A stretch of 64,000 bases of DNA. It comes from Flavisolibacter nicotianae (lineage in GTDB: Bacteria; Bacteroidota; Bacteroidia; Chitinophagales; Chitinophagaceae). Location of the stretch: positions 1-64,000 of the forward strand of contig NZ_RBCI01000003.1 in NCBI RefSeq assembly GCF_003628535.1, given 5' to 3'. Positions 1 to 64,000 of the stretch are shown here, piece after piece. Under the pieces are notes generated by a model. The model searched no databases. It was not told the DNA's origin and saw only the letters and a program-made list of their open reading frames with translations. The first letter of the stretch is position 1, and each line of letters begins with the position of its first letter. The position numbers were made by a program, and so were the translations under genes.

Positions 1-1570
1 GGTGGCCAGTGTGGATCCCACAACGGGATTGGTGACGGCGTTGAAAGCGGGAACGACCAACATTATCTATACGGTATCCAGCGGCTGCAATGCGCCCAAG
101 ACAGCGCAACAGGCCCTGACGGTAGTGGGTGATGGCACCATCAGCTTTACTTCGGCTTCAGGCACCAATGCACAAACAAAATGTGTGAATACCGCAATTG
201 CCAACATCACCTATGCCGTGGGTGGAACATCGACCGGCGCAACCGTGAGTGGCCTTCCCAATGGCGTAACGGGTACTTACAATAGCGGTGTGGTGACAAT
301 TTCCGGTACACCAACTGAAGCCGGTACATTCAACTATACAGTCAACACGACAGGTTCTCCTTGTGTAAACCCAACGGCGACCGGTAGCATCGTTGTAACG
401 CCCAATACCATCTGTGCGACGTACACCGGTCCATATTTGGTGAACACGTCATCAACCACCACCGGTGGAACAGCAACGTTTAACCTGTCATTTACTATTT
501 CCGGCCTGTCCGGAGCCAATTGCAACAGTCTGTCGGGACTACAGAGCAGCAATTTCACGGTAATACCAAGTCCTTCGTCGGGTGTTAGCATTGGCCAGAT
601 TTCGTACAACGCATCGACCAATGTTGTATCGGCGCCGGTGACAGTTGTTTTGAGTTCCAATCAATATTCCAGCACGATCCAGTTTAATCTCACAATTTCA
701 AATGGCACGAAGAATTTTGTCTTCGGCAATTGTGTCGATGTTCCATTGGTGACCGTTTCCACACTGGCGACAGGTTTCGTTACAGGCGGCGGGTACATCA
801 TCCCCACAACATCAAACGGAACACAGATTGTGGGTGCAAACGGCAACCGGAACAATTTCGGTTTCAACATCAAATACAATAAGTCGCAAAAGCAATTGCA
901 GGGCAACTGGAACACGATTGTCAGGTCATTGCAGGCAGACGGAAAAATTCACCTGTTCCAGGTGAAAAGCAGCCAGCCTTATTCATTGGTTGTCGGGCAA
1001 ATTTCAGCAACTTCTTACAGGGCTGACATGGTGTTTACTGCTGCAAACATCCAGGATCTTACGACTGGACAGGGATTTGGAACCGGTACCGCTTATGTTA
1101 CAGTGTATGATAACGGTGAACCAGGGATTAATGTTGACCAGATCTATATCAAAGTAGTGAACAATGGTAGTAAGATCTACGAAAGTTCCCTCGGCGGACC
1201 GCTGAATACGTCGTCCTATCAGGTTCCGAAACTGAATGCGGGTAACATACAAATCCACACGTTTGGCGGACCAGGTGTGAGCAACAATTTGCAGGTACAA
1301 ACGATCGACCAGCCGTCCGATCAACGCCTGAAGTTGAATGCATTGCCAAACCCGTCACGAAGCAGCTTCACCCTTCAGTTGCATGGATCTGCAAGCGAAA
1401 AAATGCAGGTGCGTGTAGTGGATGTTATGGGAAGAACAGTTCAGTTGTTGAACAACCTTTCCTCCGGTCAGACCCTGAACCTGGGTGCGGATTACAAGGT
1501 GGGTGTTTACATCGTGGAACTGAGCCAGGGCGGCAATCGAACACAAACAAAGATTGTAAAAACCAATTAG
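1..1570 (+). CDS. Large secreted adhesin-like protein with T9SS C-terminal sorting domain (5' end outside window)
   Basis: The reading frame is open from the window edge, so only about 522 C-terminal residues are visible. The first 40 residues look like the end of a bacterial Ig-like (Big_2) repeat (DPTTGLVTALKAGT). A second Ig/SprB-like repeat follows with the motif GLPNGVTGTY and GTPTEAGTFNYTV. The last 80 residues form a type IX secretion type A sorting domain, beginning near LNALPNPS, continuing through VRVVDVMGRTV, and ending in KIVKTN. The protein should be exported through the outer membrane by T9SS and be surface-bound or released. The middle 250 residues match no family I recognise. 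A strong terminator follows 25 bases after the stop, so the gene ends its transcript. Confidence 0.85.
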   Translation, partial: VASVDPTTGLVTALKAGTTNIIYTVSSGCNAPKTAQQALTVVGDGTISFTSASGTNAQTKCVNTAIANITYAVGGTSTGATVSGLPNGVTGTYNSGVVTISGTPTEAGTFNYTVNTTGSPCVNPTATGSIVVTPNTICATYTGPYLVNTSSTTTGGTATFNLSFTISGLSGANCNSLSGLQSSNFTVIPSPSSGVSIGQISYNASTNVVSAPVTVVLSSNQYSSTIQFNLTISNGTKNFVFGNCVDVPLVTVSTLATGFVTGGGYIIPTTSNGTQIVGANGNRNNFGFNIKYNKSQKQLQGNWNTIVRSLQADGKIHLFQVKSSQPYSLVVGQISATSYRADMVFTAANIQDLTTGQGFGTGTAYVTVYDNGEPGINVDQIYIKVVNNGSKIYESSLGGPLNTSSYQVPKLNAGNIQIHTFGGPGVSNNLQVQTIDQPSDQRLKLNALPNPSRSSFTLQLHGSASEKMQVRVVDVMGRTVQLLNNLSSGQTLNLGADYKVGVYIVELSQGGNRTQTKIVKTN

Positions 1571-1594
1571 CTTTCATTCTGGTGAAAAGCTAAC

Positions 1595-1623
1595 AAGGTG
1601 GCCCTCGCGGCCACCTTTTTTTA
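1595..1623 (+). terminator. Rho-independent terminator after the adhesin gene
   Basis: A perfect 9-bp stem (AAGGTGGCC at 1595-1603 with GGCCACCTT at 1609-1617) has a five-base loop and runs into a T tract to 1623. Confidence 0.9.
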
Positions 1624-1758
1624 TTTGCCTACACAAAAGATTCCTGGAAGAAAGTACAACGCCAACTATCGGCAGCAATTAAGGTAAACTCGTTTATATT
1701 AGCTGCTCTGAACAACCGGTAACAAACAACTGTTCCCGTTTTTAAACCCATTGCTGCT

Positions 1759-3783
1759 ATGAATCGTCTGCTGCTTTTTTTTGCGCTCCTGCCTGCGACC
1801 GTTCTTTTTTCACAAGACCCATGGAAGGTGGAAGCCGCTACCATCAATCCGTCCAATTATTACGGGGTCACCGTTGCCAACGGTATGATCGGGATCGTGT
1901 CGTCGCCTGAAGTGTTCAAGGTGAAAGACGTTGTGCTGGCAGGTGCGTACGACCTGTACGGCAGGGGGCGGGTCAGCAATTTCCTGCGCAGCTTTAACCT
2001 GCTGAACATGCGCCTGTCGGTAGATGGCCGTGAGTTGAACAGTTCCGCTGCCTCTAATCTGAAGCAGAGTCTTGACATGAAAGGTGCTTCGTTTACCACC
2101 ACCTTCGATTATGGTGACAAGGCTTCTGTCAGCTACACTTATTACTCCCTTCGGCATCTTCCGTTTACTGTTTTGATGGATGTTACCGTCACGGCAAAAA
2201 AAGACATTTCCATCACCGGTAGCAGCGTGATGGAAGCACCCGATGCCCTGCGGGACGTGCAGAATTATTACAACGAGATCGACCGGCCGCACGTCGTCAT
2301 CAGCCTTTTGACATCGTCGGCCAAATCGCCTACGGGTAAGTTGCTCATGTGTGCGTCCAATACCTTTCTTTTTAGCGAGCCGCATGGCCAGGAGCCCCGC
2401 GTCATCCACGAAATGTGGGACAACAACATGCACCTGATGAAATTCACCCGCAGTATTAAGGCGGGGCAGAGCTACCGTTTTTCGATTGCCGGTTCGTCCA
2501 TTACATCGGCCCACCACGATGACCCGCTCAACGAGGCCGAGCGACTGACCATTTATGCCAAACTGGAAGGCCGCGACCGTTTGTTGCAGTTCCATCAAAA
2601 AGCCTGGGACGAACTCTGGAAAAGTGATATCCGGATCGAAGGCGACGCACAGGCGCAGCAGGATGTGCACAGCATGCTCTATCACCTTTATTCCTTTGTA
2701 CGGGAAGGCTCGGCCTTTTCGCCTTCGCCGATGGGGTTGAGCGGGTTGGGGTACAACGGTCACGTATTCTGGGATGCGGAATTGTGGATGTACCCGGCGC
2801 TTTTGGTGATGCGTCCCGAACTGGCAAAAAGCATGATCGAGTACCGTTTCCAGCGCCTGGAAGCGGCCAGGCGAAACGCCTTTGCCAACGGGTTTAAAGG
2901 AGCAATGTTCCCGTGGGAGAGTGCCGATAGCGGCGTGGAAGAAACCCCTGTCTGGGCGCTGAGCGGACCGTTTGAGCACCATATTACGGCCGATGTGGCC
3001 ATTGCAGCCTGGAATTATTATGCCGTTACCCAGGACAAGCAGTGGTTGCGGGAAAAAGCCTGGCCCATTCTTTCCGCCACCGCGGATTTCTGGGCGTCAC
3101 GGGTGGAGCGGAATGGCCCGGGACAGTATGAAATTAAAAATGTCGTCGCTGCCGACGAGTGGGCGGAGAACGTGGACAATAACGCGTTTACCAATGCAGC
3201 GGCTAAAGCCAACCTGCAATATGCCACGCAGGCCGCCGGGCTGCTGGGCATCGTACCCAATCCGGACTGGATGAACGTAGCCCGGAACATTCCCATCCTC
3301 AAGATGGAGAATGGTGTAACCCAAGAACACGCTGCCTACAAGGGCGAAGGAATCAAACAGGCTGACGTCAATCTCCTGGCTTATCCACTGAAAGAAATTA
3401 CCGATCCGAAACAGATCCAGAAAGACCTGGAGTACTACGAATCCCGGGTACCCAACGAAGGCACACCGGCCATGACCCAGGCGGCCTTTACCCTTTTGTA
3501 TGCGCGGTTGGGCAACAGGGAAAAAGCGGCACACTGGTTCCGTGATTCCTATGTGCCGAACCTCAACCCGCCCTTCCGTGTCATTGCCGAAACGAAGGGC
3601 GGAACCAACCCGTATTTCGCCACGGGAGCCGGCGGCATCCTGCAATCGGTGATTATGGGCTTTGGTGGAATCGAGATCACTCCTGGCGGCCTGCGGCAGA
3701 TCAAGACGGTTTTACCGAACGGCTGGCGCAGTTTGACGATTACCGGTGTAGGACCCGAAAAGAAAACTTTCACCAATCAATAA
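1759..3783 (+). CDS. GH65-family glycoside hydrolase/phosphorylase-like protein (acid trehalase type), exported
   Basis: A 674-residue protein with an N-terminal signal peptide (hydrophobic residues 3-17, cleavage after about LFSQ). The (alpha/alpha)6 catalytic domain shows the GH65 hallmarks: FWDAE at 337-341, the general acid region DEWAENVDNNAFTN with Glu467 as predicted catalytic acid, and KQADV at 533-537. The last motif lies where phosphorylases bind phosphate and hydrolases place a base. Family members act on alpha-glucosides such as trehalose, kojibiose or maltose. A periplasmic location favours hydrolysis over phosphorolysis, which is inference. The trehalase at 9950 makes trehalose or a related disaccharide a sensible substrate guess. 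The next gene starts 33 bases downstream with no terminator between, so they may be co-transcribed. Confidence 0.85.
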   Translation: MNRLLLFFALLPATVLFSQDPWKVEAATINPSNYYGVTVANGMIGIVSSPEVFKVKDVVLAGAYDLYGRGRVSNFLRSFNLLNMRLSVDGRELNSSAASNLKQSLDMKGASFTTTFDYGDKASVSYTYYSLRHLPFTVLMDVTVTAKKDISITGSSVMEAPDALRDVQNYYNEIDRPHVVISLLTSSAKSPTGKLLMCASNTFLFSEPHGQEPRVIHEMWDNNMHLMKFTRSIKAGQSYRFSIAGSSITSAHHDDPLNEAERLTIYAKLEGRDRLLQFHQKAWDELWKSDIRIEGDAQAQQDVHSMLYHLYSFVREGSAFSPSPMGLSGLGYNGHVFWDAELWMYPALLVMRPELAKSMIEYRFQRLEAARRNAFANGFKGAMFPWESADSGVEETPVWALSGPFEHHITADVAIAAWNYYAVTQDKQWLREKAWPILSATADFWASRVERNGPGQYEIKNVVAADEWAENVDNNAFTNAAAKANLQYATQAAGLLGIVPNPDWMNVARNIPILKMENGVTQEHAAYKGEGIKQADVNLLAYPLKEITDPKQIQKDLEYYESRVPNEGTPAMTQAAFTLLYARLGNREKAAHWFRDSYVPNLNPPFRVIAETKGGTNPYFATGAGGILQSVIMGFGGIEITPGGLRQIKTVLPNGWRSLTITGVGPEKKTFTNQ

Positions 3784-3816
3784 TTTTCCTATCTTGACCT
3801 TGCTTTTGAGGACTGC

Positions 3817-4374
3817 TTGAAACGACTGCCTGCCATATTATTTCTGCTCATTCTTGTGTTCAATTTCATTGGATACCGGATGGTGATCGCCTACATGCAA
3901 AAGGACGGCGATACAGTTTTGGAAAAAAAGCTGGACCGGCAGCAATACAACGACAACGAGCTCGTTTCCATCAAGACAAAACTCAACCTTCCTTATTACA
4001 CCAGTTCGCAGGATTTTGAAAGAAGCTATGGTTCCATCACCATCGAGGGGGTGGTGTACGAGTATGTCAAGCAGCGGGTGTACAACGATACGCTGGAGCT
4101 GCTTTGTCTTCCTAACGCAACGAAAACAAAGCTGCAGAATGTCAAGAACGAACTGACGAAATCGTCGGCCGACGGCCAGGCTTCGCTGCCGCAAAAAAAG
4201 GCACCGTCGAGCCTCAAGCTTTCGCTTCCCGACTTCTGCCAGCCAATCCAAACATATTCTGCACAGCAACCGGCTGCAATCCGTGAGCACTTCGTTTACA
4301 ACGTACTGCTCTCATTGCCCGGCCATCACGGCCGCCTGGAACAGCCTCCCCAGGCAATACAGTTCGCCTCCTGA
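3817..4374 (+). CDS. Hypothetical protein with N-terminal membrane anchor
   Basis: A 185-residue protein with one hydrophobic segment at residues 4-20 and no lipobox, so an anchored or secreted periplasmic protein. The start is TTG at 3817, chosen because GAGGA lies 4 bases upstream and the hydrophobic segment begins at once; no ATG gives a better N-terminus. The middle (residues 50-100) is acidic to neutral and predicted to be beta-rich (SITIEGVVYEYVKQRVYNDTL). The C-terminal 70 residues are low in recognisable structure and rich in Pro, Gln and Ser. I recognise no family. It sits 40 bases before the first haloperoxidase-type lipoprotein and may share its transcript. Confidence 0.65.
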   Translation: MKRLPAILFLLILVFNFIGYRMVIAYMQKDGDTVLEKKLDRQQYNDNELVSIKTKLNLPYYTSSQDFERSYGSITIEGVVYEYVKQRVYNDTLELLCLPNATKTKLQNVKNELTKSSADGQASLPQKKAPSSLKLSLPDFCQPIQTYSAQQPAAIREHFVYNVLLSLPGHHGRLEQPPQAIQFAS

Positions 4375-4414
4375 TTCATTTTTTTACACTGTATTGTTTT
4401 GAATTTACCCACGT

Positions 4415-5761
4415 ATGAAAAAACTGTTGCTCATGCTGCCTTTGGCAGCAGGACTGTTCTCCTGTAAACAAAAAGATTTTGCGAAATACACCAACAACCC
4501 GCTTCTGTTTTCCAAAACCGTGAAGCGACTGAATGATGTTGTGCTGTATAATAACTTTTCACCGGTTGTGGCTTCCCGCAACTATGCCTATGCCAACATA
4601 GCCGCTTACGAATGCATCGCCGCCGGCGACAGTTCGTATCAAAGCCTGAGCGGGCAGATTAAGCACCTGCCCCAAATGCCCAGGCCCGAGGCCGGAAAGA
4701 AAATCGATTACCACCTGGCGGCCCTGTTGTCGTTTGTAAAGGTGGGCAATGCGGTGACCTTTCCCGAAGGCGTGTTGATGGATTACTACAACCAGTTGAA
4801 AGAAGGCGCCGACAGCGCAGGTATGCCGGGAGAAATGCTGAAGAACACGGTTGCCTTCAGCGATACGATTGCTGCCGCCATTTTGAAATGGAGCAAAGGC
4901 GACAATTATGCACAAACCCGCAGCGCCGAAAAGTTCACCGTTAAACAGGAAGATGGAAGATGGATTCCCACGCCGCCAATGTATGCCCAGGGTATGGAAC
5001 CGCACTGGTGCGACATTCGTCCGCTGCTGATGGATTCGTCTTCGCAGTTCCTGCCGCCGTTGCCGCCCAAATACAACATGAAGGACAGCACCTCGCAGTT
5101 CTGCAAAGAGGTGATGGAAGTAAAGCGCACCGGTGAAACGCTGACAGCGGAGCAAAAGCAGATTGCCGATTTCTTCGACGACAACCCGTTCAACCTGCAT
5201 GTAACAGGCCACGTGATGTACGCCACAAAGAAGTTCTCGCCTCCCGGTCACTGGATGAACATTGTGGGCATTGCTGCACAAAAATCAGGAGCCGATTTCA
5301 ATAAGACCGTTGCTGCCTACACCGAAACCGCCATTGCCTTGTTTGATGGTTTTATTGCCTGCTGGAAAGCCAAATACCAGCACAACACCGTACGACCCGA
5401 AACGGTCATCAACAAGCTGCTGGACCCGAGCTGGCAACCCTATATTCAAACCCCGCCTTTCCCTTCGTACGTGAGTGGCCACTCCGTGATCTCGGCTGCA
5501 TCGGCCGAAGTGATGACGCATCATTTTGGCGACAACTTCGCGTACACCGACTCTTCGGAACGAGAGTTCGGTATTCCCGACCGCTCCTTCAAGTCGTTCC
5601 GCGATGCGGCACAGGAAGCGTCCTGGTCACGCCTCTATGGTGGCATCCACTACCGCAGTGATCTGGAACAGGGCAATATTGTCGGAAAGACGCTGGGCGA
5701 ATACGTGGTGCAGAAGCTCCATTTTAAAAAGAACGAAAATCAACTGACTTACACTCGTTAA
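4415..5761 (+). CDS. PAP2/vanadium-dependent haloperoxidase family lipoprotein
   Basis: A 448-residue protein with a lipoprotein signal (LAAGLFSC, Cys17). The C-terminal half carries all three motifs of the acid phosphatase/vanadium haloperoxidase superfamily: KX6RP (Lys320, Arg327), PSYVSGHS with His356, and SRX5HX3D (Arg406, His412, Asp416). These residues bind phosphate or vanadate, and His412 is the covalent or apical ligand. Helical N-terminal residues 20-200 are typical of long haloperoxidase-like members rather than short lipid phosphatases. Real activity (halide oxidation or phosphatase) cannot be decided from sequence. The following barrel gene starts 9 bases after the stop, so the two are one operon. 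Confidence 0.88.
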   Translation: MKKLLLMLPLAAGLFSCKQKDFAKYTNNPLLFSKTVKRLNDVVLYNNFSPVVASRNYAYANIAAYECIAAGDSSYQSLSGQIKHLPQMPRPEAGKKIDYHLAALLSFVKVGNAVTFPEGVLMDYYNQLKEGADSAGMPGEMLKNTVAFSDTIAAAILKWSKGDNYAQTRSAEKFTVKQEDGRWIPTPPMYAQGMEPHWCDIRPLLMDSSSQFLPPLPPKYNMKDSTSQFCKEVMEVKRTGETLTAEQKQIADFFDDNPFNLHVTGHVMYATKKFSPPGHWMNIVGIAAQKSGADFNKTVAAYTETAIALFDGFIACWKAKYQHNTVRPETVINKLLDPSWQPYIQTPPFPSYVSGHSVISAASAEVMTHHFGDNFAYTDSSEREFGIPDRSFKSFRDAAQEASWSRLYGGIHYRSDLEQGNIVGKTLGEYVVQKLHFKKNENQLTYTR

Positions 5762-5770
5762 ACTTATTTT

Positions 5771-6886
5771 ATGAAACGAATTCTCTCTATCGCCATAATT
5801 TTTACACTGCTTCACCACACGGCTTCTTCACAGGGCTGCGTGGCCATTCGTAACAATGGTGCCGCCTGCACCATGATGGGTTATCATTACGATGCCGACC
5901 ACAAACCTGTGCAGGCTTCACCCTGGAATTTTGCCATCAACAGCCGTTATTTTAAATCCTACAAGCATTTCGTTGGAACGGAGGAACAAAAGGAAAGAGT
6001 GGAAGCCGGAACAGAGGTCATCAACCATTCCTTCTCTACCGAGTTGGGCCTGACACGGCAACTGGGCACTCGGTGGTCACTTGCCTTGTTTGCCCCGTTC
6101 ATCAGCAATACCCGTTCGTCGATGTACGAACACTATGGCAACACCAGCAAGAGCCCCAATGCCCGCCGCGACACCCGTTCGTTTGGCTTGGGTGATGTTC
6201 GCGTTGCCGCATACTACTGGCTGGTGGATCCGGCGAAACTGACAAAGGCAAACATCCAAATCGGTGCTGGCATCAAGCTGCCCACAGGCGATTACCGCTA
6301 CCAGGATTTCTTCTGGCGGAACGACAGCTCCAAAGTGCTGGGACCCGTTGACCAATCCATCCAATTAGGCGATGGCGGAACCGGCTTTACACTCGAGGCC
6401 AATACCTACCTGAACCTGTCGAAGCATACTAGTCTTTATGCCAACGGCTTTTACCTGTTCAACCCGCGGGAACAGAACGGTGTGTCTACGGCCCGGGGCG
6501 GCGTGCCTGCCGCAAGCGCCATTGCCTACGGCAGTGATGTAATGAGTGTGCCCGACCAGTTTATGGCCCGCATCGGTGCTTCCTATGCAGCCGAGCGCTT
6601 TAGTCTTTCGGGTGGCATGCGCATCGAAGGCGTACCGGCCAAAGATGTCTTTGGTGGCAGCAATGGTTTCCGCAGACCCGGCTATGTGCTTTCCGCCGAG
6701 CCCGTGGTGGCTTACCATGCAAAGGCAGCGTTGTTGTATCTCTCCGTGCCTGTTGCCATTGTACGCGACCGTATCCAAAGCGTGCCGGATAAGATTCGTA
6801 CTGAAAAGACAGGCGTGTATGCCCAGGGTGATGCAGCCTTTGCCGATTACACCATCAACGTGGGTGTTTCGTTCCCGCTGCGCTAA
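5771..6886 (+). CDS. Predicted outer-membrane beta-barrel protein, unknown function
   Basis: A 371-residue protein with a Sec signal peptide (residues 1-20, ending ASSQ). The rest alternates short amphipathic beta strands with polar turns, for example RWSLALFAPFI, and ends in a strand with a terminal Leu-Arg (VGVSFPLR). This is the general look of the outer-membrane channel family annotated as transporter or phenol-degradation barrel in Bacteroidota. Two Cys (in GCVAIRNNGAACTM) near the mature N-terminus could form a disulfide. It lies 9 bases behind the first haloperoxidase-type lipoprotein. A role in substrate passage for that enzyme is inference. Confidence 0.7.
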   Translation: MKRILSIAIIFTLLHHTASSQGCVAIRNNGAACTMMGYHYDADHKPVQASPWNFAINSRYFKSYKHFVGTEEQKERVEAGTEVINHSFSTELGLTRQLGTRWSLALFAPFISNTRSSMYEHYGNTSKSPNARRDTRSFGLGDVRVAAYYWLVDPAKLTKANIQIGAGIKLPTGDYRYQDFFWRNDSSKVLGPVDQSIQLGDGGTGFTLEANTYLNLSKHTSLYANGFYLFNPREQNGVSTARGGVPAASAIAYGSDVMSVPDQFMARIGASYAAERFSLSGGMRIEGVPAKDVFGGSNGFRRPGYVLSAEPVVAYHAKAALLYLSVPVAIVRDRIQSVPDKIRTEKTGVYAQGDAAFADYTINVGVSFPLR

Positions 6887-6901
6887 AACTAATTTTTTTA
6901 C

Positions 6902-6980
6902 AAGTAAGCATTGCGTGCAGGCGTCGCACAACGTTCAAAACAGGTTTCTCTGTTTTGAACGTTGTGCTGCACGCTTACTT
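6902..6980. repeat. Long imperfect inverted repeat (hairpin) between two barrel genes
   Basis: An 18-bp perfect inverted repeat (6926-6943 with 6950-6967, loop GTTTCT) is extended by outer arms GCGTGCAG (6913-6920) with CTGCACGC (6967-6974) and AAGTAAGC (6902-6909) with GCTTACTT (6973-6980). The left arm carries small insertions relative to the right. No T tract follows, so it is not a classical terminator. It may be a REP/MITE-like element or an mRNA-processing hairpin. Confidence 0.75.
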
Positions 6981-7033
6981 CTCTGCTGAAAGTGATTTTG
7001 CCACCTCTTTCTTCTTCTTTAAACGACTTGCTT

Positions 7034-7957
7034 ATGTCAGTTAAATCGATATTCAAACCATTCCGGTTTGTTTTTGCCATGACTCTTTTCTCCGCCACGG
7101 CAACCCATGCACAAACGGAGATGGATGCCATCATGATGAACAAACACCAGTTCTGCAGTGGCTTTGACTATATGCATTCCTCCTGGGACCGATACTGGGA
7201 AGGAACCCTGAAACGCACCAACGAGAACCTCGGAACAGTAACCACACAAGGCGTGATGTTCATGCCCAACTACGGCATTACCAGCAACCTCAATGTAATG
7301 GCCAGCGCCTCCTATGTGTGGACGGAAGCTTCAGCCGGAACCCTGAAGGGCATGAAGGGTCTGCAGGATCTATCGGTCTTTGTCAAATGGCGGCCGGTGG
7401 CCAAAAGCTTTGGCGCAAACAAACTGTCGCTTTTTGTGCTGGGTGGTTACTCGGCGCCACTGAGCAATTACGTGGTGGATTTCCTGCCCCTGTCGATCGG
7501 ATTGGGAACAAAAAACCTGATCGGCCGCGGGATGGTGGATTTCCTGCACAAACGCATCAACGTGACGGCTTCCGCTGCTTACGTACGGCGCAGCAACGTA
7601 ACGCTTGACCGCGACACGTATTACGATACGGAACTGCACCAGACCAATGAAGTGAAAATGCCCGATGCGGCGCAGTACCAGCTGCGGGCCGGCTACCGCG
7701 GGAAATACCTCCTGGCCGAAGCCCTGCTCAACAACTGGACAACGCTGGGCGGATTTGACATCACCCGCAACAACATGCCTTTTCCCAGCAACCGCATGAA
7801 TGCAACATCTGTAGGCGTGCAACTGAAATACACGCTGAAAAGCAATACGCATTTGTCGCTGATCGGCGGTGGCAGTACCACCATTGCCGGCCGCAACGTG
7901 GGGCAGGCCACTGCGTTTAATGCCGGTGTTTTTTATGCCTTTTATTTCAAAAAATAA
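7034..7957 (+). CDS. Predicted outer-membrane beta-barrel protein, second copy type, unknown function
   Basis: A 307-residue protein. I chose ATG 7034 because it starts a clean signal peptide (residues 1-27, ending THAQ); the open frame further upstream runs through the hairpin and is not credible. The mature protein is beta-rich with strands such as LNVMASASYVWTE and ends in the aromatic pattern NAGVFYAFYFKK typical of barrels. It carries a Met-rich N-terminal stretch (EMDAIMMNKHQFCSG), as seen in some metal-related exported proteins, which is only suggestive. It lies 18 bases before the second haloperoxidase-type lipoprotein and is presumably co-transcribed with it. It is not an obvious duplicate of the 5771 gene. 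Confidence 0.68.
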   Translation: MSVKSIFKPFRFVFAMTLFSATATHAQTEMDAIMMNKHQFCSGFDYMHSSWDRYWEGTLKRTNENLGTVTTQGVMFMPNYGITSNLNVMASASYVWTEASAGTLKGMKGLQDLSVFVKWRPVAKSFGANKLSLFVLGGYSAPLSNYVVDFLPLSIGLGTKNLIGRGMVDFLHKRINVTASAAYVRRSNVTLDRDTYYDTELHQTNEVKMPDAAQYQLRAGYRGKYLLAEALLNNWTTLGGFDITRNNMPFPSNRMNATSVGVQLKYTLKSNTHLSLIGGGSTTIAGRNVGQATAFNAGVFYAFYFKK

Positions 7958-7975
7958 GCAAAGCCAAAACAGAAT

Positions 7976-9523
7976 ATGAAAAAGATTTTTTCCCTCTCAA
8001 TACTGGTTGCCGGTGCCGGATTGCTGGTCTTGTCTTGCTCAAAAGCTATCACCGAACATACAGCCGATGCAGCGGCGCTGAACCCGGCAAACATCGACCT
8101 GAATGCCGGTGTGTGGAAACCGGTGCTGCTTTCTTCACCAACCGATGTTGCTGTTCCTGCGCCCATCGCCGCGACAACGCCTGATTACATTGCACAGATC
8201 AACGAGATCAAAACCTGGCAGGCCGACCTGACCACCGATGAAAAGGACCTGGTGAAATACTGGAGTGCGGGTGCAGTGCTCCGCTGGAACGAAATCATGC
8301 GGGAACTGGTGGCCAAACACAACGTGCCGCCGGCGCAAAATGCAGACGGCACCTACCCGGCGCCGAATGCCAATAACCCACTGGCCTATCCAACCTTCCC
8401 GTTTGCCAACCCGCCTTACGCGGCAAGAGCCTATGCCTATGTCGCCGCCGCGCAGTACGATGCGCTGGTCTCGGCCTGGTACTATAAAAAACTGTACAAC
8501 AGGCCTGCGCCTTACAAGGTGGATGCGGCCCTCGCTGTGCTGGTACCAAAATCGGAGCTTCCTTCTTATCCGTCGGAAGACGCAGTGGTAGAAGGTGCCT
8601 CGGTGGAGATGCTGAAGCTGCTCTTTCCCGGCGACCAGGATTTTATCCAGCAAAAGGCCGAAGAACACCGCAGGGCAAGGCTGATTGCCGGCGCCAATGT
8701 GCGCAGCGACCTGGAAGCCGGCGAAGCGCTGGGCCGGGCCGTTGCACAAAAATTTGTCACCAGGGCAAGAGGCGACAGGGCCGGGACGGCTGGCGGCTCT
8801 CAGGTTCTCTGGACACAACTGGAGACCGATTGCATTGCTCGTGGCGAAACGCCCTGGATCAGCCAGGAATCGCCCAAGCGGCCACCCATGCTTCCGGTGT
8901 TTGGGAAAGTGAAGGGTTTTCTGGTGGACTCGCTTGCCTGTATTGCCCTCCGTCCCGCAGCACCACCATCTGCTTCCAGCACGAAGATGAAAAACGAGAC
9001 AGAAGAAATTTACCAGTTGGTAAAAAATCCGACAAGGGAACAGATCCGGATCGTGCATTTCTGGGCCGATGGCGTGGGTACCGCCACGCCTCCGGGGCAC
9101 TGGAATGCCATTGCTGCTGATGATTTCATTACGAAGAACTGGAGCGAAGTACGGTGGGCCCGCAACATGGCCTTGCTGAACATGGCCCTGATGGACGCGG
9201 CCATCGTGTGCTGGGAAACGAAGTTCTATTATTTCAATCCGCGGCCTTCGCAGCTGAACCCGGCGATCAAAACCCTTACCGGTTTGCCCAATTTCCCTTC
9301 GTACATCTCGGGTCATTCCACGTTTAGCGGCGCTGCGGCTGCCTTTCTCGGCCACGTTGTTCCTGAGAGGGCATCACAATACCAGGCCATGGCCAACGAA
9401 GCGTCGGTGTCGCGGATGTACGGTGGCATTCACTACCGCAGCGACTGCGAGCAGGGATTGGTAGTAGGGAAAAACGTGGGCCAGTTTGCGATCAACCGTG
9501 CGCAGGCCGATGGTGCCGAATAG
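7976..9523 (+). CDS. PAP2/vanadium-dependent haloperoxidase family lipoprotein, second copy
   Basis: A 515-residue protein with lipoprotein signal (GLLVLSC, Cys21). Superfamily motifs are complete: KX6RP in KFYYFNPRP, SGH at 445-447 within PSYISGHS, and SRX5HX3D with Arg480, His486, Asp490. It is longer than the 4415 copy, with extra Pro/Ala-rich sequence around residues 115-150. Both share the segment PPGHW before the motif region (HFWADGVGTATPPGHWN here), so they belong to one subfamily. The C-terminal residues NRAQADGAE extend beyond the last motif. The gene closes the block, followed by a terminator at 9576. Confidence 0.88.
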   Translation: MKKIFSLSILVAGAGLLVLSCSKAITEHTADAAALNPANIDLNAGVWKPVLLSSPTDVAVPAPIAATTPDYIAQINEIKTWQADLTTDEKDLVKYWSAGAVLRWNEIMRELVAKHNVPPAQNADGTYPAPNANNPLAYPTFPFANPPYAARAYAYVAAAQYDALVSAWYYKKLYNRPAPYKVDAALAVLVPKSELPSYPSEDAVVEGASVEMLKLLFPGDQDFIQQKAEEHRRARLIAGANVRSDLEAGEALGRAVAQKFVTRARGDRAGTAGGSQVLWTQLETDCIARGETPWISQESPKRPPMLPVFGKVKGFLVDSLACIALRPAAPPSASSTKMKNETEEIYQLVKNPTREQIRIVHFWADGVGTATPPGHWNAIAADDFITKNWSEVRWARNMALLNMALMDAAIVCWETKFYYFNPRPSQLNPAIKTLTGLPNFPSYISGHSTFSGAAAAFLGHVVPERASQYQAMANEASVSRMYGGIHYRSDCEQGLVVGKNVGQFAINRAQADGAE

Positions 9524-9575
9524 CCGTTTACAAAATCAATTTCAGCCCATAAACTTTCTAGCATAGCATCATATC

Positions 9576-9610
9576 AAGGCTCCGGTTTCGTCCTGGGGCT
9601 TTCTTTTTTT
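9576..9610 (+). terminator. Terminator after the haloperoxidase/barrel block
   Basis: Stem AAGGCTCCGG (9576-9585) pairs with CCTGGGGCTT (9592-9602, one bulged T and two G-U pairs) around loop TTTCGT, followed by a T run to 9610. Confidence 0.75.
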
Positions 9611-9949
9611 AAAGGGATCATCCTTGTTTCAATTTATTGCCACCCATTGCCAGGTCGTGGTGAAACGCCAGACGTCAAACGTGAAACTATAGAGACGTTG
9701 TCGCTGGCCAACCTGTATCATGTTTCACTTCTCACATCTCACAATTGCTTCGCCGAGGCGTCTCCCGCAGCCGAAGATTGCTCCAAAACTTTCCTTTCGG
9801 CGACGCATCGGCTAACGGTATCTAAACCGGTTCGTTCCAACGGAAGATTATTTAAGGTGTATGCTCTTGAAGTGGGAAACGCATCGGAGAAGGGAATGCT
9901 TTTTCCTTTCTATCTTTAAGCAACGACTGTTCACTAAACATACGCTTTC
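9611..9949. other. Intergenic region with short dispersed repeats and possible treA promoter
   Basis: No credible gene: an open frame at 9647-9919 has no coding character. GTCAAACGTGAAAC at 9673-9686 and GTTTCACTTCTCAC at 9722-9735 are near-inverted copies of a motif also found at 41961-42115. TATCTTTA at about 9910-9917 resembles the Bacteroidota -7 element TAnnTTTG and lies 33 bases before the trehalase start. Confidence 0.5.
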
Positions 9950-11509
9950 ATGAAAAAGCTTTCACCCCTTTTTCTTTTTCTTGTTACGATCATCCATGCA
10001 CAGACAACCCTTACACCCGACAAACTCTGGGATGGCCTTTTCAAAGACGTACAGCTCACAAGGGCTTTTGGCGACAACAAAACCTTTGTGGACATGGTGC
10101 CGCAATACAAGCCGAACGTGATATTGAAAAAATATGCGGCGCTGAAAAAAAGAGACAGCGCCAGCCTGCGGGCTTTTGTGGTTGCCAATTTTTATTTGCC
10201 CGGCACGCCCCCGGTGCATTTTACGGAAGGCCTTTCGCTGCAGCAGCACCTGGCAGAACTCTGGAATACGCTGACCCGTCCGAAAGACAGCATCCGCAAA
10301 AACAGTTCGCTGCTGCCCTTGCCTGGTTCGTACGTGGTGCCGGGTGGCCGTTTCCGTGAGATCTATTACTGGGACAGTTATTTTACCATGCAGGGTCTTG
10401 CCGTTAGCAACCGCTACGACCTGATCGAGGACATGCTGGACAATTTTGCATTTCTCATTGAAAAATACGGGCACATTCCCAACGGTAACCGCAACTACTA
10501 TTTAAGCCGCTCGCAGCCGCCGTATTTTGCGCAGATGGTTTCCCTGCTGCACGAGAAGAAAGGCGATGCCGTGTATAAAAAATATTTGCCGGCGCTGGAA
10601 AAAGAGTATGCGTTCTGGATGGAGGGAGCCACCACCCTTAAGCCTGGCACTGCACACCGGCGTGTCGTAAAGCTTCCCGATGGAAATGTACTGAACCGCT
10701 ACTACGATGATAACAATGCACCGCGGCAGGAATCCTATCTCCAGGATGTTACCACGGCAAAGGACTACAGGAACAAGGACGGGAAGGCCTTCACCAACCT
10801 GCGGGCCGGGGCGGAAAGCGGATGGGATTTCAGCAGCCGCTGGTTCCAGGATACGCTGCACCTGACTACGATTGAAACAACGAACATCATCCCGGTCGAT
10901 TTGAACTCCCTGTTGTATGCTTATGAAACGGTGTTGATGCAGGCCGAAAAAGCGGTTGGCCGGTCTGCAAAAGCAGAACTGTATGCACAAAAAGCAACGA
11001 AACGCAAGGCCGCTTTGCAAAAATATTGCTGGAACGAAGAGCTCCGCTTTTTCTTCGATTATGATTTCACCGAAAAAAACACAACAGATAAATGGAGCCT
11101 GGCGGGTGTACTTCCCCTGTTTGCAAATGCAGCAAGCAGGGAGCAGGCGGCCAATGTAAAGAAAGTCGTGGAAGAAAAGTTCTTGCGTGATGGAGGCGTA
11201 GTTACATCTCTTTATCGCACCGGCCAGCAATGGGATGCTCCTAACGGCTGGGCGCCCTTGCAGTTTCTGACGGTAAAAGGATTGATGAATTACGGGCAGA
11301 ACGATTTGGCAAAAACAATCGCCGAGCGCTGGATGACCGTAAATGAAAAAGTGTTCAAGGCTACAGGACGAATGCTGGAAAAATACAACGTGGAAAATAC
11401 GGGCCTCGAAAGCGGTGGCGGTGAATATCCCACCCAGGATGGCTTTGGCTGGACCAACGGTGTGTACCTGAAGTTTTACGCGTTGTTCAAGGCAAAAACA
11501 GCGTTTTAG
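9950..11509 (+). CDS. treA: Periplasmic alpha,alpha-trehalase (GH37)
   Basis: A 519-residue protein that hydrolyses trehalose to two glucose. The N-terminal signal peptide (KLSPLFLFLVTIIHAQ) places it in the periplasm, like E. coli TreA. Both trehalase signatures are present: PGGRFREIYYWDSYF near residue 127 and QWDAPNGWAP near 424. The predicted catalytic acid is Asp293 in ESGWDFSSRW and the base is Glu492 in GGGEYPTQDGFGWTNG, matching Asp312 and Glu496 of E. coli TreA. Length is normal for the family. The gene stands alone, after a repeat-rich intergenic region. Together with the GH65 gene it suggests active trehalose use. Confidence 0.95.
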   Translation: MKKLSPLFLFLVTIIHAQTTLTPDKLWDGLFKDVQLTRAFGDNKTFVDMVPQYKPNVILKKYAALKKRDSASLRAFVVANFYLPGTPPVHFTEGLSLQQHLAELWNTLTRPKDSIRKNSSLLPLPGSYVVPGGRFREIYYWDSYFTMQGLAVSNRYDLIEDMLDNFAFLIEKYGHIPNGNRNYYLSRSQPPYFAQMVSLLHEKKGDAVYKKYLPALEKEYAFWMEGATTLKPGTAHRRVVKLPDGNVLNRYYDDNNAPRQESYLQDVTTAKDYRNKDGKAFTNLRAGAESGWDFSSRWFQDTLHLTTIETTNIIPVDLNSLLYAYETVLMQAEKAVGRSAKAELYAQKATKRKAALQKYCWNEELRFFFDYDFTEKNTTDKWSLAGVLPLFANAASREQAANVKKVVEEKFLRDGGVVTSLYRTGQQWDAPNGWAPLQFLTVKGLMNYGQNDLAKTIAERWMTVNEKVFKATGRMLEKYNVENTGLESGGGEYPTQDGFGWTNGVYLKFYALFKAKTAF

Positions 11510-11721
11510 TGGGACGGTTGTCGCTCCATTTGCAGGTCATCCCTTGTTGCTTTGCGCTGTTCCTTTGAGCAGCAATTTGTACGAATAACCTAGTGGTGTG
11601 GACGTGTTCAATACGTTCGTCGCTTCATTGCCGGCGTTATCCTTTTTGGGCAATCACAAATGGATGGGAAGGCGCAGGAACAGCAGGGCCGATTGCTAAA
11701 ACGTTCAAAACAAACAAGCGT

Positions 11722-12621
11722 ATGGATTTTGGGAAAGTCGCATACAATTTACTCGACACAATTGACTTTACGCTCCCCCCGGAACCACTGATCAACAAAG
11801 AGGTGCTTCCCGGAAAACGGGTGGAAAATCCCCGCGTGTACGTTGGCTGTCCGCGGTGGAGTGTCAAGGAGTGGGTAGGGAAGCTGTACCCGAAAGGAAC
11901 AAAGGATTCGCACTTTTTGGACGAGTATGTCAGGCAGTTCAATTGCATCGAACTGAATTCAACCTTTTACAATTTGTATGACGAAGCGGCGATTGCCAAA
12001 TGGGCTGCCAAAGCGGGTGAAAGCGATTTTAAATTTTGTCCGAAACTATTCCAGGGCATCAGTCATGAAGGGCACCTGGAGTACAAGGGCCCATTGACAC
12101 AGGCCTTTGAAAAAATGGTATCGGCATTTGGCCGGCACCTCGGGCCCTCCTTCCTGCAGTTGAGCGATGGCTTTGGCCCGCAGCGAAAAAAGGAACTGGG
12201 ACATTACCTGCAACACGTGACGCCATCATTTTTCCTGTTTCTAGAACTGCGCCACCCCGGCTGGTTTACCGGCGGCGAAACGGAGCGGCTGGTGCAATTT
12301 CTGCGCAAGGTGCAAAAAGGAATGGTGATTACCGACACCGCGGGCCGCCGCGATTGCTGTCATATGCACCTGGCCGGATCCTGCTCCCTCGTTCGCTTTG
12401 TGGCCAACAACCTGCATCCGACCGATTACGCAAGAATCAATGGCTGGGTGGAGCGGATTGCTTTCTGGATCGAAAACGGCTTGTCCGAGCTCTACTTCAT
12501 CATTCACATGCCGGAAGAAAAACATTCGCCTGAGGTCGCAGGCTACCTCGTTGATCGGCTCAATGCCGCCTGCGGATTAAGGCTCAAGAAACCGGTTTTG
12601 TTACAGCAGGAATTGTTTTGA
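11722..12621 (+). CDS. DUF72 family TIM-barrel protein
   Basis: A 299-residue cytoplasmic protein with the DUF72 pattern: VYVGCPRWSVKEWVGKLYPKG near residue 36, FNCIELNSTFYNL near 75, FKFCPKLFQGISH near 101, and FLELRHPGWF near 172. DUF72 proteins adopt a TIM-barrel fold; their biochemical role is not settled. ATG 11722 was chosen because the open frame upstream to 11593 gives a non-conserved Cys/Arg/Trp-rich extension. The first 35 residues before VYVGC are a family-atypical leader (MDFGKVAYNLLDTIDF). No ribosome binding site is visible. No neighbour explains its task. Confidence 0.88.
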   Translation: MDFGKVAYNLLDTIDFTLPPEPLINKEVLPGKRVENPRVYVGCPRWSVKEWVGKLYPKGTKDSHFLDEYVRQFNCIELNSTFYNLYDEAAIAKWAAKAGESDFKFCPKLFQGISHEGHLEYKGPLTQAFEKMVSAFGRHLGPSFLQLSDGFGPQRKKELGHYLQHVTPSFFLFLELRHPGWFTGGETERLVQFLRKVQKGMVITDTAGRRDCCHMHLAGSCSLVRFVANNLHPTDYARINGWVERIAFWIENGLSELYFIIHMPEEKHSPEVAGYLVDRLNAACGLRLKKPVLLQQELF

Positions 12622-12864
12622 AAAGGATATTAGGATAGTGGGATATTGGATATTATACCGTTATCTGTTTGCTTACCTGTGGCTGCCAACGGAGCAATGC
12701 CTTGTCAGACCTGCGTTTCCCCGATTGCCGATGGAACCTTGCAAACCGATTAGATGATAAGATATTGGGAAAAGGCTTCGCTGATCGAATGCCGAACAGT
12801 TAACGGCAAACCACACTTGGTAGGATAATTGTACATCTACAACCGAAAGGCAAAAATTTGACAG
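12622..12864. repeat. Intergenic region with short ATTGGATATT-type degenerate repeats
   Basis: 12626-12655 holds imperfect tandem copies of GGATATTAGGATA and GGATATTGGATATT. Similar AT-rich units recur at 12751-12770 and at 21731-21790. Nothing coding is seen. Confidence 0.5.
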
Positions 12865-13092
12865 ATGAAAAAGGTATTTTCTTCCCTGTTGGCAGTGTGT
12901 TTATTGGCCGCCTGCGGCAACGACAAAACCACGAAATCAGAAACGGAGACAAATTCGACGACAACGGGACCCGGAACCCCGGCCGTTGAAAATGTAAATG
13001 GCAATGTGCCCGATACTGCAAACAGTGTTACACTGAACAAGCCCTTACCCAAGGACTCGTCCAGTGTAAACGATTCTGCTGCCCACCATTAA
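12865..13092 (+). CDS. Small lipoprotein, low-complexity, unknown function
   Basis: A 75-residue protein with a clear lipoprotein signal (VCLLAACGN, Cys17). The mature part is rich in Thr, Ser, Asn and Pro with no hydrophobic core, so probably disordered, and ends in Ala-His-His. The mature sequence resembles the linker of the cytochrome lipoprotein at 23051 (Thr/Gly/Pro-rich after a Cys) but shares no domain. Its stop overlaps by 4 bases the stop of the convergent isomerase gene at 13089, which supports a real end here. I do not recognise the family. Confidence 0.6.
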   Translation: MKKVFSSLLAVCLLAACGNDKTTKSETETNSTTTGPGTPAVENVNGNVPDTANSVTLNKPLPKDSSSVNDSAAHH

Positions 13093-13979
13093 GCGAAGCG
13101 GAAATTTTTCATGTAGGCCGCGTCTTCCCTGGCTGCGACCAGCGGCGTAGTGCCTTCGTAGGCTTCCTGCTCTACGATGTAGTATTTCATGCCGTTTTGC
13201 GCGGCCGTCTTTAAGATTTGCGGGAAGTTGATAGAGCCGGTACCCAATACGACAGAGACATTTTGGGTAGTAGCACCTACGCCTTTTTGCCGGTCTTTCA
13301 CATGGCAAAGGCGGAAGCGGTTAGGGTATTTTTGGAACCAGGCTTCGGGGTTTTCGCCGGCATTCACCACCCAGTAAATATCCATTTCAAAATCCACGAG
13401 GTCTTTGTTCGTGGCCTGCATCATTACATCTTGTGGAAGCTGCCCATCCGTGGGCTTGAAACTGTAATCGTGGTTGTGATAGGCAAAGCGGATTCCGTTT
13501 TTGCGACACACTTCCCCCCGTTGATTAAACGTGTCGGCAGCCCGCTTGTAATCATCCAGACTTTTTTGCGGACCGAGGTAAGGACAAATCAGGTATTTCA
13601 TCCCGATCGCGGCGGCCTGTGCGGCTTTACGCTCAAAGTCCTGGTTGATGTTGCAGTGGCTGGTAATGAATTTCATACCCAGGTCGTCCATGAACTTTTT
13701 GAAGTCGGTATGACTCATGCCCCAGAACATGCCCTGCGGTCCCTCGTAACCTTCCAGTTGCTTATAGCCCATAGAGGCCACTTGCGTCAGTACGCCTTTG
13801 GGATCTTTGGGTAAATCGTCACGAAGGGTATAAAGCTGCAAGCCAAATTCGTTGTTGATGCTGGACTGGGCTTTGGACACCGGGCTGCAGCCCGTGAGGC
13901 CTCCTGTTAGAGGACCCAGGGCGAGACCTGCACCAATCGCCGCAGACAGCCGGAGAAAATCTCTTCGCTGGTAATTCAT
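13089..13979 (-). CDS. Sugar phosphate isomerase/epimerase-like TIM-barrel protein, Tat-exported lipoprotein
   Basis: A 296-residue xylose-isomerase-like TIM barrel. The N-terminus has a twin-arginine motif (YQRRDFLRLS, Arg5-Arg6) followed by a hydrophobic stretch and a lipobox-like LTGC (Cys31), so it should be folded in the cytoplasm and exported to the periplasm as a lipoprotein. Metal-ligand positions typical of the family are visible: FAYHNHDYSF, DFEMDIYW, CHVKD and IVEQEAYEG. It is the last gene of a six-gene minus operon, 18 bases after the subunit-3-like gene. The substrate is probably an oxidised (keto) sugar produced by the neighbouring dehydrogenase, which is inference. It could act as an epimerase, isomerase or hydratase. 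Confidence 0.85.
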   Translation of the reverse strand: MNYQRRDFLRLSAAIGAGLALGPLTGGLTGCSPVSKAQSSINNEFGLQLYTLRDDLPKDPKGVLTQVASMGYKQLEGYEGPQGMFWGMSHTDFKKFMDDLGMKFITSHCNINQDFERKAAQAAAIGMKYLICPYLGPQKSLDDYKRAADTFNQRGEVCRKNGIRFAYHNHDYSFKPTDGQLPQDVMMQATNKDLVDFEMDIYWVVNAGENPEAWFQKYPNRFRLCHVKDRQKGVGATTQNVSVVLGTGSINFPQILKTAAQNGMKYYIVEQEAYEGTTPLVAAREDAAYMKNFRFA

Positions 13980-13997
13980 GTGTACGATCTTTTGAGT

Positions 13998-14627
13998 TTA
14001 TACAATGACTTTATCGCCTTTCTTATAGGGCACACAACCTTCGTAGCGGCCCGGCACCGGCAGGTAGCGAACGGCCTGAGTCATCCCTGGTTTGGACGTA
14101 AAGAAACCCAGGAGGGTTAATTGCTTCATCATCGTGAAGTAATGCGGGGCCATGTGTTGCTTCACATAGCCTTTATTGCCCTTGGTATTTTCTTCTTTTT
14201 CTTTTGCAGACTCTTTGCCGTTGAAGTCTGAAACTTTTTTCTGGTAGTCTTTGGCTTCTTTGTCTACTTCCACCAGCAAATCATGGCGCTGTTGCGGCGT
14301 GATGTTCATAAAGTCCTTGTCGAACTTCTTCTTGCTGGCGTCGTTCAGTTTGCCCAGGCCTTCCATGAAGGCTTTCTGGTCGGCTTCTTCGTAGCAATCT
14401 CTTACCATCACTTTCATAAACTCACCCACATTGGCATCCTTGGCACCAGGAGTGCTGGTGCGGGGCAAAATGGTTTCACCTACTTCGTTCAGGTAGGCAA
14501 TATCCTCCGGTGTCAGCTCCGCAATGCTTTCCGTTTTGGTTTTACAACCGGATAAAAAGGCATCTGCGCCAATGACAGCACCGCCCATCAGGATGCTGAT
14601 ATATTTTACGGCTTCTCGGCGATCCAT
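13998..14627 (-). CDS. Gluconate 2-dehydrogenase subunit 3 family protein (Tat hitch-hiker subunit)
   Basis: A 209-residue protein of the family that forms the small subunit of membrane or periplasmic GMC dehydrogenases. The N-terminus MDRREAVKYISILMGGAV has a twin-arginine pair (Arg3-Arg4), a hydrophobic region and a lipobox-like FLSGC. Features typical of the family: LTPEDIAYLNEVGETILPRT and the C-terminal GFFTSKPGMTQAVRYLPVPGRYEGC. In related dehydrogenases this subunit carries the Tat signal for the flavoprotein subunit, which has none. Here the GMC protein at 16379 lacks a signal, so the two probably form one exported complex. A Lys/Glu-rich insert (residues 125-158) looks like a charged linker. 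Confidence 0.88.
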   Translation of the reverse strand: MDRREAVKYISILMGGAVIGADAFLSGCKTKTESIAELTPEDIAYLNEVGETILPRTSTPGAKDANVGEFMKVMVRDCYEEADQKAFMEGLGKLNDASKKKFDKDFMNITPQQRHDLLVEVDKEAKDYQKKVSDFNGKESAKEKEENTKGNKGYVKQHMAPHYFTMMKQLTLLGFFTSKPGMTQAVRYLPVPGRYEGCVPYKKGDKVIV

Positions 14628-14744
14628 ATGTTTCGTTTAAAATTTTTTGTTTGTTGTTCGATTGTTTGATGCTTTGTAAAAAATGCCAGGAATAAGTTCC
14701 TGTTTCGACATTCGGCATTCCCTGTTCATTGGATCTTCTGTTCC

Positions 14745-16280
14745 TCAGGTCCAGTTCAGGTTGTAACCTTGCCTGTACGTGCGTCGCACATACTGGTTTA
14801 CGTCGTCGAAATTGGTCACTTTCATGTTGGCATTGTCCCAAACCAGTTTGATGCCGCGGCCCGGGAAGCTGAACCCGTTGCCATTTTCTCTCGGCTTGCG
14901 GATGTCGGCAGCACGGATCGCCAGGTTGGCCATCAGCAACAATTCGGTCAGCGGTCCGGCCACTTCAAACGGCGAGCTGACTTCCTTTTTCCCATGACCG
15001 GCAATCGCGGCTTCCACCCATTGGGCGTAGTGACCCTCGGCGCCGCCCGGAACCCTGGGCAGCGGGTTTTTGATGCCAGGATAAGGATACACCACTTCTT
15101 CCACTTCCCGGGCCGGCTGGTTTGGGTTGTTGGAGGGGCGCATGACCTTGGTCAGCTTGGTGCGGCTCGTTGGTAACAGGCGCGGATTGACACCGTAGGT
15201 ACCGCACATCATCTTGCCCTTGGTGCCGATAAACAGCGTGCCGTTGCCACCATCGCCGAACACTTCGTTGGGGCCCAGCTCTTCCGGACGTTCGGGTTGT
15301 ATGCCGCCATCCATCCAGTGTACCGTCACGGGACCTTTTGTTTTAGCTGTTTTTGGGAAGGTAAGTGTCACATGGCTCGAAGGCGGGCAACTTTCGGGGA
15401 AATAACCGCGTTTGAACTCGTCCACGTAAACTGAGCCAACGCTGGCCTGCACATCACTGGCATACCGCAGATCAAGCACACGGAAAGCCACTTCCAGCAT
15501 ATGGGCACCCATGTCGCCCAGGGCACCGGTGCCGTAATCCCACCAGCCACGCCAGTTGAAAGGAACGATCTTCTCTACATAGTCTTTGTAAGGGGCTGTG
15601 CCCAGCCACAGGTTCCAGTCGAGACCCTTGGGCACTTCGGCTTTTTGTGAGGGCCACTGGATGCCTTGCGGCCATACCGGCCGGTCGGTCCATGCATAGA
15701 TGGTATGCACATCGCCAATCAAGCCAGCATCAAACCACTCCTTCATCACCCGGGTTCCGTCGCCGGAGGAGCCCTGGTTACCCATTTGGGTCACGACGTT
15801 GTATCGTTTGGCGGCTTCCGTCAGCACCCTTGCTTCATAAATATCATGCGTCAGGGGTTTTTGCACGTAAACGTGCTTGCCCAGTTGCATGGCTGCCAGC
15901 GCCGGTGCGGCGTGGTTGTGGTCGGGAGTGGAAACGGAAACGGCGTCGAAGTTCTTGGATTCTTTGTCCAGCATCTCCCGCCAGTCTTTGTAATATTTTG
16001 CTTTGGGAAAGGATTTAACGGAATTGGCAGCCCTGCGGTCATCCACATCGCAGAGGAAGGCAATGTCGGCTTTTCCGCTCTTGAAAAAGTTGGCAATATC
16101 GCTTTCGCCTTTGCCGCCTACGCCGATACCGGCAATGAGCAGGCGGTCGCTGGGGGCAACGTATCCCTTGCCGCCCAGGACAAATCGCGGCACAATAAAA
16201 AAGCCTGCAGCGCCGAGCGCCGTATTCTTAATGAATTCCCTGCGGGAATTTGATGGTTGTGATTTTTTTTCCATTGACAT
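14745..16280 (-). CDS. Gfo/Idh/MocA family oxidoreductase, Tat-exported
   Basis: A 511-residue NAD(P)-dependent type oxidoreductase with a twin-arginine leader (SRREFIKNTALGAAGFF, Arg13-Arg14). The Rossmann motif is LLIAGIGVGGKGESD. The family motif normally reading EKP is VQKPLTHDIYEA, so Gln replaces Glu. The C-terminal domain starts near PFNWRGWWDYGTGALGDMGAHML. Exported members of this family keep a tightly bound cofactor, as glucose-fructose oxidoreductase and GH109 enzymes do. ATG 16280 (or 16274, two codons in) is preferred over the longer frame because it starts just before the Tat motif. It lies between the GMC gene and its small subunit, which ties it to the same oxidation route. 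Confidence 0.88.
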   Translation of the reverse strand: MSMEKKSQPSNSRREFIKNTALGAAGFFIVPRFVLGGKGYVAPSDRLLIAGIGVGGKGESDIANFFKSGKADIAFLCDVDDRRAANSVKSFPKAKYYKDWREMLDKESKNFDAVSVSTPDHNHAAPALAAMQLGKHVYVQKPLTHDIYEARVLTEAAKRYNVVTQMGNQGSSGDGTRVMKEWFDAGLIGDVHTIYAWTDRPVWPQGIQWPSQKAEVPKGLDWNLWLGTAPYKDYVEKIVPFNWRGWWDYGTGALGDMGAHMLEVAFRVLDLRYASDVQASVGSVYVDEFKRGYFPESCPPSSHVTLTFPKTAKTKGPVTVHWMDGGIQPERPEELGPNEVFGDGGNGTLFIGTKGKMMCGTYGVNPRLLPTSRTKLTKVMRPSNNPNQPAREVEEVVYPYPGIKNPLPRVPGGAEGHYAQWVEAAIAGHGKKEVSSPFEVAGPLTELLLMANLAIRAADIRKPRENGNGFSFPGRGIKLVWDNANMKVTNFDDVNQYVRRTYRQGYNLNWT

Positions 16281-16378
16281 ACTGGTTAGGTTGGTGAAAA
16301 GAAGACGTGCAATGCCCATCCAAAACGATCAACCGAAAATCCTTCGATTCGCAGTTTGGCATTCCACGCCTTACGGGT

Positions 16379-18061
16379 TTACAAATTCATTTTCTTTAAT
16401 TCCTTCACAGCGTGATCGGCTGCTCTTGCTGTCAGCGCCATATAGGTGAGTGAAGGGTTTACGCAGGAGGCTGAGGTCATGCAGGCACCGTCGGTCACAT
16501 ACACGTTCAAGGCATCCCACATCTGGTTGTTGCCATTCAGTACCGACGTCTTTGGATCGCGGCCCATGCGTGCCGTCCCCATTTCGTGAATTCCCATGCC
16601 CGGTGCATAGTCATTATCGTAGGTCTTTACATCCTTGACGCCTGCGGCATTCAGCATTTCGGCGGCGTCGTTTGCCATGTCCACACGCATTTTGCGTTCA
16701 TTGTCTTTGATCTCCACATCCATGGCCAGTACAGGCAGCCCCCACTTGTCTTTTTTGCTCTTGTCGAGGTACACTCGGTTCTCGTGGTAGGGCAGCATCT
16801 CACCGAAGGCGGTCATACCCATGTTCCACTGGCCCGGTTCGCACAGGGCGTCCTTGTAATCGCCACCGATCGACATTTCGGCAATGTCGCGGCCCCATCC
16901 CTGGCGGCTGGCGCTTCCCTGGTAGCCAAAGCCACGCAGGTAATCACGCTTTTCGCCAAAAAGATTGCGATAGCGAACGACGTAAATACCGTTGGGTCGC
17001 TTGCCGTAAACATATTTGTCATCGTAGCCTTCGACACGGCCGCCGGCACCAACGCGGAAGTGGTGGTCCATCACGTTGTGCCCGAGTTCGCCGCTGCTAC
17101 TACCGAGGCCATCGGGCCATACATCGGTGGCCGAATTCATCAGCACCCAGGCCGAATTCAGCGCCGAGGCGTTGAGGAAGACGATCTTGGAGAAGTAGTC
17201 GTAGGTCTGGTTGTTTTGCGCATCCAGGATGCGAACGCCTTTTGCCTTTTTCGTGTCCTTGTCGTAAATGATTTCTTTCACAATAGAAAACGGCCGAAGG
17301 GTCAGGTTGCCGGTTTTCATGGCAGCCGGCAGTGTGGCCGACTGCGTGCTGAAATAACCACCGAAGGGGCATCCAAGCCAGCATTTATCCCTGTACTGGC
17401 AGGAGCGGTTTTGCTCCGGCTTGGGCTGTGTGATATTGGCAACGCGGCCAATGGTCATGATCCGTTTGCCACCAAAATTCTGCTTAATGCGTGCAGCGAC
17501 GTCCTTTTCCACGCAGTTCATTTCCATGGGTGGAAGGAAGTTGCCATCGGGCAATTGCGGCAATCCATCGCGGTTACCACTGATCCCGGCAAAACCTTCC
17601 GCGTACGTATACCAGGGTTCGATGTCTTTATAGCGAATCGGCCAGTCGATGGCGATGCCATCTTTGGCGTTGGCCTCAAAATCAAAATCACTGTGACGGT
17701 AGCTTTGACGGCCCCACATCAGCGAACGGCCACCCACGTGATAGCCACGGTACCAGTCGAATCGCTTGACTTCCGTGTACGGGCTTTCCTGGTCGTTGAC
17801 CCAGTAGTGGAGGTTGCGTTCGTTCAGGGGATAATCGCGTTTCAGCACAGGGTAGTTCTTGATCATTTCCTGCGTTCTGCCGCCACGGTGCGGGAGCTCC
17901 CAGAGTTCGCGGTTTGCTTTTTCATAGCCTTTGCCGTGCGGGATGTCTTCGCCGCGTTCGAGCATTAAAACTTTGAGACCTTTTTCTGTCAGCTCTTTAG
18001 CTGCCCAGCCACCGCTGATACCGGAGCCAACAACGATTGCATCATACGTATTGTCTGCCAT
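16379..18061 (-). CDS. GMC family oxidoreductase, flavoprotein subunit of a sugar dehydrogenase
   Basis: A 560-residue FAD enzyme. The N-terminal dinucleotide-binding motif is VVGSGISGGWAAKEL (from residue 10), ending in the acidic LERGE. The C-terminal active-site region reads GIHEMGTARMG with His492 and CVNPSLTYMAL with Asn535. This His/Asn pair and the NP-[ST]-LT segment resemble pyranose 2-oxidase and glucoside 3-dehydrogenase large subunits rather than alcohol oxidases. Cysteines around residues 212-230 (NRSCQYRDKCWLGCPFGG) resemble the Cys-rich region of membrane sugar dehydrogenases that may aid electron exit. It has no signal peptide and should be exported with the Tat subunit encoded at 13998. 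Predicted reaction: oxidation of a sugar hydroxyl, C2 or C3, with transfer to cytochrome c. Confidence 0.88.
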   Translation of the reverse strand: MADNTYDAIVVGSGISGGWAAKELTEKGLKVLMLERGEDIPHGKGYEKANRELWELPHRGGRTQEMIKNYPVLKRDYPLNERNLHYWVNDQESPYTEVKRFDWYRGYHVGGRSLMWGRQSYRHSDFDFEANAKDGIAIDWPIRYKDIEPWYTYAEGFAGISGNRDGLPQLPDGNFLPPMEMNCVEKDVAARIKQNFGGKRIMTIGRVANITQPKPEQNRSCQYRDKCWLGCPFGGYFSTQSATLPAAMKTGNLTLRPFSIVKEIIYDKDTKKAKGVRILDAQNNQTYDYFSKIVFLNASALNSAWVLMNSATDVWPDGLGSSSGELGHNVMDHHFRVGAGGRVEGYDDKYVYGKRPNGIYVVRYRNLFGEKRDYLRGFGYQGSASRQGWGRDIAEMSIGGDYKDALCEPGQWNMGMTAFGEMLPYHENRVYLDKSKKDKWGLPVLAMDVEIKDNERKMRVDMANDAAEMLNAAGVKDVKTYDNDYAPGMGIHEMGTARMGRDPKTSVLNGNNQMWDALNVYVTDGACMTSASCVNPSLTYMALTARAADHAVKELKKMNL

Positions 18062-18135
18062 AGAACAGTTTGTCGTTTATTTGGTGAGTTGTTTGTTTCG
18101 TTTCTTTATAAATCAGGTGAACCGCCAGTTGCTGC

Positions 18136-19020
18136 CTACACATCGCACCGGCTGACGCCATCCTTCAGCCAGGCCACTTTTTCCTCGTTGTTCTTCCCTG
18201 TCGGGATAAACTCCTGCGCTACGTATCCTTTAAAGCCCGTGTCCAAAATGGCCTTCATGATGGCCGGGTAGTACAGTTCCTGTGTTTCGTTGATCTGGTG
18301 CCGGCCGGGTACACCACCGGTGTGGTAATGCCCAATAAACTGGTGATTGTTTTGAATTGTCCGGATCACATCGCCTTCATCGATTTGCATGTGATAAATA
18401 TCGTAGAGCAACTTGAAATTGGGCGAGCCCAGTTCCTTGCACAGGGCAACGCCCCACGCGGTTTTATCACACATATAATCCTTGTGATCCACTTTGCTGT
18501 TGAGCAGTTCCATGTGGATGGTGATGCCGGCCTTTTCGGCCAGCGGCAGCACCTGTTTCAGGCCGGCCGCGCAATTTTTCAGGCCTGTTGCATCATCCAT
18601 TCCATTCCGGTTGCCGCTGAACGTAATGACGTCTTTGTATCCGGCCTTGACCATCAGCGGGATGATCTCTGTAAAGTCTTTGATCAGGCGGGCATGCTGG
18701 CCCGGATCGTTCCAGCCTTTGGTTAAACTGTTTTCTCCGCTCGTATAACACATCGAGCTATACACATTGTACTTCTGCAAGGTTGGCCAGTCTTTTGGGC
18801 CCACCAGGTCGATGGCCGAGAAGCCGATTTTCTTGACGGTCTGACATAATTCCTCAATGGAAAGAAAACTGTAGGTCCAAGCGCAAACAGAGTGGTTGAT
18901 ATTTCCTTTCAAGCCTTTGGTTTTTGTAGTGTTCTCACAGCTTGCAAACGACACAGCCGGTGTGGCCGCAACAGCCGTACCGGTCAGCAATAAATTCTTA
19001 ATTAATTTTCTTCTCTGCAT
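18136..19020 (-). CDS. Hydroxypyruvate isomerase-like TIM-barrel protein, exported
   Basis: A 294-residue TIM-barrel protein of the hydroxypyruvate isomerase/sugar isomerase type. The leader MQRRKLIKNLLLTGTAV has an RR pair and ends in a lipobox-like SFASC, so it is Tat-exported and probably a lipoprotein. Metal-ligand motifs are IHMELLNSKVDHKDY, LLYDIYHMQIDEGD, GHYHTGGVPGRHQI and YVAQEFIPTG. The Hyi-like segment QIDEGDVI is well conserved. Its two TIM-barrel neighbours (13089, 21982) are only distantly similar, so the island has three different members of this fold. Position: 11 bases after the permease gene and 74 before the GMC gene. Confidence 0.87.
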   Translation of the reverse strand: MQRRKLIKNLLLTGTAVAATPAVSFASCENTTKTKGLKGNINHSVCAWTYSFLSIEELCQTVKKIGFSAIDLVGPKDWPTLQKYNVYSSMCYTSGENSLTKGWNDPGQHARLIKDFTEIIPLMVKAGYKDVITFSGNRNGMDDATGLKNCAAGLKQVLPLAEKAGITIHMELLNSKVDHKDYMCDKTAWGVALCKELGSPNFKLLYDIYHMQIDEGDVIRTIQNNHQFIGHYHTGGVPGRHQINETQELYYPAIMKAILDTGFKGYVAQEFIPTGKNNEEKVAWLKDGVSRCDV

Positions 19021-19031
19021 GGAAATTCAAT

Positions 19032-20279
19032 TTAGGTCAGGCGGGTTTCAGCCAGGCCGATTTCGGCCTCCGGTTCTGTAATAACTGGTTTCCGGTTATC
19101 CTTAAAGAGTAAAACAAAAAGTATCAGCACGGCAAACGCAATTCCGGCCGGCACCATCCAAATGCCTTTCCAGTTTACCACGTTGTTAACCGTGTACGCT
19201 TCCTTGACGTATCCCGATAGCAGGGTACCGATCCACATGCCGATGCCATAGGTTGCCATGGTGATCATTCCCTGCGCCTGGCTTTGAATGTTGACACCAG
19301 CTTTGCTGTCGGTATAAATCTGCCCGGTCACAAAAAAGAAATCGAAGCAGACACCATGCAGGATGATGCCGGCAAAAAGCATCCACATCCCGGCGTCTGC
19401 ATTGCCGTAACCAAAGCAAAGGAAGCGAAGCGTCCAGGCGATCATGCCGATGGCGATCATCCATTTGACACCCAGCCGGCGGAAGAAAACCGGGATCAGC
19501 AAAATAAAAAGTGCTTCCGAGAATTGCCCGAAGGTCATGTTGCTCGTTGCGTTCTGCATACCCACCTCTGTGAGGAACAGGTTGGTAAAACTGTAGTAAA
19601 ACGAAAGAGGGATACAGATCAGTACCGAGGCAAGAAAAAAGATGGCGAAGGAGCGGTCTTTGAACAGGACAAATGCATCCGCACCCAGGATTTGTTTGAA
19701 GGTGGCTTTTGTGCCTTTTGCCTTCGGTGGTGTATCGGGTAAAAAGAAACTGAGTACGGCAAGGATGAAAGAAGCAACGGCCGCCATCGTGAAGGTGAAG
19801 GCCAGTTGGTCGGTGCCGATCCTGAACACTTTGTCGATCATCCAGCCGGTGGCGATCCAGCCAATGGTACCAAAAACCCGGATAGATGCAAATTCTTTGC
19901 TGGTATCCGTCATTTGCCGGAAGGCAACCGAATTGGCCAGGGCCAGTGTGGGCGCATACATAAGGGAGTACAGCAGCAAAACCCAGTAAAACGAATTGGG
20001 ATTTTGAATGGTGGTGATGTAGTACAACAACAAGGCGCCAACCAGGTGAAGCACGGCCAGCACTTTTTGTGCGGCGAAAAAGCGGTCGGCGATCATGCCA
20101 ACGAAGAACGGCGAAATGATGGTGGCGATCGCCATGGCGCTGTAAGCCGCCCCGATCTGAACACCGCTTGCATGCAGTACCTTATCCAGGTAAGTCCCCA
20201 TCGTCACATACCAGGCACCCCAAATAAAGAAATTCAGGAACATCATGACCGACAACTGCACACGGGTCGTTGCTTTCAT
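19032..20279 (-). CDS. MFS permease, nucleoside:H+ symporter (NupG-like) family
   Basis: A 415-residue inner-membrane protein with 12 predicted membrane segments. The start MKATTRVQLSVMMFLNFFIWGAWYV and the segment GAAYSAMAIATIISPFFVGMIADRFF are typical of the nucleoside:proton symporter branch of the major facilitator superfamily. In Bacteroidota such proteins often sit with Gfo/Idh/MocA and TIM-barrel isomerase genes, where sugars or oxidised sugars rather than nucleosides are likely substrates; that is inference. It is the first gene of the six-gene minus operon, directly behind the divergent control region. A role importing keto-sugar produced in the periplasm would join the exported and cytoplasmic halves of the island. 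Confidence 0.87.
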   Translation of the reverse strand: MKATTRVQLSVMMFLNFFIWGAWYVTMGTYLDKVLHASGVQIGAAYSAMAIATIISPFFVGMIADRFFAAQKVLAVLHLVGALLLYYITTIQNPNSFYWVLLLYSLMYAPTLALANSVAFRQMTDTSKEFASIRVFGTIGWIATGWMIDKVFRIGTDQLAFTFTMAAVASFILAVLSFFLPDTPPKAKGTKATFKQILGADAFVLFKDRSFAIFFLASVLICIPLSFYYSFTNLFLTEVGMQNATSNMTFGQFSEALFILLIPVFFRRLGVKWMIAIGMIAWTLRFLCFGYGNADAGMWMLFAGIILHGVCFDFFFVTGQIYTDSKAGVNIQSQAQGMITMATYGIGMWIGTLLSGYVKEAYTVNNVVNWKGIWMVPAGIAFAVLILFVLLFKDNRKPVITEPEAEIGLAETRLT

Positions 20280-20575
20280 TCGCCAACCGATTTAAAATTC
20301 AGGGAAAGAAAAAGATGAAATTGATATAGCAAGTGGGTAGTAACCATGTCTTGTTTTCGTTCAGCAAATACCAAGTGGTTTTAAATGTACAGCTTTTTGC
20401 AAACGGAGAAATTTTTTTTTGGAACAAAAATTACACATCAAAATCTTTTTGTCTGCAAGATTTTCGGCGATGCAAGAAAAACCCTTCTTAAATTTAGTCG
20501 CTTGAAAACCACAATTTAATCAACGATTGCAACTCCCTCCGGTGTTGACAAAAAAACCATTATTACGAACGAACT
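20280..20575. promoter_or_regulatory. Divergent control region of the sugar-oxidation island
   Basis: 296 non-coding, AT-rich bases separate the permease operon (minus) from the Gfo/Idh/MocA operon (plus). Both operons must start here. No clear TAnnTTTG element pair was found on either strand. An A/T-tract-rich stretch at 20405-20460 could be a regulator target. Confidence 0.5.
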
Positions 20576-21730
20576 ATGCGAAAATTACGAATGGGAATGA
20601 TCGGCGGTGGACCTGGCGCTTTCATTGGCGCGGTACACCGGTCGGCCGCGGCCCTGGACGGCCTTATTGTACTCGTCTGCGGTGCCTTTAGCTCGGATCC
20701 TGAAAAGTCAAAGTCCATGGCTGGCGAACTGGACCTGCCGCCCGAACGCGTCTACGGTTCCTGGGAGGAAATGATTCGGAAAGAGGCCGCGATGCCCGAA
20801 GAGGAACGCATGGAAATCGTCAGCATCGTAACCCCCAATCACCTGCATTTTGGTCCGGCGAAGATGGCCCTTGAAAGCGGCTTTGATGTCATCATGGACA
20901 AGCCCATGACTTTTACATTGGACGAGGCCAAGGAATTAAAAAAGGTCGTTGAAAAAACGGGCCGCTATCTCTGCCTTACCCATACCTATTCCGGTTACCC
21001 GATGATCAAAGAAGCAAAGGAGCAGGTCAGGAGCGGGGCGCTGGGAACGATCCGGAAAATCTTTGTGACCTACCCGCAAGGTTGGTTGTCGCAATACCTC
21101 GAAGCCACCGGCTACAAGCAGGCGGAGTGGCGCACCGATCCGTCCCGCAGTGGCGCGGCAGGTGCCATGGGCGATATTGGTACGCATGCCTTCAACCTGA
21201 CCGAATATGTCACGGGGTTGCAGGTAACCGCGTTGTGTGCACAACTGAATATTGTTGTGGAAGGCCGGAAGCTCGATGATGACGGTGCCGTATTGTTACA
21301 ATATAATAATGGTGCAACCGGTGTGCTGATGGCTTCGCAAATCATGGCCGGTGAAGAAAATAACCTGACCATAAAAGTCTATGGCGAAAAAGGCGGGCTC
21401 GAATGGAGTCATGCGGATGCCAACAGCCTGCTGGTAAAAATGCTGGATGCACCGTACCAAACACTTCGTGCGGGAAACGGGTACCTGAGCGAACTGGCAA
21501 GGCATAACACCCGTACACCGTGGGGCCACCCCGAAGGGTTCTTCGAGGCCTTTGCGAACCACTACCGCAATTTTGCGTTGTGCGTCGAGGCGAGGAAAAA
21601 TGGTGGACAGCCCAAAGCCGAATGGCTCGATTTTCCAACGGTCGATGACGGGGTCAGGGGAATGGCCTTTATCGAAAACGTGATTGCCTCGGGAAAATCA
21701 GAAAAGAAGTGGACAGCGTTTGAAGTGTAA
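20576..21730 (+). CDS. Gfo/Idh/MocA family oxidoreductase, cytoplasmic
   Basis: A 384-residue enzyme with a Rossmann motif right at the start (MGMIGGGPGAFIGAVHR) and no export signal, so cytoplasmic and probably using NAD(P)H. The EKP-equivalent is MDKPMTFTLDEAKEL. The C-terminal domain begins at AEWRTDPSRSGAAGAMGDIG with HAFNLTEYVTGL containing the usual catalytic-domain His. It differs clearly from the exported enzyme at 14745. First gene of the plus operon. Likely role: reduction of a 3-keto or 2-keto sugar, or dehydrogenation of a related inositol or glycoside. The precise substrate cannot be assigned. Confidence 0.9.
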   Translation: MRKLRMGMIGGGPGAFIGAVHRSAAALDGLIVLVCGAFSSDPEKSKSMAGELDLPPERVYGSWEEMIRKEAAMPEEERMEIVSIVTPNHLHFGPAKMALESGFDVIMDKPMTFTLDEAKELKKVVEKTGRYLCLTHTYSGYPMIKEAKEQVRSGALGTIRKIFVTYPQGWLSQYLEATGYKQAEWRTDPSRSGAAGAMGDIGTHAFNLTEYVTGLQVTALCAQLNIVVEGRKLDDDGAVLLQYNNGATGVLMASQIMAGEENNLTIKVYGEKGGLEWSHADANSLLVKMLDAPYQTLRAGNGYLSELARHNTRTPWGHPEGFFEAFANHYRNFALCVEARKNGGQPKAEWLDFPTVDDGVRGMAFIENVIASGKSEKKWTAFEV

Positions 21731-21981
21731 TGCGATAGTTGGATAATTCGACAATTGGATATTGTGACAATGCGATAATTCGATAAGGTGCTAATGGAAG
21801 GTGTGAGTGCAATTTGGTTGTTCTTTTCAGGAGACTGGCAGTTGAATGCCGATTGGATTTCGTTGCGTCGCACATCGCCGTTCGGTCGGTCTGCCGGGAT
21901 TAAGAATATTCATTTTCAAATTATCAAATTATCACATTGAACTTGCCTTTTACAATTTGCTAATATTTATATTCTCTCATC
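21731..21981. repeat. Intergenic spacer with GATAATTxGATAAT-type repeats inside the plus operon
   Basis: 21733-21790 contains GCGATAGTTGGATAATTCG, ACAATTGGATATTG and GCGATAATTCGATAAG, imperfect copies of one unit. A second AT-rich stretch (TTCAAATTATCAAATTATCAC) spans 21915-21935. Nothing coding. Confidence 0.6.
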
Positions 21982-23037
21982 ATGAAGACCATTAAAGGAC
22001 CTGGAATTTTTCTCGCCCAGTTTTTGGGCGACAAACCCCCGTTCAACGACATGAAGTCCATTTGCCAGTGGGCAAAAGACCTTGGCTATCGCGGCGTGCA
22101 GATCCCCACCTGGGATCCCCGTTGCATCGACTTGCAAAAAGCCGCCGAAAGCAAGACATACGCCGATGAACTGAAAGGCATGATCAATGAAATCGGCCTG
22201 GAGATCACCGAGCTGTCCACGCACCTGCAGGGACAATTGGTTGCCGTGCATCCGGCTTACGACGACCTCTTTGATGCATTTGCACCGGACAGTGCAAAGA
22301 AGAACCCAAAGGCCCGTACCGAATGGGCCGTGCAGCAAATGCGCTACGCAGCAAAGGCCTCCCAAAACCTGGGATTGACAGCCTGCCCTTCGTTCAGCGG
22401 TGCATTGCTCTGGCATACCTTTCACCCCTGGCCACAACGACCGGCAGGCCTGGTGGAAGAAGGGTTTAAAGAACTGGGCAAACGCTGGACACCCATCCTC
22501 AATTATTTCGACGAGTGTGGTGTGGATGTAGCCTACGAGATTCATCCCGGCGAAGACCTGTTCGACGGCGAAACCTACGAGATGTTTTTAGCAGAAGTCA
22601 ACAATCATCCCCGTGCCTGCCTGTTGTACGATCCGTCTCACTTTGTGCTGCAGCAACTGGACTACCTTGCCTACATCGATATTTACCACGAACGCATCAA
22701 AGCCTTCCATGTAAAGGATGCGGAATTTAATAAAACCGGTAAACAGGGAACCTTTGGCGGGTACCAGGGATGGTTGCACCGTGCCGGCCGTTACCGTTCT
22801 CCCGGTGATGGACAGGTGGATTTTAAAAGCATCTTCAGCAAACTGACCCAGTACGGCTATGGAAGCTGGGCGGTGATGGAATGGGAGTGCTGCATCAAGT
22901 CGCCGGAGCAGGGTGCCAAAGAAGGTGCGCCGTTCATTAACAGCCATATTATACAGGCAACGGCAAAAGCGTTCGACGACTTTGCCGGCGTGGCCGCCGA
23001 TGAGGCATTTAATAAAAAAGTTTTAGGAATTTCGTAA
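21982..23037 (+). CDS. Sugar phosphate isomerase/epimerase-like TIM-barrel protein, cytoplasmic
   Basis: A 351-residue xylose-isomerase-like barrel without signal peptide. Metal-ligand motifs: VAYEIHPGEDLFDGE, LLYDPSHFVLQQLDY, IKAFHVKDAEF and WAVMEWECC. Large family members of this length, with the segment GWLHRAGRYRSPGDGQVDF, commonly neighbour Gfo/Idh/MocA genes. Likely acts on a keto-sugar, as epimerase, isomerase or hydratase. The cytochrome gene starts 13 bases after its stop, so they are co-transcribed. The spacer to the upstream oxidoreductase is 251 bases and full of repeats, so a separate promoter there is possible. Confidence 0.9.
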   Translation: MKTIKGPGIFLAQFLGDKPPFNDMKSICQWAKDLGYRGVQIPTWDPRCIDLQKAAESKTYADELKGMINEIGLEITELSTHLQGQLVAVHPAYDDLFDAFAPDSAKKNPKARTEWAVQQMRYAAKASQNLGLTACPSFSGALLWHTFHPWPQRPAGLVEEGFKELGKRWTPILNYFDECGVDVAYEIHPGEDLFDGETYEMFLAEVNNHPRACLLYDPSHFVLQQLDYLAYIDIYHERIKAFHVKDAEFNKTGKQGTFGGYQGWLHRAGRYRSPGDGQVDFKSIFSKLTQYGYGSWAVMEWECCIKSPEQGAKEGAPFINSHIIQATAKAFDDFAGVAADEAFNKKVLGIS

Positions 23038-23050
23038 AAATTAAAGACAG

Positions 23051-23485
23051 ATGAAAAAGACGTTGATTTTACTGGCCGCGGTGGCCACTATTTGGAGTTG
23101 TAGCAACAACAAGTCTGCTTCGAATGACAAGACAGGAGACAATGGTGCCGGAACAGGAACGGGCCCGGGTGCCGCCACGACCACAGAAGCGCCTGCAACG
23201 ACAGACGTTTCGCAAAATCCGGATTATAAAAAAGGCCTCGCTCTGGTTGGTCAAAGCGATTGTTTAACCTGTCACAAGGTGGCAGAAAAAGTGGTTGGTC
23301 CTCCCTACCAGGAAGTGGCAGCCCGTTATGCCGGTAAGCCGGGGATCGAAGACTCGCTGGCCAACAAGGTAATCCATGGTGGTTCCGGCAATTGGGGCCA
23401 GGTGCCGATGACAGCGCACCCGCAATTGTCGCACGATGATGCTGTTGCCATGGTGAAATACATTCTTTTATTAAAACAGCAATAA
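23051..23485 (+). CDS. Cytochrome c lipoprotein (single haem)
   Basis: A 144-residue protein with lipobox (TIWSC, Cys17), then a 35-residue Gly/Thr/Ala/Pro linker, then a class I cytochrome c domain. The haem motif is CLTCH (Cys71, Cys74, His75), followed by KVVGPPYQEVAARY. The likely axial Met is Met120 in QVPMTAHPQLS. Domains of this type sit near exported sugar dehydrogenases and accept their electrons. It lies in the same operon as the DUF1080 gene (one-base overlap). The natural donor is the GMC/subunit-3 complex of the divergent operon, which is inference. Confidence 0.92.
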   Translation: MKKTLILLAAVATIWSCSNNKSASNDKTGDNGAGTGTGPGAATTTEAPATTDVSQNPDYKKGLALVGQSDCLTCHKVAEKVVGPPYQEVAARYAGKPGIEDSLANKVIHGGSGNWGQVPMTAHPQLSHDDAVAMVKYILLLKQQ

Positions 23486-24207
23486 TGCACAAATTGTCAT
23501 TCGTTGTGGCCGCAGCGGCGCTTTTGTCCTGCTCCACCCAAAACAAAACAACCATGCAATCGACCGGGAACAACACGGCTGCAAACGAAGCCGGATGGGT
23601 TTCGCTTTTTGACGGAAAGACAACCAGCGGATGGCACACCTATAACAAAACCGGTGTTGGCAGCGCCTGGAAAGCCGAAGACGGCGTGCTGCATCTCGAT
23701 GCCAAGGGAAAAAAAGAAGGACTGCAGGGCGGTGACATTGTTACCGACCAGGAGTTTGAAAACTTTCACCTGAAATACGACTGGAAGATTGCGCCCAATG
23801 GCAACAGCGGTGTGATTTTTTATTCCAAGGAAGACCCGCAATACAGCGCCATGTGGAATACGGGCCCGGAAATGCAGGTGCTGGATAACAACGGTCACCC
23901 GGATGCAAAAATCATCAAGCACCGCGCCGGTGATCTTTACGACCTCATTACAGCGAAAGAAGCCGTAAAGCCGGTTGGTGAATGGAACACGGCCGAGATC
24001 GTGGCCAACAAAGGCAAGCTGGATTTTTACCTGAACGGCGTGCACACCCTGTCAACCACCATGTGGGACGACAACTGGTACCAGATGATTGCGAAAAGCA
24101 AGTTCAAGGACATGCCGGCTTTTGGCCGCAGCAAATCGGGCCGCATCGGCTTGCAGGACCACGGCGACGAAGTCTGGTTCCGGAACATCAAGCTCAAGAC
24201 CTTGTAA
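23485..24207 (+). CDS. DUF1080 lipoprotein (3-keto-disaccharide hydrolase/lyase-like)
   Basis: A 240-residue lipoprotein (lipobox AALLSC, Cys16) with a concanavalin-like jelly-roll DUF1080 domain. Family signatures: GWVSLFDGKTTSGWHTY, FHLKYDWKIAPNGNSGVIF, PEMQVLDNNGHPDAK and RIGLQDHGDEVWFRNIKLK at the C-terminus. The family is named 3-keto-disaccharide hydrolase, and related proteins have been reported to cleave 3-keto-glycosides. It starts on the last base of the cytochrome stop codon (TAATG), so the two are translationally coupled. A periplasm-facing enzyme here fits cleavage of an oxidised disaccharide outside the inner membrane. Confidence 0.9.
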   Translation: MHKLSFVVAAAALLSCSTQNKTTMQSTGNNTAANEAGWVSLFDGKTTSGWHTYNKTGVGSAWKAEDGVLHLDAKGKKEGLQGGDIVTDQEFENFHLKYDWKIAPNGNSGVIFYSKEDPQYSAMWNTGPEMQVLDNNGHPDAKIIKHRAGDLYDLITAKEAVKPVGEWNTAEIVANKGKLDFYLNGVHTLSTTMWDDNWYQMIAKSKFKDMPAFGRSKSGRIGLQDHGDEVWFRNIKLKTL

Positions 24208-24225
24208 ACTGTTATTTTTTACAGC

Positions 24226-24257
24226 AAAGGCAGCACATCAATGTGCTGCCTTTTTTT
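24226..24257 (+). terminator. Terminator of the plus sugar-oxidation operon
   Basis: AAAGGCAGCACAT (24226-24238) pairs with ATGTGCTGCCTTT (24241-24253), followed by further T residues to 24257. Confidence 0.92.
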
Positions 24258-24337
24258 ATCTGGATACTAACGGCCCGGTAGAAAAGCCTCCGTAAGGTCG
24301 AAGTGTTTAACTGCATACCACTCCACTACCTGGCATC

Positions 24338-25381
24338 TTACTTTGCCATTGTCGCATGGCTTGGGGCGGGTGCGGACTTACGTCCCAGTGCATACGTGAA
24401 TCGAAGGCCACCGCTTTGCCCGTTATAAAACGTATTCACCTGGAGGTTCCTGGTTTTGATCCGGTGCAGTTCGGGGATCACAATACCAAAGACTCCGCCA
24501 ATGAGATAGCCGGCCATGATGTCGGAAGGGAAATGTGCAAGCGCCTTCATGCGCAACCATCCAGTGACCAGCGGAGGAACAGAAGCCGCCGCGTAAAGCA
24601 GGATTTTTTTGTTGCCGATCTCGGGGTGGTAATCGCAATACACTTTCACGGCAAAAAACGTAGCGGCCGTGGCATTAGCCACATGCCCGCTGTAAAACGA
24701 GTTTTTCTGATTGCCGCCTTTACGTTGTTCAATGGGGAAATAGTCGTAGTACACGATCGGCCGAAGCCTGTTTTGAAACAAGGGACCGAAGAAACTAAAA
24801 TCGTAGAAGGCAAAGGTGAGGAACTGTGTCTGGTAGAACATCAGGCCCAGGCGAAGCCAGTCTTTCCTCGTTTTTTTATTAAACAAGAATGTCGCGGCCG
24901 ATGCAGCCAGGGTAATGGTAAGCCCTTTGTCGGACAGGGAATAGAAATGATCTCTTTTGGACGGATCCAGTTCCAGTGCCCACCTGTCGAAACGGTTAAG
25001 GATATTCCTGTTGGCAGCCTGTATTTCCGCTTCCGTCAAATCGGGTTTGTTGTGCAGGATATTGTTTATGGCGATCATGTTCGCCGCCGTCGCAGCTACA
25101 CCGATCAGCGCTGTGCTCAGCGGATTGATCTTGTAGACCGATGGAGCCGTGGCATCCATTGTTGCCAGGTTGGCTTTTATATTCTTTTTGGAAACAGGTG
25201 TCGTATCGGCCGCCTGCGCAAGATTTTCTCTGACTAACGTATCGGTTTTTTGGGCGATTGTATCGGTTTGGGCCTTCAAGGTGTCAACCTGTGCAATGCT
25301 GTTAGTTGCCTGGAGCAAAAGCACGGCAAGAAGGATGGCAAAGGCGCTTTTGTGCACAAAAAAAGCGTTGAGTTTTTTCAT
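24338..25381 (-). CDS. PAP2 family phosphatase-like membrane-associated protein
   Basis: A 347-residue protein. ATG 25381 was chosen because it begins a signal-like segment (AFAILLAVLLLQATNSIAQ); the upstream extension is Gly/Arg-rich and overlaps the next gene region. After a Thr/Asp-rich linker come several hydrophobic segments and PAP2 motifs: RLRPIVYY, NSFYSGHVANATA and RMKALAHFPSDIMAG. Motif three keeps Arg, His and Asp with the RX5HX3D spacing, but the Ser before Arg is Leu, and the Lys of motif one is not seen at its usual place. Probably a lipid phosphatase acting at the membrane, perhaps on undecaprenyl or lipid A phosphates. Unlike the two haloperoxidase-type proteins, it is of the short membrane type. 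Confidence 0.83.
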   Translation of the reverse strand: MKKLNAFFVHKSAFAILLAVLLLQATNSIAQVDTLKAQTDTIAQKTDTLVRENLAQAADTTPVSKKNIKANLATMDATAPSVYKINPLSTALIGVAATAANMIAINNILHNKPDLTEAEIQAANRNILNRFDRWALELDPSKRDHFYSLSDKGLTITLAASAATFLFNKKTRKDWLRLGLMFYQTQFLTFAFYDFSFFGPLFQNRLRPIVYYDYFPIEQRKGGNQKNSFYSGHVANATAATFFAVKVYCDYHPEIGNKKILLYAAASVPPLVTGWLRMKALAHFPSDIMAGYLIGGVFGIVIPELHRIKTRNLQVNTFYNGQSGGLRFTYALGRKSAPAPSHATMAK

Positions 25382-25440
25382 GCCGGCACACTTGAAATTT
25401 TTGTGCCACTCAGGTCCGGCCGGGTTATGAGCGGGGTGGT

Positions 25441-25899
25441 TCACCAGTTGTTTTTCTGGTCTTCGTTGGTCCGTTCCGGCTCGGCCGGCGCCACGTGTTC
25501 CCAATCCGGTTCGTAAGACACGAAAAACGAAAGCCACAAACTGCGGGAGAAACGCATGAGCCAGGGCTGTAAAACCAGGAGAAGAACCGAGTTGGACGTT
25601 ACCCAGATCAAAAAGCGGCTGTCCTTAAACGAAAAGCCAATGAGAAGAAACCATACCAAAAAGCTGATGATGGTAATGACGATGCCGATCAGGTAACTCA
25701 CATAACCGGTACCGTAATAAAAGCCCACTTCAATGTCGGTGGCCTGGCCGCACACGGGGCAGCGTTCGTACATCTCCATGCTTTTTTTCAGCCGGAAACT
25801 CAGCGGGTGCCGAAACAATTTGCCTTCGCGGCAACGCGGACACCAGCAGCCAAAAATGGTGCTCAGGTAACTTCGGTGTGGACGTTCGTTTTCCGGCAT
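25441..25899 (-). CDS. DUF983 family membrane protein with zinc-ribbon-like cysteines
   Basis: A 152-residue protein. Two Cys pairs near the N-terminus (CWCPRCREGKLF and CPVCGQ) resemble a zinc ribbon, followed by two hydrophobic segments (YLIGIVITIISFLVWFLL and WVTSNSVLLLVLQPWLM). This is the DUF983 layout, a family of unknown function common in Bacteroidota and Alphaproteobacteria. The start ATG at 25899 overlaps the last base of the murF stop codon (TGATG), so translation is coupled to murF. The C-terminus is acidic and polar. Confidence 0.88.
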   Translation of the reverse strand: MPENERPHRSYLSTIFGCWCPRCREGKLFRHPLSFRLKKSMEMYERCPVCGQATDIEVGFYYGTGYVSYLIGIVITIISFLVWFLLIGFSFKDSRFLIWVTSNSVLLLVLQPWLMRFSRSLWLSFFVSYEPDWEHVAPAEPERTNEDQKNNW

Positions 25900-27179
25900 C
25901 AGAGATAATTCAGCACTTTTTCCATTTGCATGCTTCGCGAGCCTTTTACCAGGAGGTAAGCATTGTGAAGGTCTTGCGCTTTCAGCCATTCACCGGCTTC
26001 TTCCGGTCTTGCAAAGGTTTGGTAAGAGTGGGACGAGTGTAAAAAATCACCCCCCACTAACAGCACCGCTTTCCAGGAATGCCGCCCGATTTCGCTGATG
26101 ATAGCCTGGTGTTCGTCACGGCTTTCATCGCCCAGTTCGGCCATGGCACCCAGCACCAGGATTTTACGATCGCCTTCGACCTTTGCAAAGTTGTCGATGG
26201 CCGCCTTCATGCTGCTTGGGTTGGCATTGTAAGCGTCGAGGATGATTTTGTTGGAACCCTTTTGCACCAGTTGCGAACGGCTGTTGGACGGTGTGTACTG
26301 TTCAATTGCCGTTTTGATTTTAGCGTCTTCCACGCCAAAGAATTTTCCAACGGCCACCGCTGCCAGCACATTCGGCAGGTTATAACTGCCGACCAAAGCC
26401 GTTGCAATCTCACCCTGGAAGCCTTTGGTAAACTGCACCTGCAAGAAAGGATCGCTTTCCCGGACATCACCGGCCACATCGCCGTCATTTGTGCCGTAGG
26501 TAAACCGGTGGCGAATGCCCTGGCTCATCTCGTGCAGGTAATCGTAATCGTTCATGAGGAAGGCGGTGCCATCATGGCTGCGCAGAAAATCAAACAATTC
26601 GCCTTTGCCTTTTCGCACGCCTTCCACGCCGCCAAATCCTTCGAGGTGGGCCTTGCCGCAATTGGTGATCAGCCCGTGCGTCGGCAGTGCAATCTCGCAG
26701 TACGAAGCAATCTCCCGCAGGTGGTTGGCGCCCATTTCAATTACGGCCATCTGCGCATCGCTTTTGATCTTGAGAATCGTCAGCGGCACGCCAATGTGGT
26801 TATTCAGGTTGCCTTCCGTCGTATAGGTTGTAAACGTCGTGGCAAGCACGGCGTGAATCAATTCTTTGGTGGTTGTTTTGCCGTTGCTGCCGGTAATGGC
26901 AAGAAACGGAATGCTGAACTGCCGGCGGTGATGCAGCGCCAGTTGCTGGAGGGTTTGCAACACGTCATCCACTAGGATGGTCCTGTCGTTCACCGCGAAT
27001 TGGGGTTCATCGACGATCGCATACGCGGCGCCGCTGTCGAGTGCCTGCTGCGCAAAGGCGTTGCCATTAAAGTTTGGCCCTTTGAGGGCAAAATAAAGAT
27101 CGCCTTTCTGCAACTTGCGGGTATCGGTTTGTACCGAAGGATATTGCTGGTAAATGGAATACAGTCCCGTCATGTTCAT
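25899..27179 (-). CDS. murF: UDP-N-acetylmuramoyl-tripeptide--D-alanyl-D-alanine ligase
   Basis: A 426-residue cytoplasmic ligase that adds D-Ala-D-Ala to the muramoyl tripeptide in peptidoglycan synthesis. The P-loop is ITGSNGKTTTK (Lys101). Other Mur signatures: MAVIEMGANHLREI, GLITNCGKAHLEGFGG, the carbamylated-lysine region GKGELFDFL, and the C-terminal DAYNANPSSMKAAIDNF with LGDESRDEH. All key positions are kept, so this copy is expected to be active. A second MurF domain occurs in the fusion at 36330. The start MNM at 27179 or the Met two codons later are both possible; no Shine-Dalgarno is visible. Confidence 0.95.
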   Translation of the reverse strand: MNMTGLYSIYQQYPSVQTDTRKLQKGDLYFALKGPNFNGNAFAQQALDSGAAYAIVDEPQFAVNDRTILVDDVLQTLQQLALHHRRQFSIPFLAITGSNGKTTTKELIHAVLATTFTTYTTEGNLNNHIGVPLTILKIKSDAQMAVIEMGANHLREIASYCEIALPTHGLITNCGKAHLEGFGGVEGVRKGKGELFDFLRSHDGTAFLMNDYDYLHEMSQGIRHRFTYGTNDGDVAGDVRESDPFLQVQFTKGFQGEIATALVGSYNLPNVLAAVAVGKFFGVEDAKIKTAIEQYTPSNSRSQLVQKGSNKIILDAYNANPSSMKAAIDNFAKVEGDRKILVLGAMAELGDESRDEHQAIISEIGRHSWKAVLLVGGDFLHSSHSYQTFARPEEAGEWLKAQDLHNAYLLVKGSRSMQMEKVLNYL

Positions 27180-27240
27180 GCAACAAAAGTAGGGCTGAAA
27201 CGGGCAGGAGGAACACAGCGGCTCCCGGGCAATTGATCAT

Positions 27241-28326
27241 TCATTGGGAAACCTTTTTTTTGATTTTCCGGACGATGCCGGGTTCGCGTTTGCGTTCTTC
27301 GCCGATCAGGAAGCCATAGGGTTTTAGCGGCTCGATGTGGTCACAAATAATTTTGATGACGCCCATGATTGGCAGGGCCAGCACCATGCCCGGGATGCCC
27401 CAGAGCACTTCGCCGCCAACAATCCCAACAATGGTAAAAACGGGGTGAATGCTGATGCCGCGGCCAACGACAAGCGGCTCCAGGATATAGGTTTGCAAAA
27501 ACTGCACAATGGCGTAGGTGATAACGATGGCAAGCACCATCTTTAGATCGCTGCCCTGCGCCAGCGACATGATGACGGTGATGCTGACGCCGGTAAGGTT
27601 GCCCACAAAGGGTACGATCTCAAGAAGGCCGCAAAGCACGGCATAAAACAGGGCGTTTCGCACGCCGATAGCACTGAACCCGATGCCATACATGACCCAG
27701 AGGCAGGCAATCATAATGGCAAGACCGGTCAGGTATTTTTGGGCTACCTGCTGTGCGTCGTGCACGATGGTGCGGGCATTGGTTTTGTCTTTGGGCGGAA
27801 CGATCCGCAGGAGGGCCTGGTTGAAATGGTCACGGAAGTAAAGGAACAGGAAAATATACACCAGCACGATGATAAAGTTGGTGAACAGCCCGCCTAGCGA
27901 AGTGAAAAAACCGGAGATCAGCAACGATATTTTCCCGGTGGATTCCTGTTGTTGCTCCTGGATGACCTGTGCCTGCTTTTGTTGCGGGATACCGAGCGAC
28001 CGGGTAACAAATTCCTCCACCTTCTGCACTTTTTCGGAAATATTCCGCTCGATCTGCTCCGCGTTGCCGGCGATGTTGGAAACCTGTGTGCTGACAATAT
28101 AAACGATTAGGGCTACAGCGCTTAGTAAGATTAAAACCGAGATCAGGGCCGCCAAACCCCTTGGCAGTTTGCGTTCCAATTGGGTGCAAAGCGGCACCAG
28201 CAGCATCGACAGAAATGTGGCGATGAGCACCGGCACCAGAAAGGGTTTTCCAAAGTACAGGACAAGAAAGAGCAGAATGAGGAGTAGCAATAATTTGAGA
28301 GTCTTGTCGAGCAATGGTGTTGTCAT
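27241..28326 (-). CDS. AI-2E family transporter (PerM/TqsA-like)
   Basis: A 361-residue inner-membrane protein. ATG 28326 was chosen because it begins [10 protein letters not shown] followed by a hydrophobic pair of helices; the longer frame would overlap the thioredoxin gene. Hydrophobic segments are clustered at 10-80, around 150-175, and 205-330, with a soluble, Gln-rich loop ([15 protein letters not shown]) between. The C-terminal pattern [23 protein letters not shown] is typical of the family. Members include quorum-signal exporters and Na+/H+ antiporters, so the transported species cannot be assigned. The gene is divergent from thioredoxin, with 76 bases between. Confidence 0.88.
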
Positions 28327-28402
28327 GCGCAAAAACAGGTTTAAATTGTGTGGCCAATGCGCCTGTTTGGTACATTGTGTGTTACAAATACTGCAAAAAG
28401 GT

Positions 28403-28699
28403 ATGGCAAGTTTTACAGAACTTATCAATTCGGATAAACCGGTGCTCGTAGATTTTTTTGCCGAATGGTGCGGCCCCTGCAAAATGATGGCGCCCATCCT
28501 GAAACAGGCAAAAGATCATGTTGGCGAAAAGGCGACGATCCTGAAAGTTGATATTGACAAAAACCCGGCGGTAGCTGAACAATACCGCATCCAGGGCGTG
28601 CCGACGCTGATCCTCTTTAAAAACGGCCAGGTAAAATGGCGCCAGTCGGGAGTGGTGCAGGCCCAGCAATTGGTTCAGGTGGTCAACCAGTTTAGCTAA
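28403..28699 (+). CDS. trxA: Thioredoxin
   Basis: A 98-residue thioredoxin, cytoplasmic (no signal). The redox site is WCGPC (Cys23, Cys26) and the cis-Pro is Pro67 in GVPTLI. ATG 28403 is chosen because it gives the usual compact fold starting [20 protein letters not shown]; a longer frame to 28169 overlaps the divergent transporter. Length is slightly below the usual 105-110. TrxA is the general disulfide reductase; a second, main trxA may exist elsewhere, so the symbol is by type. Confidence 0.92.
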
Positions 28700-28798
28700 A
28701 GGTTTATTTCTTACTGAGAACGCCGCATTCTAAGGATACATTTGCCTGTGCTCATCTGTGCGTTTTGTGAGAGATTTTTTCCACCTGCGTTGAAACAT

Positions 28799-29938
28799 TT
28801 ACATCATCTGCCGCATCGCCGCTTTGAAGAAGGGAAGAATCGGCAGCGTGGAAATAATTTTTAATTCTGTGGCGAACGAAGACGTGTTGTTCAAAAACGC
28901 CAGCACTTCCTGCGGCTTGTTTTTCCGGAACATTGTGGCAAAAATTTCTTCTCCTTCAACAAGGTGGTTGTCCAGCACCTGCAGCAGTACGCTGTCGTAA
29001 AAATGAAAACGTTTGGGACTGCCGGCAACGAATGGCTGTTCTTGCCTTGCCAGGTTTTCGGCGATTTGTTTGCTGTGTCGCTGGATGAATGAAAACGTGT
29101 AGCCGCTCGACCCTTTTGTTTGCCCGCCAGCGGTGCCGATATGGACGATCCGGTTGTGCCGGTTTGCAAACCGGTGGTTGGTCATTGGGATGACGCCAAA
29201 CTCTGATTCTTTTACCGTAAAGGATTTCAAACCTAAAAAAGCACGAAGATAGTTTTCCAGGCCTTCATCGTATTCGTGGGGCTGGAGAAGCGCAGGTGTG
29301 AAAAGTGTGTACTCCACTAATGCTTCGGTTGGAGAGGAGGGCAGCACGTAACAAAAGGCTGTTCCGTTTTTTTGCGAAATGCGAAAATCCATCAGCGTTG
29401 CCGCCGCAACATTGAACACCGGTGTTTCGGTTTCCACCAGCCATCCTTTAAAATGCTGCAGCAGCCACACGTCTTTTTTCTTCAACTCCGGTTTGCCAAA
29501 TAAAATGCTGTTGAACACATAGTCTGCCGTGATAGTTTTTCCTCCGGTGACAATGCCGGTTGTGGCGTCGGAAAAAAGACGGTCAATCTTTCCTTTGTGA
29601 AAGTCGACGTTGGGCGATTGCCTGATGACGGCAAAACAATGGCGGTAAAAATCGATACCCCGGATCATTTTGTAGCTATAGGGGGCAATGGAAAATTCGG
29701 AAGAGAAATCGTCGCTGTAAAACTGCAGTTTGTCCCACGATTGAAAAACGATGGTTTCGAAAAAGCTTTCTTCCTTTTCCCAAAAGCACCATGTACGGTC
29801 GTTGCGCTCCTTTTCCGTTTCATCGATCAGCAAGATCCGCTTTTGCTGCAATTCGTTTTGTTGCAGGATACGCATAAGAAGACTTAGGCCTGCACAGCCA
29901 GCGCCGGCAATGATATAATCGTAATGGGATTGCAGCAT
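28799..29938 (-). CDS. crtY: Lycopene beta-cyclase
   Basis: A 379-residue flavoprotein of carotenoid synthesis. N-terminal FAD motif: YDYIIAGAGCAGLSLLMRIL. Lycopene-cyclase motifs: NDRTWCFWE, DYVFNSIL, FKGWLVETETPVF, VEYTLFTP, VIPMTNHRF and IGTAGGQTKGSSGYTF. ATG 29938 gives the Rossmann start directly; an upstream in-frame extension to 30022 looks non-coding. It converts lycopene to beta-carotene, the usual step toward yellow-orange carotenoids in this phylum. No other crt gene is in the window, so the pathway must be encoded elsewhere. Confidence 0.93.
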   Translation of the reverse strand: MLQSHYDYIIAGAGCAGLSLLMRILQQNELQQKRILLIDETEKERNDRTWCFWEKEESFFETIVFQSWDKLQFYSDDFSSEFSIAPYSYKMIRGIDFYRHCFAVIRQSPNVDFHKGKIDRLFSDATTGIVTGGKTITADYVFNSILFGKPELKKKDVWLLQHFKGWLVETETPVFNVAAATLMDFRISQKNGTAFCYVLPSSPTEALVEYTLFTPALLQPHEYDEGLENYLRAFLGLKSFTVKESEFGVIPMTNHRFANRHNRIVHIGTAGGQTKGSSGYTFSFIQRHSKQIAENLARQEQPFVAGSPKRFHFYDSVLLQVLDNHLVEGEEIFATMFRKNKPQEVLAFLNNTSSFATELKIISTLPILPFFKAAMRQMM

Positions 29939-30119
29939 GTCTTCTTTCAACAAAAATGTCGTTGTAAAGTTGTAGGTAAAAATACCTGTAAATGTTACGT
30001 GGCCGGTGCCTGTCTTTTGCACGTGTAAAACGCAGAAAAAGAAGGTAGTTTTTTCCGGTATTTACGACTGCAACGAAGCCGTCAATTTTTTTTCAAATTA
30101 TCAAAAGAAAACTGCCGAA

Positions 30120-30154
30120 TTTGTTGCAAAACAAAATTGCGAACACTATGTTTG
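30120..30154 (+). promoter_or_regulatory. Bacteroidota-type promoter of a small intergenic transcript
   Basis: TATGTTTG at 30147-30154 matches the TAnnTTTG -7 consensus. TTTGTTG at 30120-30126 supplies a -33 TTG with a 20-base spacer. No gene starts nearby on this strand except the 22-codon ORF at 30209. Confidence 0.5.
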
Positions 30155-30208
30155 CCATCGTTGACATACGAATGGAGAAATCAACATTGAATTAAATCCG
30201 TACTGAAA

Positions 30209-30277
30209 ATGAAAAACACACCACACCCTTGCATGCGCTGCGCATGCGCCGGCTTCCCAAAAGAATATTTCCAATAA
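30209..30277 (+). CDS. Putative 22-residue Cys-rich peptide in a small transcript
   Basis: The frame reads MKNTPHPCMRCACAGFPKEY plus two residues, Phe and Gln, before TAA. Three Cys are in CxxCxC spacing (Cys8, Cys11, Cys13). The upstream stretch is A-rich as usual for translated genes in this phylum. The central bases GCATGCGC (30231-30238) and GCGCATGC (30240-30247) form a near-perfect palindrome, so the Cys codons may only reflect an RNA hairpin. A promoter lies upstream and a terminator downstream (30350-30381), making a unit of about 220 nt. I do not recognise the peptide. It may be a leader, a small functional peptide, or an accident inside a non-coding RNA. Confidence 0.35.
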   Translation: MKNTPHPCMRCACAGFPKEYFQ

Positions 30278-30349
30278 TCATAGATTACCCAACAGATTTG
30301 TTTCGTTTCGGCGGAACGTAAACCTATTTTTTTTAGGCGTTGAGGATGC

Positions 30350-30381
30350 ACCCCTGGTTTCTACCCGGGGTTACTTTTTTT
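30350..30381 (+). terminator. Terminator of the small intergenic transcript
   Basis: ACCCCTGG (30350-30357) pairs with CCCGGGGT (30364-30371) with one mismatch around loop TTTCTA, followed by TACTTTTTTT. Confidence 0.6.
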
Positions 30382-30494
30382 ATTACGGGTAGTGCGATTT
30401 TAAAGCGTTTAACCGGGTAGGAGAAACAGCTGTTTTGTAAACAGGAATTGTAAATAGTTCAACCGTTCAGTGTAAAAAAAACTATTAGCCCGTT
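30382..30494. other. Intergenic region with repeated CGGGTA boxes
   Basis: TACCCG (30362-30367), CGGGTA (30386-30391) and CCGGGTAG (30413-30420) form nested inverted and direct copies just behind the terminator. Together with 29939-30349 this is a gap of over 500 bases between crtY and the epimerase gene. Nothing else coding is seen. Confidence 0.4.
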
Positions 30495-30899
30495 TTACCT
30501 GCGGTTCTCCTGGCACAACTCGATCAGCACGGCGTTGGTGCTTTTGGGATGCAGAAAACAAACCAGTTTGTTGTCGGCACCTTTTTTAGGCGTTTCATTC
30601 AGCAGCACAAAGCCTTCTTTTTTGAGGCGCTCCATTTCGGCAGCAATGTCTTCCACCTCAAAAGCAAGGTGGTGAATGCCCTCGCCTTTTTTTGCAATGA
30701 ACGCCTGGATTACGCCTTCCGGTTTCGTCGACTCCAGCAATTCGATCTTGGTTTCGCCCTGCCGGAAGAAGGCCGTGTTCACGGCTTCACTCTCGACGGT
30801 TTCTGTTTTGTAACAGGGCGTGTTCAATAGTTTTTCGAACAGGGGAACGGAGTCCTGCAAAGATTTTACAGCGATGCCAATGTGCTCCACACGCAGCAT
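30495..30899 (-). CDS. mce: Methylmalonyl-CoA epimerase
   Basis: A 134-residue protein of the vicinal-oxygen-chelate (glyoxalase) fold. Start MLRVEHIGIAVKSLQDSVPLFEKLL carries the first metal-ligand His. Other hallmarks: ETKIELLES, GEGIHHLAFEVEDI and FLHPKSTNAVLIELCQ. It interconverts the 2R and 2S forms of methylmalonyl-CoA in propionate and succinate metabolism. The length and motif spacing are normal. The gene is divergent from the cysteine desulfurase, 90 bases away. Confidence 0.95.
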   Translation of the reverse strand: MLRVEHIGIAVKSLQDSVPLFEKLLNTPCYKTETVESEAVNTAFFRQGETKIELLESTKPEGVIQAFIAKKGEGIHHLAFEVEDIAAEMERLKKEGFVLLNETPKKGADNKLVCFLHPKSTNAVLIELCQENRR

Positions 30900-30952
30900 A
30901 GAGAAAAATTTGGATAAAAATAAGGCTGCGCTCCCAATCGGCTGGTATATGG

Positions 30953-30960
30953 TAATTTTG
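30953..30960 (+). promoter_or_regulatory. -7 promoter element before the cysteine desulfurase gene
   Basis: TAATTTTG matches TAnnTTTG exactly and lies 29 bases before the start codon. No matching -33 TTG at the expected distance was seen. Confidence 0.4.
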
Positions 30961-30989
30961 TCTGTTCACTTCATTCAATCAATACCGGT

Positions 30990-32153
30990 ATGCTTCACCT
31001 GCCGCTTTATCTCGATTACAATGCCACCACACCCTGCGATCCGCGGGTGGTGGAAGTGATGTTGCCTTTTTTTAGCACGCAGTTTGGCAATGCAGCCAGT
31101 CGTCACCACTCGTTTGGCTGGCAGGCCGAGGAGGCCGTGGATCGTGCCCGCGAACAGGTGGCTTCCCTGATTGGGGCCGAACCCAATGAGATCGTTTTTA
31201 CGTCCGGTGCCACGGAAGCCGACAACCTGGCGTTGAAAGGGGTGTTTGAAACCTATACCGCCAAAGGTTCGCACATCATTACCTGCAACATTGAGCACAA
31301 GGCCGTACTGGACGTGTGCAAGCACCTTGAAAAACGCGGTGCCGAAATCACCTATCTGCCCGTGAATGCCGAAGGACTTGTATCGCCGCAACAGGTGGAA
31401 GCCGCCATCCGCCCGGATACGGTGTTGATTGCCATCATGTATGCCAACAACGAGTTGGGAACCATCATGCCGGTGAAAGAGATCGGTGCCCTTGCCCGTC
31501 AGCACAACGTGATTTTTTTTACCGATGCAACGCAGGCTGTCGGTAAAATTCCCGTTGACGTCAACCAGGACAACATCGACCTGTTGGCCATGTCGGCACA
31601 TAAGCTATATGGGCCCAAAGGGGTAGGGGCGCTGTATGTGCGCCGCCGCTCACCCAGAGTGAAACTGTCGGCGCAAATGCACGGCGGCGGACATGAACGG
31701 AATATGCGCAGCGGAACGCTCAATGTGCCCGGTATCGTCGGATTTGGCAAAGCCTGTGCACTTTGCCAGGAAGAACTGCAGCCGGACGCCGAACGCCTCA
31801 CCCGCCTTCGCGACAGGCTGGAAAAATCCCTGTTGCAGATTGACGGCAGTTTTGTCAACGGAAGCCGGCAGCACCGTTTGCCCAATGTCACCAATATTGG
31901 CTTTAAAGGCGTGGACAACGAAGGCCTGTTACTGGCGATCAACAAGGAAATTGCTGTTTCTTCCGGGTCGGCCTGTACTTCGGCTTCGCTGGAACCGTCC
32001 TATGTGCTGAAAGCCCTTCGCCTCGACGACGAGGCAGCCCGCAGTTCGCTGCGCTTTAGCCTGGGGCGCTTCACAAGGGAAGAAGAAATTGACTACGTGG
32101 TGAAAAAGCTGGGAGAGGCGGTTGCCCGGCTCCGCGAACTTTCGTTTCGCTAG
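30990..32153 (+). CDS. iscS: Cysteine desulfurase (IscS/NifS family)
   Basis: A 387-residue PLP enzyme that takes sulfur from cysteine for Fe-S clusters and thio-modification. The N-terminus LPLYLDYNATTPCDPRV is typical. The PLP Lys is Lys205 in SAHKLYGPKGVG, the PLP-stacking His is in CNIEHKAVL, and the sulfur-accepting Cys is Cys329 in SSGSACTSAS, the long IscS-type loop. A Fe-S carrier gene (32314) follows 160 bases later, consistent with Fe-S assembly. GTG and CTG starts upstream give no better N-terminus. Confidence 0.94.
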   Translation: MLHLPLYLDYNATTPCDPRVVEVMLPFFSTQFGNAASRHHSFGWQAEEAVDRAREQVASLIGAEPNEIVFTSGATEADNLALKGVFETYTAKGSHIITCNIEHKAVLDVCKHLEKRGAEITYLPVNAEGLVSPQQVEAAIRPDTVLIAIMYANNELGTIMPVKEIGALARQHNVIFFTDATQAVGKIPVDVNQDNIDLLAMSAHKLYGPKGVGALYVRRRSPRVKLSAQMHGGGHERNMRSGTLNVPGIVGFGKACALCQEELQPDAERLTRLRDRLEKSLLQIDGSFVNGSRQHRLPNVTNIGFKGVDNEGLLLAINKEIAVSSGSACTSASLEPSYVLKALRLDDEAARSSLRFSLGRFTREEEIDYVVKKLGEAVARLRELSFR

Positions 32154-32286
32154 CCGGCTTTTCGCTGCCGGCTTCATTCCCTCGTTTTTGCCGGAGTGTT
32201 CGGCCCGAAATCGCCTTTTTGCAACCGGCTTTGTCAGTGAAACGTCATAACTGGCCGGTGATTCCGCAAATGCTGCTTCTGTTTTT

Positions 32287-32294
32287 TACTTTTG
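32287..32294 (+). promoter_or_regulatory. -7 promoter element before the IscA-type gene
   Basis: TACTTTTG matches TAnnTTTG and lies 19 bases before the start codon. A hairpin (AGCCGGC 32152-32158 with GCCGGCT 32167-32173) sits just after the iscS stop and may end that transcript. Confidence 0.4.
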
Positions 32295-32313
32295 CCTTTT
32301 GAATTTTTAATCT

Positions 32314-32661
32314 ATGGTTGCACTGGATAATGCCATTCATGTTACGGACAAGGCACGAACGAAGATCGGAGAGCTGATGAAGGAAGCCGGTAAATCCGAC
32401 CCGTCTTACTTTTTGCGGGTAAGCGTGGTAGGTGGCGGCTGTTCCGGCCTCAGTTACAAAATGGATTTTGACAACGAAAGCAAACCTGCCGACCAGGTAT
32501 TTGAAGACAAAGGCCTGAAGATCGTCACCGATTTGAAAAGCTTTTTGTACCTGGTGAACACCGAGCTGGATTTTTCGGATGGGTTAAACGGGAAGGGTTT
32601 TCATTTCAACAACCCCAACGCCAGCCGCACCTGCGCCTGTGGTGAAAGTTTCGCCGTGTAA
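32314..32661 (+). CDS. Iron-sulfur cluster assembly accessory protein (IscA/ErpA type)
   Basis: A 115-residue A-type carrier protein that binds and passes on Fe-S clusters. The three ligand cysteines are all present: Cys43 in VVGGGCSGLSYKMDF and Cys107/Cys109 in the C-terminal CACGESFAV. Length is normal. It follows iscS on the same strand and is closed by a strong terminator. Which of IscA, SufA or ErpA it corresponds to cannot be told from this window. Confidence 0.94.
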   Translation: MVALDNAIHVTDKARTKIGELMKEAGKSDPSYFLRVSVVGGGCSGLSYKMDFDNESKPADQVFEDKGLKIVTDLKSFLYLVNTELDFSDGLNGKGFHFNNPNASRTCACGESFAV

Positions 32662-32686
32662 GATCTGCAAACGCTCTGCCGATAGC

Positions 32687-32720
32687 AAGCCCGTACAGGA
32701 ATTCCTGTACGGGCTTTTTT
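32687..32720 (+). terminator. Terminator after the IscA-type gene
   Basis: A fully palindromic stretch (AAGCCCGTACAGGAA at 32687-32701 with its complement 32702-32716) ends in a T run to 32720. Confidence 0.93.
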
Positions 32721-32771
32721 ATCACTGTTTTAAAAAGACCATTGCCTATTTTGCAGCCTTATCAAAAAAGT

Positions 32772-32848
32772 AAAAAGGCAAAATGCAAAACGGGCTTTCG
32801 CTGCAGTGAACGGTGTAACCGCTTTTTGCTTTTGAGTTTTGCCTTTTT
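32772..32848. repeat. Inverted repeat upstream of gldFG
   Basis: AAAAAGGCAAAA (32772-32783) and TTTTGCCTTTTT (32837-32848) are perfect inverted copies 53 bases apart; inside, GCAAAA and GCTTTTTGC extend the pairing weakly. A short open frame through the hairpin is not credible. Confidence 0.6.
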
Positions 32849-32887
32849 ATCTAGCACATTGTTTTTAAACAGAATTGCATTTTATCC

Positions 32888-35308
32888 ATGTGGCCTATTT
32901 GTAAAAAGGAACTTCGCCAGTTTTTCAGCTCCCTGACAGGATACATTGCCATCGTCGTGTTTTTGCTGGTGAACGGCCTTGTGCTGTTCGTGCTGCGCAA
33001 CAATATCCTCGAATCCGGCTATGCAACGCTGGACCAGTTTTTTTCCTTTGCGCCATGGATACTGCTCTTTCTCGTGGCGGCCATTACGATGCGCAGTTTT
33101 TCCGAAGAGTTCCGGAGCGGCACCTTCGAGATTTTGCAAACGAGGCCGGTACGCAACGGCGAGATTGTGGCCGGTAAATTTTTCGGCGCTTTAGCAGTGG
33201 CACTCATTGCCCTGCTTCCCACGCTGGTCTATTACTTCACCATCAACAGCCTGGCGTCAGCGTCAGGAATCGATGCCGGGGCCGCCGCCGGCTCCTATCT
33301 TGGACTGGCCTTGCTGACGGGTGTCTTTACGGCAATCGGCGTTTGCGTCAGCAGTTTTACCACCAACGCCGTGGTTTCGTTCATTATTACCCTGATTGCT
33401 TCGGTGTTGTTTTATTATGGCTTCCGCGCCATCAGCGAGCTGGCGCTTTTTCAAAACGGGGCCGACTATTACATTGAAATGTTCGGGATCGACTTTCACT
33501 ACCAGAACATCAGCAAAGGAGTCATCGACACGAGAGACCTGGTGTATTTTGTATCGGTCATCCTGTTTTTTCTTTTCATCACAACTACCCGTTTGTCTGC
33601 GAAGGCAGGGATGCAGAAAAGCCGCCAAACCTCGGTGAAATGGGCGATTTTGTTGCTGGGCGTCCTTGGTGTGAATGCGGTGGCGGCGGCACTGCATGCA
33701 CGGGCCGACCTGACCGCGGAAAAGCGCTATTCCCTGACACAGCCCACAAAAGATCTGGCCCGCAGCCTGCAAAACAACGCGGACATCACGATTTTTTTGA
33801 AGGGGGACTTTCCGTCCGGGTTCCGCAAGCTGAGTGCGTCGACACAGGAGTTTTTACGGGTGTTGAAGGAAACGGCTCCCGGCCGAATCAACTACCGTTT
33901 TGTTTCACCCGAAGAAGAAGCCGGCGGTGGCAAAACCTGGGGCGACTCTTTGCGGGCCATGGGCATCGAGCCCATCAACCTGACGGTGCAGGTAAAAGCC
34001 GGGCAGGAAAATAAAAATATCTTTCCCTATGGGCTGCTCCAGGCAGGCGGCCGCACCGAAGTGGTGAACCTGTTTCCAAGCAGCAAGCGCAATATTTCGG
34101 CAGAGGAACTGAACAACGCCGAGGCGATGATGGAATACCAGTTTGCCAAAAGCCTCGACCGGGTCATTCACCCGCAGCCAAAGGTCATTGCTTACGCCGT
34201 GGGCAACGGCGAGCCTGTAGGAAATGAAATTTATGATCTCCGCCAGGCCGTGGCGGCCGATTACATCATGAAGCCGTTTGATGTAAATGCGATGGCCTAC
34301 ATCCCGAAAGAGGCAGATGTTTTGTTGGTGGTAAAGCCGGCGTCCGGATTTACTGAAAACGAAAAGTTGAAAATTGACCAGTACCTGATGAACGGGGGCA
34401 AGGTTCTCTGCTTTGTCGACAACCTGCATGCCGAACCCGATAGCCTGCGTTTCCGCTCGGAACTGATCGCTTATGACCGCAACCTGAACATCGGCGACCT
34501 GCTTTTCAATTATGGCGTCCGGATCAACCCCGACCTCGTGATGGACCTGCAGTGCGATTTCCTGCCCTTTGCAGTGGGCGGCACGCCGTCCAACCCGCAG
34601 TACGAATTCCTGCACTGGAACTATTACCCGCTTTTCGAGTCGAGAAGCAATCATCTCATTAACAAAAACCTGGGGCTTGTGGCCGGCCGTTTTGTGAATT
34701 CGATCGATACGGTAGAGGCAGAAGGAATCCGCAAGACCTATTTGCTGCAAAGCTCGGCCAACTCCCGTACCATCAGCACGCCGGCCCTCATCAGTCCCAA
34801 TGAAAACCGCAACACGCCGGAAGATGCCCTTTTCCGGAAAAACGGGATACCGGTCGCCGTGCTCCTGGAAGGGACATTTTCCTCGCTCTACAAAAACCGC
34901 CTGGGGCAGGCGCAGCGTGACAGCCTGCAGGCCAGCGGCGGCTTTAAAGAAGCCGGCGTGTCACCGACCAAAATGATCGTCGTTGCCGATGGCGACATGG
35001 TGCTGAACGATGTCTCTACGCAGCAGGGGCCACTGGCGATGGGCATGAACCTGTTTACTGTCGGTTCGCAATACGAATACCAGTTTGCCAACCGCAACTT
35101 TTTTCTCAATTGTCTGGAATACCTGACCAGCAATTCCGCCATTATCCAAACGCGAAACAAGGAAGTGGTGCTGCGGGCACTGGATCCGAAAAAAGTGGAA
35201 ACGGAAGCGGGAAAATGGCGTTTTCTCACCATTGTTTTACCGATCGTGCTGGTGATCCTGGCCGGTGTTGTTTACCAGCGCCTTCGCCGTCACCGCTTTG
35301 CTTCCTGA
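32888..35308 (+). CDS. Fused GldF-GldG gliding-motility ABC transporter protein
   Basis: An 806-residue protein joining two Gld components. Residues 1-240 form the GldF permease: start MWPICKKELRQFFSSLTGYI, MRSFSEEFRSGTFEILQTRP, and about six membrane segments. Residues 250-780 are GldG: after one membrane anchor (VKWAILLLGVLGVNAVAAAL) comes the periplasmic domain starting ADLTAEKRYSLTQPTKDL and IFLKGDFPSGFRKL. A last hydrophobic segment lies near residues 775-795 (LTIVLPIVLVILAGVVY). In Flavobacterium gldF and gldG are separate and work with ATPase GldA; gldA is not in this window. Whether this makes the cell glide or only supports T9SS-linked surface functions is unknown. Confidence 0.9.
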   Translation: MWPICKKELRQFFSSLTGYIAIVVFLLVNGLVLFVLRNNILESGYATLDQFFSFAPWILLFLVAAITMRSFSEEFRSGTFEILQTRPVRNGEIVAGKFFGALAVALIALLPTLVYYFTINSLASASGIDAGAAAGSYLGLALLTGVFTAIGVCVSSFTTNAVVSFIITLIASVLFYYGFRAISELALFQNGADYYIEMFGIDFHYQNISKGVIDTRDLVYFVSVILFFLFITTTRLSAKAGMQKSRQTSVKWAILLLGVLGVNAVAAALHARADLTAEKRYSLTQPTKDLARSLQNNADITIFLKGDFPSGFRKLSASTQEFLRVLKETAPGRINYRFVSPEEEAGGGKTWGDSLRAMGIEPINLTVQVKAGQENKNIFPYGLLQAGGRTEVVNLFPSSKRNISAEELNNAEAMMEYQFAKSLDRVIHPQPKVIAYAVGNGEPVGNEIYDLRQAVAADYIMKPFDVNAMAYIPKEADVLLVVKPASGFTENEKLKIDQYLMNGGKVLCFVDNLHAEPDSLRFRSELIAYDRNLNIGDLLFNYGVRINPDLVMDLQCDFLPFAVGGTPSNPQYEFLHWNYYPLFESRSNHLINKNLGLVAGRFVNSIDTVEAEGIRKTYLLQSSANSRTISTPALISPNENRNTPEDALFRKNGIPVAVLLEGTFSSLYKNRLGQAQRDSLQASGGFKEAGVSPTKMIVVADGDMVLNDVSTQQGPLAMGMNLFTVGSQYEYQFANRNFFLNCLEYLTSNSAIIQTRNKEVVLRALDPKKVETEAGKWRFLTIVLPIVLVILAGVVYQRLRRHRFAS

Positions 35309-35362
35309 CCATCCGGCCGGGCAGAGTTCTTTATCTTTACGCCTTAAATCAGCTCGGATAGT

Positions 35363-36319
35363 ATGACGTCGGACCAGCTAACGTATTTGGTGTTTGGATT
35401 GGTGTTGCTCATGGCAGTTGTGGTGGATCTCGGGTTGTTGAGTAAACGGTCCGCAGAGATCAGCATTAAGAAAGCTTTTGGACAAACCTTTTTTTGGGTG
35501 CTGCTGGCGTTTGCCTTCGGCGCTTTTTTATGGTGGCGGCAGAGCAGCGTCACGGCGCTGGAATACGTCAGCGCTTACCTCATGGAATGGAGCCTGAGCA
35601 TCGACAATATCTTTGTCTTTATTCTCATCTTCACCTATTTTAAAATCCGTTCCGATCATGTTGCCCGTGCCCTGCTGGTGGGGATCCTGATGGCGATCGT
35701 GTTCCGCGTCATCTTTATCACCGTCGGTGTGGTGTTGGTCGATCGCTTTTACTGGATCCTTTACATCTTCGGCGCCTTCCTGGTTTATACCGGAATCAAG
35801 ATTTTTACGGCAAAAGGGGAGAGTGAATTCGACCCGGGAAGCAATCCCGTTTACCGCCTGCTCAACCGTCTTGTGCCCATTCTTCATACCGACGCCAGCG
35901 GGAAGATCAGTGTAAAGCGGGACGGGAAACGATATTTTACCAACATGTTCGTGGTGATCGTGCTGCTGGCCACCACCGACATTGTCTTTGCGCTGGACAG
36001 CATACCGGCGGTGTTTGCCATCAGCCAGGACCGCCTGGTGATCTATACCTCAAACATCTTTGCCGTACTGGGTTTACGGTCGCTCTTTTTCCTTTTGCGC
36101 GGCGCCGTGGCCCGCTTCGAATACCTGCAACAGGGCATTGCCATTGTCCTTATTTTCATTGGTGCCAAAATGCTGGCCGAAGACTGGCTGCACCATTTTT
36201 TCTCCAAGAATGAGCTCGTGCTGATTTCGTTGCTGGTGATCGTGATTTGCCTGGGTGGCTCGATGTTGTATTCCCTTCAGGTATCCCGCCGCAAGAAAAA
36301 AGAAAACGACTTGTTTTAA
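35363..36319 (+). CDS. TerC/Alx family integral membrane protein
   Basis: A 318-residue inner-membrane protein with about nine hydrophobic segments. TerC signatures include EWSLSIDNIFVFILIF with acidic residues in the membrane, and TDIVFALDSIPAVFAIS. Related proteins Alx and MeeF/MeeY export manganese or protect exported metalloproteins; the ion here is unknown. The region around residues 155-190 is a soluble loop. The next gene (murF-alr) starts only 10 bases after the stop, so they are likely co-transcribed. No pH-responsive leader was noticed upstream. Confidence 0.92.
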   Translation: MTSDQLTYLVFGLVLLMAVVVDLGLLSKRSAEISIKKAFGQTFFWVLLAFAFGAFLWWRQSSVTALEYVSAYLMEWSLSIDNIFVFILIFTYFKIRSDHVARALLVGILMAIVFRVIFITVGVVLVDRFYWILYIFGAFLVYTGIKIFTAKGESEFDPGSNPVYRLLNRLVPILHTDASGKISVKRDGKRYFTNMFVVIVLLATTDIVFALDSIPAVFAISQDRLVIYTSNIFAVLGLRSLFFLLRGAVARFEYLQQGIAIVLIFIGAKMLAEDWLHHFFSKNELVLISLLVIVICLGGSMLYSLQVSRRKKKENDLF

Positions 36320-36329
36320 ACAGTACAAC

Positions 36330-38762
36330 GTGTATTCAACAGCAGAAATAGGCCGGATTGTCGGCGCCCGGTCAATAGCCGGTGGCGAAAGGGAGATTGC
36401 ACATTTGCTCTACGACAGCCGCAAAATCCAGCAGCCGGGCAATTCCCTTTTTTTTGCGATTAAAACCCCGCACAACGATGGACACCGGTACATTGCCGAA
36501 GCCTATCAAAAAGGCGTTCGTGCCTTTGTGGTGAGCGAGAAGGTGATACTGGACGAGGCAGTGATACTGGAAGTGGCCGACACGCTAGGTGCCCTGCAAA
36601 CCCTGGCCGCCCATCACCGTTCCCGTTTTCACCTGCCCGTGATCGGCATTACTGGCAGCAACGGCAAAACGATCGTGAAGGAATGGCTGAACCAGCTCCT
36701 GGAAAATGACTACTCCATTGTGCGCAGTCCCAAAAGCTTCAACTCGCAGATCGGTGTTCCGTTAAGCGTGTGGGAGATCAACGCCGGGCATACCCTTGGG
36801 ATTTTTGAAGCGGGCATTTCCCATCGCGGTGAAATGGAAAAACTCGAGCGGATCATTCAGCCGACCATCGGTGTGATCACCAACCTGGGAGAAGCGCACA
36901 GCGAAGGCTTTACATCCCGCGAGGAAAAATTAAGAGAAAAGCTGGCGCTGTTCAGGCCGTGCAAATTGGTGGTGGGACCTAAAAAACTCCTGGCCCGTCT
37001 CGATCAGCCAACATTGACCTGGAGCATGGACGAGGAGGCCGATCTTCGAATTTCCTCGGTCCGGACAACAGGAGGCCGTACCACCATTCGTGCGGTGCAC
37101 CGGGAGAAAGCGATCAGCCTCGATATTCCCTTCTCGGATGAAGCGGCCGTACAAAATGCGATCACCTGCTTGTGTGTGCTGCTGGCAATGGCGTTAGATC
37201 CGGACGATTTTGTGCCCCGGTTTTTGAACCTGCACCCGGTTGACATGCGCCTGCAACTGCACCACGCCATCAACAATTGTCTCCTCATCAACGATAGCTA
37301 TAGCGCCGACCTGACATCGCTAAAGATTGCGCTCCATTTCCTGGATCAGCAGAGTTCCGGCAGAAGCAGGACCGTTATTCTTTCTGATTTTGTTGAAACA
37401 GGCAAGGCCGAGACAAGCCTGTACAAAGAGATAGCGCAACTGCTGAAGACATACGGCATCCGGAAGGTCATTGCCATTGGAGGCCAGGCAGGACCCGTAC
37501 TGGAAAGCTGGCTTCCTTCCGTTGCTGTACAGCGGTTTTCTTCCACCGAAGAATTCGTAAAGCAATTTCGCAGCTCGCAGTTTGCAGGTGAAATCATTTT
37601 GCTGAAAGGAGCCCGCCGTTTCGGCTTTGAAGCCATTGCCGCGCTGTTTGAACAAAAGCTCCACGGCACCGTGCTGCAGATCAACCTGACCGCCCTTGCA
37701 CACAACCTGCGAGCCTACCAGGAAATCCTGCAGCCGTCTACCCGGATCATGGCAATGGTGAAGGCGTTTTCCTATGGCAGCGGCGGCGCGGAGATCGCTT
37801 CTGTTTTGCAATTTCACAACACCGCCTTTCTTGGCGTGGCCTACGCCGATGAAGGCATTGAGCTGGTGAAGGCCGGCATCACGCTGCCTATCATGGTAAT
37901 GAACCCGGAACCGGCCTCGTACGGGGCGATTGTCGAGCACAGCCTGCAACCCGTTTTGTACTCCCTGCCGCTGCTCCGCGATTTTGAAGAATTCGTGAAG
38001 ACACAGGGCCTGACCCAGTATCCCGTTCACATCGAAGTGGAAACCGGCATGAACCGCCTGGGGTTTCCGCCGGATAAAATCGGCGAAGTGGCAGGCTATC
38101 TTGCCGCAAGCAGCACACTTCGCATGCAATCGCTTTTTAGTCACCTGGCCGCCAGCGAGGAGGCAGGGCAGGATGCATTCACCCAGCAGCAGGCCAGCCG
38201 GTTCCGGGAGGCTGCGGCAGTAATGGAAAAGACCCTCAGCTACCCCTTTTTGCGACACATTGCCAACTCGGCGGCTATTGTACGGCATCCGCATCTCCAG
38301 ATGGACATGGTGCGCCTGGGCATTGGCCTCTATGGCATCGAGCCCGATGCGGAGGCGAAACTTTCGCTGGAACCAGTAGCCACGCTGCGGTCCACCATTG
38401 CGCAGATCAAGGAAGTGGAGGCCGGTGAATCTGTCAGCTACAACCGCAAGGGCGTTGTGCACCGCCGGTCGCTGATCGCCACGGTTCGCATCGGCTATGC
38501 CGATGGCTATTCGCGGCGCTTCAGCAACGGGTCGGGAAAGATGTGGGTGCGGGGCCGGCTGGCCCCTGTCATCGGCACCATTTGCATGGACATGACGATG
38601 CTTGACGTAACAGATATTGAGGGTGTGAAAGAAGGCGACGATGTGATTCTTTTTGGCAAGGAGCTGCCTGTACAGGACGTGGCGGCATGGGCAGGTACCA
38701 TTCCGTACGAAATTATGACGGCCGTTTCGCAAAGAGTGAAGCGGGTATATTATTATGAATGA
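36330..38762 (+). CDS. Bifunctional MurF-like ligase/alanine racemase fusion
   Basis: An 810-residue protein, from GTG 36330, the first plausible start after the terC stop. Residues 1-440 are a MurF-like ligase with P-loop GITGSNGKTIVKEW (Lys113), GIFEAGISHRGEM and NLGEAHSEGF. The motif DAYNANP of the last Mur domain is changed to DSYSADL. Residues 445-810 are alanine racemase: PLP Lys478 in MVKAFSYGSGG, HIEVETGMNRLGF, VRLGIGLYGI, second-base Tyr723 in RIGYADGYSR, and GTICMDMTMLDVT. Such fusions are widespread in Bacteroidota. The racemase makes D-Ala for peptidoglycan. Because a standard murF exists at 25899, the ligase half may have drifted in function. Confidence 0.92.
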   Translation: MYSTAEIGRIVGARSIAGGEREIAHLLYDSRKIQQPGNSLFFAIKTPHNDGHRYIAEAYQKGVRAFVVSEKVILDEAVILEVADTLGALQTLAAHHRSRFHLPVIGITGSNGKTIVKEWLNQLLENDYSIVRSPKSFNSQIGVPLSVWEINAGHTLGIFEAGISHRGEMEKLERIIQPTIGVITNLGEAHSEGFTSREEKLREKLALFRPCKLVVGPKKLLARLDQPTLTWSMDEEADLRISSVRTTGGRTTIRAVHREKAISLDIPFSDEAAVQNAITCLCVLLAMALDPDDFVPRFLNLHPVDMRLQLHHAINNCLLINDSYSADLTSLKIALHFLDQQSSGRSRTVILSDFVETGKAETSLYKEIAQLLKTYGIRKVIAIGGQAGPVLESWLPSVAVQRFSSTEEFVKQFRSSQFAGEIILLKGARRFGFEAIAALFEQKLHGTVLQINLTALAHNLRAYQEILQPSTRIMAMVKAFSYGSGGAEIASVLQFHNTAFLGVAYADEGIELVKAGITLPIMVMNPEPASYGAIVEHSLQPVLYSLPLLRDFEEFVKTQGLTQYPVHIEVETGMNRLGFPPDKIGEVAGYLAASSTLRMQSLFSHLAASEEAGQDAFTQQQASRFREAAAVMEKTLSYPFLRHIANSAAIVRHPHLQMDMVRLGIGLYGIEPDAEAKLSLEPVATLRSTIAQIKEVEAGESVSYNRKGVVHRRSLIATVRIGYADGYSRRFSNGSGKMWVRGRLAPVIGTICMDMTMLDVTDIEGVKEGDDVILFGKELPVQDVAAWAGTIPYEIMTAVSQRVKRVYYYE

Positions 38763-38784
38763 AACTGAGGCGGATAGACTAAAC

Positions 38785-38792
38785 TATATTTG
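38785..38792 (+). promoter_or_regulatory. -7 promoter element before ispF
   Basis: TATATTTG matches TAnnTTTG and lies 14 bases before the start codon. No clear -33 TTG was seen. Confidence 0.4.
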
Positions 38793-38806
38793 CCCAAATT
38801 TTTTTC

Positions 38807-39286
38807 ATGAGTTTTCGTATCGGGCAGGGAGTCGATTTTCATCAACTGGCAGAAGGCAGAGAGTTGTGGCTGGGCGGCGTTAAGATCGAACACAGCAAAG
38901 GCGCTGTTGGTCACAGCGATGCCGACGTGCTGCTGCATGCCATCTGCGATGCCATGCTAGGCGCAGCCTGTCTCGGCGACATCGGTACCCATTTTCCCGA
39001 CACGGATTCGCAGTACAAAAACATCGACAGCAAGATCCTCCTGAAGCAAACCGTTAACCTGATTGGAAAGGAAGGCTACTCCCTTGTCAACATTGACAGC
39101 ACGCTCTGTCTCGAAAAGCCAAAGATCAAGTCCTACGTACCGCAGATGCAGGAGGCGATAGCCACCATTTGCGGCCTTACCACACGGGACGTTTCCATCA
39201 AGGCAACAACAACCGAACGCATGGGCTTTGTGGGTCGCGAAGAAGGCCTGGTGGCCTATGCCAGTGTTTTATTGCAAAGGATTTAA
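38807..39286 (+). CDS. ispF: 2-C-methyl-D-erythritol 2,4-cyclodiphosphate synthase
   Basis: A 159-residue enzyme of the MEP isoprenoid pathway that forms the cyclic diphosphate with release of CMP. Metal-ligand and active-site motifs: GQGVDFHQL at the N-terminus, GHSDADVLLHAICDAMLGA with LGDIGTHFPDTD, and TTERMGFVGREEGL near the C-terminus. Length and motif order are normal. It heads a plus-strand run ispF-dut-DUF4292-envC with short gaps. Product flows to undecaprenyl carriers, quinones and the carotenoids cyclised by CrtY. Confidence 0.96.
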   Translation: MSFRIGQGVDFHQLAEGRELWLGGVKIEHSKGAVGHSDADVLLHAICDAMLGAACLGDIGTHFPDTDSQYKNIDSKILLKQTVNLIGKEGYSLVNIDSTLCLEKPKIKSYVPQMQEAIATICGLTTRDVSIKATTTERMGFVGREEGLVAYASVLLQRI

Positions 39287-39308
39287 CAACTCCAATTTCC
39301 TGAGCCTT

Positions 39309-39316
39309 TATCTTTG
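39309..39316 (+). promoter_or_regulatory. Possible -7 element very close to the dut start
   Basis: TATCTTTG matches TAnnTTTG, but it ends 4 bases before the ATG. Use as a promoter would give a nearly leaderless dut mRNA. Confidence 0.3.
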
Positions 39317-39320
39317 AACG

Positions 39321-39761
39321 ATGCCCCTGCAGATCAAAATCGTTAACCAATCTCCCTACTCACTGCCGCACTATAGTACCGAAGGTTCCTCGGGCATGGA
39401 CCTGCGGGCTAATTTGCCTTCCGCCCTGCACCTGAAGTCGCTTGAACGTTGTCTGGTGCCAACCGGTTTGTTCATTGAACTGCCGCAGGGCTACGAAGCA
39501 CAGGTGCGTCCCCGCAGCGGCCTTGCCATCCGGCAGGGGTTGACCTGCCTGAACACACCCGGCACCGTTGACAGCGATTACCGCGGAGAAATTAAGGTCA
39601 TTTTAATCAATCTTTCAGCAGAAGAGCAAGTCATACAACCCGGCGACCGGATTGCCCAGCTGGTTATCCAGCAAGTGGAGAAAGGGGTATGGCTGCCGGT
39701 GGAGCATTTGGAAGAAACCGTTCGCAGCAGCGGAGGATTTGGTTCAACAGGAAAACAATAA
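39321..39761 (+). CDS. dut: Deoxyuridine 5'-triphosphate nucleotidohydrolase (dUTPase)
   Basis: A 146-residue trimeric dUTPase that converts dUTP to dUMP and diphosphate and keeps uracil out of DNA. The five family motifs are visible: GMDLRANL (I), PRSGLA (II), LNTPGTVDSDYRGEIKV (III, with the catalytic Asp), PGDRIAQLVI (IV) and RSSGGFGSTG (V, the P-loop-like lid). The DUF4292 lipoprotein gene begins 2 bases after its stop. Confidence 0.96.
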   Translation: MPLQIKIVNQSPYSLPHYSTEGSSGMDLRANLPSALHLKSLERCLVPTGLFIELPQGYEAQVRPRSGLAIRQGLTCLNTPGTVDSDYRGEIKVILINLSAEEQVIQPGDRIAQLVIQQVEKGVWLPVEHLEETVRSSGGFGSTGKQ

Positions 39762-39763
39762 AC

Positions 39764-40582
39764 ATGAAAAGATTTTTCGTACTCCTTGTTCTCATCGCCG
39801 TGCTCGCCTCTTGCCGTTCTACAAAAACCATCAGCAAGGCCGTTTCGAAAAAAGAAAAAGACACGACCGTCAATATTGTGGTGCCGGTAAAGGTGGGGGC
39901 CGATACGCAACAGTTGATCCAAACAGCGCTGCAGCAGGTGGAGAAAAATCACATCAGCTTCCGGACGTTCAGCGCCAAAGTCGGTGTGGGTTACAAAGGC
40001 ACCGATGGCAAGGGATATGATCTGAACGCCAACGTGAAAATGTACAAGGACAGCGCCATCTGGATATCGGTAAATGCCATCCTCGGCATCGAGGCCATGC
40101 GCCTCCTGATCACTAGGGATTCGGTAAAACTGCTGAACAAGCTGGAAAAACTATACACGGCGAGGAGTATCGGCTACATGCGGGAAATGACCTCGCTGCC
40201 GCTAAACCTTTTCACGCTGCAGGACATGATCATCGGGAATCCCGTGTTTTTGGATCCCAACATCATCCGGTATTCTACCGGCAACGGGGTGATCAATCTT
40301 TTGAGTCTTGGCGAATATTTTAAAAACCTGGTCACGCTGAACGAGGCTGATAAAAGCCTTGTCCACAGCAAGCTCGATGACACCGACCCGTTGCGTAGCC
40401 GCACGGCCGATTTGTCGTACAGCGACTTTGAAACCAACAAGGGGCCGCTGTTTTCCACCAAGCGCCAAATCGTTGTATCGGAGAAAGGTCGCCTCGAAAT
40501 CAAGCTGGATTTCAAGAATTATAATTTTAACGAGCCGGTGGAATTCCCGTTTTCTGTGCCGAAAAATTATAAGCGGAATTAA
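39764..40582 (+). CDS. DUF4292 lipoprotein (LolB-like)
   Basis: A 272-residue lipoprotein with lipobox (AVLASC, Cys17). ATG 39764 is used since the longer frame overlaps dut. The DUF4292 domain begins at about residue 60 (ISFRTFSAKVGVGYKG) with IWISVNAILGIEAMRLLITRDS typical of the family. The fold is believed to resemble LolA/LolB lipoprotein carriers, so a role in lipoprotein or envelope trafficking is possible. It is usually found next to an EnvC-type gene, as here (77 bases). Essential in some Bacteroidota by reputation; I cannot confirm this for this strain. Confidence 0.85.
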   Translation: MKRFFVLLVLIAVLASCRSTKTISKAVSKKEKDTTVNIVVPVKVGADTQQLIQTALQQVEKNHISFRTFSAKVGVGYKGTDGKGYDLNANVKMYKDSAIWISVNAILGIEAMRLLITRDSVKLLNKLEKLYTARSIGYMREMTSLPLNLFTLQDMIIGNPVFLDPNIIRYSTGNGVINLLSLGEYFKNLVTLNEADKSLVHSKLDDTDPLRSRTADLSYSDFETNKGPLFSTKRQIVVSEKGRLEIKLDFKNYNFNEPVEFPFSVPKNYKRN

Positions 40583-40658
40583 AATTTATTTTGAACTCTT
40601 GCGTTTCTACCTTTCCGCCAACGCGGAAAACCGAAACATCACTGTAAAATCTATTCGG

Positions 40659-41954
40659 ATGAAAAAACTCTTTTTTCTTTTGACCTGTGTTTTGGCCGTA
40701 CAGGTTTGCCTGGCCCAAAGCGAAAAGGAAAAAATGCAGCGCGAACGGCAGCAACTGCAGCAGGAATTGCGTGAGATTCAGGCGAACTACAGCAAAGTGA
40801 AAGGCCAGCAGAAAGCAACGATCGGCCAGTTGAACATCCTGCAAAACAAGATGCAGGTGCAGAACCGCTACATCAGCAACATCAACAGTGAGATCAAATT
40901 GCTGAATGACGACATTTACGTGAGCAATGTGGAACTTACCCGCCTGCAACGCCAGTTGGATACGCTGAAGGAAGAATATGCCCGCAGCGTGGTCTATGCC
41001 TATAAAAACAACAGCACCTACGATTACCTGAACTTTATTTTTTCGGCTGGCAGTTTCAATGATGCCCTGCGCCGCGTGGCTTACCTGAAATCGTACCAGG
41101 CCTATAACGAATCGAAAGTAAAGACCATCAAAGAAACCCAGTCGTTGATTGAGCAACGCAAGCAGCAACTCCTCGGCAAAACGAATCAAAAGCACTCTGC
41201 ACTGCTCAACCAGAAAGAGCAGTTGAACGAACTGGAAGGGCAGAAAAAGGAAAAAGACGAAGTGGTGCAAAAGCTGAAGTCGCAAGCCAACGACCTGGCA
41301 AAACAAATTTCCATTAAGAAAAAACGTGACCAGCAGTTGCGCAACCAGATTGCCGCAGCAATTCGCCGCGAGATTGAAAAAGCAAGAGAGGAAGAACGCA
41401 AGCGCATTGCGGCATTAAAGGCGGCAGAGGCCAACAAGCCTAAAACATCGACAACGACAACCGAGACATCGACAGCGGCAGTAACGCCAAAAGCCAAAAC
41501 AACAACGGCACGGCGTGAGCCCATCCCGTTGAATGAAGGTGAACTGAAGCTTGCCAATTCGTTTGAACGCAATCATGGCGGCCTGCCCTGGCCGGTGGAC
41601 AATGGCTATGTGAGCATACCGTTTGGCGTAAGCAATATTGGCGGGCTGATGATGGACAACCCGGGACTGACCATTTCCACGCAATCGGCAGGTGTGCCGG
41701 TAAAGGCCGTATTTGACGGAGAGGTGAGCGCTGTTTCCAACACCGGCGAGGGCATGATGGTGATGATCCGTCACGGCCGCTACTTTACGGTTTACAGCAA
41801 TCTTTCATCGGCCTCCGTTAACAGGGGCGATGCGGTGCGCACAGGCCAGGCTATCGGTCGTGCAGCTACAGCCGATGACGGCACTGGCGGTCAGGTCGAT
41901 TTCATGTTGATGGTGGGGGAAAAGAACGTCAATCCCCGGCCGTGGTTGCGATAA
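40659..41954 (+). CDS. EnvC-like murein hydrolase activator with degenerate M23 domain
   Basis: A 431-residue exported protein. ATG 40659 begins a signal peptide (FFLLTCVLAVQVCLAQ). Residues 20-270 are a long coiled coil rich in Gln, Glu, Lys and Arg, as in EnvC. A Thr/Ala-rich linker follows, then an M23/LytM domain from residue 308 (GLPWPVDNGYVSIPFG). The zinc ligands of active M23 peptidases are missing: the HxxxD motif is replaced by NPGLTIST and the HxH region by GGQVDFMLMV. So it should activate an amidase during cell separation instead of cutting peptidoglycan itself, as E. coli EnvC does. A terminator follows at 41985. Confidence 0.9.
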   Translation: MKKLFFLLTCVLAVQVCLAQSEKEKMQRERQQLQQELREIQANYSKVKGQQKATIGQLNILQNKMQVQNRYISNINSEIKLLNDDIYVSNVELTRLQRQLDTLKEEYARSVVYAYKNNSTYDYLNFIFSAGSFNDALRRVAYLKSYQAYNESKVKTIKETQSLIEQRKQQLLGKTNQKHSALLNQKEQLNELEGQKKEKDEVVQKLKSQANDLAKQISIKKKRDQQLRNQIAAAIRREIEKAREEERKRIAALKAAEANKPKTSTTTTETSTAAVTPKAKTTTARREPIPLNEGELKLANSFERNHGGLPWPVDNGYVSIPFGVSNIGGLMMDNPGLTISTQSAGVPVKAVFDGEVSAVSNTGEGMMVMIRHGRYFTVYSNLSSASVNRGDAVRTGQAIGRAATADDGTGGQVDFMLMVGEKNVNPRPWLR

Positions 41955-41960
41955 GGATGT

Positions 41961-42115
41961 AAAACGTCAAACGTTAGACGTGAGAAGGGGTGAACGTTCG
42001 TTGGAATTTTCACCCCTTTTTCCATTTTCTATTCGATAAAAACGAACGAAAGGCAGCCGTGCAGGCTTAAACTGCAGACGGTGCGGTTTCACGTCTCACG
42101 TTTATTATTTCACGT
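41961..42115. repeat. Short ACGTxAAACGT-type repeats between envC-like gene and bshA
   Basis: ACGTCAAACGTTAGACGTGAG at 41964-41983 and, in opposite orientation, CACGTCTCACGTTTATTA at 42091-42108 plus TTTCACGTTA share a unit with 9673-9742. They flank the terminator. Confidence 0.55.
41985..42021 (+). terminator. Terminator after envC-like gene
   Basis: AAGGGGTGAA (41985-41994) pairs with TTCACCCCTT (42009-42018) with a 14-base loop and a T tract to 42021. Confidence 0.88.
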
Positions 42116-43251
42116 TACTGCACCAGTTCGCCACGAAGCACTTCTTCGTATAATTTTTCGTAAAGGGGAACTATGTTTTTGATGTCGAAGACATAGGCAT
42201 GTGCGGCGGCGGCGGCCTTGAATTCTTTTAGCCGCTCTTCGTTTTCGAGAATGTCAATGGCGTAACGGCTCATGGTTTCCACATCACCCACATCGCCCAT
42301 GTAGCCCACTTTCCCATGCACCATGATTTCCGGGAGTCCACCGGCATTGGTAGAGATCACAGGCACGCCGGCTGCCATTGCTTCCAGTGCGGCCAGTCCA
42401 AAGCTTTCGTATTCGGAAGTGAGCAGGAACAGGTCGGCAATGGCCAGGATATCTTCCATCTGCTCCTGTTTCCCAACAAAACGGACATCGTCGCAAACTT
42501 TCAGTTCGCGGCAGAGTTGTTCGGCCGTTACCCTTTCCGGCCCATCGCCCACAAACAGTAATTTGCTCGGCACCTGTTTGCGAACGTTGTTGAAGATCTT
42601 GACCACGTCCTCCACCCGTTTTATTTTCCGGAAGTTGGAAGCATGCAGTAAAACCCGTTCGCCTTCCGGTGCAATCACTTTCCGGAAAGCATCGATGCCC
42701 TTACGGTTGAAACGCTCTACGTCGACAAAGTTGTGAATGACTTCGATGGACTTTTCAATCTTGAAGAATTTGTAGGTTTCGTCGCGCAGGTTGTTCGAAA
42801 CCGCCGTTATTGCATCGCTTTGGTTGATCGAGAATGCCACGACAGGCGCATAGGTTTTGTCCCGGCCTACCAGCGTGATATCCGTTCCATGAAGCGTCGT
42901 GATCACCGGAATATGCCGTCCTTCGGCTTCCAGGATCTTTTTGGCCATGTAGGCAGCCGATGCATGCGGAATGGCATAGTGAACATGGAGCAATTGCAGG
43001 TTATTGTTTTTGATGACATCCACCAGCGTACTGGAAAGAGCCGTTTCGTAGGGTGGATAATCAAAAAGCGGATAGGTGGGCACCTGCACCTCGTGGTAAT
43101 ACAGGTTCGGTATAAAATGGTTCAACCGTACCGGTTGCTGGTAGGTAATAAAATGCACCTGGTGGCCTTTCTGTGCCAATGCTTTTCCCAGTTCTGTTGC
43201 CAATACGCCGCTTCCGCCAAAGGTGGGGTAACAAACAATGCCGATCCTCAT
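42115..43251 (-). CDS. bshA: N-acetyl-alpha-D-glucosaminyl L-malate synthase
   Basis: A 378-residue GT4-type glycosyltransferase, first step of bacillithiol synthesis. Start MRIGIVCYPTFGGSGVLATELG is diagnostic for BshA. Other BshA features: YYHEVQVPTYPLFDYPPYE, HVHYAIPHASAAYMAK, THLHGTDITLVG-type region (TTLHGTDITLVGRD), and the C-terminal donor site LLTSEYESFGLAALEAMA with PVISTNAGGLPE. ATG 43251 was chosen over an upstream Met giving six extra residues. Bacillithiol would serve as the low-molecular-weight thiol. bshB and bshC are not in the window. Confidence 0.95.
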   Translation of the reverse strand: MRIGIVCYPTFGGSGVLATELGKALAQKGHQVHFITYQQPVRLNHFIPNLYYHEVQVPTYPLFDYPPYETALSSTLVDVIKNNNLQLLHVHYAIPHASAAYMAKKILEAEGRHIPVITTLHGTDITLVGRDKTYAPVVAFSINQSDAITAVSNNLRDETYKFFKIEKSIEVIHNFVDVERFNRKGIDAFRKVIAPEGERVLLHASNFRKIKRVEDVVKIFNNVRKQVPSKLLFVGDGPERVTAEQLCRELKVCDDVRFVGKQEQMEDILAIADLFLLTSEYESFGLAALEAMAAGVPVISTNAGGLPEIMVHGKVGYMGDVGDVETMSRYAIDILENEERLKEFKAAAAAHAYVFDIKNIVPLYEKLYEEVLRGELVQ

Positions 43252-43300
43252 ACAAGTATTTTCAAACAACTAAGGTAGGTAATTGGTTGATACCGGTTTT

Positions 43301-43382
43301 GCCGCTCCCGGAAATGAAAGACACGGCGGCTGGCAGTTTTCATCTTTTCACTTTACTGCAACAATTCCCTTCAGGGAGCGGC
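43301..43382. repeat. Inverted repeat GCCGCTCCC in the bshA-M28 spacer
   Basis: GCCGCTCCC (43301-43309) and GGGAGCGGC (43374-43382) are inverted copies 64 bases apart, between divergent genes. A related TTTGCCGCTCCCGG lies at 50441-50454 before the response regulator. Confidence 0.45.
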
Positions 43383-43405
43383 AAGTTTCTTTATTATTGC
43401 ACCCT

Positions 43406-44785
43406 ATGAAAAAAAGGTTGCTTTCTTTTCTTGCGGTTGGCATATCGCTTTCCGCATTTTCACAATCCGAAGATTCGCTTTTTATCCGCCGAATTGCCGA
43501 CCAGATTTTGGTGAACGGCAAAGCCTATGAAGACCTGCGGACGCTGACAAAAACTGTGGGTGCCCGTTTGTCCGGCTCTGCCGGGATGTACAAGGCCGAA
43601 GCCTGGGGACTGAAGACCATGCAGGGCGCCGGTGCCGACAAGTTCTGGCTGCAGGAGTGCCTGGTGCCGCATTGGGTGCGGGGCGGAAAAGATGAAGCGA
43701 TGGCTTCGTATCCTGTAAATGGCAGCAAGGCAGCAAAAAAGAAAAGCCTCGATGTGCTGGCGCTGGGAAACTCCATGGGCAGCAACAAGCCGCTGAAAGG
43801 TGACGTGATCGAGGTGAAAGATTTTGCCGACCTCGAAGCGAAAAAGAACCAGGTGAAGGACAAGATCGTGTTTTACAATTACCCGTTCAACAATACCTAT
43901 GTTCACACATTTATGGCTTACCGTGATGCCGGTATGTACCGGGGGCAGGGCCCCAGCCGTGCTGCTAAATATGGAGCGGCGGCTGTCATTGTCCGGAGCC
44001 TGAGCAGCAGCACGGATAACAACCCGCATACGGGTGCTACCAGCTACAACGACTCGTTTGCGAAAATACCTGCGGTAGCCATTGGCTTGCAGGATGCGGA
44101 TTGGCTGAGCAATGCCCTGAAGGCACAGCCGGTTTCTGTTATGCTTCATACGCATGGAAAGTTTTTGCCGGACACTCTTGGGCATAATGTAATTGGTGAG
44201 TTAAAAGGCACGGAGTTTCCCAATGAATACATTACCATCGGCGGCCATCTCGATAGCTGGGACCCGGCAGAAGGGGCGCATGATGACGGCGCCGGTTGTG
44301 TGCAAACCATTGAAGTGTTGCGCACCTTAAAGGCCCTGGGTTACCGTCCCAAGCGGACCATTCGTTTTGTTCTTTTCGCCAACGAAGAAAACGGAACCCG
44401 TGGCGGCAACAAGTACGCAGAGGAGGCCAAAGCAAAAGGAGAGAAGCACATTTTTGCACTGGAGAGCGATGAAGGCGGTTTTACGCCAAGAGGTTTTGGT
44501 ATCTCCGGCAACGACCAGCAATTTGCCAAGGCCTCGTCGTGGAAAGCATTGCTGGCGCCGTATGGCGCATCGGAAATCAACCGCGGTGGCGGCGGGTCCG
44601 ATATTGGTCCGTTGGCCCGCACGCAGGCCACACCGCTGGCGGGTTTGGCTCCCGATCCGCAGCGTTATTTCGATATTCACCATGCCCGGAATGATGTGTT
44701 TGAAAATGTGAACAAGCGGGAGCTGTTGCTGGGTGCTGTCAACATGGCCGCACTGGTTTATCTGGTGGATAAGTACGGGTATTGA
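43406..44785 (+). CDS. M28 family zinc peptidase, exported
   Basis: A 459-residue exported peptidase, ATG 43406 with signal peptide (LLSFLAVGISLSAFSQ). A PA-like domain (residues 100-250) is followed by the M28 catalytic domain. Zinc ligands: His281 and Asp283 region in GGHLDSWDPAEG, Asp293 in GAHDDGAG, Glu327-Glu328 in ANEENGTRGG, Asp in ESDEGGF, and a C-terminal His425/His426 in DIHHARNDV. Similar to carboxypeptidase Q and aminopeptidase-like enzymes of Bacteroidota. It probably trims peptides in the periplasm. A bidirectional terminator follows. Confidence 0.92.
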   Translation: MKKRLLSFLAVGISLSAFSQSEDSLFIRRIADQILVNGKAYEDLRTLTKTVGARLSGSAGMYKAEAWGLKTMQGAGADKFWLQECLVPHWVRGGKDEAMASYPVNGSKAAKKKSLDVLALGNSMGSNKPLKGDVIEVKDFADLEAKKNQVKDKIVFYNYPFNNTYVHTFMAYRDAGMYRGQGPSRAAKYGAAAVIVRSLSSSTDNNPHTGATSYNDSFAKIPAVAIGLQDADWLSNALKAQPVSVMLHTHGKFLPDTLGHNVIGELKGTEFPNEYITIGGHLDSWDPAEGAHDDGAGCVQTIEVLRTLKALGYRPKRTIRFVLFANEENGTRGGNKYAEEAKAKGEKHIFALESDEGGFTPRGFGISGNDQQFAKASSWKALLAPYGASEINRGGGGSDIGPLARTQATPLAGLAPDPQRYFDIHHARNDVFENVNKRELLLGAVNMAALVYLVDKYGY

Positions 44786-44799
44786 CACGTCGAAATTCA

Positions 44800-44844
44800 A
44801 AACTAAAAAAGGAGTCCTGCACCGCAAGACTCCTTTTTTAGTTT
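44800..44844. terminator. Bidirectional terminator between M28 peptidase and rel
   Basis: A 17-bp perfect stem (44800-44816 with 44828-44844) has an A run on one side and a T run on the other, serving both convergent genes. Confidence 0.92.
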
Positions 44845-44865
44845 CAGGTTTCAGGTTTGAATTTT

Positions 44866-47097
44866 CTACGCTGCTTCCGTTTCAAACCGCTCGACGGAAT
44901 GGATGCCTTTTAGTTCTTTTAAACGGGTAACCAGTTCTTCCAGTTCTTCTTTGTCGTGAACAAAGAGCCTGATGGTTCCTTCAAAAAGACCATCTTTCGA
45001 TTCGATGGTTATGGCCGAAATGTTGATCCGCATTTCGCCGCTGATGATATTCGTAATCTTGTTCACAATTCCCACGTCGTCCATGCCAATGATGCGTAAG
45101 CCTGTAAGAAAGGAAATCTCTTTGTTCTTGGCCCATTTTGTCTTTACGATGCGGTGACCGTAGTTGGCCATTAGCTTGGCTGCATTGGGGCAGTTGGTAC
45201 GGTGAATCGTTAATCCTTTCCCGGTGGTGACAAATCCAAATACATCATCTCCCGGGATTGGTTTGCAACAATTGGCAAGGTTGTACACAATCTTGTCGCT
45301 GCTTTCGCCAAAGATGATCAGCTCCGTGTCCTTTTTGGGGATCATGGGCTGGTACTCCGGTTTGGGTTCCATCACCTTCAGCGGCTTTGGCGCTTCAATC
45401 CTGTCACCAATTACCTTGAACTCTTTTAGTTCTTTCAGGTCCATGGACTTCACCGACAAGGCGTAGTAAAGGTCAAGTGGTGAAGCCAGTTTGTAATAGG
45501 TCACCAGTTCGTCGACGTTGTGCTGGTTCATGGAAGCGCCCATGCCTTCCAGCTTGCGCTGAAGGGTATATTTGCCTTCTTCGGCAACTGCTTTTTTCTC
45601 TTCCTTCAGGGCATCTTTAATGCGGGTGCGGGCCTTTGCCGTGACCACGATGTTCAGCCAGTCTTCCGACGGCTTTTGCTTGTTGGACGTAATGATCTCT
45701 ACCTGGTCGCCGCTGCGCAGTTTGTGCGAGATGGGCACCAGCTTGTGATTCACTTTCGCACCAATGCATTTGACACCCACTTCGGAGTGAACGGCAAACG
45801 CAAAATCAAGTGCCGAGGCACCGACCGGCAGCATTTTGACATCACCTTTGGGTGTGTAGATATAAATTTCCTCGGCGAGAAAACTGCGTTTAAAATCCTG
45901 CAGAAAGTCCACCGAGTCCACATCCTGGTTGGTGATCACTTCGCGGATCTGGCCAAACCATTTGTCGAAGCGGCTTTCATCCTGGGCGCCTTCCTTGTAT
46001 TTGTAGTGAGCGGCCAATCCTTTTTCGGCGATCTCGTTCATCCGCTTGGTGCGGATCTGCACTTCCACCCATTTGCCCTGTGGGCCCATGACGGTGGTGT
46101 GCAGGGCTTCGTAGCCGTTGCTTTTCGGGTTGCTGAGCCAGTCGCGGAGGCGTTCCGGCGACGGGGTGTATTCGTCGGTGATCATCGAATACACTTTCCA
46201 GCAATCTTCTTTTTCTTTATCAGCGGGAGAATTGACAATGATCCGGATGGCAAAAAGGTCGTATACTTCTTCGAAGCTGACTCCTTTTTTCTTCATCTTG
46301 TTCCAGATGGAGTGGATGCTTTTGGGACGGCCGTAAATTTCAAAGTCAAAGCCGGCTTTTTCGAGCTTTTCCTTCAAGGGTTTGATAAACTCGTTGATGA
46401 ATTTGGTGCGCTCCCGCTTGGTCTCCGCCAGTTTTTTGGCGATTTCCTTGTAGGTCTGCTGCTCAAGATATTTCATCGACAGGTCTTCCAATTCGGTCTT
46501 GATGTTGTATAGTCCCATCCGGTGTGCCAGCGGCGAATACACATAAATTGTTTCCGATGCAATCTTCAATTGCTTTTCCAGCTTCATGCTGTCCAGCGTC
46601 CGCATGTTGTGCAGCCGGTCCGCCAGTTTGATCAGGATGACCCGCGGATCATCGGTCAGCGTCAGGAGGATTTTGCGAAAATTCTCTGCCTGTTGCGAAG
46701 CATTGACGTCGACGATATTCGAGATCTTGGTAAGGCCGTCCACGATTTTAGCGATCTCGCTGCCGAATTCGCGTTGAACATCATCAAGCGTAATGTCGGT
46801 ATCTTCAACAGTGTCGTGCAGAAGGGAACAAATAGTGGAGCGAACACCCAGGCCAATTTCTTCCACGCAGATGCGGGCAACAGCCAGGGGATGCAGGATA
46901 TAGGGTTCGCCGCTTTTCCGGCGCATGGTTTTGTGGGCATCTGCCGCCATTTCGAAAGCCTGGCGGATCAGCCGCCGGTCGCCCGGCTTGATGCGGGCTC
47001 GCAACGAACGTAAAAGGGCACGGTATTCCCGCAGAATCAGCTTTTTTTCCTGCTCTTCATTCAGCGTGTATTTCGGCAACTGCGCAAGGGTCTCCAT
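44866..47097 (-). CDS. rel: Bifunctional (p)ppGpp synthetase/hydrolase (Rel/SpoT family)
   Basis: A 743-residue stringent-response enzyme. The N-terminal HD hydrolase domain keeps His55, His94-Asp95 and Glu98-Asp99 (HDTVEDTD), so hydrolysis should be intact. The synthetase domain has GRPKSIHSIWNKMKKKG, DLFAIRIIV, NPKSNGYEALHTTV and VEVQIRTKRMNEIAEKGLAAHY, so synthesis should be intact as well. TGS (about 395-455, IYIYTPKGDVKMLPVGASALDF) and C-terminal ACT domain (about 665-740) follow. This is a long ribosome-linked type. It has no close partner in the window. Confidence 0.95.
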   Translation of the reverse strand: METLAQLPKYTLNEEQEKKLILREYRALLRSLRARIKPGDRRLIRQAFEMAADAHKTMRRKSGEPYILHPLAVARICVEEIGLGVRSTICSLLHDTVEDTDITLDDVQREFGSEIAKIVDGLTKISNIVDVNASQQAENFRKILLTLTDDPRVILIKLADRLHNMRTLDSMKLEKQLKIASETIYVYSPLAHRMGLYNIKTELEDLSMKYLEQQTYKEIAKKLAETKRERTKFINEFIKPLKEKLEKAGFDFEIYGRPKSIHSIWNKMKKKGVSFEEVYDLFAIRIIVNSPADKEKEDCWKVYSMITDEYTPSPERLRDWLSNPKSNGYEALHTTVMGPQGKWVEVQIRTKRMNEIAEKGLAAHYKYKEGAQDESRFDKWFGQIREVITNQDVDSVDFLQDFKRSFLAEEIYIYTPKGDVKMLPVGASALDFAFAVHSEVGVKCIGAKVNHKLVPISHKLRSGDQVEIITSNKQKPSEDWLNIVVTAKARTRIKDALKEEKKAVAEEGKYTLQRKLEGMGASMNQHNVDELVTYYKLASPLDLYYALSVKSMDLKELKEFKVIGDRIEAPKPLKVMEPKPEYQPMIPKKDTELIIFGESSDKIVYNLANCCKPIPGDDVFGFVTTGKGLTIHRTNCPNAAKLMANYGHRIVKTKWAKNKEISFLTGLRIIGMDDVGIVNKITNIISGEMRINISAITIESKDGLFEGTIRLFVHDKEELEELVTRLKELKGIHSVERFETEAA

Positions 47098-47179
47098 TCG
47101 TTACGAATATAGCAAATAAAGCCCCAAGAGCTGTTGCTGCAGGGCTTTTATAACGCTTTTTTGTCTTTGAAAACACGGG

Positions 47180-47213
47180 AAAAAATTAACCCCTCGCCAT
47201 GCAGGGAGGGGTT
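47180..47213 (-). terminator. Terminator after the repeat-protein gene
   Basis: On the minus strand AACCCCTC (47213-47206) pairs with GAGGGGTT (47195-47188), then AATTTTTT. Confidence 0.88.
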
Positions 47214-47238
47214 TGAACGCAAACGCTCTTTATCGAGT

Positions 47239-47943
47239 TTACCGGATCACCAGTTTGGTTTTACCGGCCGTGCTGATCACTTTCGTGCCAACCGACTGGA
47301 TGGTGCGATCGCTGCCAAAGCTGAGGCCCGGCATGTTCTGTGTTATCGTCAGGTTGCCGCCGCCGGGAGCGATTACGTTGCCGCCACCTGGGGCAATTAC
47401 ATTGTCGCCACCCGCAGAAATTACATTGTCACCACCGGCAGCAATGACCTGGCCGCCATCTTTCGATATAAGGTCCACAGCCAAAACGTTGTTGTTCTTA
47501 TCTACAAAGACAACCGCCGTTTTGCCTTTTAGTTCACCGATTTTTGGAAAGATGTTGTTTTGACTTAAGGCCGTCTGGTATTGCTGCACGTATTTTTTTA
47601 ATTCACCGTAATTGTTCCAGGAACCGTTATTGTAATTCAGCGTGTTGAGTTCCCATGCATTGGGCGTCCGGTTATACAGCTCACAGTACACCTGGAAAAT
47701 CCAGGGATCGCCTTTCAGGAAATTGCCCTGCTTGTAGCGGTTGTAGCCCGCTATATAGCCAACGAGTTCGCAGTAATTGTTCCAGGAGCCGTTGTTATAG
47801 TTTTTGATATTGCATTCCTGGCTTGTGGGTTTGCGGCCGTAAAGCTGGTTATAGGCCTGCGCGATCCAGGGGTCACAGTTTTGTGCAAAAGAGAACTGGC
47901 AAAAACAGCCGATTGCAAGCAGAAGCAGAAGTTTTCTTTTCAT
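47239..47943 (-). CDS. Exported repeat protein, unknown function
   Basis: A 234-residue protein with a signal peptide (LLLLLAIGCFCQFSFAQ). Two tandem repeats of about 50 residues follow, each reading DPWI...Y..LY.R.P...E.N..NYNNGSWNNY.EL, the first near residues 22-70, the second near 80-125. They recall DUF4214-type repeats in layout (LYxRxP) but I cannot assign them. A linker follows, then four short repeats of the form GG[DG]NVI[AS][AP] at about 168-195. The C-terminus AGKTKLVIR could be a strand. ATG 47943 is preferred to a start 11 codons upstream. Confidence 0.72.
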   Translation of the reverse strand: MKRKLLLLLAIGCFCQFSFAQNCDPWIAQAYNQLYGRKPTSQECNIKNYNNGSWNNYCELVGYIAGYNRYKQGNFLKGDPWIFQVYCELYNRTPNAWELNTLNYNNGSWNNYGELKKYVQQYQTALSQNNIFPKIGELKGKTAVVFVDKNNNVLAVDLISKDGGQVIAAGGDNVISAGGDNVIAPGGGNVIAPGGGNLTITQNMPGLSFGSDRTIQSVGTKVISTAGKTKLVIR

Positions 47944-48114
47944 AGAGAGGTGATTGAGGCTGCTAATGTAATTCACCGGTAGAAAAAAAGAAAGCTATTG
48001 ATGAGCGCTACTACAAATTAATTAGCGGCGTGGCGGAACAGCGCCGGGCATCCAATTTTTCAGGGTTTAACGATCTGTTGGTAAATAAGACGGCGCCGGT
48101 GCCATCAAAACGGC

Positions 48115-48306
48115 ATGAAAACAAACTCGACACGAAACTTTAACTCCGGATTTTATCCATTAAAAGGAGGAGCCAAAAACCCTGATCCGAAAAAAGAAGG
48201 CAAACAGATTGCCAGCCTTGCCGTTGCTGCCGCACGGCCACAACGGCCGTTACTGGCCGAACTTCCGGTGACGTGGGACGAGGCCTGGTTTGCCAACTAC
48301 GAGTGA
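48115..48306 (+). CDS. Small hypothetical protein
   Basis: A 63-residue basic-then-acidic protein, MKTNSTRNFNSGFYPLKGG at the start and ELPVTWDEAWFANYE at the end. It has no signal peptide or membrane segment. The stop abuts the convergent lspA stop (48307). The sequence has normal codon use and no hairpin overlap, and the gap would otherwise be 363 bases. I recognise no family, so it may be a real small gene or a chance frame. Confidence 0.45.
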   Translation: MKTNSTRNFNSGFYPLKGGAKNPDPKKEGKQIASLAVAAARPQRPLLAELPVTWDEAWFANYE

Positions 48307-48978
48307 TCAGATCATGTGTTTGGCTTCTTCTGCCGACAGGTTGGCGTTGGCGGAAGCCGCTTCCATTTCGTGGGTTCTGTGGAGGAAGCGTTTTTGGAAA
48401 GCCAGCAGTGTTAATACGCCAACCGAGATCGACGCATCGGCGATATTGAAAATGGGAGAGAAGAACTCAAACTCTTTTCCACCCAAAAAAGGAATCCACG
48501 AAGGGAAGTTCGAATGCACCATCGGGAAGTAGAGCATGTCCACGACTTTTCCGTGAAGGAAGCCACCGTAGCCACCACCAGGTGGAAACATGCGGGCTAC
48601 GTGCATATACGTGCTTTCTTCGAAGACCAGGCCGTAAAACATGCTGTCGATCAGGTTGCCCAAAGCGCCGGCATAGATCAGCGAAGCACAAACGATAAAG
48701 CCGGTTGTGTGTTTCTCCCGTACAATCTTTACCAGGTACCAGCTACCAAAGGTCACAGCTACCAGCCGAAACAACGTTAAAATCAGCTTGCCCCAGTTGC
48801 CGCCCAGTTCCATTCCCCAGGCCATGCCGGGGTTTTCAATAAAATACAGCTGCGCCCATTTTTGCCCACCCATGTTCAAAACATGCCCGTAGGGAAACGA
48901 AGTTTTTATCCAGATTTTCAGTGCCTGGTCAATGACGATCACCAAAAAAATCAGCAAAAAGGCAGAACGTAGCTTCAC
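48307..48978 (-). CDS. lspA: Lipoprotein signal peptidase (signal peptidase II)
   Basis: A 223-residue inner-membrane aspartic peptidase that removes signal peptides from prolipoproteins, of which at least six are encoded here. Catalytic aspartates lie in ALGNLIDSMFYG and FNIADASISVG. Four hydrophobic segments are visible. The region between the catalytic motifs (about 125-165, FPPGGGYGGFLHGKVVDMLY) is longer than in E. coli, as is usual in Bacteroidota. A -7-like TATATTTG lies upstream at 48998-49005 on the minus strand. Confidence 0.95.
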   Translation of the reverse strand: MKLRSAFLLIFLVIVIDQALKIWIKTSFPYGHVLNMGGQKWAQLYFIENPGMAWGMELGGNWGKLILTLFRLVAVTFGSWYLVKIVREKHTTGFIVCASLIYAGALGNLIDSMFYGLVFEESTYMHVARMFPPGGGYGGFLHGKVVDMLYFPMVHSNFPSWIPFLGGKEFEFFSPIFNIADASISVGVLTLLAFQKRFLHRTHEMEAASANANLSAEEAKHMI

Positions 48979-49193
48979 ATCAAAATTTTAAGAAGGGCAA
49001 ATATAGCGATCCACTTGTTAAGGAAGTTTGAACAGCAAAGGCTATTCGGAATCTGTCTGTTTTAGGAGAGGACAGGTAAAAAGGCTTATAACACCGGCTA
49101 TGACTTTGGGGGGCGGATGGCTTTTGCCTTTTGCGATAAACATCAGCAGCAAGACAAAGAGTTCTTTTATATTGCCCTTTGAAGAGGGGATTC

Positions 49194-50348
49194 ATGCAGG
49201 TCGTTTTCTGGATATCATTTGCCGTTTTATTTTACACGTACCTTGGCTACGGGCTTTTGCTTTTGGTACTGACGGCATTTGTAAAACGAAAAGGCACAAA
49301 AACACATCCCGAGCTTCCGCCCCTTACCCTGGTTGTGCCGGCTTTTCGTGAAGCGGCCGTGATCGAAAAGAAAATTCAAAATTCCCTCTCGCTTCATTAC
49401 CCGGAAGACAGGCTTTTTTTCCTGTTTGTCACCGATGGTCCCGACGATGGAACCAACGCCATCATTCGCCAATACCCGCAGGTTTCGCTCCTAGCCGGTG
49501 AAGAACGGCGTGGGAAAACGGCAGCCATCAACCGGGCGATGTTGCGTGTAGGCACGCCGATCGTTGTTTTTACCGATGCCAACACCCTGCTGCATCCCGA
49601 CTGCCTGTTGAAAATGATGCCGCACTATGCCGACCAGTGCATTGGCGGGGTGGCCGGTGAAAAGCGCATCTTCGACAGGGAGCATTCTGCCGTGGGAACA
49701 GGTGAGCGGTTGTACTGGTGTTACGAATCACTGTTGAAAAAAGCGGAGTCGGGGTTTTATTCGGTTGTGGGTGCTGCAGGCGAATTGTTTTCTATTCGTA
49801 CGTCCCTGTTTCAGCCTGTCAGCGAACATGTGATCCTGGATGATTTTGTGCTCTCAGCACGGGTTTGCCTGCAGGGCTACCGTTTCGTGTACGAGGAAGG
49901 TGCCTTTGCAACCGAAACCTCGTCTCTTTCGTTTGCGGAAGAACGCAAGCGGAAAACCCGGATCAGTGCCGGTTGTTTCCAAGCTTTGCTGATGTTGAAA
50001 GGATTGCTAAATCCCTTCCTGAATTTCCGGCTTGCTTTTCAATACCTGTCTCACCGTGTCTTTCGCTGGGTTTTCTGCCCGCTTTGCTTGCCGTTGTTTT
50101 TTCTCGCAAATGCCTGGCTGGCACTAACAAATTCCTCCACTTTCTTCGACCTGGTTTTGGCTGTTCAAATCATGTTTTACCTGGCAGCGCTTGCCGGAAT
50201 GGCGCTGCGAAAACACCGGCTACCGCAATTGTTGCAGGTGCCACATTATGTTGTTTTTATGAACCTTTCGCTATACGCCGGTTTTTGGCGCTTTGTTACC
50301 CGCCGGCAAACAGTTATGTGGGCCAAAGCAGTGCGAAAGATTTTTTAG
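49194..50348 (+). CDS. Glycosyltransferase family 2, membrane-anchored
   Basis: A 384-residue protein. ATG 49194 was chosen because AGAGGGGA lies 5 bases upstream, one of few clear Shine-Dalgarno sites here. Residues 5-25 form a membrane segment, residues 40-270 the GT-A domain (PLTLVVPAFREAAVIEKKI, DGPDDGTN, FTDANT, EHVILDDFVLS), and three to four hydrophobic segments fill 280-375. The usual QxxRW motif is replaced by ERKRKTRISAG. Resembles processive or exopolysaccharide-type GT2 enzymes. The substrate is unknown. Confidence 0.9.
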   Translation: MQVVFWISFAVLFYTYLGYGLLLLVLTAFVKRKGTKTHPELPPLTLVVPAFREAAVIEKKIQNSLSLHYPEDRLFFLFVTDGPDDGTNAIIRQYPQVSLLAGEERRGKTAAINRAMLRVGTPIVVFTDANTLLHPDCLLKMMPHYADQCIGGVAGEKRIFDREHSAVGTGERLYWCYESLLKKAESGFYSVVGAAGELFSIRTSLFQPVSEHVILDDFVLSARVCLQGYRFVYEEGAFATETSSLSFAEERKRKTRISAGCFQALLMLKGLLNPFLNFRLAFQYLSHRVFRWVFCPLCLPLFFLANAWLALTNSSTFFDLVLAVQIMFYLAALAGMALRKHRLPQLLQVPHYVVFMNLSLYAGFWRFVTRRQTVMWAKAVRKIF

Positions 50349-50531
50349 GCGGCGGAGCCGTTCCCCTGCAAACCGGTTTTTAAGGAGGAATCCTGCAAAT
50401 CGTGGGGGTGAATTTCCAGGTTAAGACTGGAAAAACAGAATTTGCCGCTCCCGGCAATTGGCTGGTTGCATATTTTCGCGGTGTTTGCCGCCTTGCCATT
50501 TTCATTATTTTTACTTTCGGAGACCGAACGA

Positions 50532-50972
50532 ATGACCCAACGCAAAAACACCATTCTCTACGCCGAAGACGACCTGGATGATCTGTTCATTCTGAAACAA
50601 GCGTTTCAACAACACGACCATATCGAGGTGATGCATGCAGCCGACGGGAAGATGGCCATCGCCCTTCTGGAAACTATGGCTGTTGAAAATATGCTTCCCT
50701 GCCTGGTTATTTTGGATATCAACATGCCGGTAATGAATGGAAAAGAGGCCCTGCAGGCAATTCGCGGCCACGCAGTACTGCATCGTCTGCCCGTGGTGCT
50801 TTTCAGCACGTCCAGCAGTTCGTCGGACAGGATTTTTGCAGAAAGCTACCAGGCGCTCCTGGTAACCAAGCCGGCCGAGTTTTCCAGCCTGGAAACAATT
50901 GTTTCCCAGTTTATCGAGCGGTGCAACTTCGAAATCAATAACCTTTCTGTCAGGGACCCTTATCAGAATTGA
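50532..50972 (+). CDS. Single-domain response regulator (Rcp1/CheY-like)
   Basis: A 146-residue receiver domain with no output domain. Acidic pocket: Asp13 and Asp14 in YAEDDLDDLFIL, phospho-acceptor Asp62 in LVILDINMPVMNG, Thr/Ser of LFSTSSSS, and Lys of LVTKPAEF. ATG 50532 follows a short gap with a repeat (GCCGCTCCC) upstream. The NxxDDLDDLFILKQAF type is common in Bacteroidota as phytochrome/histidine kinase partner. Its kinase is not nearby. Its stop overlaps the convergent PorP/SprF gene by 10 bases. Confidence 0.93.
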   Translation: MTQRKNTILYAEDDLDDLFILKQAFQQHDHIEVMHAADGKMAIALLETMAVENMLPCLVILDINMPVMNGKEALQAIRGHAVLHRLPVVLFSTSSSSSDRIFAESYQALLVTKPAEFSSLETIVSQFIERCNFEINNLSVRDPYQN

Positions 50973-51856
50973 TATTGTAGCATGAGTTCATGTCCGCTCG
51001 ACCCACTTTCATAAAGACTGACGGGAGAGGAGTAGAAGTCGAACGCATAGCCGATTGTCAGTTTTTCGGTTGGCTTGACGCCGGCTGAAAGCATCCAGCC
51101 CTGGTTTCTCCTCCAGCCCAGGCTATAAAAAAATAGGTTGTTGTGCTCCACTTTTACACTGGTTTGCGCTTCCAGAGGTGCGTTTGGTAGATAGATCAAC
51201 AGCAGGTTGGGAATAATCTTCGTTGCATCGTCCGAACGGAAGGTATAAGCCCCGTGCAGGTACCAGTGGCGATACAATTTGCTTTGCTCGGCCGTATTGC
51301 CAATCAGTTCGTACAACTGATATTTCGTTTGCACCAGTTGGCTCACCGAAGCGCCAGCCTGCAGTGTTGGAGACGTGTAGGCAATCCCAAAGCCGGCATC
51401 AGCCTTCAGGCGGTTGCGAAGACCCATTGCCACCGGGTCGGCACCCCCCAGTTCGGCCTGTAGTTTTTCCCTGTCGAAAGAAAGTTGTTGCAGGCGGGCT
51501 TCCAGGCCAAATGACAATGATTGTCCTTCATTGAAGGGAATATGATAAGCATAGGCCATTTGCAATCCGGTTCGTGCCGTGGGACCAGTGACGTCGCGGT
51601 ATAGGTAGCCGCCGAGCCCAAGCTTAACCGAGGCTAGAAAAGCCTGTCCGTAGAGCAGGGCAGTTTGCGGTTTTCCCGGCATGCTGCTCCATTGCGTTTT
51701 AAAGCTGCTTCCCAGGAAGGCATGCCGGCTGCTTCCGGTTGTTGCCGGGTTGTGCAGCACCGGTGTCAGTTCCGAAAAGCTGGATGTGTTCAGTTGCTGC
51801 GCAAGGCCGGTTCTGCCTGCCACAATCAACAGCACAAAAAAAGCGAGGTGTTTCAT
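50963..51856 (-). CDS. PorP/SprF family type IX secretion-linked membrane protein
   Basis: A 297-residue outer-membrane barrel with a signal peptide (HLAFFVLLIVAGRTGLAQ). Family features: SELTPVLHNPATTGSSRHAF near residue 25, GLGGYLYRDVTGP, and the last strand ELMLQYQF with terminal Phe. PorP/SprF proteins pair with large CHU_C-domain proteins and are needed to anchor them on the surface. The CHU_C partner lies directly upstream in the same operon, 22 bases away. Confidence 0.93.
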   Translation of the reverse strand: MKHLAFFVLLIVAGRTGLAQQLNTSSFSELTPVLHNPATTGSSRHAFLGSSFKTQWSSMPGKPQTALLYGQAFLASVKLGLGGYLYRDVTGPTARTGLQMAYAYHIPFNEGQSLSFGLEARLQQLSFDREKLQAELGGADPVAMGLRNRLKADAGFGIAYTSPTLQAGASVSQLVQTKYQLYELIGNTAEQSKLYRHWYLHGAYTFRSDDATKIIPNLLLIYLPNAPLEAQTSVKVEHNNLFFYSLGWRRNQGWMLSAGVKPTEKLTIGYAFDFYSSPVSLYESGSSGHELMLQYQF

Positions 51857-51878
51857 CGGATTGTTTGGTTTTGCCATC

Positions 51879-53873
51879 TTATCGGAGAATGGTGACGTTG
51901 CCTTTTCGAACGACGGATTGACCGTTGATCAACTGGTAGGTGATGATGAAATAATAGGTGCCATCGGCCACCGGCTTTCCACCATATGTACCGTCCCAGT
52001 TGTTTTTGTAGTTGTCGCTCTGGTAAATCTTTCCGCCATAGCGGTTGAAGATTTCCACCTTCGCCTTTTTCAGGCAGTCGCCGTTGGTAACCAGCCAGCG
52101 ATCGTTGACGCCATCGCCATTGGGCGTGAAGGCCTCCATTGGCCGAACACAGTAAGGCGCCACATCAATGGTAACGTCGTCCGAAGCTGTGCAGCCGTCG
52201 GCCGTAACATGCACTGTATAGATGGTAGTAGAAGCCGGCCTGACTGTCGGTGTCAGAGACGAGGCGTCGTTCAGGCCAGTGGCTGGCGTCCATACGTATG
52301 TGCCGGCTGAAGCGGTAGCCGCAAGTGTCACCGCGTCGCCCTGGACAATGGTCTGGTCCTGCCCAGCATTCACAACCGGCAGCGGCTTTACCGTGAGGGC
52401 TACTGATGCCGATTTCTGGCAAATTCCCCTTGTGGCAGTTAGCGTGTAAACAGTGCTGGCTGTGGTTGTGATCTGGGGTGCTTTTTCGGTGGAATTGCTC
52501 ACGCCCTGCACGGGACTCCAGGTAAAGGAGGTCCCGTTTGAACTCACTTGGGGCAGAAAAACATCGCCTGCACAAATAGTTGCTGTGGGTTGCGTTGTAA
52601 GGGAAAGATCGTCTTGCAGCACCAGGGTTGCCGTTGCCGTGCATGTACAGGTTGCGCTGGTGGCTGTTACGACATAGTCGCCGGCTTTTAAGCCGTTGAA
52701 AACATTTGCGGTCTGTGCCGGTTCGCCGTTCAGGCTGTAAAGAAATGAGACGGATGTGCCGGTGGCGTCGGCCTTGATGGTGCCGCTGCTTGTGCAGGTT
52801 GGGTCTTCCACCTGGAGGCGCAGGTCCAGCTTTTCTTTGCGGACGGTCAGCGTGTCTTCAAACGTGACATCCTGAGGACTGGTGCAGGACTGGTAGGTGA
52901 CACGCAAAATGTACTGCGTGCTGTCATCTGTTGGGCAGACGTTCGCAAACGATAAATTTAGTTCGCCGGGAGCACCCGATACCGTGTCGGCAAGTGAAAT
53001 GACATTGTCGTGCAGCAGCAGCTCGGCCTTTTGAAACTTCGATGTTCCGGCTGTAGGCAGAAAGCGGTAGGCTTCGTTCATGCCCATGCTGCCCCAGCGG
53101 CTGGCGTTTTTACCGGCTGGGAAAACCGCTTTGTTGCGGGCAAAATTCTGCATACCGAGTGTGGCGAGCCCACTGTTCCAGGCTGAACAAACCGGTTTGT
53201 CCTGCACATACACTTCCACGACGCCTGTGCTTTCATAAATGACCAACTGGTGGGTTGCCATCAGGCTGGTACAACTATACATGGGAACGTCTTTGAAGCT
53301 GGCGATAAAGCGACGCATCGGCGCCTGGCCTTCGATACGCCATTCAATTCGCCGTAAGCCATTATTGACCGGGAAAATATCATGAAAGACGCCCATAATG
53401 GAAGCCTTGGGATAGTAGGTGGAGGCTAGCGAATTTTGCGTACCGCCGGCATACGGGATGGGAACCGGTGTTGTGCTGATCGGGCTGGTGGTTTGCCGGA
53501 AATTATTTCGCTTGCCGGCATTGGTGAGATCGAAGGATACAATGCCATTCGATCCAACAACCAGGCTGTTATAAGTTGCGCCGTAAAAACAGACGGGAAA
53601 GGGCAGGGGTAAGGCACTGCTGTAAATATCGTCGGCATAAAGTGGAACAAGTTCGTTACCGCCGGCGGCGTAGGCAAAGGGATTGTACGGGATCGTTTGC
53701 ACAATATAGTCGTCGCTTTGCCGGATGTCGGGCACAGTTGCTGTCAGCGTTGTACAGGTGGTTGTGCAGGGAACTGTGATATCCCTGGCAGTGGAAATGA
53801 CAGTGGCTGGGTTTTGTGCCGAAGCAGCCGTTGCCAGGGCAGAAAGCAGCAGAATGAATAATGGTCGGATCAT
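51879..53873 (-). CDS. CHU_C (gliding-motility-associated C-terminal) domain adhesin
   Basis: A 664-residue secreted protein with a signal peptide (FILLLSALATAASAQ). The middle has several Ig/PKD-like segments, such as TICAGDVFLPQVSSNGTSFT and VNAGQDQTIVQGDAVTLAAT. The last 90 residues are a CHU_C type B sorting domain: MEAFTPNGDGVNDRWL, VEIFNRYGGKIYQSD, NWDGTYGGKPVADGTYYF, ending in GNVTILR. This directs export by T9SS and attachment with the help of PorP/SprF. Many Cys residues suggest disulfides. Confidence 0.93.
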   Translation of the reverse strand: MIRPLFILLLSALATAASAQNPATVISTARDITVPCTTTCTTLTATVPDIRQSDDYIVQTIPYNPFAYAAGGNELVPLYADDIYSSALPLPFPVCFYGATYNSLVVGSNGIVSFDLTNAGKRNNFRQTTSPISTTPVPIPYAGGTQNSLASTYYPKASIMGVFHDIFPVNNGLRRIEWRIEGQAPMRRFIASFKDVPMYSCTSLMATHQLVIYESTGVVEVYVQDKPVCSAWNSGLATLGMQNFARNKAVFPAGKNASRWGSMGMNEAYRFLPTAGTSKFQKAELLLHDNVISLADTVSGAPGELNLSFANVCPTDDSTQYILRVTYQSCTSPQDVTFEDTLTVRKEKLDLRLQVEDPTCTSSGTIKADATGTSVSFLYSLNGEPAQTANVFNGLKAGDYVVTATSATCTCTATATLVLQDDLSLTTQPTATICAGDVFLPQVSSNGTSFTWSPVQGVSNSTEKAPQITTTASTVYTLTATRGICQKSASVALTVKPLPVVNAGQDQTIVQGDAVTLAATASAGTYVWTPATGLNDASSLTPTVRPASTTIYTVHVTADGCTASDDVTIDVAPYCVRPMEAFTPNGDGVNDRWLVTNGDCLKKAKVEIFNRYGGKIYQSDNYKNNWDGTYGGKPVADGTYYFIITYQLINGQSVVRKGNVTILR

Positions 53874-54006
53874 AAGGTTTGGATTCTGGAAACAGCCGGT
53901 GACGTTTTCTATCCCGATGATTCTCAGTATTGGATTAGCAGGTCAAATAAAACAAATTATTTTTTAAAAAATCGCGAACAGGGCAATTTTTTTCGAACCA
54001 AAGCCT

Positions 54007-54033
54007 TTTGTACGGCAATAACCTTTACTTTTG
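54007..54033 (+). promoter_or_regulatory. Probable tRNA-Leu promoter
   Basis: TACTTTTG (54026-54033) matches TAnnTTTG. TTTG at 54007-54010 could be the -33 box, but the 15-base spacer is shorter than the usual 19-21. Confidence 0.35.
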
Positions 54034-54067
54034 CCACCCATTTTACGTTCATAGCGTAAACAGTTTT

Positions 54068-54152
54068 GCGGGTGTGGTGAAATTGGTAGACACGCCAGAC
54101 TTAGGATCTGGTGCTTCACGGCTTGGGGGTTCGAGTCCCTCCACCCGCACCA
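54068..54152 (+). tRNA. tRNA-Leu (anticodon UAG)
   Basis: The 85-nt gene begins GCGGGTG and ends CACCCGC-A-CCA, giving a 7-bp acceptor stem with encoded CCA. The anticodon stem CCAGA/TCTGG encloses loop CTTAGGA with anticodon TAG at 54102-54104. A long variable arm and TTCGAGTCC T loop fit a class II tRNA-Leu. Confidence 0.96.
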
Positions 54153-54298
54153 ACGAACAGAAGAACAGATGAACAAGGAACAGGAGAAGTAAGAAGGATT
54201 GTAAAGGTTCATCACTTCCTTCAGGCGCTTCTTCTTTCACTTTGACAGTCGGTATTCCTTGTTCTTTAGTTCATTATTCGATCGTTCAATCAGAATTT

Positions 54299-55672
54299 AT
54301 GGCAACAATCACACAATCGGAAGTGGCGCCGCTGCACAAGCAGCTTAGCATCACCCTTCAGAAAGAAGATTATCTTCCTTCGTTTGAGAAATCACTGAAA
54401 GATTACAGCAAAAAAGCAAATATTCCCGGCTTCCGTAAAGGCATGGTTCCTGCCGGTTTGATCAAAAAGATGTATGGTACCTCGCTCTTTACCGACGAAG
54501 TACTGCGCACCATTGACAAAGAAGTCTCGAAATACCTGGAGCAGGAGAAGCTGGATATTTTTGCCCAGCCCCTGCCGGTTGACATGAACCTGCAGCAGCT
54601 GGATGTCAACAGCCCGGCTGCTTATACCTTTACGCTGGAAGTGGGTATGAAGCCGGAAGTGCGCCTGCCCGAACTGGGACAGGAGAATTTGAAGCGGTAC
54701 AAGGTCACTATTACGGATGACATGGTGAACGAAGAAGTAGAACGTCTTCGCAGCCGTTATGGCAACATGACCGAACCGGAAAGCGTGGAAGGCGACGACA
54801 CGGTTATAAACGTTACATTCATCGAGACCGATGCTGCCGGAAACGAAGTGGAAGGTGGAATTCGGAAGGACAATTCGGTCCTCGTCAAATACTTTACTGA
54901 AAGCTTCCGCCCTTCGTTGATCGGGAAGAAAAAAGGTGATACCATCCAGGTATCGCTGGACGAGGCCTTCGACGGAAAGGAAAAAGAGTGGATCCTGCAG
55001 GACCTGGGGCTTGACAGTGCTACAGGCAAGCATTTCAAACTGGAGATTACCAAACTTGGCCTGGTGGAACCTAGAGAGTTGAACGAGGAATTCTTTGCGC
55101 AACTGTTTCCCAACCAGGACGTGAAAACCGAAGAGGCATTCCGCAACCAGGTTCGTGAAGAGTTGGCAAAGCAGTGGGAGGCGGAAAGCCGCAACCAATT
55201 GCAGCACACCTTGTATCATGTTTTGCTCGATCATACTCATATCGATTTCCCGGAAGCATTCCTGAAGCGCTGGCTGAAAACGCAGGGCGCCGAAGGCCAG
55301 GAGCCCAAGTCTGATGAACAGGTGGATGCGGAATTCCCGACATTCATCAATCAGCTTAAGTGGACGCTCATTATGGATGAATTGCAGAAGCGTGGCAATG
55401 TCCAGGTACAGCAGGAGGACGTGCGCCAGTTTGCCAAACAACAACTGTTGGGTTATATGGGAATGGCTGCCATGGATGAAGAACAGGATTGGGTTCGTGA
55501 CTACATCGATCGCATGATGAAGGATCGGAAATACGTGGAAGATGCGTATAACCGCATCCAAACGCAAAAGATTTTCGATTGGGCCGAAACACAGGTGAAT
55601 GCTGTTGATACGCCCATTTCAAAAGAAGAGTTTCTTCACATGAACGAAGAACACCAGCACCACCACCATTAA
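54299..55672 (+). CDS. tig: Trigger factor
   Basis: A 457-residue ribosome-bound chaperone and prolyl isomerase. The ribosome-docking motif is IPGFRKGMVPAGL near residue 40. A shortened PPIase region lies near 140-240 and the helical C-terminal arms follow. ATG 54299 gives the usual start MATITQSEVAPLHKQLSITL. The protein ends in NEEHQHHHH, a native His cluster that may bind metal. The protein is divergent from E. coli in the PPIase region, as is usual for this phylum. A terminator serving both directions follows. Confidence 0.92.
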   Translation: MATITQSEVAPLHKQLSITLQKEDYLPSFEKSLKDYSKKANIPGFRKGMVPAGLIKKMYGTSLFTDEVLRTIDKEVSKYLEQEKLDIFAQPLPVDMNLQQLDVNSPAAYTFTLEVGMKPEVRLPELGQENLKRYKVTITDDMVNEEVERLRSRYGNMTEPESVEGDDTVINVTFIETDAAGNEVEGGIRKDNSVLVKYFTESFRPSLIGKKKGDTIQVSLDEAFDGKEKEWILQDLGLDSATGKHFKLEITKLGLVEPRELNEEFFAQLFPNQDVKTEEAFRNQVREELAKQWEAESRNQLQHTLYHVLLDHTHIDFPEAFLKRWLKTQGAEGQEPKSDEQVDAEFPTFINQLKWTLIMDELQKRGNVQVQQEDVRQFAKQQLLGYMGMAAMDEEQDWVRDYIDRMMKDRKYVEDAYNRIQTQKIFDWAETQVNAVDTPISKEEFLHMNEEHQHHHH

Positions 55673-55731
55673 TTCCCGAACCGGGATGTTTAGGGTTGGT
55701 GCGAGAAAAGGATTAATTGAAATCTCTTGAT

Positions 55732-55766
55732 AAAAAAGCCGTTCTGAAAAGAGCGGCTTTTTCTTT
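55732..55766. terminator. Terminator downstream of tig
   Basis: AAAAAGCCGTTCT (55733-55745) pairs with AGAGCGGCTTTTT (55750-55762) with one G-U pair and a T-rich 3' side; an A run on the 5' side lets it act on the other strand too. Confidence 0.88.
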
Positions 55767-55798
55767 ATTTCAGCAATTCCATACATCCCGGTTCCAGG

Positions 55799-55827
55799 AA
55801 AAAAAAGAGGCTGCAGTGCAACCTCTT
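55799..55827 (-). terminator. Terminator after the RRM gene
   Basis: On the minus strand AGAGGTTGCA (55826-55817) pairs with GCAGCCTCT (to 55805), followed by eight T residues. Confidence 0.75.
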
Positions 55828-55852
55828 AACTTGTTCGGGACTATAAATAGGT

Positions 55853-56260
55853 TTAATAACTATCTCTGTATCCGCCGCCGCCGCCACGGTTTCCGCCGCC
55901 GCCGCCATAGCCGCCACGATTACCGCCACCGCCGTAACCGCCGCCGCCTTTTTTAAAGCCGCCGCCACCGCCGCCGAAGCTTCTTTTCTTGAAGCCGCCG
56001 CCGCCTTCGCTGCCGCCTTCTTTGGGACGGGATTCGTTAACAACCAGGTTGCGACCATCCACTTCGCTGCCATTCAACTGTGCAATGGCGGCTTGTGCCT
56101 GTTCGTCGTTCGGCATGTCAACAAAACCGAAGCCCTTGCTGCGGTTCGTGAATTTGTCCATCACAATTTTCGCAGACGCTACTTCCCCGAAAGGTGCGAA
56201 TAAGTCGGCTAAGTCCTGTTCTTTCAGGCCCCAACTTAAGTTTCCAACATAAATGTTCAT
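55853..56260 (-). CDS. RNA-binding protein with RRM and glycine-rich tail
   Basis: A 135-residue protein. An RRM occupies residues 1-80 with RNP2 (NIYVGNLSW) and RNP1 (SKGFGFVDM). Residues 90-135 are a Gly/Arg/Tyr-rich tail, a low-complexity segment as in bacterial cold-shock-type RRM proteins. ATG 56260 is used because MNIYVGNL is the universal start for this family. A role in RNA folding at low temperature or stress is common for the family. A -7-like CGAATATA complement (TATATTCG) lies at 56361-56368. Confidence 0.93.
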   Translation of the reverse strand: MNIYVGNLSWGLKEQDLADLFAPFGEVASAKIVMDKFTNRSKGFGFVDMPNDEQAQAAIAQLNGSEVDGRNLVVNESRPKEGGSEGGGGFKKRSFGGGGGGFKKGGGGYGGGGNRGGYGGGGGNRGGGGGYRDSY

Positions 56261-56395
56261 TAGTGAAAAGTTTAAAAAACCAAAAAAGTGCATCCAGCTG
56301 ACAAGTGACATGAACGGTGTTCGATGGGCCTGAAAAACTGAAAAGGCACAGAATACATAACGAATATAAAGATTTTAAATCCGTATTTCCAAAAG

Positions 56396-56428
56396 AAAGC
56401 GGCCCTTTCTTTTCGAAAGGGCCGCTTT
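56396..56428. terminator. Bidirectional terminator after the T9SS protein gene
   Basis: AAAGCGGCCCTTTC (56396-56409) pairs perfectly with GAAAGGGCCGCTTT (56415-56428). Confidence 0.9.
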
Positions 56429-56442
56429 TCAAAGTGAAACAA

Positions 56443-57549
56443 TTATTGTTTCAGAACTTTCATTGTTTGGGCATTGCCATCTCCATTGTCGAAGCGGATA
56501 AGGTACATGCCTTTTTGAAGGCCACTCATGTCCACTGTTGTTTGCATGCTTCCTTCAGAAGGAACAATGTTCCGAACCATTCTTCCATCAGCAGTGCTGA
56601 TGCTGACAAGGGCTTTGCCGGAAATGGACGGGTGCTGCACTGTCAACTGGCCTTGCACCGGCTGCGGGAAGGCTTTGAGCACAATCTCACTGCGGCCGTT
56701 TGCGAGGCGGGCAATAGTGCTGTACTTAAATTGGCCGTCGTTGTCGACATTCTTGATCCGGTAATAAACTGTACCGCTGGCCGTAAGGTCGGTGTAGTTG
56801 TACACGTCTCTTCCGGTTTTTGATACACTGCCAACGGTGGCAAAGCTGCGGCCATCGCTGCTTCGCTCGACTTCGTAATGCGAAACATTTTCCTCACCGG
56901 CAACTCTCCAGGTGAGTTGTACAGCGCTGTTTACTTTGGTCGCTGTAAAGCCGACAAATGTTACCGGCAGGATGATTTGCGAGAACGTTCCGTTGGTACG
57001 GAAATCGTCAAACGTGATGGTTTGTCCTGTCATAGCGGTACCTGTGCGGGCTGTCACATCAAACTGCAGCCGATACAATCCCCCGGTTGGAAATCCCGGG
57101 ATGCTGCTGATCGCTGTAGAAAAGCAAACGTCATTGGTTTCCTGCGTTTGCGGGTCGTAGGAAGGAACAACTTTGTCTTGCAGGATGTAGGTCTCAATTT
57201 GGTTGGTCAACGTCGACGCATACGTAACCTTGATCGTCAGCTGCACTTTTTCCGTGCCGCCAAAAACGGCGCCGTACTGCAATGTCGTTGCTACATTGGA
57301 CAGTTTGTACGTCGGAGTCGTAATCGTGTAAAAACCATTTTGAAAAACCTTGTCTCGTTGAAGATAACCGTCTGTGCCGGTGGCGGCATAGGAAAAGCTA
57401 CCCGTAAATCCGCCTGTACTTCCACCGGTGTTGTTGAAATTTTCGACAATGGCGCCACACTGCGCTTTTGCAACATTGGAAGAGAGAACTGCGGGAGCGA
57501 ACAAAAACAAGAATGCAGAAACTTTGAGAAACGTGTAAATTTTCTTCAT
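56443..57549 (-). CDS. Secreted protein with T9SS type A sorting domain
   Basis: A 368-residue exported protein, ATG 57549, with signal peptide (FLFLFAPAVLSSNVAKAQ). Residues 30-190 form a beta-rich domain of unknown type (GAIVENFNNTGG at its start). Residues 195-285 form a fibronectin-III-like segment (LTWRVAGEENVSHYEVERSS). The last 80 residues (FPQPVQGQLTVQHPS to MKVLKQ) are the sorting domain with MYLIRFDNGDGNAQTMKVL. It should be released or anchored on the surface. Function unknown. Confidence 0.85.
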   Translation of the reverse strand: MKKIYTFLKVSAFLFLFAPAVLSSNVAKAQCGAIVENFNNTGGSTGGFTGSFSYAATGTDGYLQRDKVFQNGFYTITTPTYKLSNVATTLQYGAVFGGTEKVQLTIKVTYASTLTNQIETYILQDKVVPSYDPQTQETNDVCFSTAISSIPGFPTGGLYRLQFDVTARTGTAMTGQTITFDDFRTNGTFSQIILPVTFVGFTATKVNSAVQLTWRVAGEENVSHYEVERSSDGRSFATVGSVSKTGRDVYNYTDLTASGTVYYRIKNVDNDGQFKYSTIARLANGRSEIVLKAFPQPVQGQLTVQHPSISGKALVSISTADGRMVRNIVPSEGSMQTTVDMSGLQKGMYLIRFDNGDGNAQTMKVLKQ

Positions 57550-57783
57550 AAATAAACATTTAGGGATGAAATTTTTGATCACGTTTTCACAGAGATAGAT
57601 GGAGTGGCAGGTTCAGAAGAATTGGAGATTTGCAGTCGTTGCGAACCTAAGTTTCAAAAACTGTTCCTGCTTTTTTTTGGGGAACAGCAGTTTTTCAAGA
57701 GGAAGCACGGTCGTTCGCTTAGAGCACAAAATAAAAAAAGTCTATGCAAATGCATAGACTTTTTAAAAGAAAAAATGTGGCGT
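57550..57783. other. Spacer with the ribosomal operon terminator
   Basis: AAAAAGTCTATGCA (57735-57748) pairs with TGCATAGACTTTTT (57751-57764) to end the rpsF-rpsR-rplI transcript (minus). The rest holds no gene; a -7-like TATCTCTG (minus strand, 57590-57597) lies before the T9SS gene. Confidence 0.7.
57733..57764 (-). terminator. Terminator of the rpsF-rpsR-rplI operon
   Basis: A 14-bp stem around loop AA (inner pairs must open) ends in a T run on the minus strand. Confidence 0.85.
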
Positions 57784-58230
57784 TTATTCAGCAACTACTT
57801 CAAGATCAACTTCGGCTGACTGTCCGTTGCCAAAATCGACGGTTGCTTTGTACGTTCCAAGTTCTTTCACTTCGTCGTTGATCGTAATCTTCTTGCGATC
57901 GATGTCGTAGCCTTTTTGATCGCGGATTGCACGGCTCACCTGCAGGGAAGTGATGCTTCCGAAGATCTTGCCGCTGGTACCGGTTTTGGCACCTACGCGA
58001 ACCGGGGCTTCTTTCAGCTTGCTGATTACATTGTTGATCTGGGCCAGCATTGCCTCTTCTTTCTTACGAGCCACTTTCAGTCTTTCTTCCAGTTGCTTTT
58101 TGTTTGAAGGATTGGCTTCAACGGCCAGGCCTTGCGGGATCAGGAAGTTGCGGGCATAGCCATTGCGAACTTTCACCAGCTCATTCTTACCACCCAGGTT
58201 GTCGACGTCTTGAATTAAAATGATATCCAT
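57784..58230 (-). CDS. rplI: 50S ribosomal protein L9
   Basis: A 148-residue L9. The N-terminal domain MDIILIQDVDNLGGKNELVKV and GYARNFLIPQGLA are diagnostic; the long helix and C-terminal domain follow. The start at ATG 58230 gives the standard Met-Asp/Lys-Ile N-terminus. It ends the rpsF-rpsR-rplI operon. Confidence 0.97.
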   Translation of the reverse strand: MDIILIQDVDNLGGKNELVKVRNGYARNFLIPQGLAVEANPSNKKQLEERLKVARKKEEAMLAQINNVISKLKEAPVRVGAKTGTSGKIFGSITSLQVSRAIRDQKGYDIDRKKITINDEVKELGTYKATVDFGNGQSAEVDLEVVAE

Positions 58231-58304
58231 ATTCGTTGTTTTAGCCAATCACGCCGGCGGCGCGACTGTCCGTCTTGCCATACCGGCAAGAGTTAGGTTA
58301 AAAA

Positions 58305-58571
58305 TTATTTTAAAAGATCCGTTACGTAGGGCAACAAAGCCATTTGACGGGCCTTTTTGATGGCATCAGACACTTTACGCTGGTACTTCAGTGAGTTACC
58401 GGTAATGCGGCGGGGCAACATCTTGCCTTGCTCGTTCAGGAATTTTTTTAGGAACTCTACATCTTTATAGTCGATGTATTTGATGCCATACTTTTTAAAA
58501 CGGCAAAACTTCTTTGGGCGCTTTTCCTGCTTAATGGCCGTCAGGTATTTGATTTCATTTGCTTTAGCCAT
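58305..58571 (-). CDS. rpsR: 30S ribosomal protein S18
   Basis: An 88-residue S18 with the core [35 protein letters not shown] and [12 protein letters not shown]. Its start overlaps the rpsF stop region by 8 bases. S18 binds S6 and 16S rRNA in the small-subunit platform. Confidence 0.97.
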
Positions 58572-58929
58572 TGTTTACCTCCTCGAGTTTTTCGTTTCCG
58601 GTTGGCTGGCCGCTGCGCTTTCTGTTGTTGTACTCAACGGCGTACTTGTCCAGTTTTGTGACCATGTGACGCAGGACGGTCTCGTCACGCAGAAGCTGGA
58701 TCTTCAGCTTCTCATTGAAGTCGGATGACGCCTGATACTCAGACACCCAGTACAAACCGGTAGTCTTTTTTTGTATCGGGTACGCCAGTGATTTCAGGCC
58801 CCATGCATTTTCGGCAACCATCTGTCCACCGTTATCGGTAACGATTGTCGCAAATTTGCGCTGAGCGTTTTTGAATTCTTCATCGCTCAGGACCGGGGTA
58901 AAAATCACCATCAATTCGTAATTGTTCAT
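58564..58929 (-). CDS. rpsF: 30S ribosomal protein S6
   Basis: A 121-residue S6, start [14 protein letters not shown], then [19 protein letters not shown] and [14 protein letters not shown]. First gene of the operon. The leader holds a structured element that may bind the S6:S18 pair. Confidence 0.97.
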
Positions 58930-59013
58930 TACCCTGTTTTTTTGGTTAAAAAATTAAATGTGTTCCGCGGTAAAACACGCCTCGTTAACAGGGCAGTGCT
59001 TTTCGCGGGAGCG
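58930..59013 (-). promoter_or_regulatory. Probable S6:S18 autoregulatory leader of rpsF
   Basis: On the minus strand CCCTGTT (58993-58987) pairs with AACAGGG (58938-58932), which ends just before the rpsF ATG. Inside, GTGTT (58978-58974) pairs with AACAC (58964-58960) around TTACCGCGG, which holds the CCG triplet known from S6:S18 leader motifs. Confidence 0.55.
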
Positions 59014-59021
59014 CAAAGGTA
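59014..59021 (-). promoter_or_regulatory. -7 promoter element of the rpsF operon
   Basis: The minus strand reads TACCTTTG, an exact TAnnTTTG match, about 85 bases before the rpsF start. No clear -33 TTG at the expected place. Confidence 0.5.
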
Positions 59022-59143
59022 GGGGAAGCGGCTGGAAATGGGAAGGAGGAACGGAAGATTTTTGGGCGGAAGGTGTTAAAAATGGAGGGAATTTTCTTGC
59101 TTAGGGTAGGATGAGGGTGTAGCCAAATAGTTGGCGGAAAAAG

Positions 59144-59169
59144 AAAAGGCGGCCCTCCGGCCGCCTTTT
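59144..59169. terminator. Terminator after the secreted nuclease-like gene
   Basis: AAAAGGCGGCC (59144-59154) pairs with GGCCGCCTTTT (59159-59169), loop CTCC. Confidence 0.92.
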
Positions 59170-59189
59170 GAATTACGATGCAAAACTGC

Positions 59190-62100
59190 TTACTCAGTTT
59201 TTACCAGTTTCTGGATCTGGACGTATTCCTTTCCTTGCGCGGTGGCGACAATGCGGCAGTAATAGACTCCCGGCTTTAGGGGAGCCGTATTGTAATGAAT
59301 GCTATACGTGCCGGCCACGCGGTCGCCGGTGAATACCCGGGCGGCTTCCCGTCCCATTAAATCAAACACTTTAATAGAGACGTTGGCTGCCTGGGGAAGC
59401 GTGTATTGCAGGCTGGCCGTTTTCGCCACTGGGTTGGGGTAGGCATGGAATTTTAGCTGGCCACCGGTTTCAACAGCCTGTGGGCTGTTGCGCGGTGCGG
59501 CTACAGTTGCAGTGTACCAGTCGCATTGGCCAAGTTTGGCTCCTTTGTTCAGGAAAGCAGCCAGGGAATGGACGCTGACACAGATCGTATTTCCATTGTG
59601 GCAAACAAAAACCTTCCGGTCGGCCTTATTGTTGTCGCAATAAGGGTTGCGAACCGTAACGGTGAAGCTGCAGGTGGTGCTATTGCCACTGGCATCGGTA
59701 ACCTCGAAGGTATTAGTTGTAGTGCCAATGGGGAAGACAGAGCCACTGGGCAGGCCACCGGTTTGATGGATAACCGAGTTTTCGCAATTGTCGGTAACGA
59801 GGGGAGCTTCAAATCGCACAGCCGCACCGTCCAGCGATGTGGGGTTGGCAACGATGTTTGGCGGGCAGGCGAACACAGGCAATTGCCTGTCTTTAACCGT
59901 GACTTTGAACGAACAGATTTCGCCATTGCTGCTGGTGACATTCACCACTGTTGTTCCCACCGGGAAATAGGAACCCGAAGCAGGCGTTGCCGTTACGGTT
60001 CCGCAGGTCATGGTAGTGCCAACGCTAAAGTTGACAACAGCGCCACAATGGTCCGGATCGTTGGCGACCGTGATGTCGGCCGGGCAGGTCAGCTTGCAGA
60101 ACATGTAGCGTGTAAAAACCGGGAAGTGATCGGACGTCGTGGAAGCGTAGCTGGAAATCTGGCTGGCCACGTCGCTCAATACAGCCGCCGTTCCCGGCAG
60201 GTAGTAGGCCTGCATTTCATTGCTTAGCATCACGTGGTCGATCATGTCGTTGTAGCTGACAGTCGATTTTTTCCCGGCAAGGCTCAGGGCAAGCGTTGGA
60301 GAGAAGAAATGTGCCGGGTCTGTTGTAAAGGAATTATACGAAGAGGTGGTAAAGCCGGCCGTGATGGATTGGTCGAGATCGTCATTGAAATCGCCCAAAA
60401 CAACCACGTTGGCATTGGCAAAAGACGTGTTCAGGGTATCGTGCAATTCGGCTGCGGCTGCCTGTCTGCGGGCATACGAAGTTGCTGTCGGTGAGGTGTT
60501 GGCTTTGGCATGAACCAGTACAAAGTTCACTTTCCGGGTAACGCCATTCAGCGTCACGTCGGCCGTCAGCAGGAAGGGATATCGGCCGCTCGACCAATTG
60601 TTGTACGAAGTGCTGCTGATGTCCTGGTTATTGATCAGGGGGCGGGTTGTGACATTGCTGAACAGGTCTGTCCTGTATACAAAAGCAAGTTTTTGTGCTT
60701 CCGATAATGGACCACCGGCAGGATCGGGCGGGTTAACATGCGAGCCGTATTGCCCGATCACATAGCTGTAGCCAGGCATATTCGATACCACTCTGGCAAG
60801 GCGGCTTTCGTCAACGACCTCAACCAGTCCAAAAATATCGGCACCGATTCCTTTCAGGACAGTTTGTGCATTTTGTTCTTGCTGGTTGTCGTTCGTTGGG
60901 CCGAGCGTTGTACTGCCAAACCATTCCATGTTCCAGTTTACAACTTCGAGGGTAGTAGCCGGGTCGATACTGGTTCCGCTCAGCGTCAGCGTCTGTTGCT
61001 GGCTAGATGTGTTAACCGTGATTGAACCGGTAAAGTTCTGGTCGGCCTGGGTTGGAGTAAACCGCACATAAACCGTTGCGGATACATTGTTGGCTTCAGC
61101 TACAGTGAATTCAACAGCCGGGCTAAAACTGCTTCCGTCTTTCGAGAGAAGAAAAGGGCCATTGGCTGTGACCGTTACGTTTTCTACCAGGTCATTGCCT
61201 GTAAACGAGAAGGTTTTATCGGCTGTGTTGCCATTGGCGACATAGCCAAACTGCAGGTTGCCGGTGCCGACCGTGAGGCTGGGCGGCGGCGGTGTTTCGG
61301 AATTGACCAGGCTAATGTCGTCGACTGTCCAACGGGCACCATCCTCATCCGTAGATGTATAGACGAATGCAACGTGCACGTTGGCTTGCTTGAATGCCGC
61401 CAGGTTAATGCCGGACGAAAGCGTCCAGCTATTGGAAGCCTGCTGGGGAAACCGGCCGTTCAGATCTGCCCACGTATAATTTCTTGGATCGCCGGTGCCG
61501 GGATAATCGGTGGAAATTTTTAACTGCAGCGGAAGGCCGTTAAAGGCCGTGCGGCTCCAGAAAGAGAGAAGCGGAAAGGTTGTGCCGGTAAGATCAAATG
61601 CAGGCGAGATTAGCCAGTCCCGGTTCTGTACATTACTGCCGCCGGAAAAGCCGTTAATCTGCACGCCATAGGGAGCTTGCGCTGTGCCTGTGGGTGCCTG
61701 TGGATCCCGTCCGAAAGGTGTACAGGCCCAAACGACTGCTCCGCTTTCGCTGAACTGTGTAAAGCCATTGCTTAGTGCCCCGTTGCATGTGGAAAAATCA
61801 GCGGAAAGCAGGGTGTTGCCTGTCGTAAAACGCCAGGTCGTTGCATCGCTGATGCCAGGAAACGAATTGTTTGCAAGGTCCTTGAATACCCCATTTTCGA
61901 CGAGAATGTAATAGGTGGTATTTGTGGCGAGATTTGCCAGCGAAAAAGTGGCTGTTGTACCACCGACAGTCACACCTGCAGATGCAACGGAAACAGTTTG
62001 AACAGTGCTGTTGTCGGATGCTTTTTTGACGTAAATGTTGCCGCTGCCTTTTGCGATGTTTTCATCGAACGTCAGTGTTGCCGTTGCTGCGAGTGGAACA

Positions 62101-62840
62101 TCGGTGGCGCCGATAACGGGGATAGTTGTCAAAAGGGAAGGAGCAGTGACATCGGCGTTGTTATTTCCCAGTGAAAGCGAGAAGTCGTCGATGGCGAGGC
62201 CGTCGTCTGCACCGGAAGCATTAAAATCAGTCCAGCGGATAAAAAACGTAGCGTCTGCGGGGATAGAGAAGCCTGTCAGGGTAAAAGAAACACTTGAGCG
62301 AAAGGCGGGGTCGTTGCCATCTTTGGCACCTACCGTCCCGGCACTGACCGGTGCGGAAAAATCAAGTTCGTCCTTATTGATCCAGGTTCCTGTGGATAGG
62401 CTGGTTGCGTCCGTACTGTACTGGAAGTCGAGCCTGTCAGTCCGGCCGGTGGCGCCAAGACGCCATTGTTCACCGGTGAAACTGATTGTGAAGGTGGTAA
62501 GCGTCGCACCCGTTTTGTTCACGAAAGCAGCACCAACTGTAGGGGTCAGGGAGCCGGAAAGCAAGCCGCCAAAGGCCCGCTCCGGACTACCGGCGGCCCC
62601 AAAGCTGTAGGTGTCACCGGCATTGCCGGAGCCGGTACCGGCCGTATAGAAAGTGTTGGTATTGGTGCCGCTTTCCAGAAAGCCCCAGCCGGCAGGTGTT
62701 ATGCCGGAGGTGCCCGAAACTGCCAGCGAATTAAAATCCTGGGAGTACGTCCCACTGGTCAGTGAGATGGGAACCGAGGTTTGACCAAAAGAGGTCAGTG
62801 CAACGACAAGCGTTGCCAGAAGCGAGTACAATTTTCGCAT
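59190..62840 (-). CDS. Large T9SS-secreted endonuclease/exonuclease/phosphatase-fold protein
   Basis: A 1216-residue exported protein, ATG 62840 with signal peptide (LYSLLATLVVALTSFGQ). In order: a jelly-roll-like lamin/PEP-type domain (20-230), a Big_5 Ig-like domain (235-340, TIPVIGATDVPLAATATLTF), a cleaved-adhesin-like domain (345-525), a Big_12/choice-of-anchor-like strand region (530-640), the EEP nuclease domain (650-935), two HYR domains (940-1090) and a type A sorting domain (1135-1216). EEP residues: VVNWNMEWFGS, FGLVEVVD (metal Glu), VVLGDFNDD, YNDMIDHVML and SDHFPVF (catalytic His). It is predicted to be a surface or extracellular DNase or phosphodiesterase, perhaps for DNA or phosphate scavenging. 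Confidence 0.88.
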   Translation of the reverse strand: MRKLYSLLATLVVALTSFGQTSVPISLTSGTYSQDFNSLAVSGTSGITPAGWGFLESGTNTNTFYTAGTGSGNAGDTYSFGAAGSPERAFGGLLSGSLTPTVGAAFVNKTGATLTTFTISFTGEQWRLGATGRTDRLDFQYSTDATSLSTGTWINKDELDFSAPVSAGTVGAKDGNDPAFRSSVSFTLTGFSIPADATFFIRWTDFNASGADDGLAIDDFSLSLGNNNADVTAPSLLTTIPVIGATDVPLAATATLTFDENIAKGSGNIYVKKASDNSTVQTVSVASAGVTVGGTTATFSLANLATNTTYYILVENGVFKDLANNSFPGISDATTWRFTTGNTLLSADFSTCNGALSNGFTQFSESGAVVWACTPFGRDPQAPTGTAQAPYGVQINGFSGGSNVQNRDWLISPAFDLTGTTFPLLSFWSRTAFNGLPLQLKISTDYPGTGDPRNYTWADLNGRFPQQASNSWTLSSGINLAAFKQANVHVAFVYTSTDEDGARWTVDDISLVNSETPPPPSLTVGTGNLQFGYVANGNTADKTFSFTGNDLVENVTVTANGPFLLSKDGSSFSPAVEFTVAEANNVSATVYVRFTPTQADQNFTGSITVNTSSQQQTLTLSGTSIDPATTLEVVNWNMEWFGSTTLGPTNDNQQEQNAQTVLKGIGADIFGLVEVVDESRLARVVSNMPGYSYVIGQYGSHVNPPDPAGGPLSEAQKLAFVYRTDLFSNVTTRPLINNQDISSTSYNNWSSGRYPFLLTADVTLNGVTRKVNFVLVHAKANTSPTATSYARRQAAAAELHDTLNTSFANANVVVLGDFNDDLDQSITAGFTTSSYNSFTTDPAHFFSPTLALSLAGKKSTVSYNDMIDHVMLSNEMQAYYLPGTAAVLSDVASQISSYASTTSDHFPVFTRYMFCKLTCPADITVANDPDHCGAVVNFSVGTTMTCGTVTATPASGSYFPVGTTVVNVTSSNGEICSFKVTVKDRQLPVFACPPNIVANPTSLDGAAVRFEAPLVTDNCENSVIHQTGGLPSGSVFPIGTTTNTFEVTDASGNSTTCSFTVTVRNPYCDNNKADRKVFVCHNGNTICVSVHSLAAFLNKGAKLGQCDWYTATVAAPRNSPQAVETGGQLKFHAYPNPVAKTASLQYTLPQAANVSIKVFDLMGREAARVFTGDRVAGTYSIHYNTAPLKPGVYYCRIVATAQGKEYVQIQKLVKTE

Positions 62841-62860
62841 ATTCAAAAGGGTTTATCTAA

Positions 62861-62889
62861 CAAATGTAATCTGGCAACCATACCGGCAA
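62861..62889 (-). promoter_or_regulatory. Promoter of the secreted nuclease-like gene
   Basis: Minus strand: TACATTTG (62868-62861) with TTG (62889-62887) 18 bases upstream, a good fit to the Bacteroidota -33/-7 consensus, 20 bases before the start codon. Confidence 0.6.
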
Positions 62890-63050
62890 TGCGATCATCA
62901 TCAATTAATTATTAACAATGAGAGAAAGGGTTCTACAGGGTTGCCCACCCGGGGAAAGACTATTGATAAGAAAAAACGTTGGTGTGTAGGGAAGAACAAA
63001 TTTATAGGAGGTGACCGGAAGGTTTGCGAAAGCTGCGAGCAGTTGCTGGC

Positions 63051-64000
63051 TTAGTTTCTTTCGCTTAAACGCACATCCATCACCTTCAATTGCAGGTTTT
63101 TTTCACCGTTCCACTCATTCTCTTCGATCTTGAAAACGATATCCAGGGGCTGATTGTGCAGAAGCAAAGGCATTTTTTCCGCCATATTGAATCCAATGCC
63201 TGTTAAAGTATGATGATCCTGACGAAGCACGAAACGCAGGTGGGCTTCTTTTACCACTTTGCTCCACCCCGTATTGTAAACCTGCCGTGCACAAAATGTG
63301 GGCGACATGTTTTCCGGGCCGAACGGCTCCATTTGGCAGAGAATGTCGTAAAAGGATTTTTTGATGTCGCTGAACCGGATTTCCGCATCAATCACGATCT
63401 CGGGTATCAGCAGTTCCGGATGGATGGTGGCCTGGACCACTTCTTCAAACCGTTTGCAAAAGGCATCGACTTTGTCGGCTTTCAGTGTCATGCCGGCAGC
63501 ATAAAAGTGGCCACCATAGCCCAGCAGCAGGTCTTTACACTGGTGAATGGCTTCGTACACATTGAAGCCGGCGACGCTGCGGGCCGAACCGGCGACGTAG
63601 TCACCACTTTGGGTTAAGACGATTGTGGGCCGGTAAAAATGGTCAATCAGCCGGGAGGCAACAATGCCAACCACGCCTTTATGCCAGTGCGGTTGAAAGA
63701 GCACCGTGCTTTTGCGGCTGGCCAGCGAGTTATCGCTCTGTATGAGCGCCAGGGCCTCTTCGGTAATGCTGCTGTCGGCTTCTTTTCGGCTGGTATTGTC
63801 TTCATTCAACTGTTCGGCCCAGAACATAGCCTCTTCATAGCTATCGGCAATAAACATTTGTACCGCTTTGCGGCCTTCGTCCATGCGGCCGGCTGCATTC
63901 ACTCTGGGAGCAATAATGAATACCAGGTTGTTGATGTGGAATTGCTTTTGGAAACTGCTTAGATAGCTGAGCGCTTTAATGCCGAAGTTGGGATTTTGAT
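63051..64000 (-). CDS. recJ: Single-stranded-DNA-specific exonuclease RecJ (N-terminal part outside window)
   Basis: The frame runs from the window edge (NPNFGIKALSYLSSF) to a stop at 63051, giving about 316 C-terminal residues. RecJ signatures: APRVNAAGRMDEG (DHHA1 entry), WHKGVVGIVASRLIDHFYRP, GSARSVAGFNVYEAIHQC and LLGYGGHFYAAGMTL. The DHH motifs lie upstream, outside the window. The C-terminal OB-like domain runs to LQLKVMDVRLSERN. RecJ degrades 5' single strands in recombination and mismatch repair. Confidence 0.94.
   Translation of the reverse strand, partial: QNPNFGIKALSYLSSFQKQFHINNLVFIIAPRVNAAGRMDEGRKAVQMFIADSYEEAMFWAEQLNEDNTSRKEADSSITEEALALIQSDNSLASRKSTVLFQPHWHKGVVGIVASRLIDHFYRPTIVLTQSGDYVAGSARSVAGFNVYEAIHQCKDLLLGYGGHFYAAGMTLKADKVDAFCKRFEEVVQATIHPELLIPEIVIDAEIRFSDIKKSFYDILCQMEPFGPENMSPTFCARQVYNTGWSKVVKEAHLRFVLRQDHHTLTGIGFNMAEKMPLLLHNQPLDIVFKIEENEWNGEKNLQLKVMDVRLSERN

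Follow-up and report, generated by a model that had tools for sequence, protein, structure and literature searches.

The window (the whole stretch of 64 kb that was analysed) has ten open reading frames at the place of the island: 13089-20279 is taken up by six on the minus strand and 20576-24207 by four on the plus strand. Two opposed groups around a 296-base spacer were thus found, as the preliminary description of a divergent ten-gene island had it; of the span proposed there (13089..24257) the start stands, but the last gene stops at 24207. Pfam searches of the ten proteins agreed with the families listed earlier and gave matches, each above its cut-off, to AP_endonuc_2 (three proteins), Gluconate_2-dh3, Gfo/Idh/MocA (two proteins), the GMC N and C domains, Nuc_H_symport, cytochrome c and 3keto-disac_hyd (PF06439), while no regulator was found among the ten island genes by Pfam family. 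The labels IolE/IolG, hydroxypyruvate isomerase and levoglucosan dehydrogenase were rejected, their scores lying far below the curated cut-offs.

Table 1. Features of the divergent island, with positions in the window and predicted roles.
Feature	Position	Strand	Description	Match or motif
TIM1	13089..13979	-	exported TIM barrel (twin-arginine, possible lipobox), probable 3-keto-beta-glucoside 1,2-lyase (beta-eliminase)	
SUB3	13998..14627	-	Tat carrier of GMC resembling gluconate 2-dehydrogenase subunit 3, possible lipoprotein	PF13618, 127.7 bits
GFOx	14745..16319	-	Gfo/Idh/MocA protein exported by Tat, related to the periplasmic glycoside 3-dehydrogenase BT2158	8tdf, E 4e-94
GMC	16379..18061	-	GMC flavoenzyme without its own leader, probable glycoside 3-dehydrogenase catalytic subunit	PF00732/PF05199
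TIM2	18136..19020	-	exported TIM barrel, hydroxypyruvate isomerase / ketose 3-epimerase / YcjR group	
MFS	19032..20279	-	permease resembling nucleoside:H+ symporters, probably importing the cleaved keto-sugar	PF03825, 405.6 bits
Spacer	20280..20575	.	divergent spacer, 296 bases, common upstream region of both operons; sequence read	
GFOc	20576..21730	+	cytosolic Gfo/Idh/MocA protein, probable 3-keto-glucose reductase	46% identical to the Gfo adjoining the hydratase in L127
HYD	21982..23037	+	cytosolic TIM barrel, probable 2-hydroxy-3-keto-glucal hydratase	8ro4
CYTC	23051..23485	+	exported mono-haem cytochrome c, probable electron acceptor of GMC	PF00034; CLTCH at residue 71
D1080	23485..24207	+	DUF1080 lipoprotein, probable 3-keto-glycoside lyase and/or hydratase	PF06439

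The GMC protein retains the FAD motif and the catalytic His/Asn pair, His492 and Asn535 lining up with fructose dehydrogenase, and its motifs are kept in 116 and 104 of 121 relatives. A three-cysteine site, CX5CX3C, which we take to be a 3Fe-4S site, is found at position 221 and in 112 of the 121 relatives. Both a Tat-borne subunit 3 and a c-type cytochrome are present, as in complexes of the LacABC/GlycDH type, with the twin-arginine leader of SUB3 seen in 55 of 55 family homologues and the CxxCH motif of CYTC in 71 of 72 homologues; homology supports the glycoside 3-dehydrogenase of GMC, subunit 3 and cytochrome c that had been suggested for this locus. GFOx scores 478.4 bits against the NCBIfam equivalog BT_2158_fam (NF058561), short of the cut-off of 750, so that by this measure it is a relative and not a member of that family, and it is optional, being present in 15 of 60 family loci.

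Twin-arginine leaders were seen on TIM1, TIM2, SUB3 and GFOx, all encoded on the minus strand, and the genome holds one TatC; on the plus-strand GFOc and HYD, no leader was found by our rule, a simple hydrophobicity and motif scan rather than SignalP. The rule also passed 2 of 7 plasmid GMC, 7 of 145 GFOc and 2 of 34 MFS ORFs, all with unchecked starts, and was failed by 4 of 55 family TIM2, 1 of 39 family TIM1, 2 of 19 named-genome TIM1 and 1 of 8 plasmid TIM1 proteins. Homologues in this leader survey matched over more than half of the length, at identity cut-offs of 22% (TIM1), 25% (DUF1080 and SUB3), 30% (TIM2, CYTC and MFS), 40% (GFOc), 45% (HYD and GMC) and 50% (GFOx); the Halomonas locus L049 was fetched and searched with BLAST but stands outside the survey groups. 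The survey bears out the idea that exported and cytoplasmic versions of the same two folds reflect a split pathway, and does so more broadly than had been claimed. For Caulobacter, periplasmic oxidation and DUF1080 cleavage had already been placed by Price et al. (PMC9007349).

Among labelled structures, lyases (3-keto-glucoside lyases) are nearest in fold to TIM1, and the metal ligands and catalytic His of AtOGE, five residues in all, are conserved in it, which makes TIM1 probably a 3-keto-beta-glucoside 1,2-lyase. Two structures were predicted for the island, both of them TIM barrels. Alignment A1 comprises the window protein and 16 of the 19 TIM1-like proteins from named genomes (L170, L178 and L194 being omitted). 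TIM1 also carries the HNH of AtOGE, reported to be O-glycoside-specific, and the CGE beta-subunit family is absent from the Pfam matches of the ten proteins; both points argue against an island for the deglycosylation of C-glycosides or flavonoid glycosides, instead of O-glycosides in general, which we consider very improbable.

The second candidate for cleavage, D1080, scores 178.9 bits against PF06439 (gathering score 26.8) and has 14 distinct solved relatives, including 8rr2 and 8tda. Its His226, in the QDHGD motif, is conserved in 97% or more of the 60 sequences aligned, the window protein among them. A 3-keto-O-glycoside lyase of B. thetaiotaomicron is reported to possess a separable hydration activity that is lost by the single change H275N; we infer that this lyase is a DUF1080 protein, and would guess that the published H275 corresponds to His226 of D1080. 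That Pfam calls the family 3-keto-disaccharide hydrolase was not counted as proof of hydrolysis. That the keto-product is cleaved outside the inner membrane, as proposed earlier, is supported by homology as to place, but a DUF1080 hydrolase acting alone is not, since TIM1 is closest to lyases and the B. thetaiotaomicron lyase has its separable hydration. True periplasmic hydrolysis by the DUF1080 protein, with 3-keto-glucose imported and then isomerised or reduced inside and the TIM barrels serving as epimerases, would be in line with Price et al. (PMC9007349), who proposed the Caulobacter DUF1080 protein as a 3′-ketolactose hydrolase and cited BT2157 as a 3-ketotrehalose hydrolase, and also with the epimerase/isomerase-like character of TIM2; elimination plus hydration moreover equals hydrolysis in net chemistry. 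Against it stand the lyase neighbours of TIM1, the full-length match of HYD to a crystallised glycal hydratase, and the loss of hydration in H275N, meaning that 'hydrolysis' there comprises two steps, and we regard this route as unlikely. TIM2 itself, which was compared in fold and sequence with YcjR, a 3-keto-D-glucoside 4-epimerase, and with other epimerases, probably epimerises or isomerises a keto intermediate. The label 'isomerase-like', given earlier to all three TIM barrels, describes the fold and is probably wrong for the function of two of them.

HYD aligns with 8ro4, a 2-hydroxy-3-keto-glucal hydratase, over residues 1-350 of 351 (E 4e-161), and is the single match in its own genome. 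This orthologue-level, full-length homology, together with the cytosolic location indicated by the lack of a leader, is what would be expected of an AtHYD counterpart, and HYD is probably a 2-hydroxy-3-keto-glucal hydratase. An exported HYD was also considered and rejected: upstream extensions of at least 8 residues occur in 34 of 149 longest ORFs, and the six that pass the hydrophobicity rule are read as start-codon artefacts, because in 6 of 6 the extension precedes the conserved start (aligned residue 1). GFOc lies within 600 bases of HYD on the same strand in 55 of 58 loci from the family, 76 of 80 from named genomes and 8 of 11 from plasmids. Of the suggestion that the sugar is reduced or isomerised inside, reduction is supported by homology, but isomerisation is not, the cytosolic TIM barrel being a relative of the hydratase. 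Uptake by the permease is likewise supported by homology; among the 60 family loci, MFS falls inside the stretch that was fetched in 24. A pathway for polyols or inositol, with GFOc as an inositol-type dehydrogenase, HYD and TIM1 as IolE-like inosose dehydratases and TIM2 as a hydroxypyruvate isomerase, could be read from the NCBIfam IolE and IolG models, against which HYD, TIM1 and the two Gfo proteins obtain scores; these scores, however, fall far short (IolE 70 and 44 against a cut-off of 290, IolG 50 and 57 against 355), HYD matches a protein with another function over its full length, and this pathway seems to us scarcely credible.

Taken together, we propose, with a probability of about 0.8, that the island specifies a two-compartment pathway in which glycosides undergo oxidation, elimination, hydration and reduction, as argued by comparison of families, residues, leaders and gene neighbourhood, from which we infer what each reaction is, which way it runs, which species is transported and which substrates are used. 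GMC, exported by way of the Tat-borne SUB3, would oxidise the sugar C3 outside the inner membrane and pass electrons to the cytochrome c lipoprotein, and GFOx probably catalyses the same C3 reaction, forward or reversed, with a bound cofactor. The 3-keto-glycoside would then be split by elimination, by TIM1 where beta-linked and probably by the DUF1080 lipoprotein where alpha-linked, with the exported TIM2 probably epimerising or isomerising a keto intermediate. MFS would import the 2-hydroxy-3-keto-glycal or, should the DUF1080 protein carry out the hydration beforehand, the 3-keto-sugar; inside, HYD would add water, and GFOc would then reduce the 3-keto-sugar to an ordinary hexose. A more specific version, which we hold only tentatively and think rather doubtful, has the reactive unsaturated sugar itself crossing the inner membrane (elimination outside, hydratase inside, MFS as the 2-hydroxy-3-keto-glycal importer), several periplasmic front ends feeding one cytosolic hydratase-reductase hub, and TIM2 as an exported 3-keto-glycoside epimerase widening the range to C2/C4 epimers.

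GMC and the hydratase occur together in 78 of 117 family genomes. In a relative, Pontibacter litorisediminis, locus L134 carries the full set of ten genes. Among 60 loci from other family genomes (60 of the 83 GMC-positive ones), 55 hold GMC, hydratase and cytosolic Gfo/Idh, and 51 of these 55 are likewise divergent; as the loci were picked by a GMC or hydratase match, these two counts describe arrangement and not frequency. L082 and L097 were fetched around a GMC gene that lies apart from the hydratase, and L125 and L126 around a hydratase without an adjoining GMC; hits below 50% (GFOx), 35% (TIM1), 40% (DUF1080) and 45% (GMC) identity are omitted from the family-locus counts. Chance does not account for this layout. 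Proteobacteria, too, carry versions of the cassette, and the word 'unusual', applied earlier to the presence of exported and cytoplasmic versions of the same two folds, is not supported. Besides the island, its own genome holds at least four further GMC and at least six further DUF1080 genes, which in the more specific version above would supply the several periplasmic front ends. 'A disaccharide' as the substrate also proves too narrow, since those of published relatives include lactose, raffinose, salicin and phlorizin. The idea that trehalose is the specific substrate, prompted by a GH37 trehalase gene at 9950-11509, was set aside as weak: such a gene lies near the island in one (L215) of three genomes checked further out, and no match was found in the 60 family loci, many of which end too near the island to tell.

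The island looks like a pathway of a kind already known and widespread. An annotation of 'isomerases and oxidoreductases' becomes a concrete, testable route, and a likely fate is offered for the keto-sugar left open by Price et al. (PMC9007349) for lactose use in Caulobacter and Bacteroidetes. This suggests that the published Agrobacterium and Bacteroides versions can belong to a single larger system, which is frequent in the bacterial family of the island and occurs in two phyla or more. Should the division between compartments prove real, there would be clear candidate genes with which to ask how an unsaturated keto-sugar is transported.

Several known systems resemble the island. The window holds relatives of the TIM-barrel 3-keto-beta-glucoside lyase, the DUF1080 proteins and the BT2158 dehydrogenase of B. 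thetaiotaomicron BT2156-BT2159 and the Alistipes AL1 enzymes (8tcd, 8tct, 8tdf), reportedly described by Nasseri et al. in Nature in 2024. In addition, it has a GMC flavoenzyme with cytochrome c, a cytosolic hydratase and a reductase, none of which, to our knowledge, belongs to BT2156-BT2159. The levoglucosan pathway LgdA/B1/B2/C of Bacillus smithii (PMC7676230) is described as oxidation, elimination, hydration and reduction by four enzymes, as proposed here, and as beginning with levoglucosan dehydrogenase; GFOc scores 100 against the NCBI model of that enzyme (NF052479, cut-off 650). The Caulobacter lacABC/DUF1080 lactose cluster and its Bacteroidetes kin (Price et al. 2022, PMC9007349) are like the window in combining GMC, subunit 3, DUF1080, transporter, two 'epimerases' and a reductase in one locus. 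In a cluster of this type (L157), one 'epimerase' is HYD and the other TIM1-like, but TIM2, cytochrome c and the exported Gfo/Idh have no match at E 1e-6, and its DUF1080 proteins are only 25-27% identical to that of the window. A further counterpart is the A. tumefaciens operon of GlycDH/TAT, AtOGE, AtHYD and Gfo (locus L127; Bitter et al. 2023, PMC10628242), beyond which the window has cytochrome c, DUF1080, TIM2, exported Gfo/Idh and MFS (0 of 5 matched there at E 1e-6). In L127, GMC adjoins the hydratase, and identities to the window are 71% for GMC, 65% for HYD, 46% for GFOc, 37% for SUB3 and 23% for TIM1/OGE, the last with the same active-site residues.

All ten genes listed in the preliminary description are present as described (see table), and its observation is real; the pathway that it outlined, with a disaccharide oxidized and cleaved outside the inner membrane and a keto-sugar imported for reduction or isomerization, is right in part only. 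Twin-arginine leaders are found at the N-termini of TIM1, TIM2, SUB3 and GFOx, and the genome carries a single tatC gene. CYTC and D1080 start with a short hydrophobic leader that has a cysteine at its end, and inspection of the N-terminal sequences of GMC, GFOc and HYD revealed no leader. A GH37 trehalase gene lies 1.6 kb off the island; this gene and its DUF72 neighbour are close to the island in a same-genus genome (G004) too.

Genes of the island in order of transcription, and other located features (G000, own genome; G080, a family genome)
Feature	Location	Strand, order
MFS (permease)		minus, 1
TIM2 (epimerase/isomerase-group TIM barrel)		minus, 2
GMC (flavoenzyme)		minus, 3
GFOx (exported Gfo/Idh/MocA protein)		minus, 4
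SUB3 (GMC subunit 3)		minus, 5
TIM1 (probable 3-keto-beta-glucoside lyase)		minus, 6
GFOc (probable 3-keto-glucose reductase)		plus, 1
HYD (probable 2-hydroxy-3-keto-glucal hydratase)		plus, 2
CYTC (cytochrome c)		plus, 3
D1080 (DUF1080 protein)		plus, 4
GH37 trehalase gene	window 9950-11509	
GMC homologue match interrupted by one in-frame TAG	G080:C5:175561-177237	
DUF1080 fragment, contig end, model positions 1-41	G000 C7:10-126	
DUF1080 fragment, contig end, model positions 1-41	G000 C3:176501-176617	

In the pathway that we propose, in which the activities are predicted throughout from sequence, C3 oxidation and then elimination of the aglycone would take place outside the inner membrane, followed by import across it and, inside the cell, by hydration and then reduction. 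The imported species would be 3-keto-glucose if D1080 hydrates outside, and otherwise the glycal. HYD is paired with the cytosolic reductase GFOc in 55/58 family (Chitinophagaceae), 76/80 named-genome (the best 80 of at least 593 matches to AtHYD) and 8/11 plasmid loci, which fits, but does not prove, the glycal as the imported species.

A simple leader scan of these three locus sets (family, named-genome and plasmid) found leaders on 38/39, 17/19 and 7/8 TIM1-like proteins, respectively; HYD proteins passed the scan in 2/58, 3/80 and 1/11 cases, and in all six an N-terminal extension sits ahead of the conserved start. At its N-terminus the AtOGE counterpart in the A. tumefaciens locus (L127) has MKTLKSKFVKMAFAVGLAAGIANPVLADD, to all appearance a Sec-type leader. 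The main text of PMC10628242 contains neither 'periplasm' nor 'signal peptide', although a TAT-pathway signal protein is mentioned in it. Among the titles listed in literature searches, none was on the combination of an eliminase outside the inner membrane and a glycal hydratase in the cytosol, and we claim no priority.

GMC occurs in 83 of 117 family genomes and HYD in 78, each time with GMC. In the 60 family loci that we selected for gene counts, the core genes HYD, GMC and GFOc are each present in 58, TIM2 in 55, SUB3 and D1080 each in 53, CYTC in 51, TIM1 in 37 and MFS in 24; the nine genes other than GFOx are complete in 17, and the layout is divergent in 51 of the 55 with all three core genes. 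GFOx is the variable part of the cassette, being present in 15 loci, in five of them between GMC and SUB3 and in ten elsewhere. Two to six tandem GMC genes occur within the cassette in 23/60 loci, the copies in L095, L110, L100 and L123 having 47-75% identity to the window GMC, and in L076, L077, L079 and L098 the inter-operon spacer holds an inserted GMC gene (31-33%) and an exported Gfo/Idh gene (53-56%).

Outside the family, all ten genes are found in Pontibacter (L134), and versions of the cassette occur in Caulobacter (L157) and on plasmids of Hymenobacter, Xanthomonas sacchari, Palleronia, Paracoccus and Sphingomonas. Since GFOc adjoins HYD in 76 of the best 80 AtHYD-matching loci, whereas GMC (⩾45% identity, within the flank) is found in only 10, the broader module is HYD-GFOc. 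Three loci without a GMC match (L062, L063 and L066, in Azospirillum, Sinorhizobium meliloti pSymB and Paracoccus AK26) have the hydratase and Gfo/Idh genes next to xylA, and two of them have xylB there too; they are perhaps a pentoside version. Upstream of the cassette on a Hymenobacter volaticus plasmid lie SusC/SusD, GH65 and carbohydrate kinase genes, which may point to an alpha-glucoside as the substrate. In the Palleronia and Paracoccus loci L045 and L048, genes annotated as sugar ABC transporters lie close to the hydratase in place of MFS; in L127 the hydratase is directly preceded by four ORFs of 497, 320, 322 and 340 aa.

Several points speak against the pathway reading. Many loci lack TIM1 or MFS, the GFOx score misses its family cut-off, and in the two sets of GMC loci from outside the family TIM2 adjoins GMC in only 1/10 and 3/7. 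Growth on raffinose-family sugars showed no defect when BT2157 or BT2158 was deleted (PMC11501099), and for none of ten DUF1080 genes in one Pedobacter was a lactose phenotype seen (PMC9007349).

In the own genome there is a single HYD match, alongside extra GMC genes with 72, 52, 48 and 31% identity and six extra full-size DUF1080 genes; its two DUF1080 fragments are perhaps a repeated gene split by assembly. GMC-positive family genomes have a median of 4 GMC matches (range 1-12), whereas two full-length HYD genes occur in only 1 of 78 HYD genomes (G084), with an additional partial copy in G081 and copies in two pieces in G041 and G054. These counts suggest that several periplasmic oxidation sets feed one common cytosolic end.

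The same four-step chemistry of oxidation, elimination, hydration and reduction is reportedly found in Bacteroides (Nature and Angew. Chem., 2024). It is also described for A. tumefaciens, where the hydration step is termed preliminary (PMC10628242), and for the levoglucosan route of Bacillus smithii (PMC7676230). A B. thetaiotaomicron 3-keto-O-glycoside lyase, which we think is BT2157, a DUF1080 protein, has a variant, H275N, whose hydration activity is deficient according to PMC13273386. For lactose in Caulobacter, Price et al. assigned oxidation and DUF1080 cleavage to the periplasm, and suggested a transporter, epimerases and a reductase as handlers of the keto-sugar (PMC9007349).
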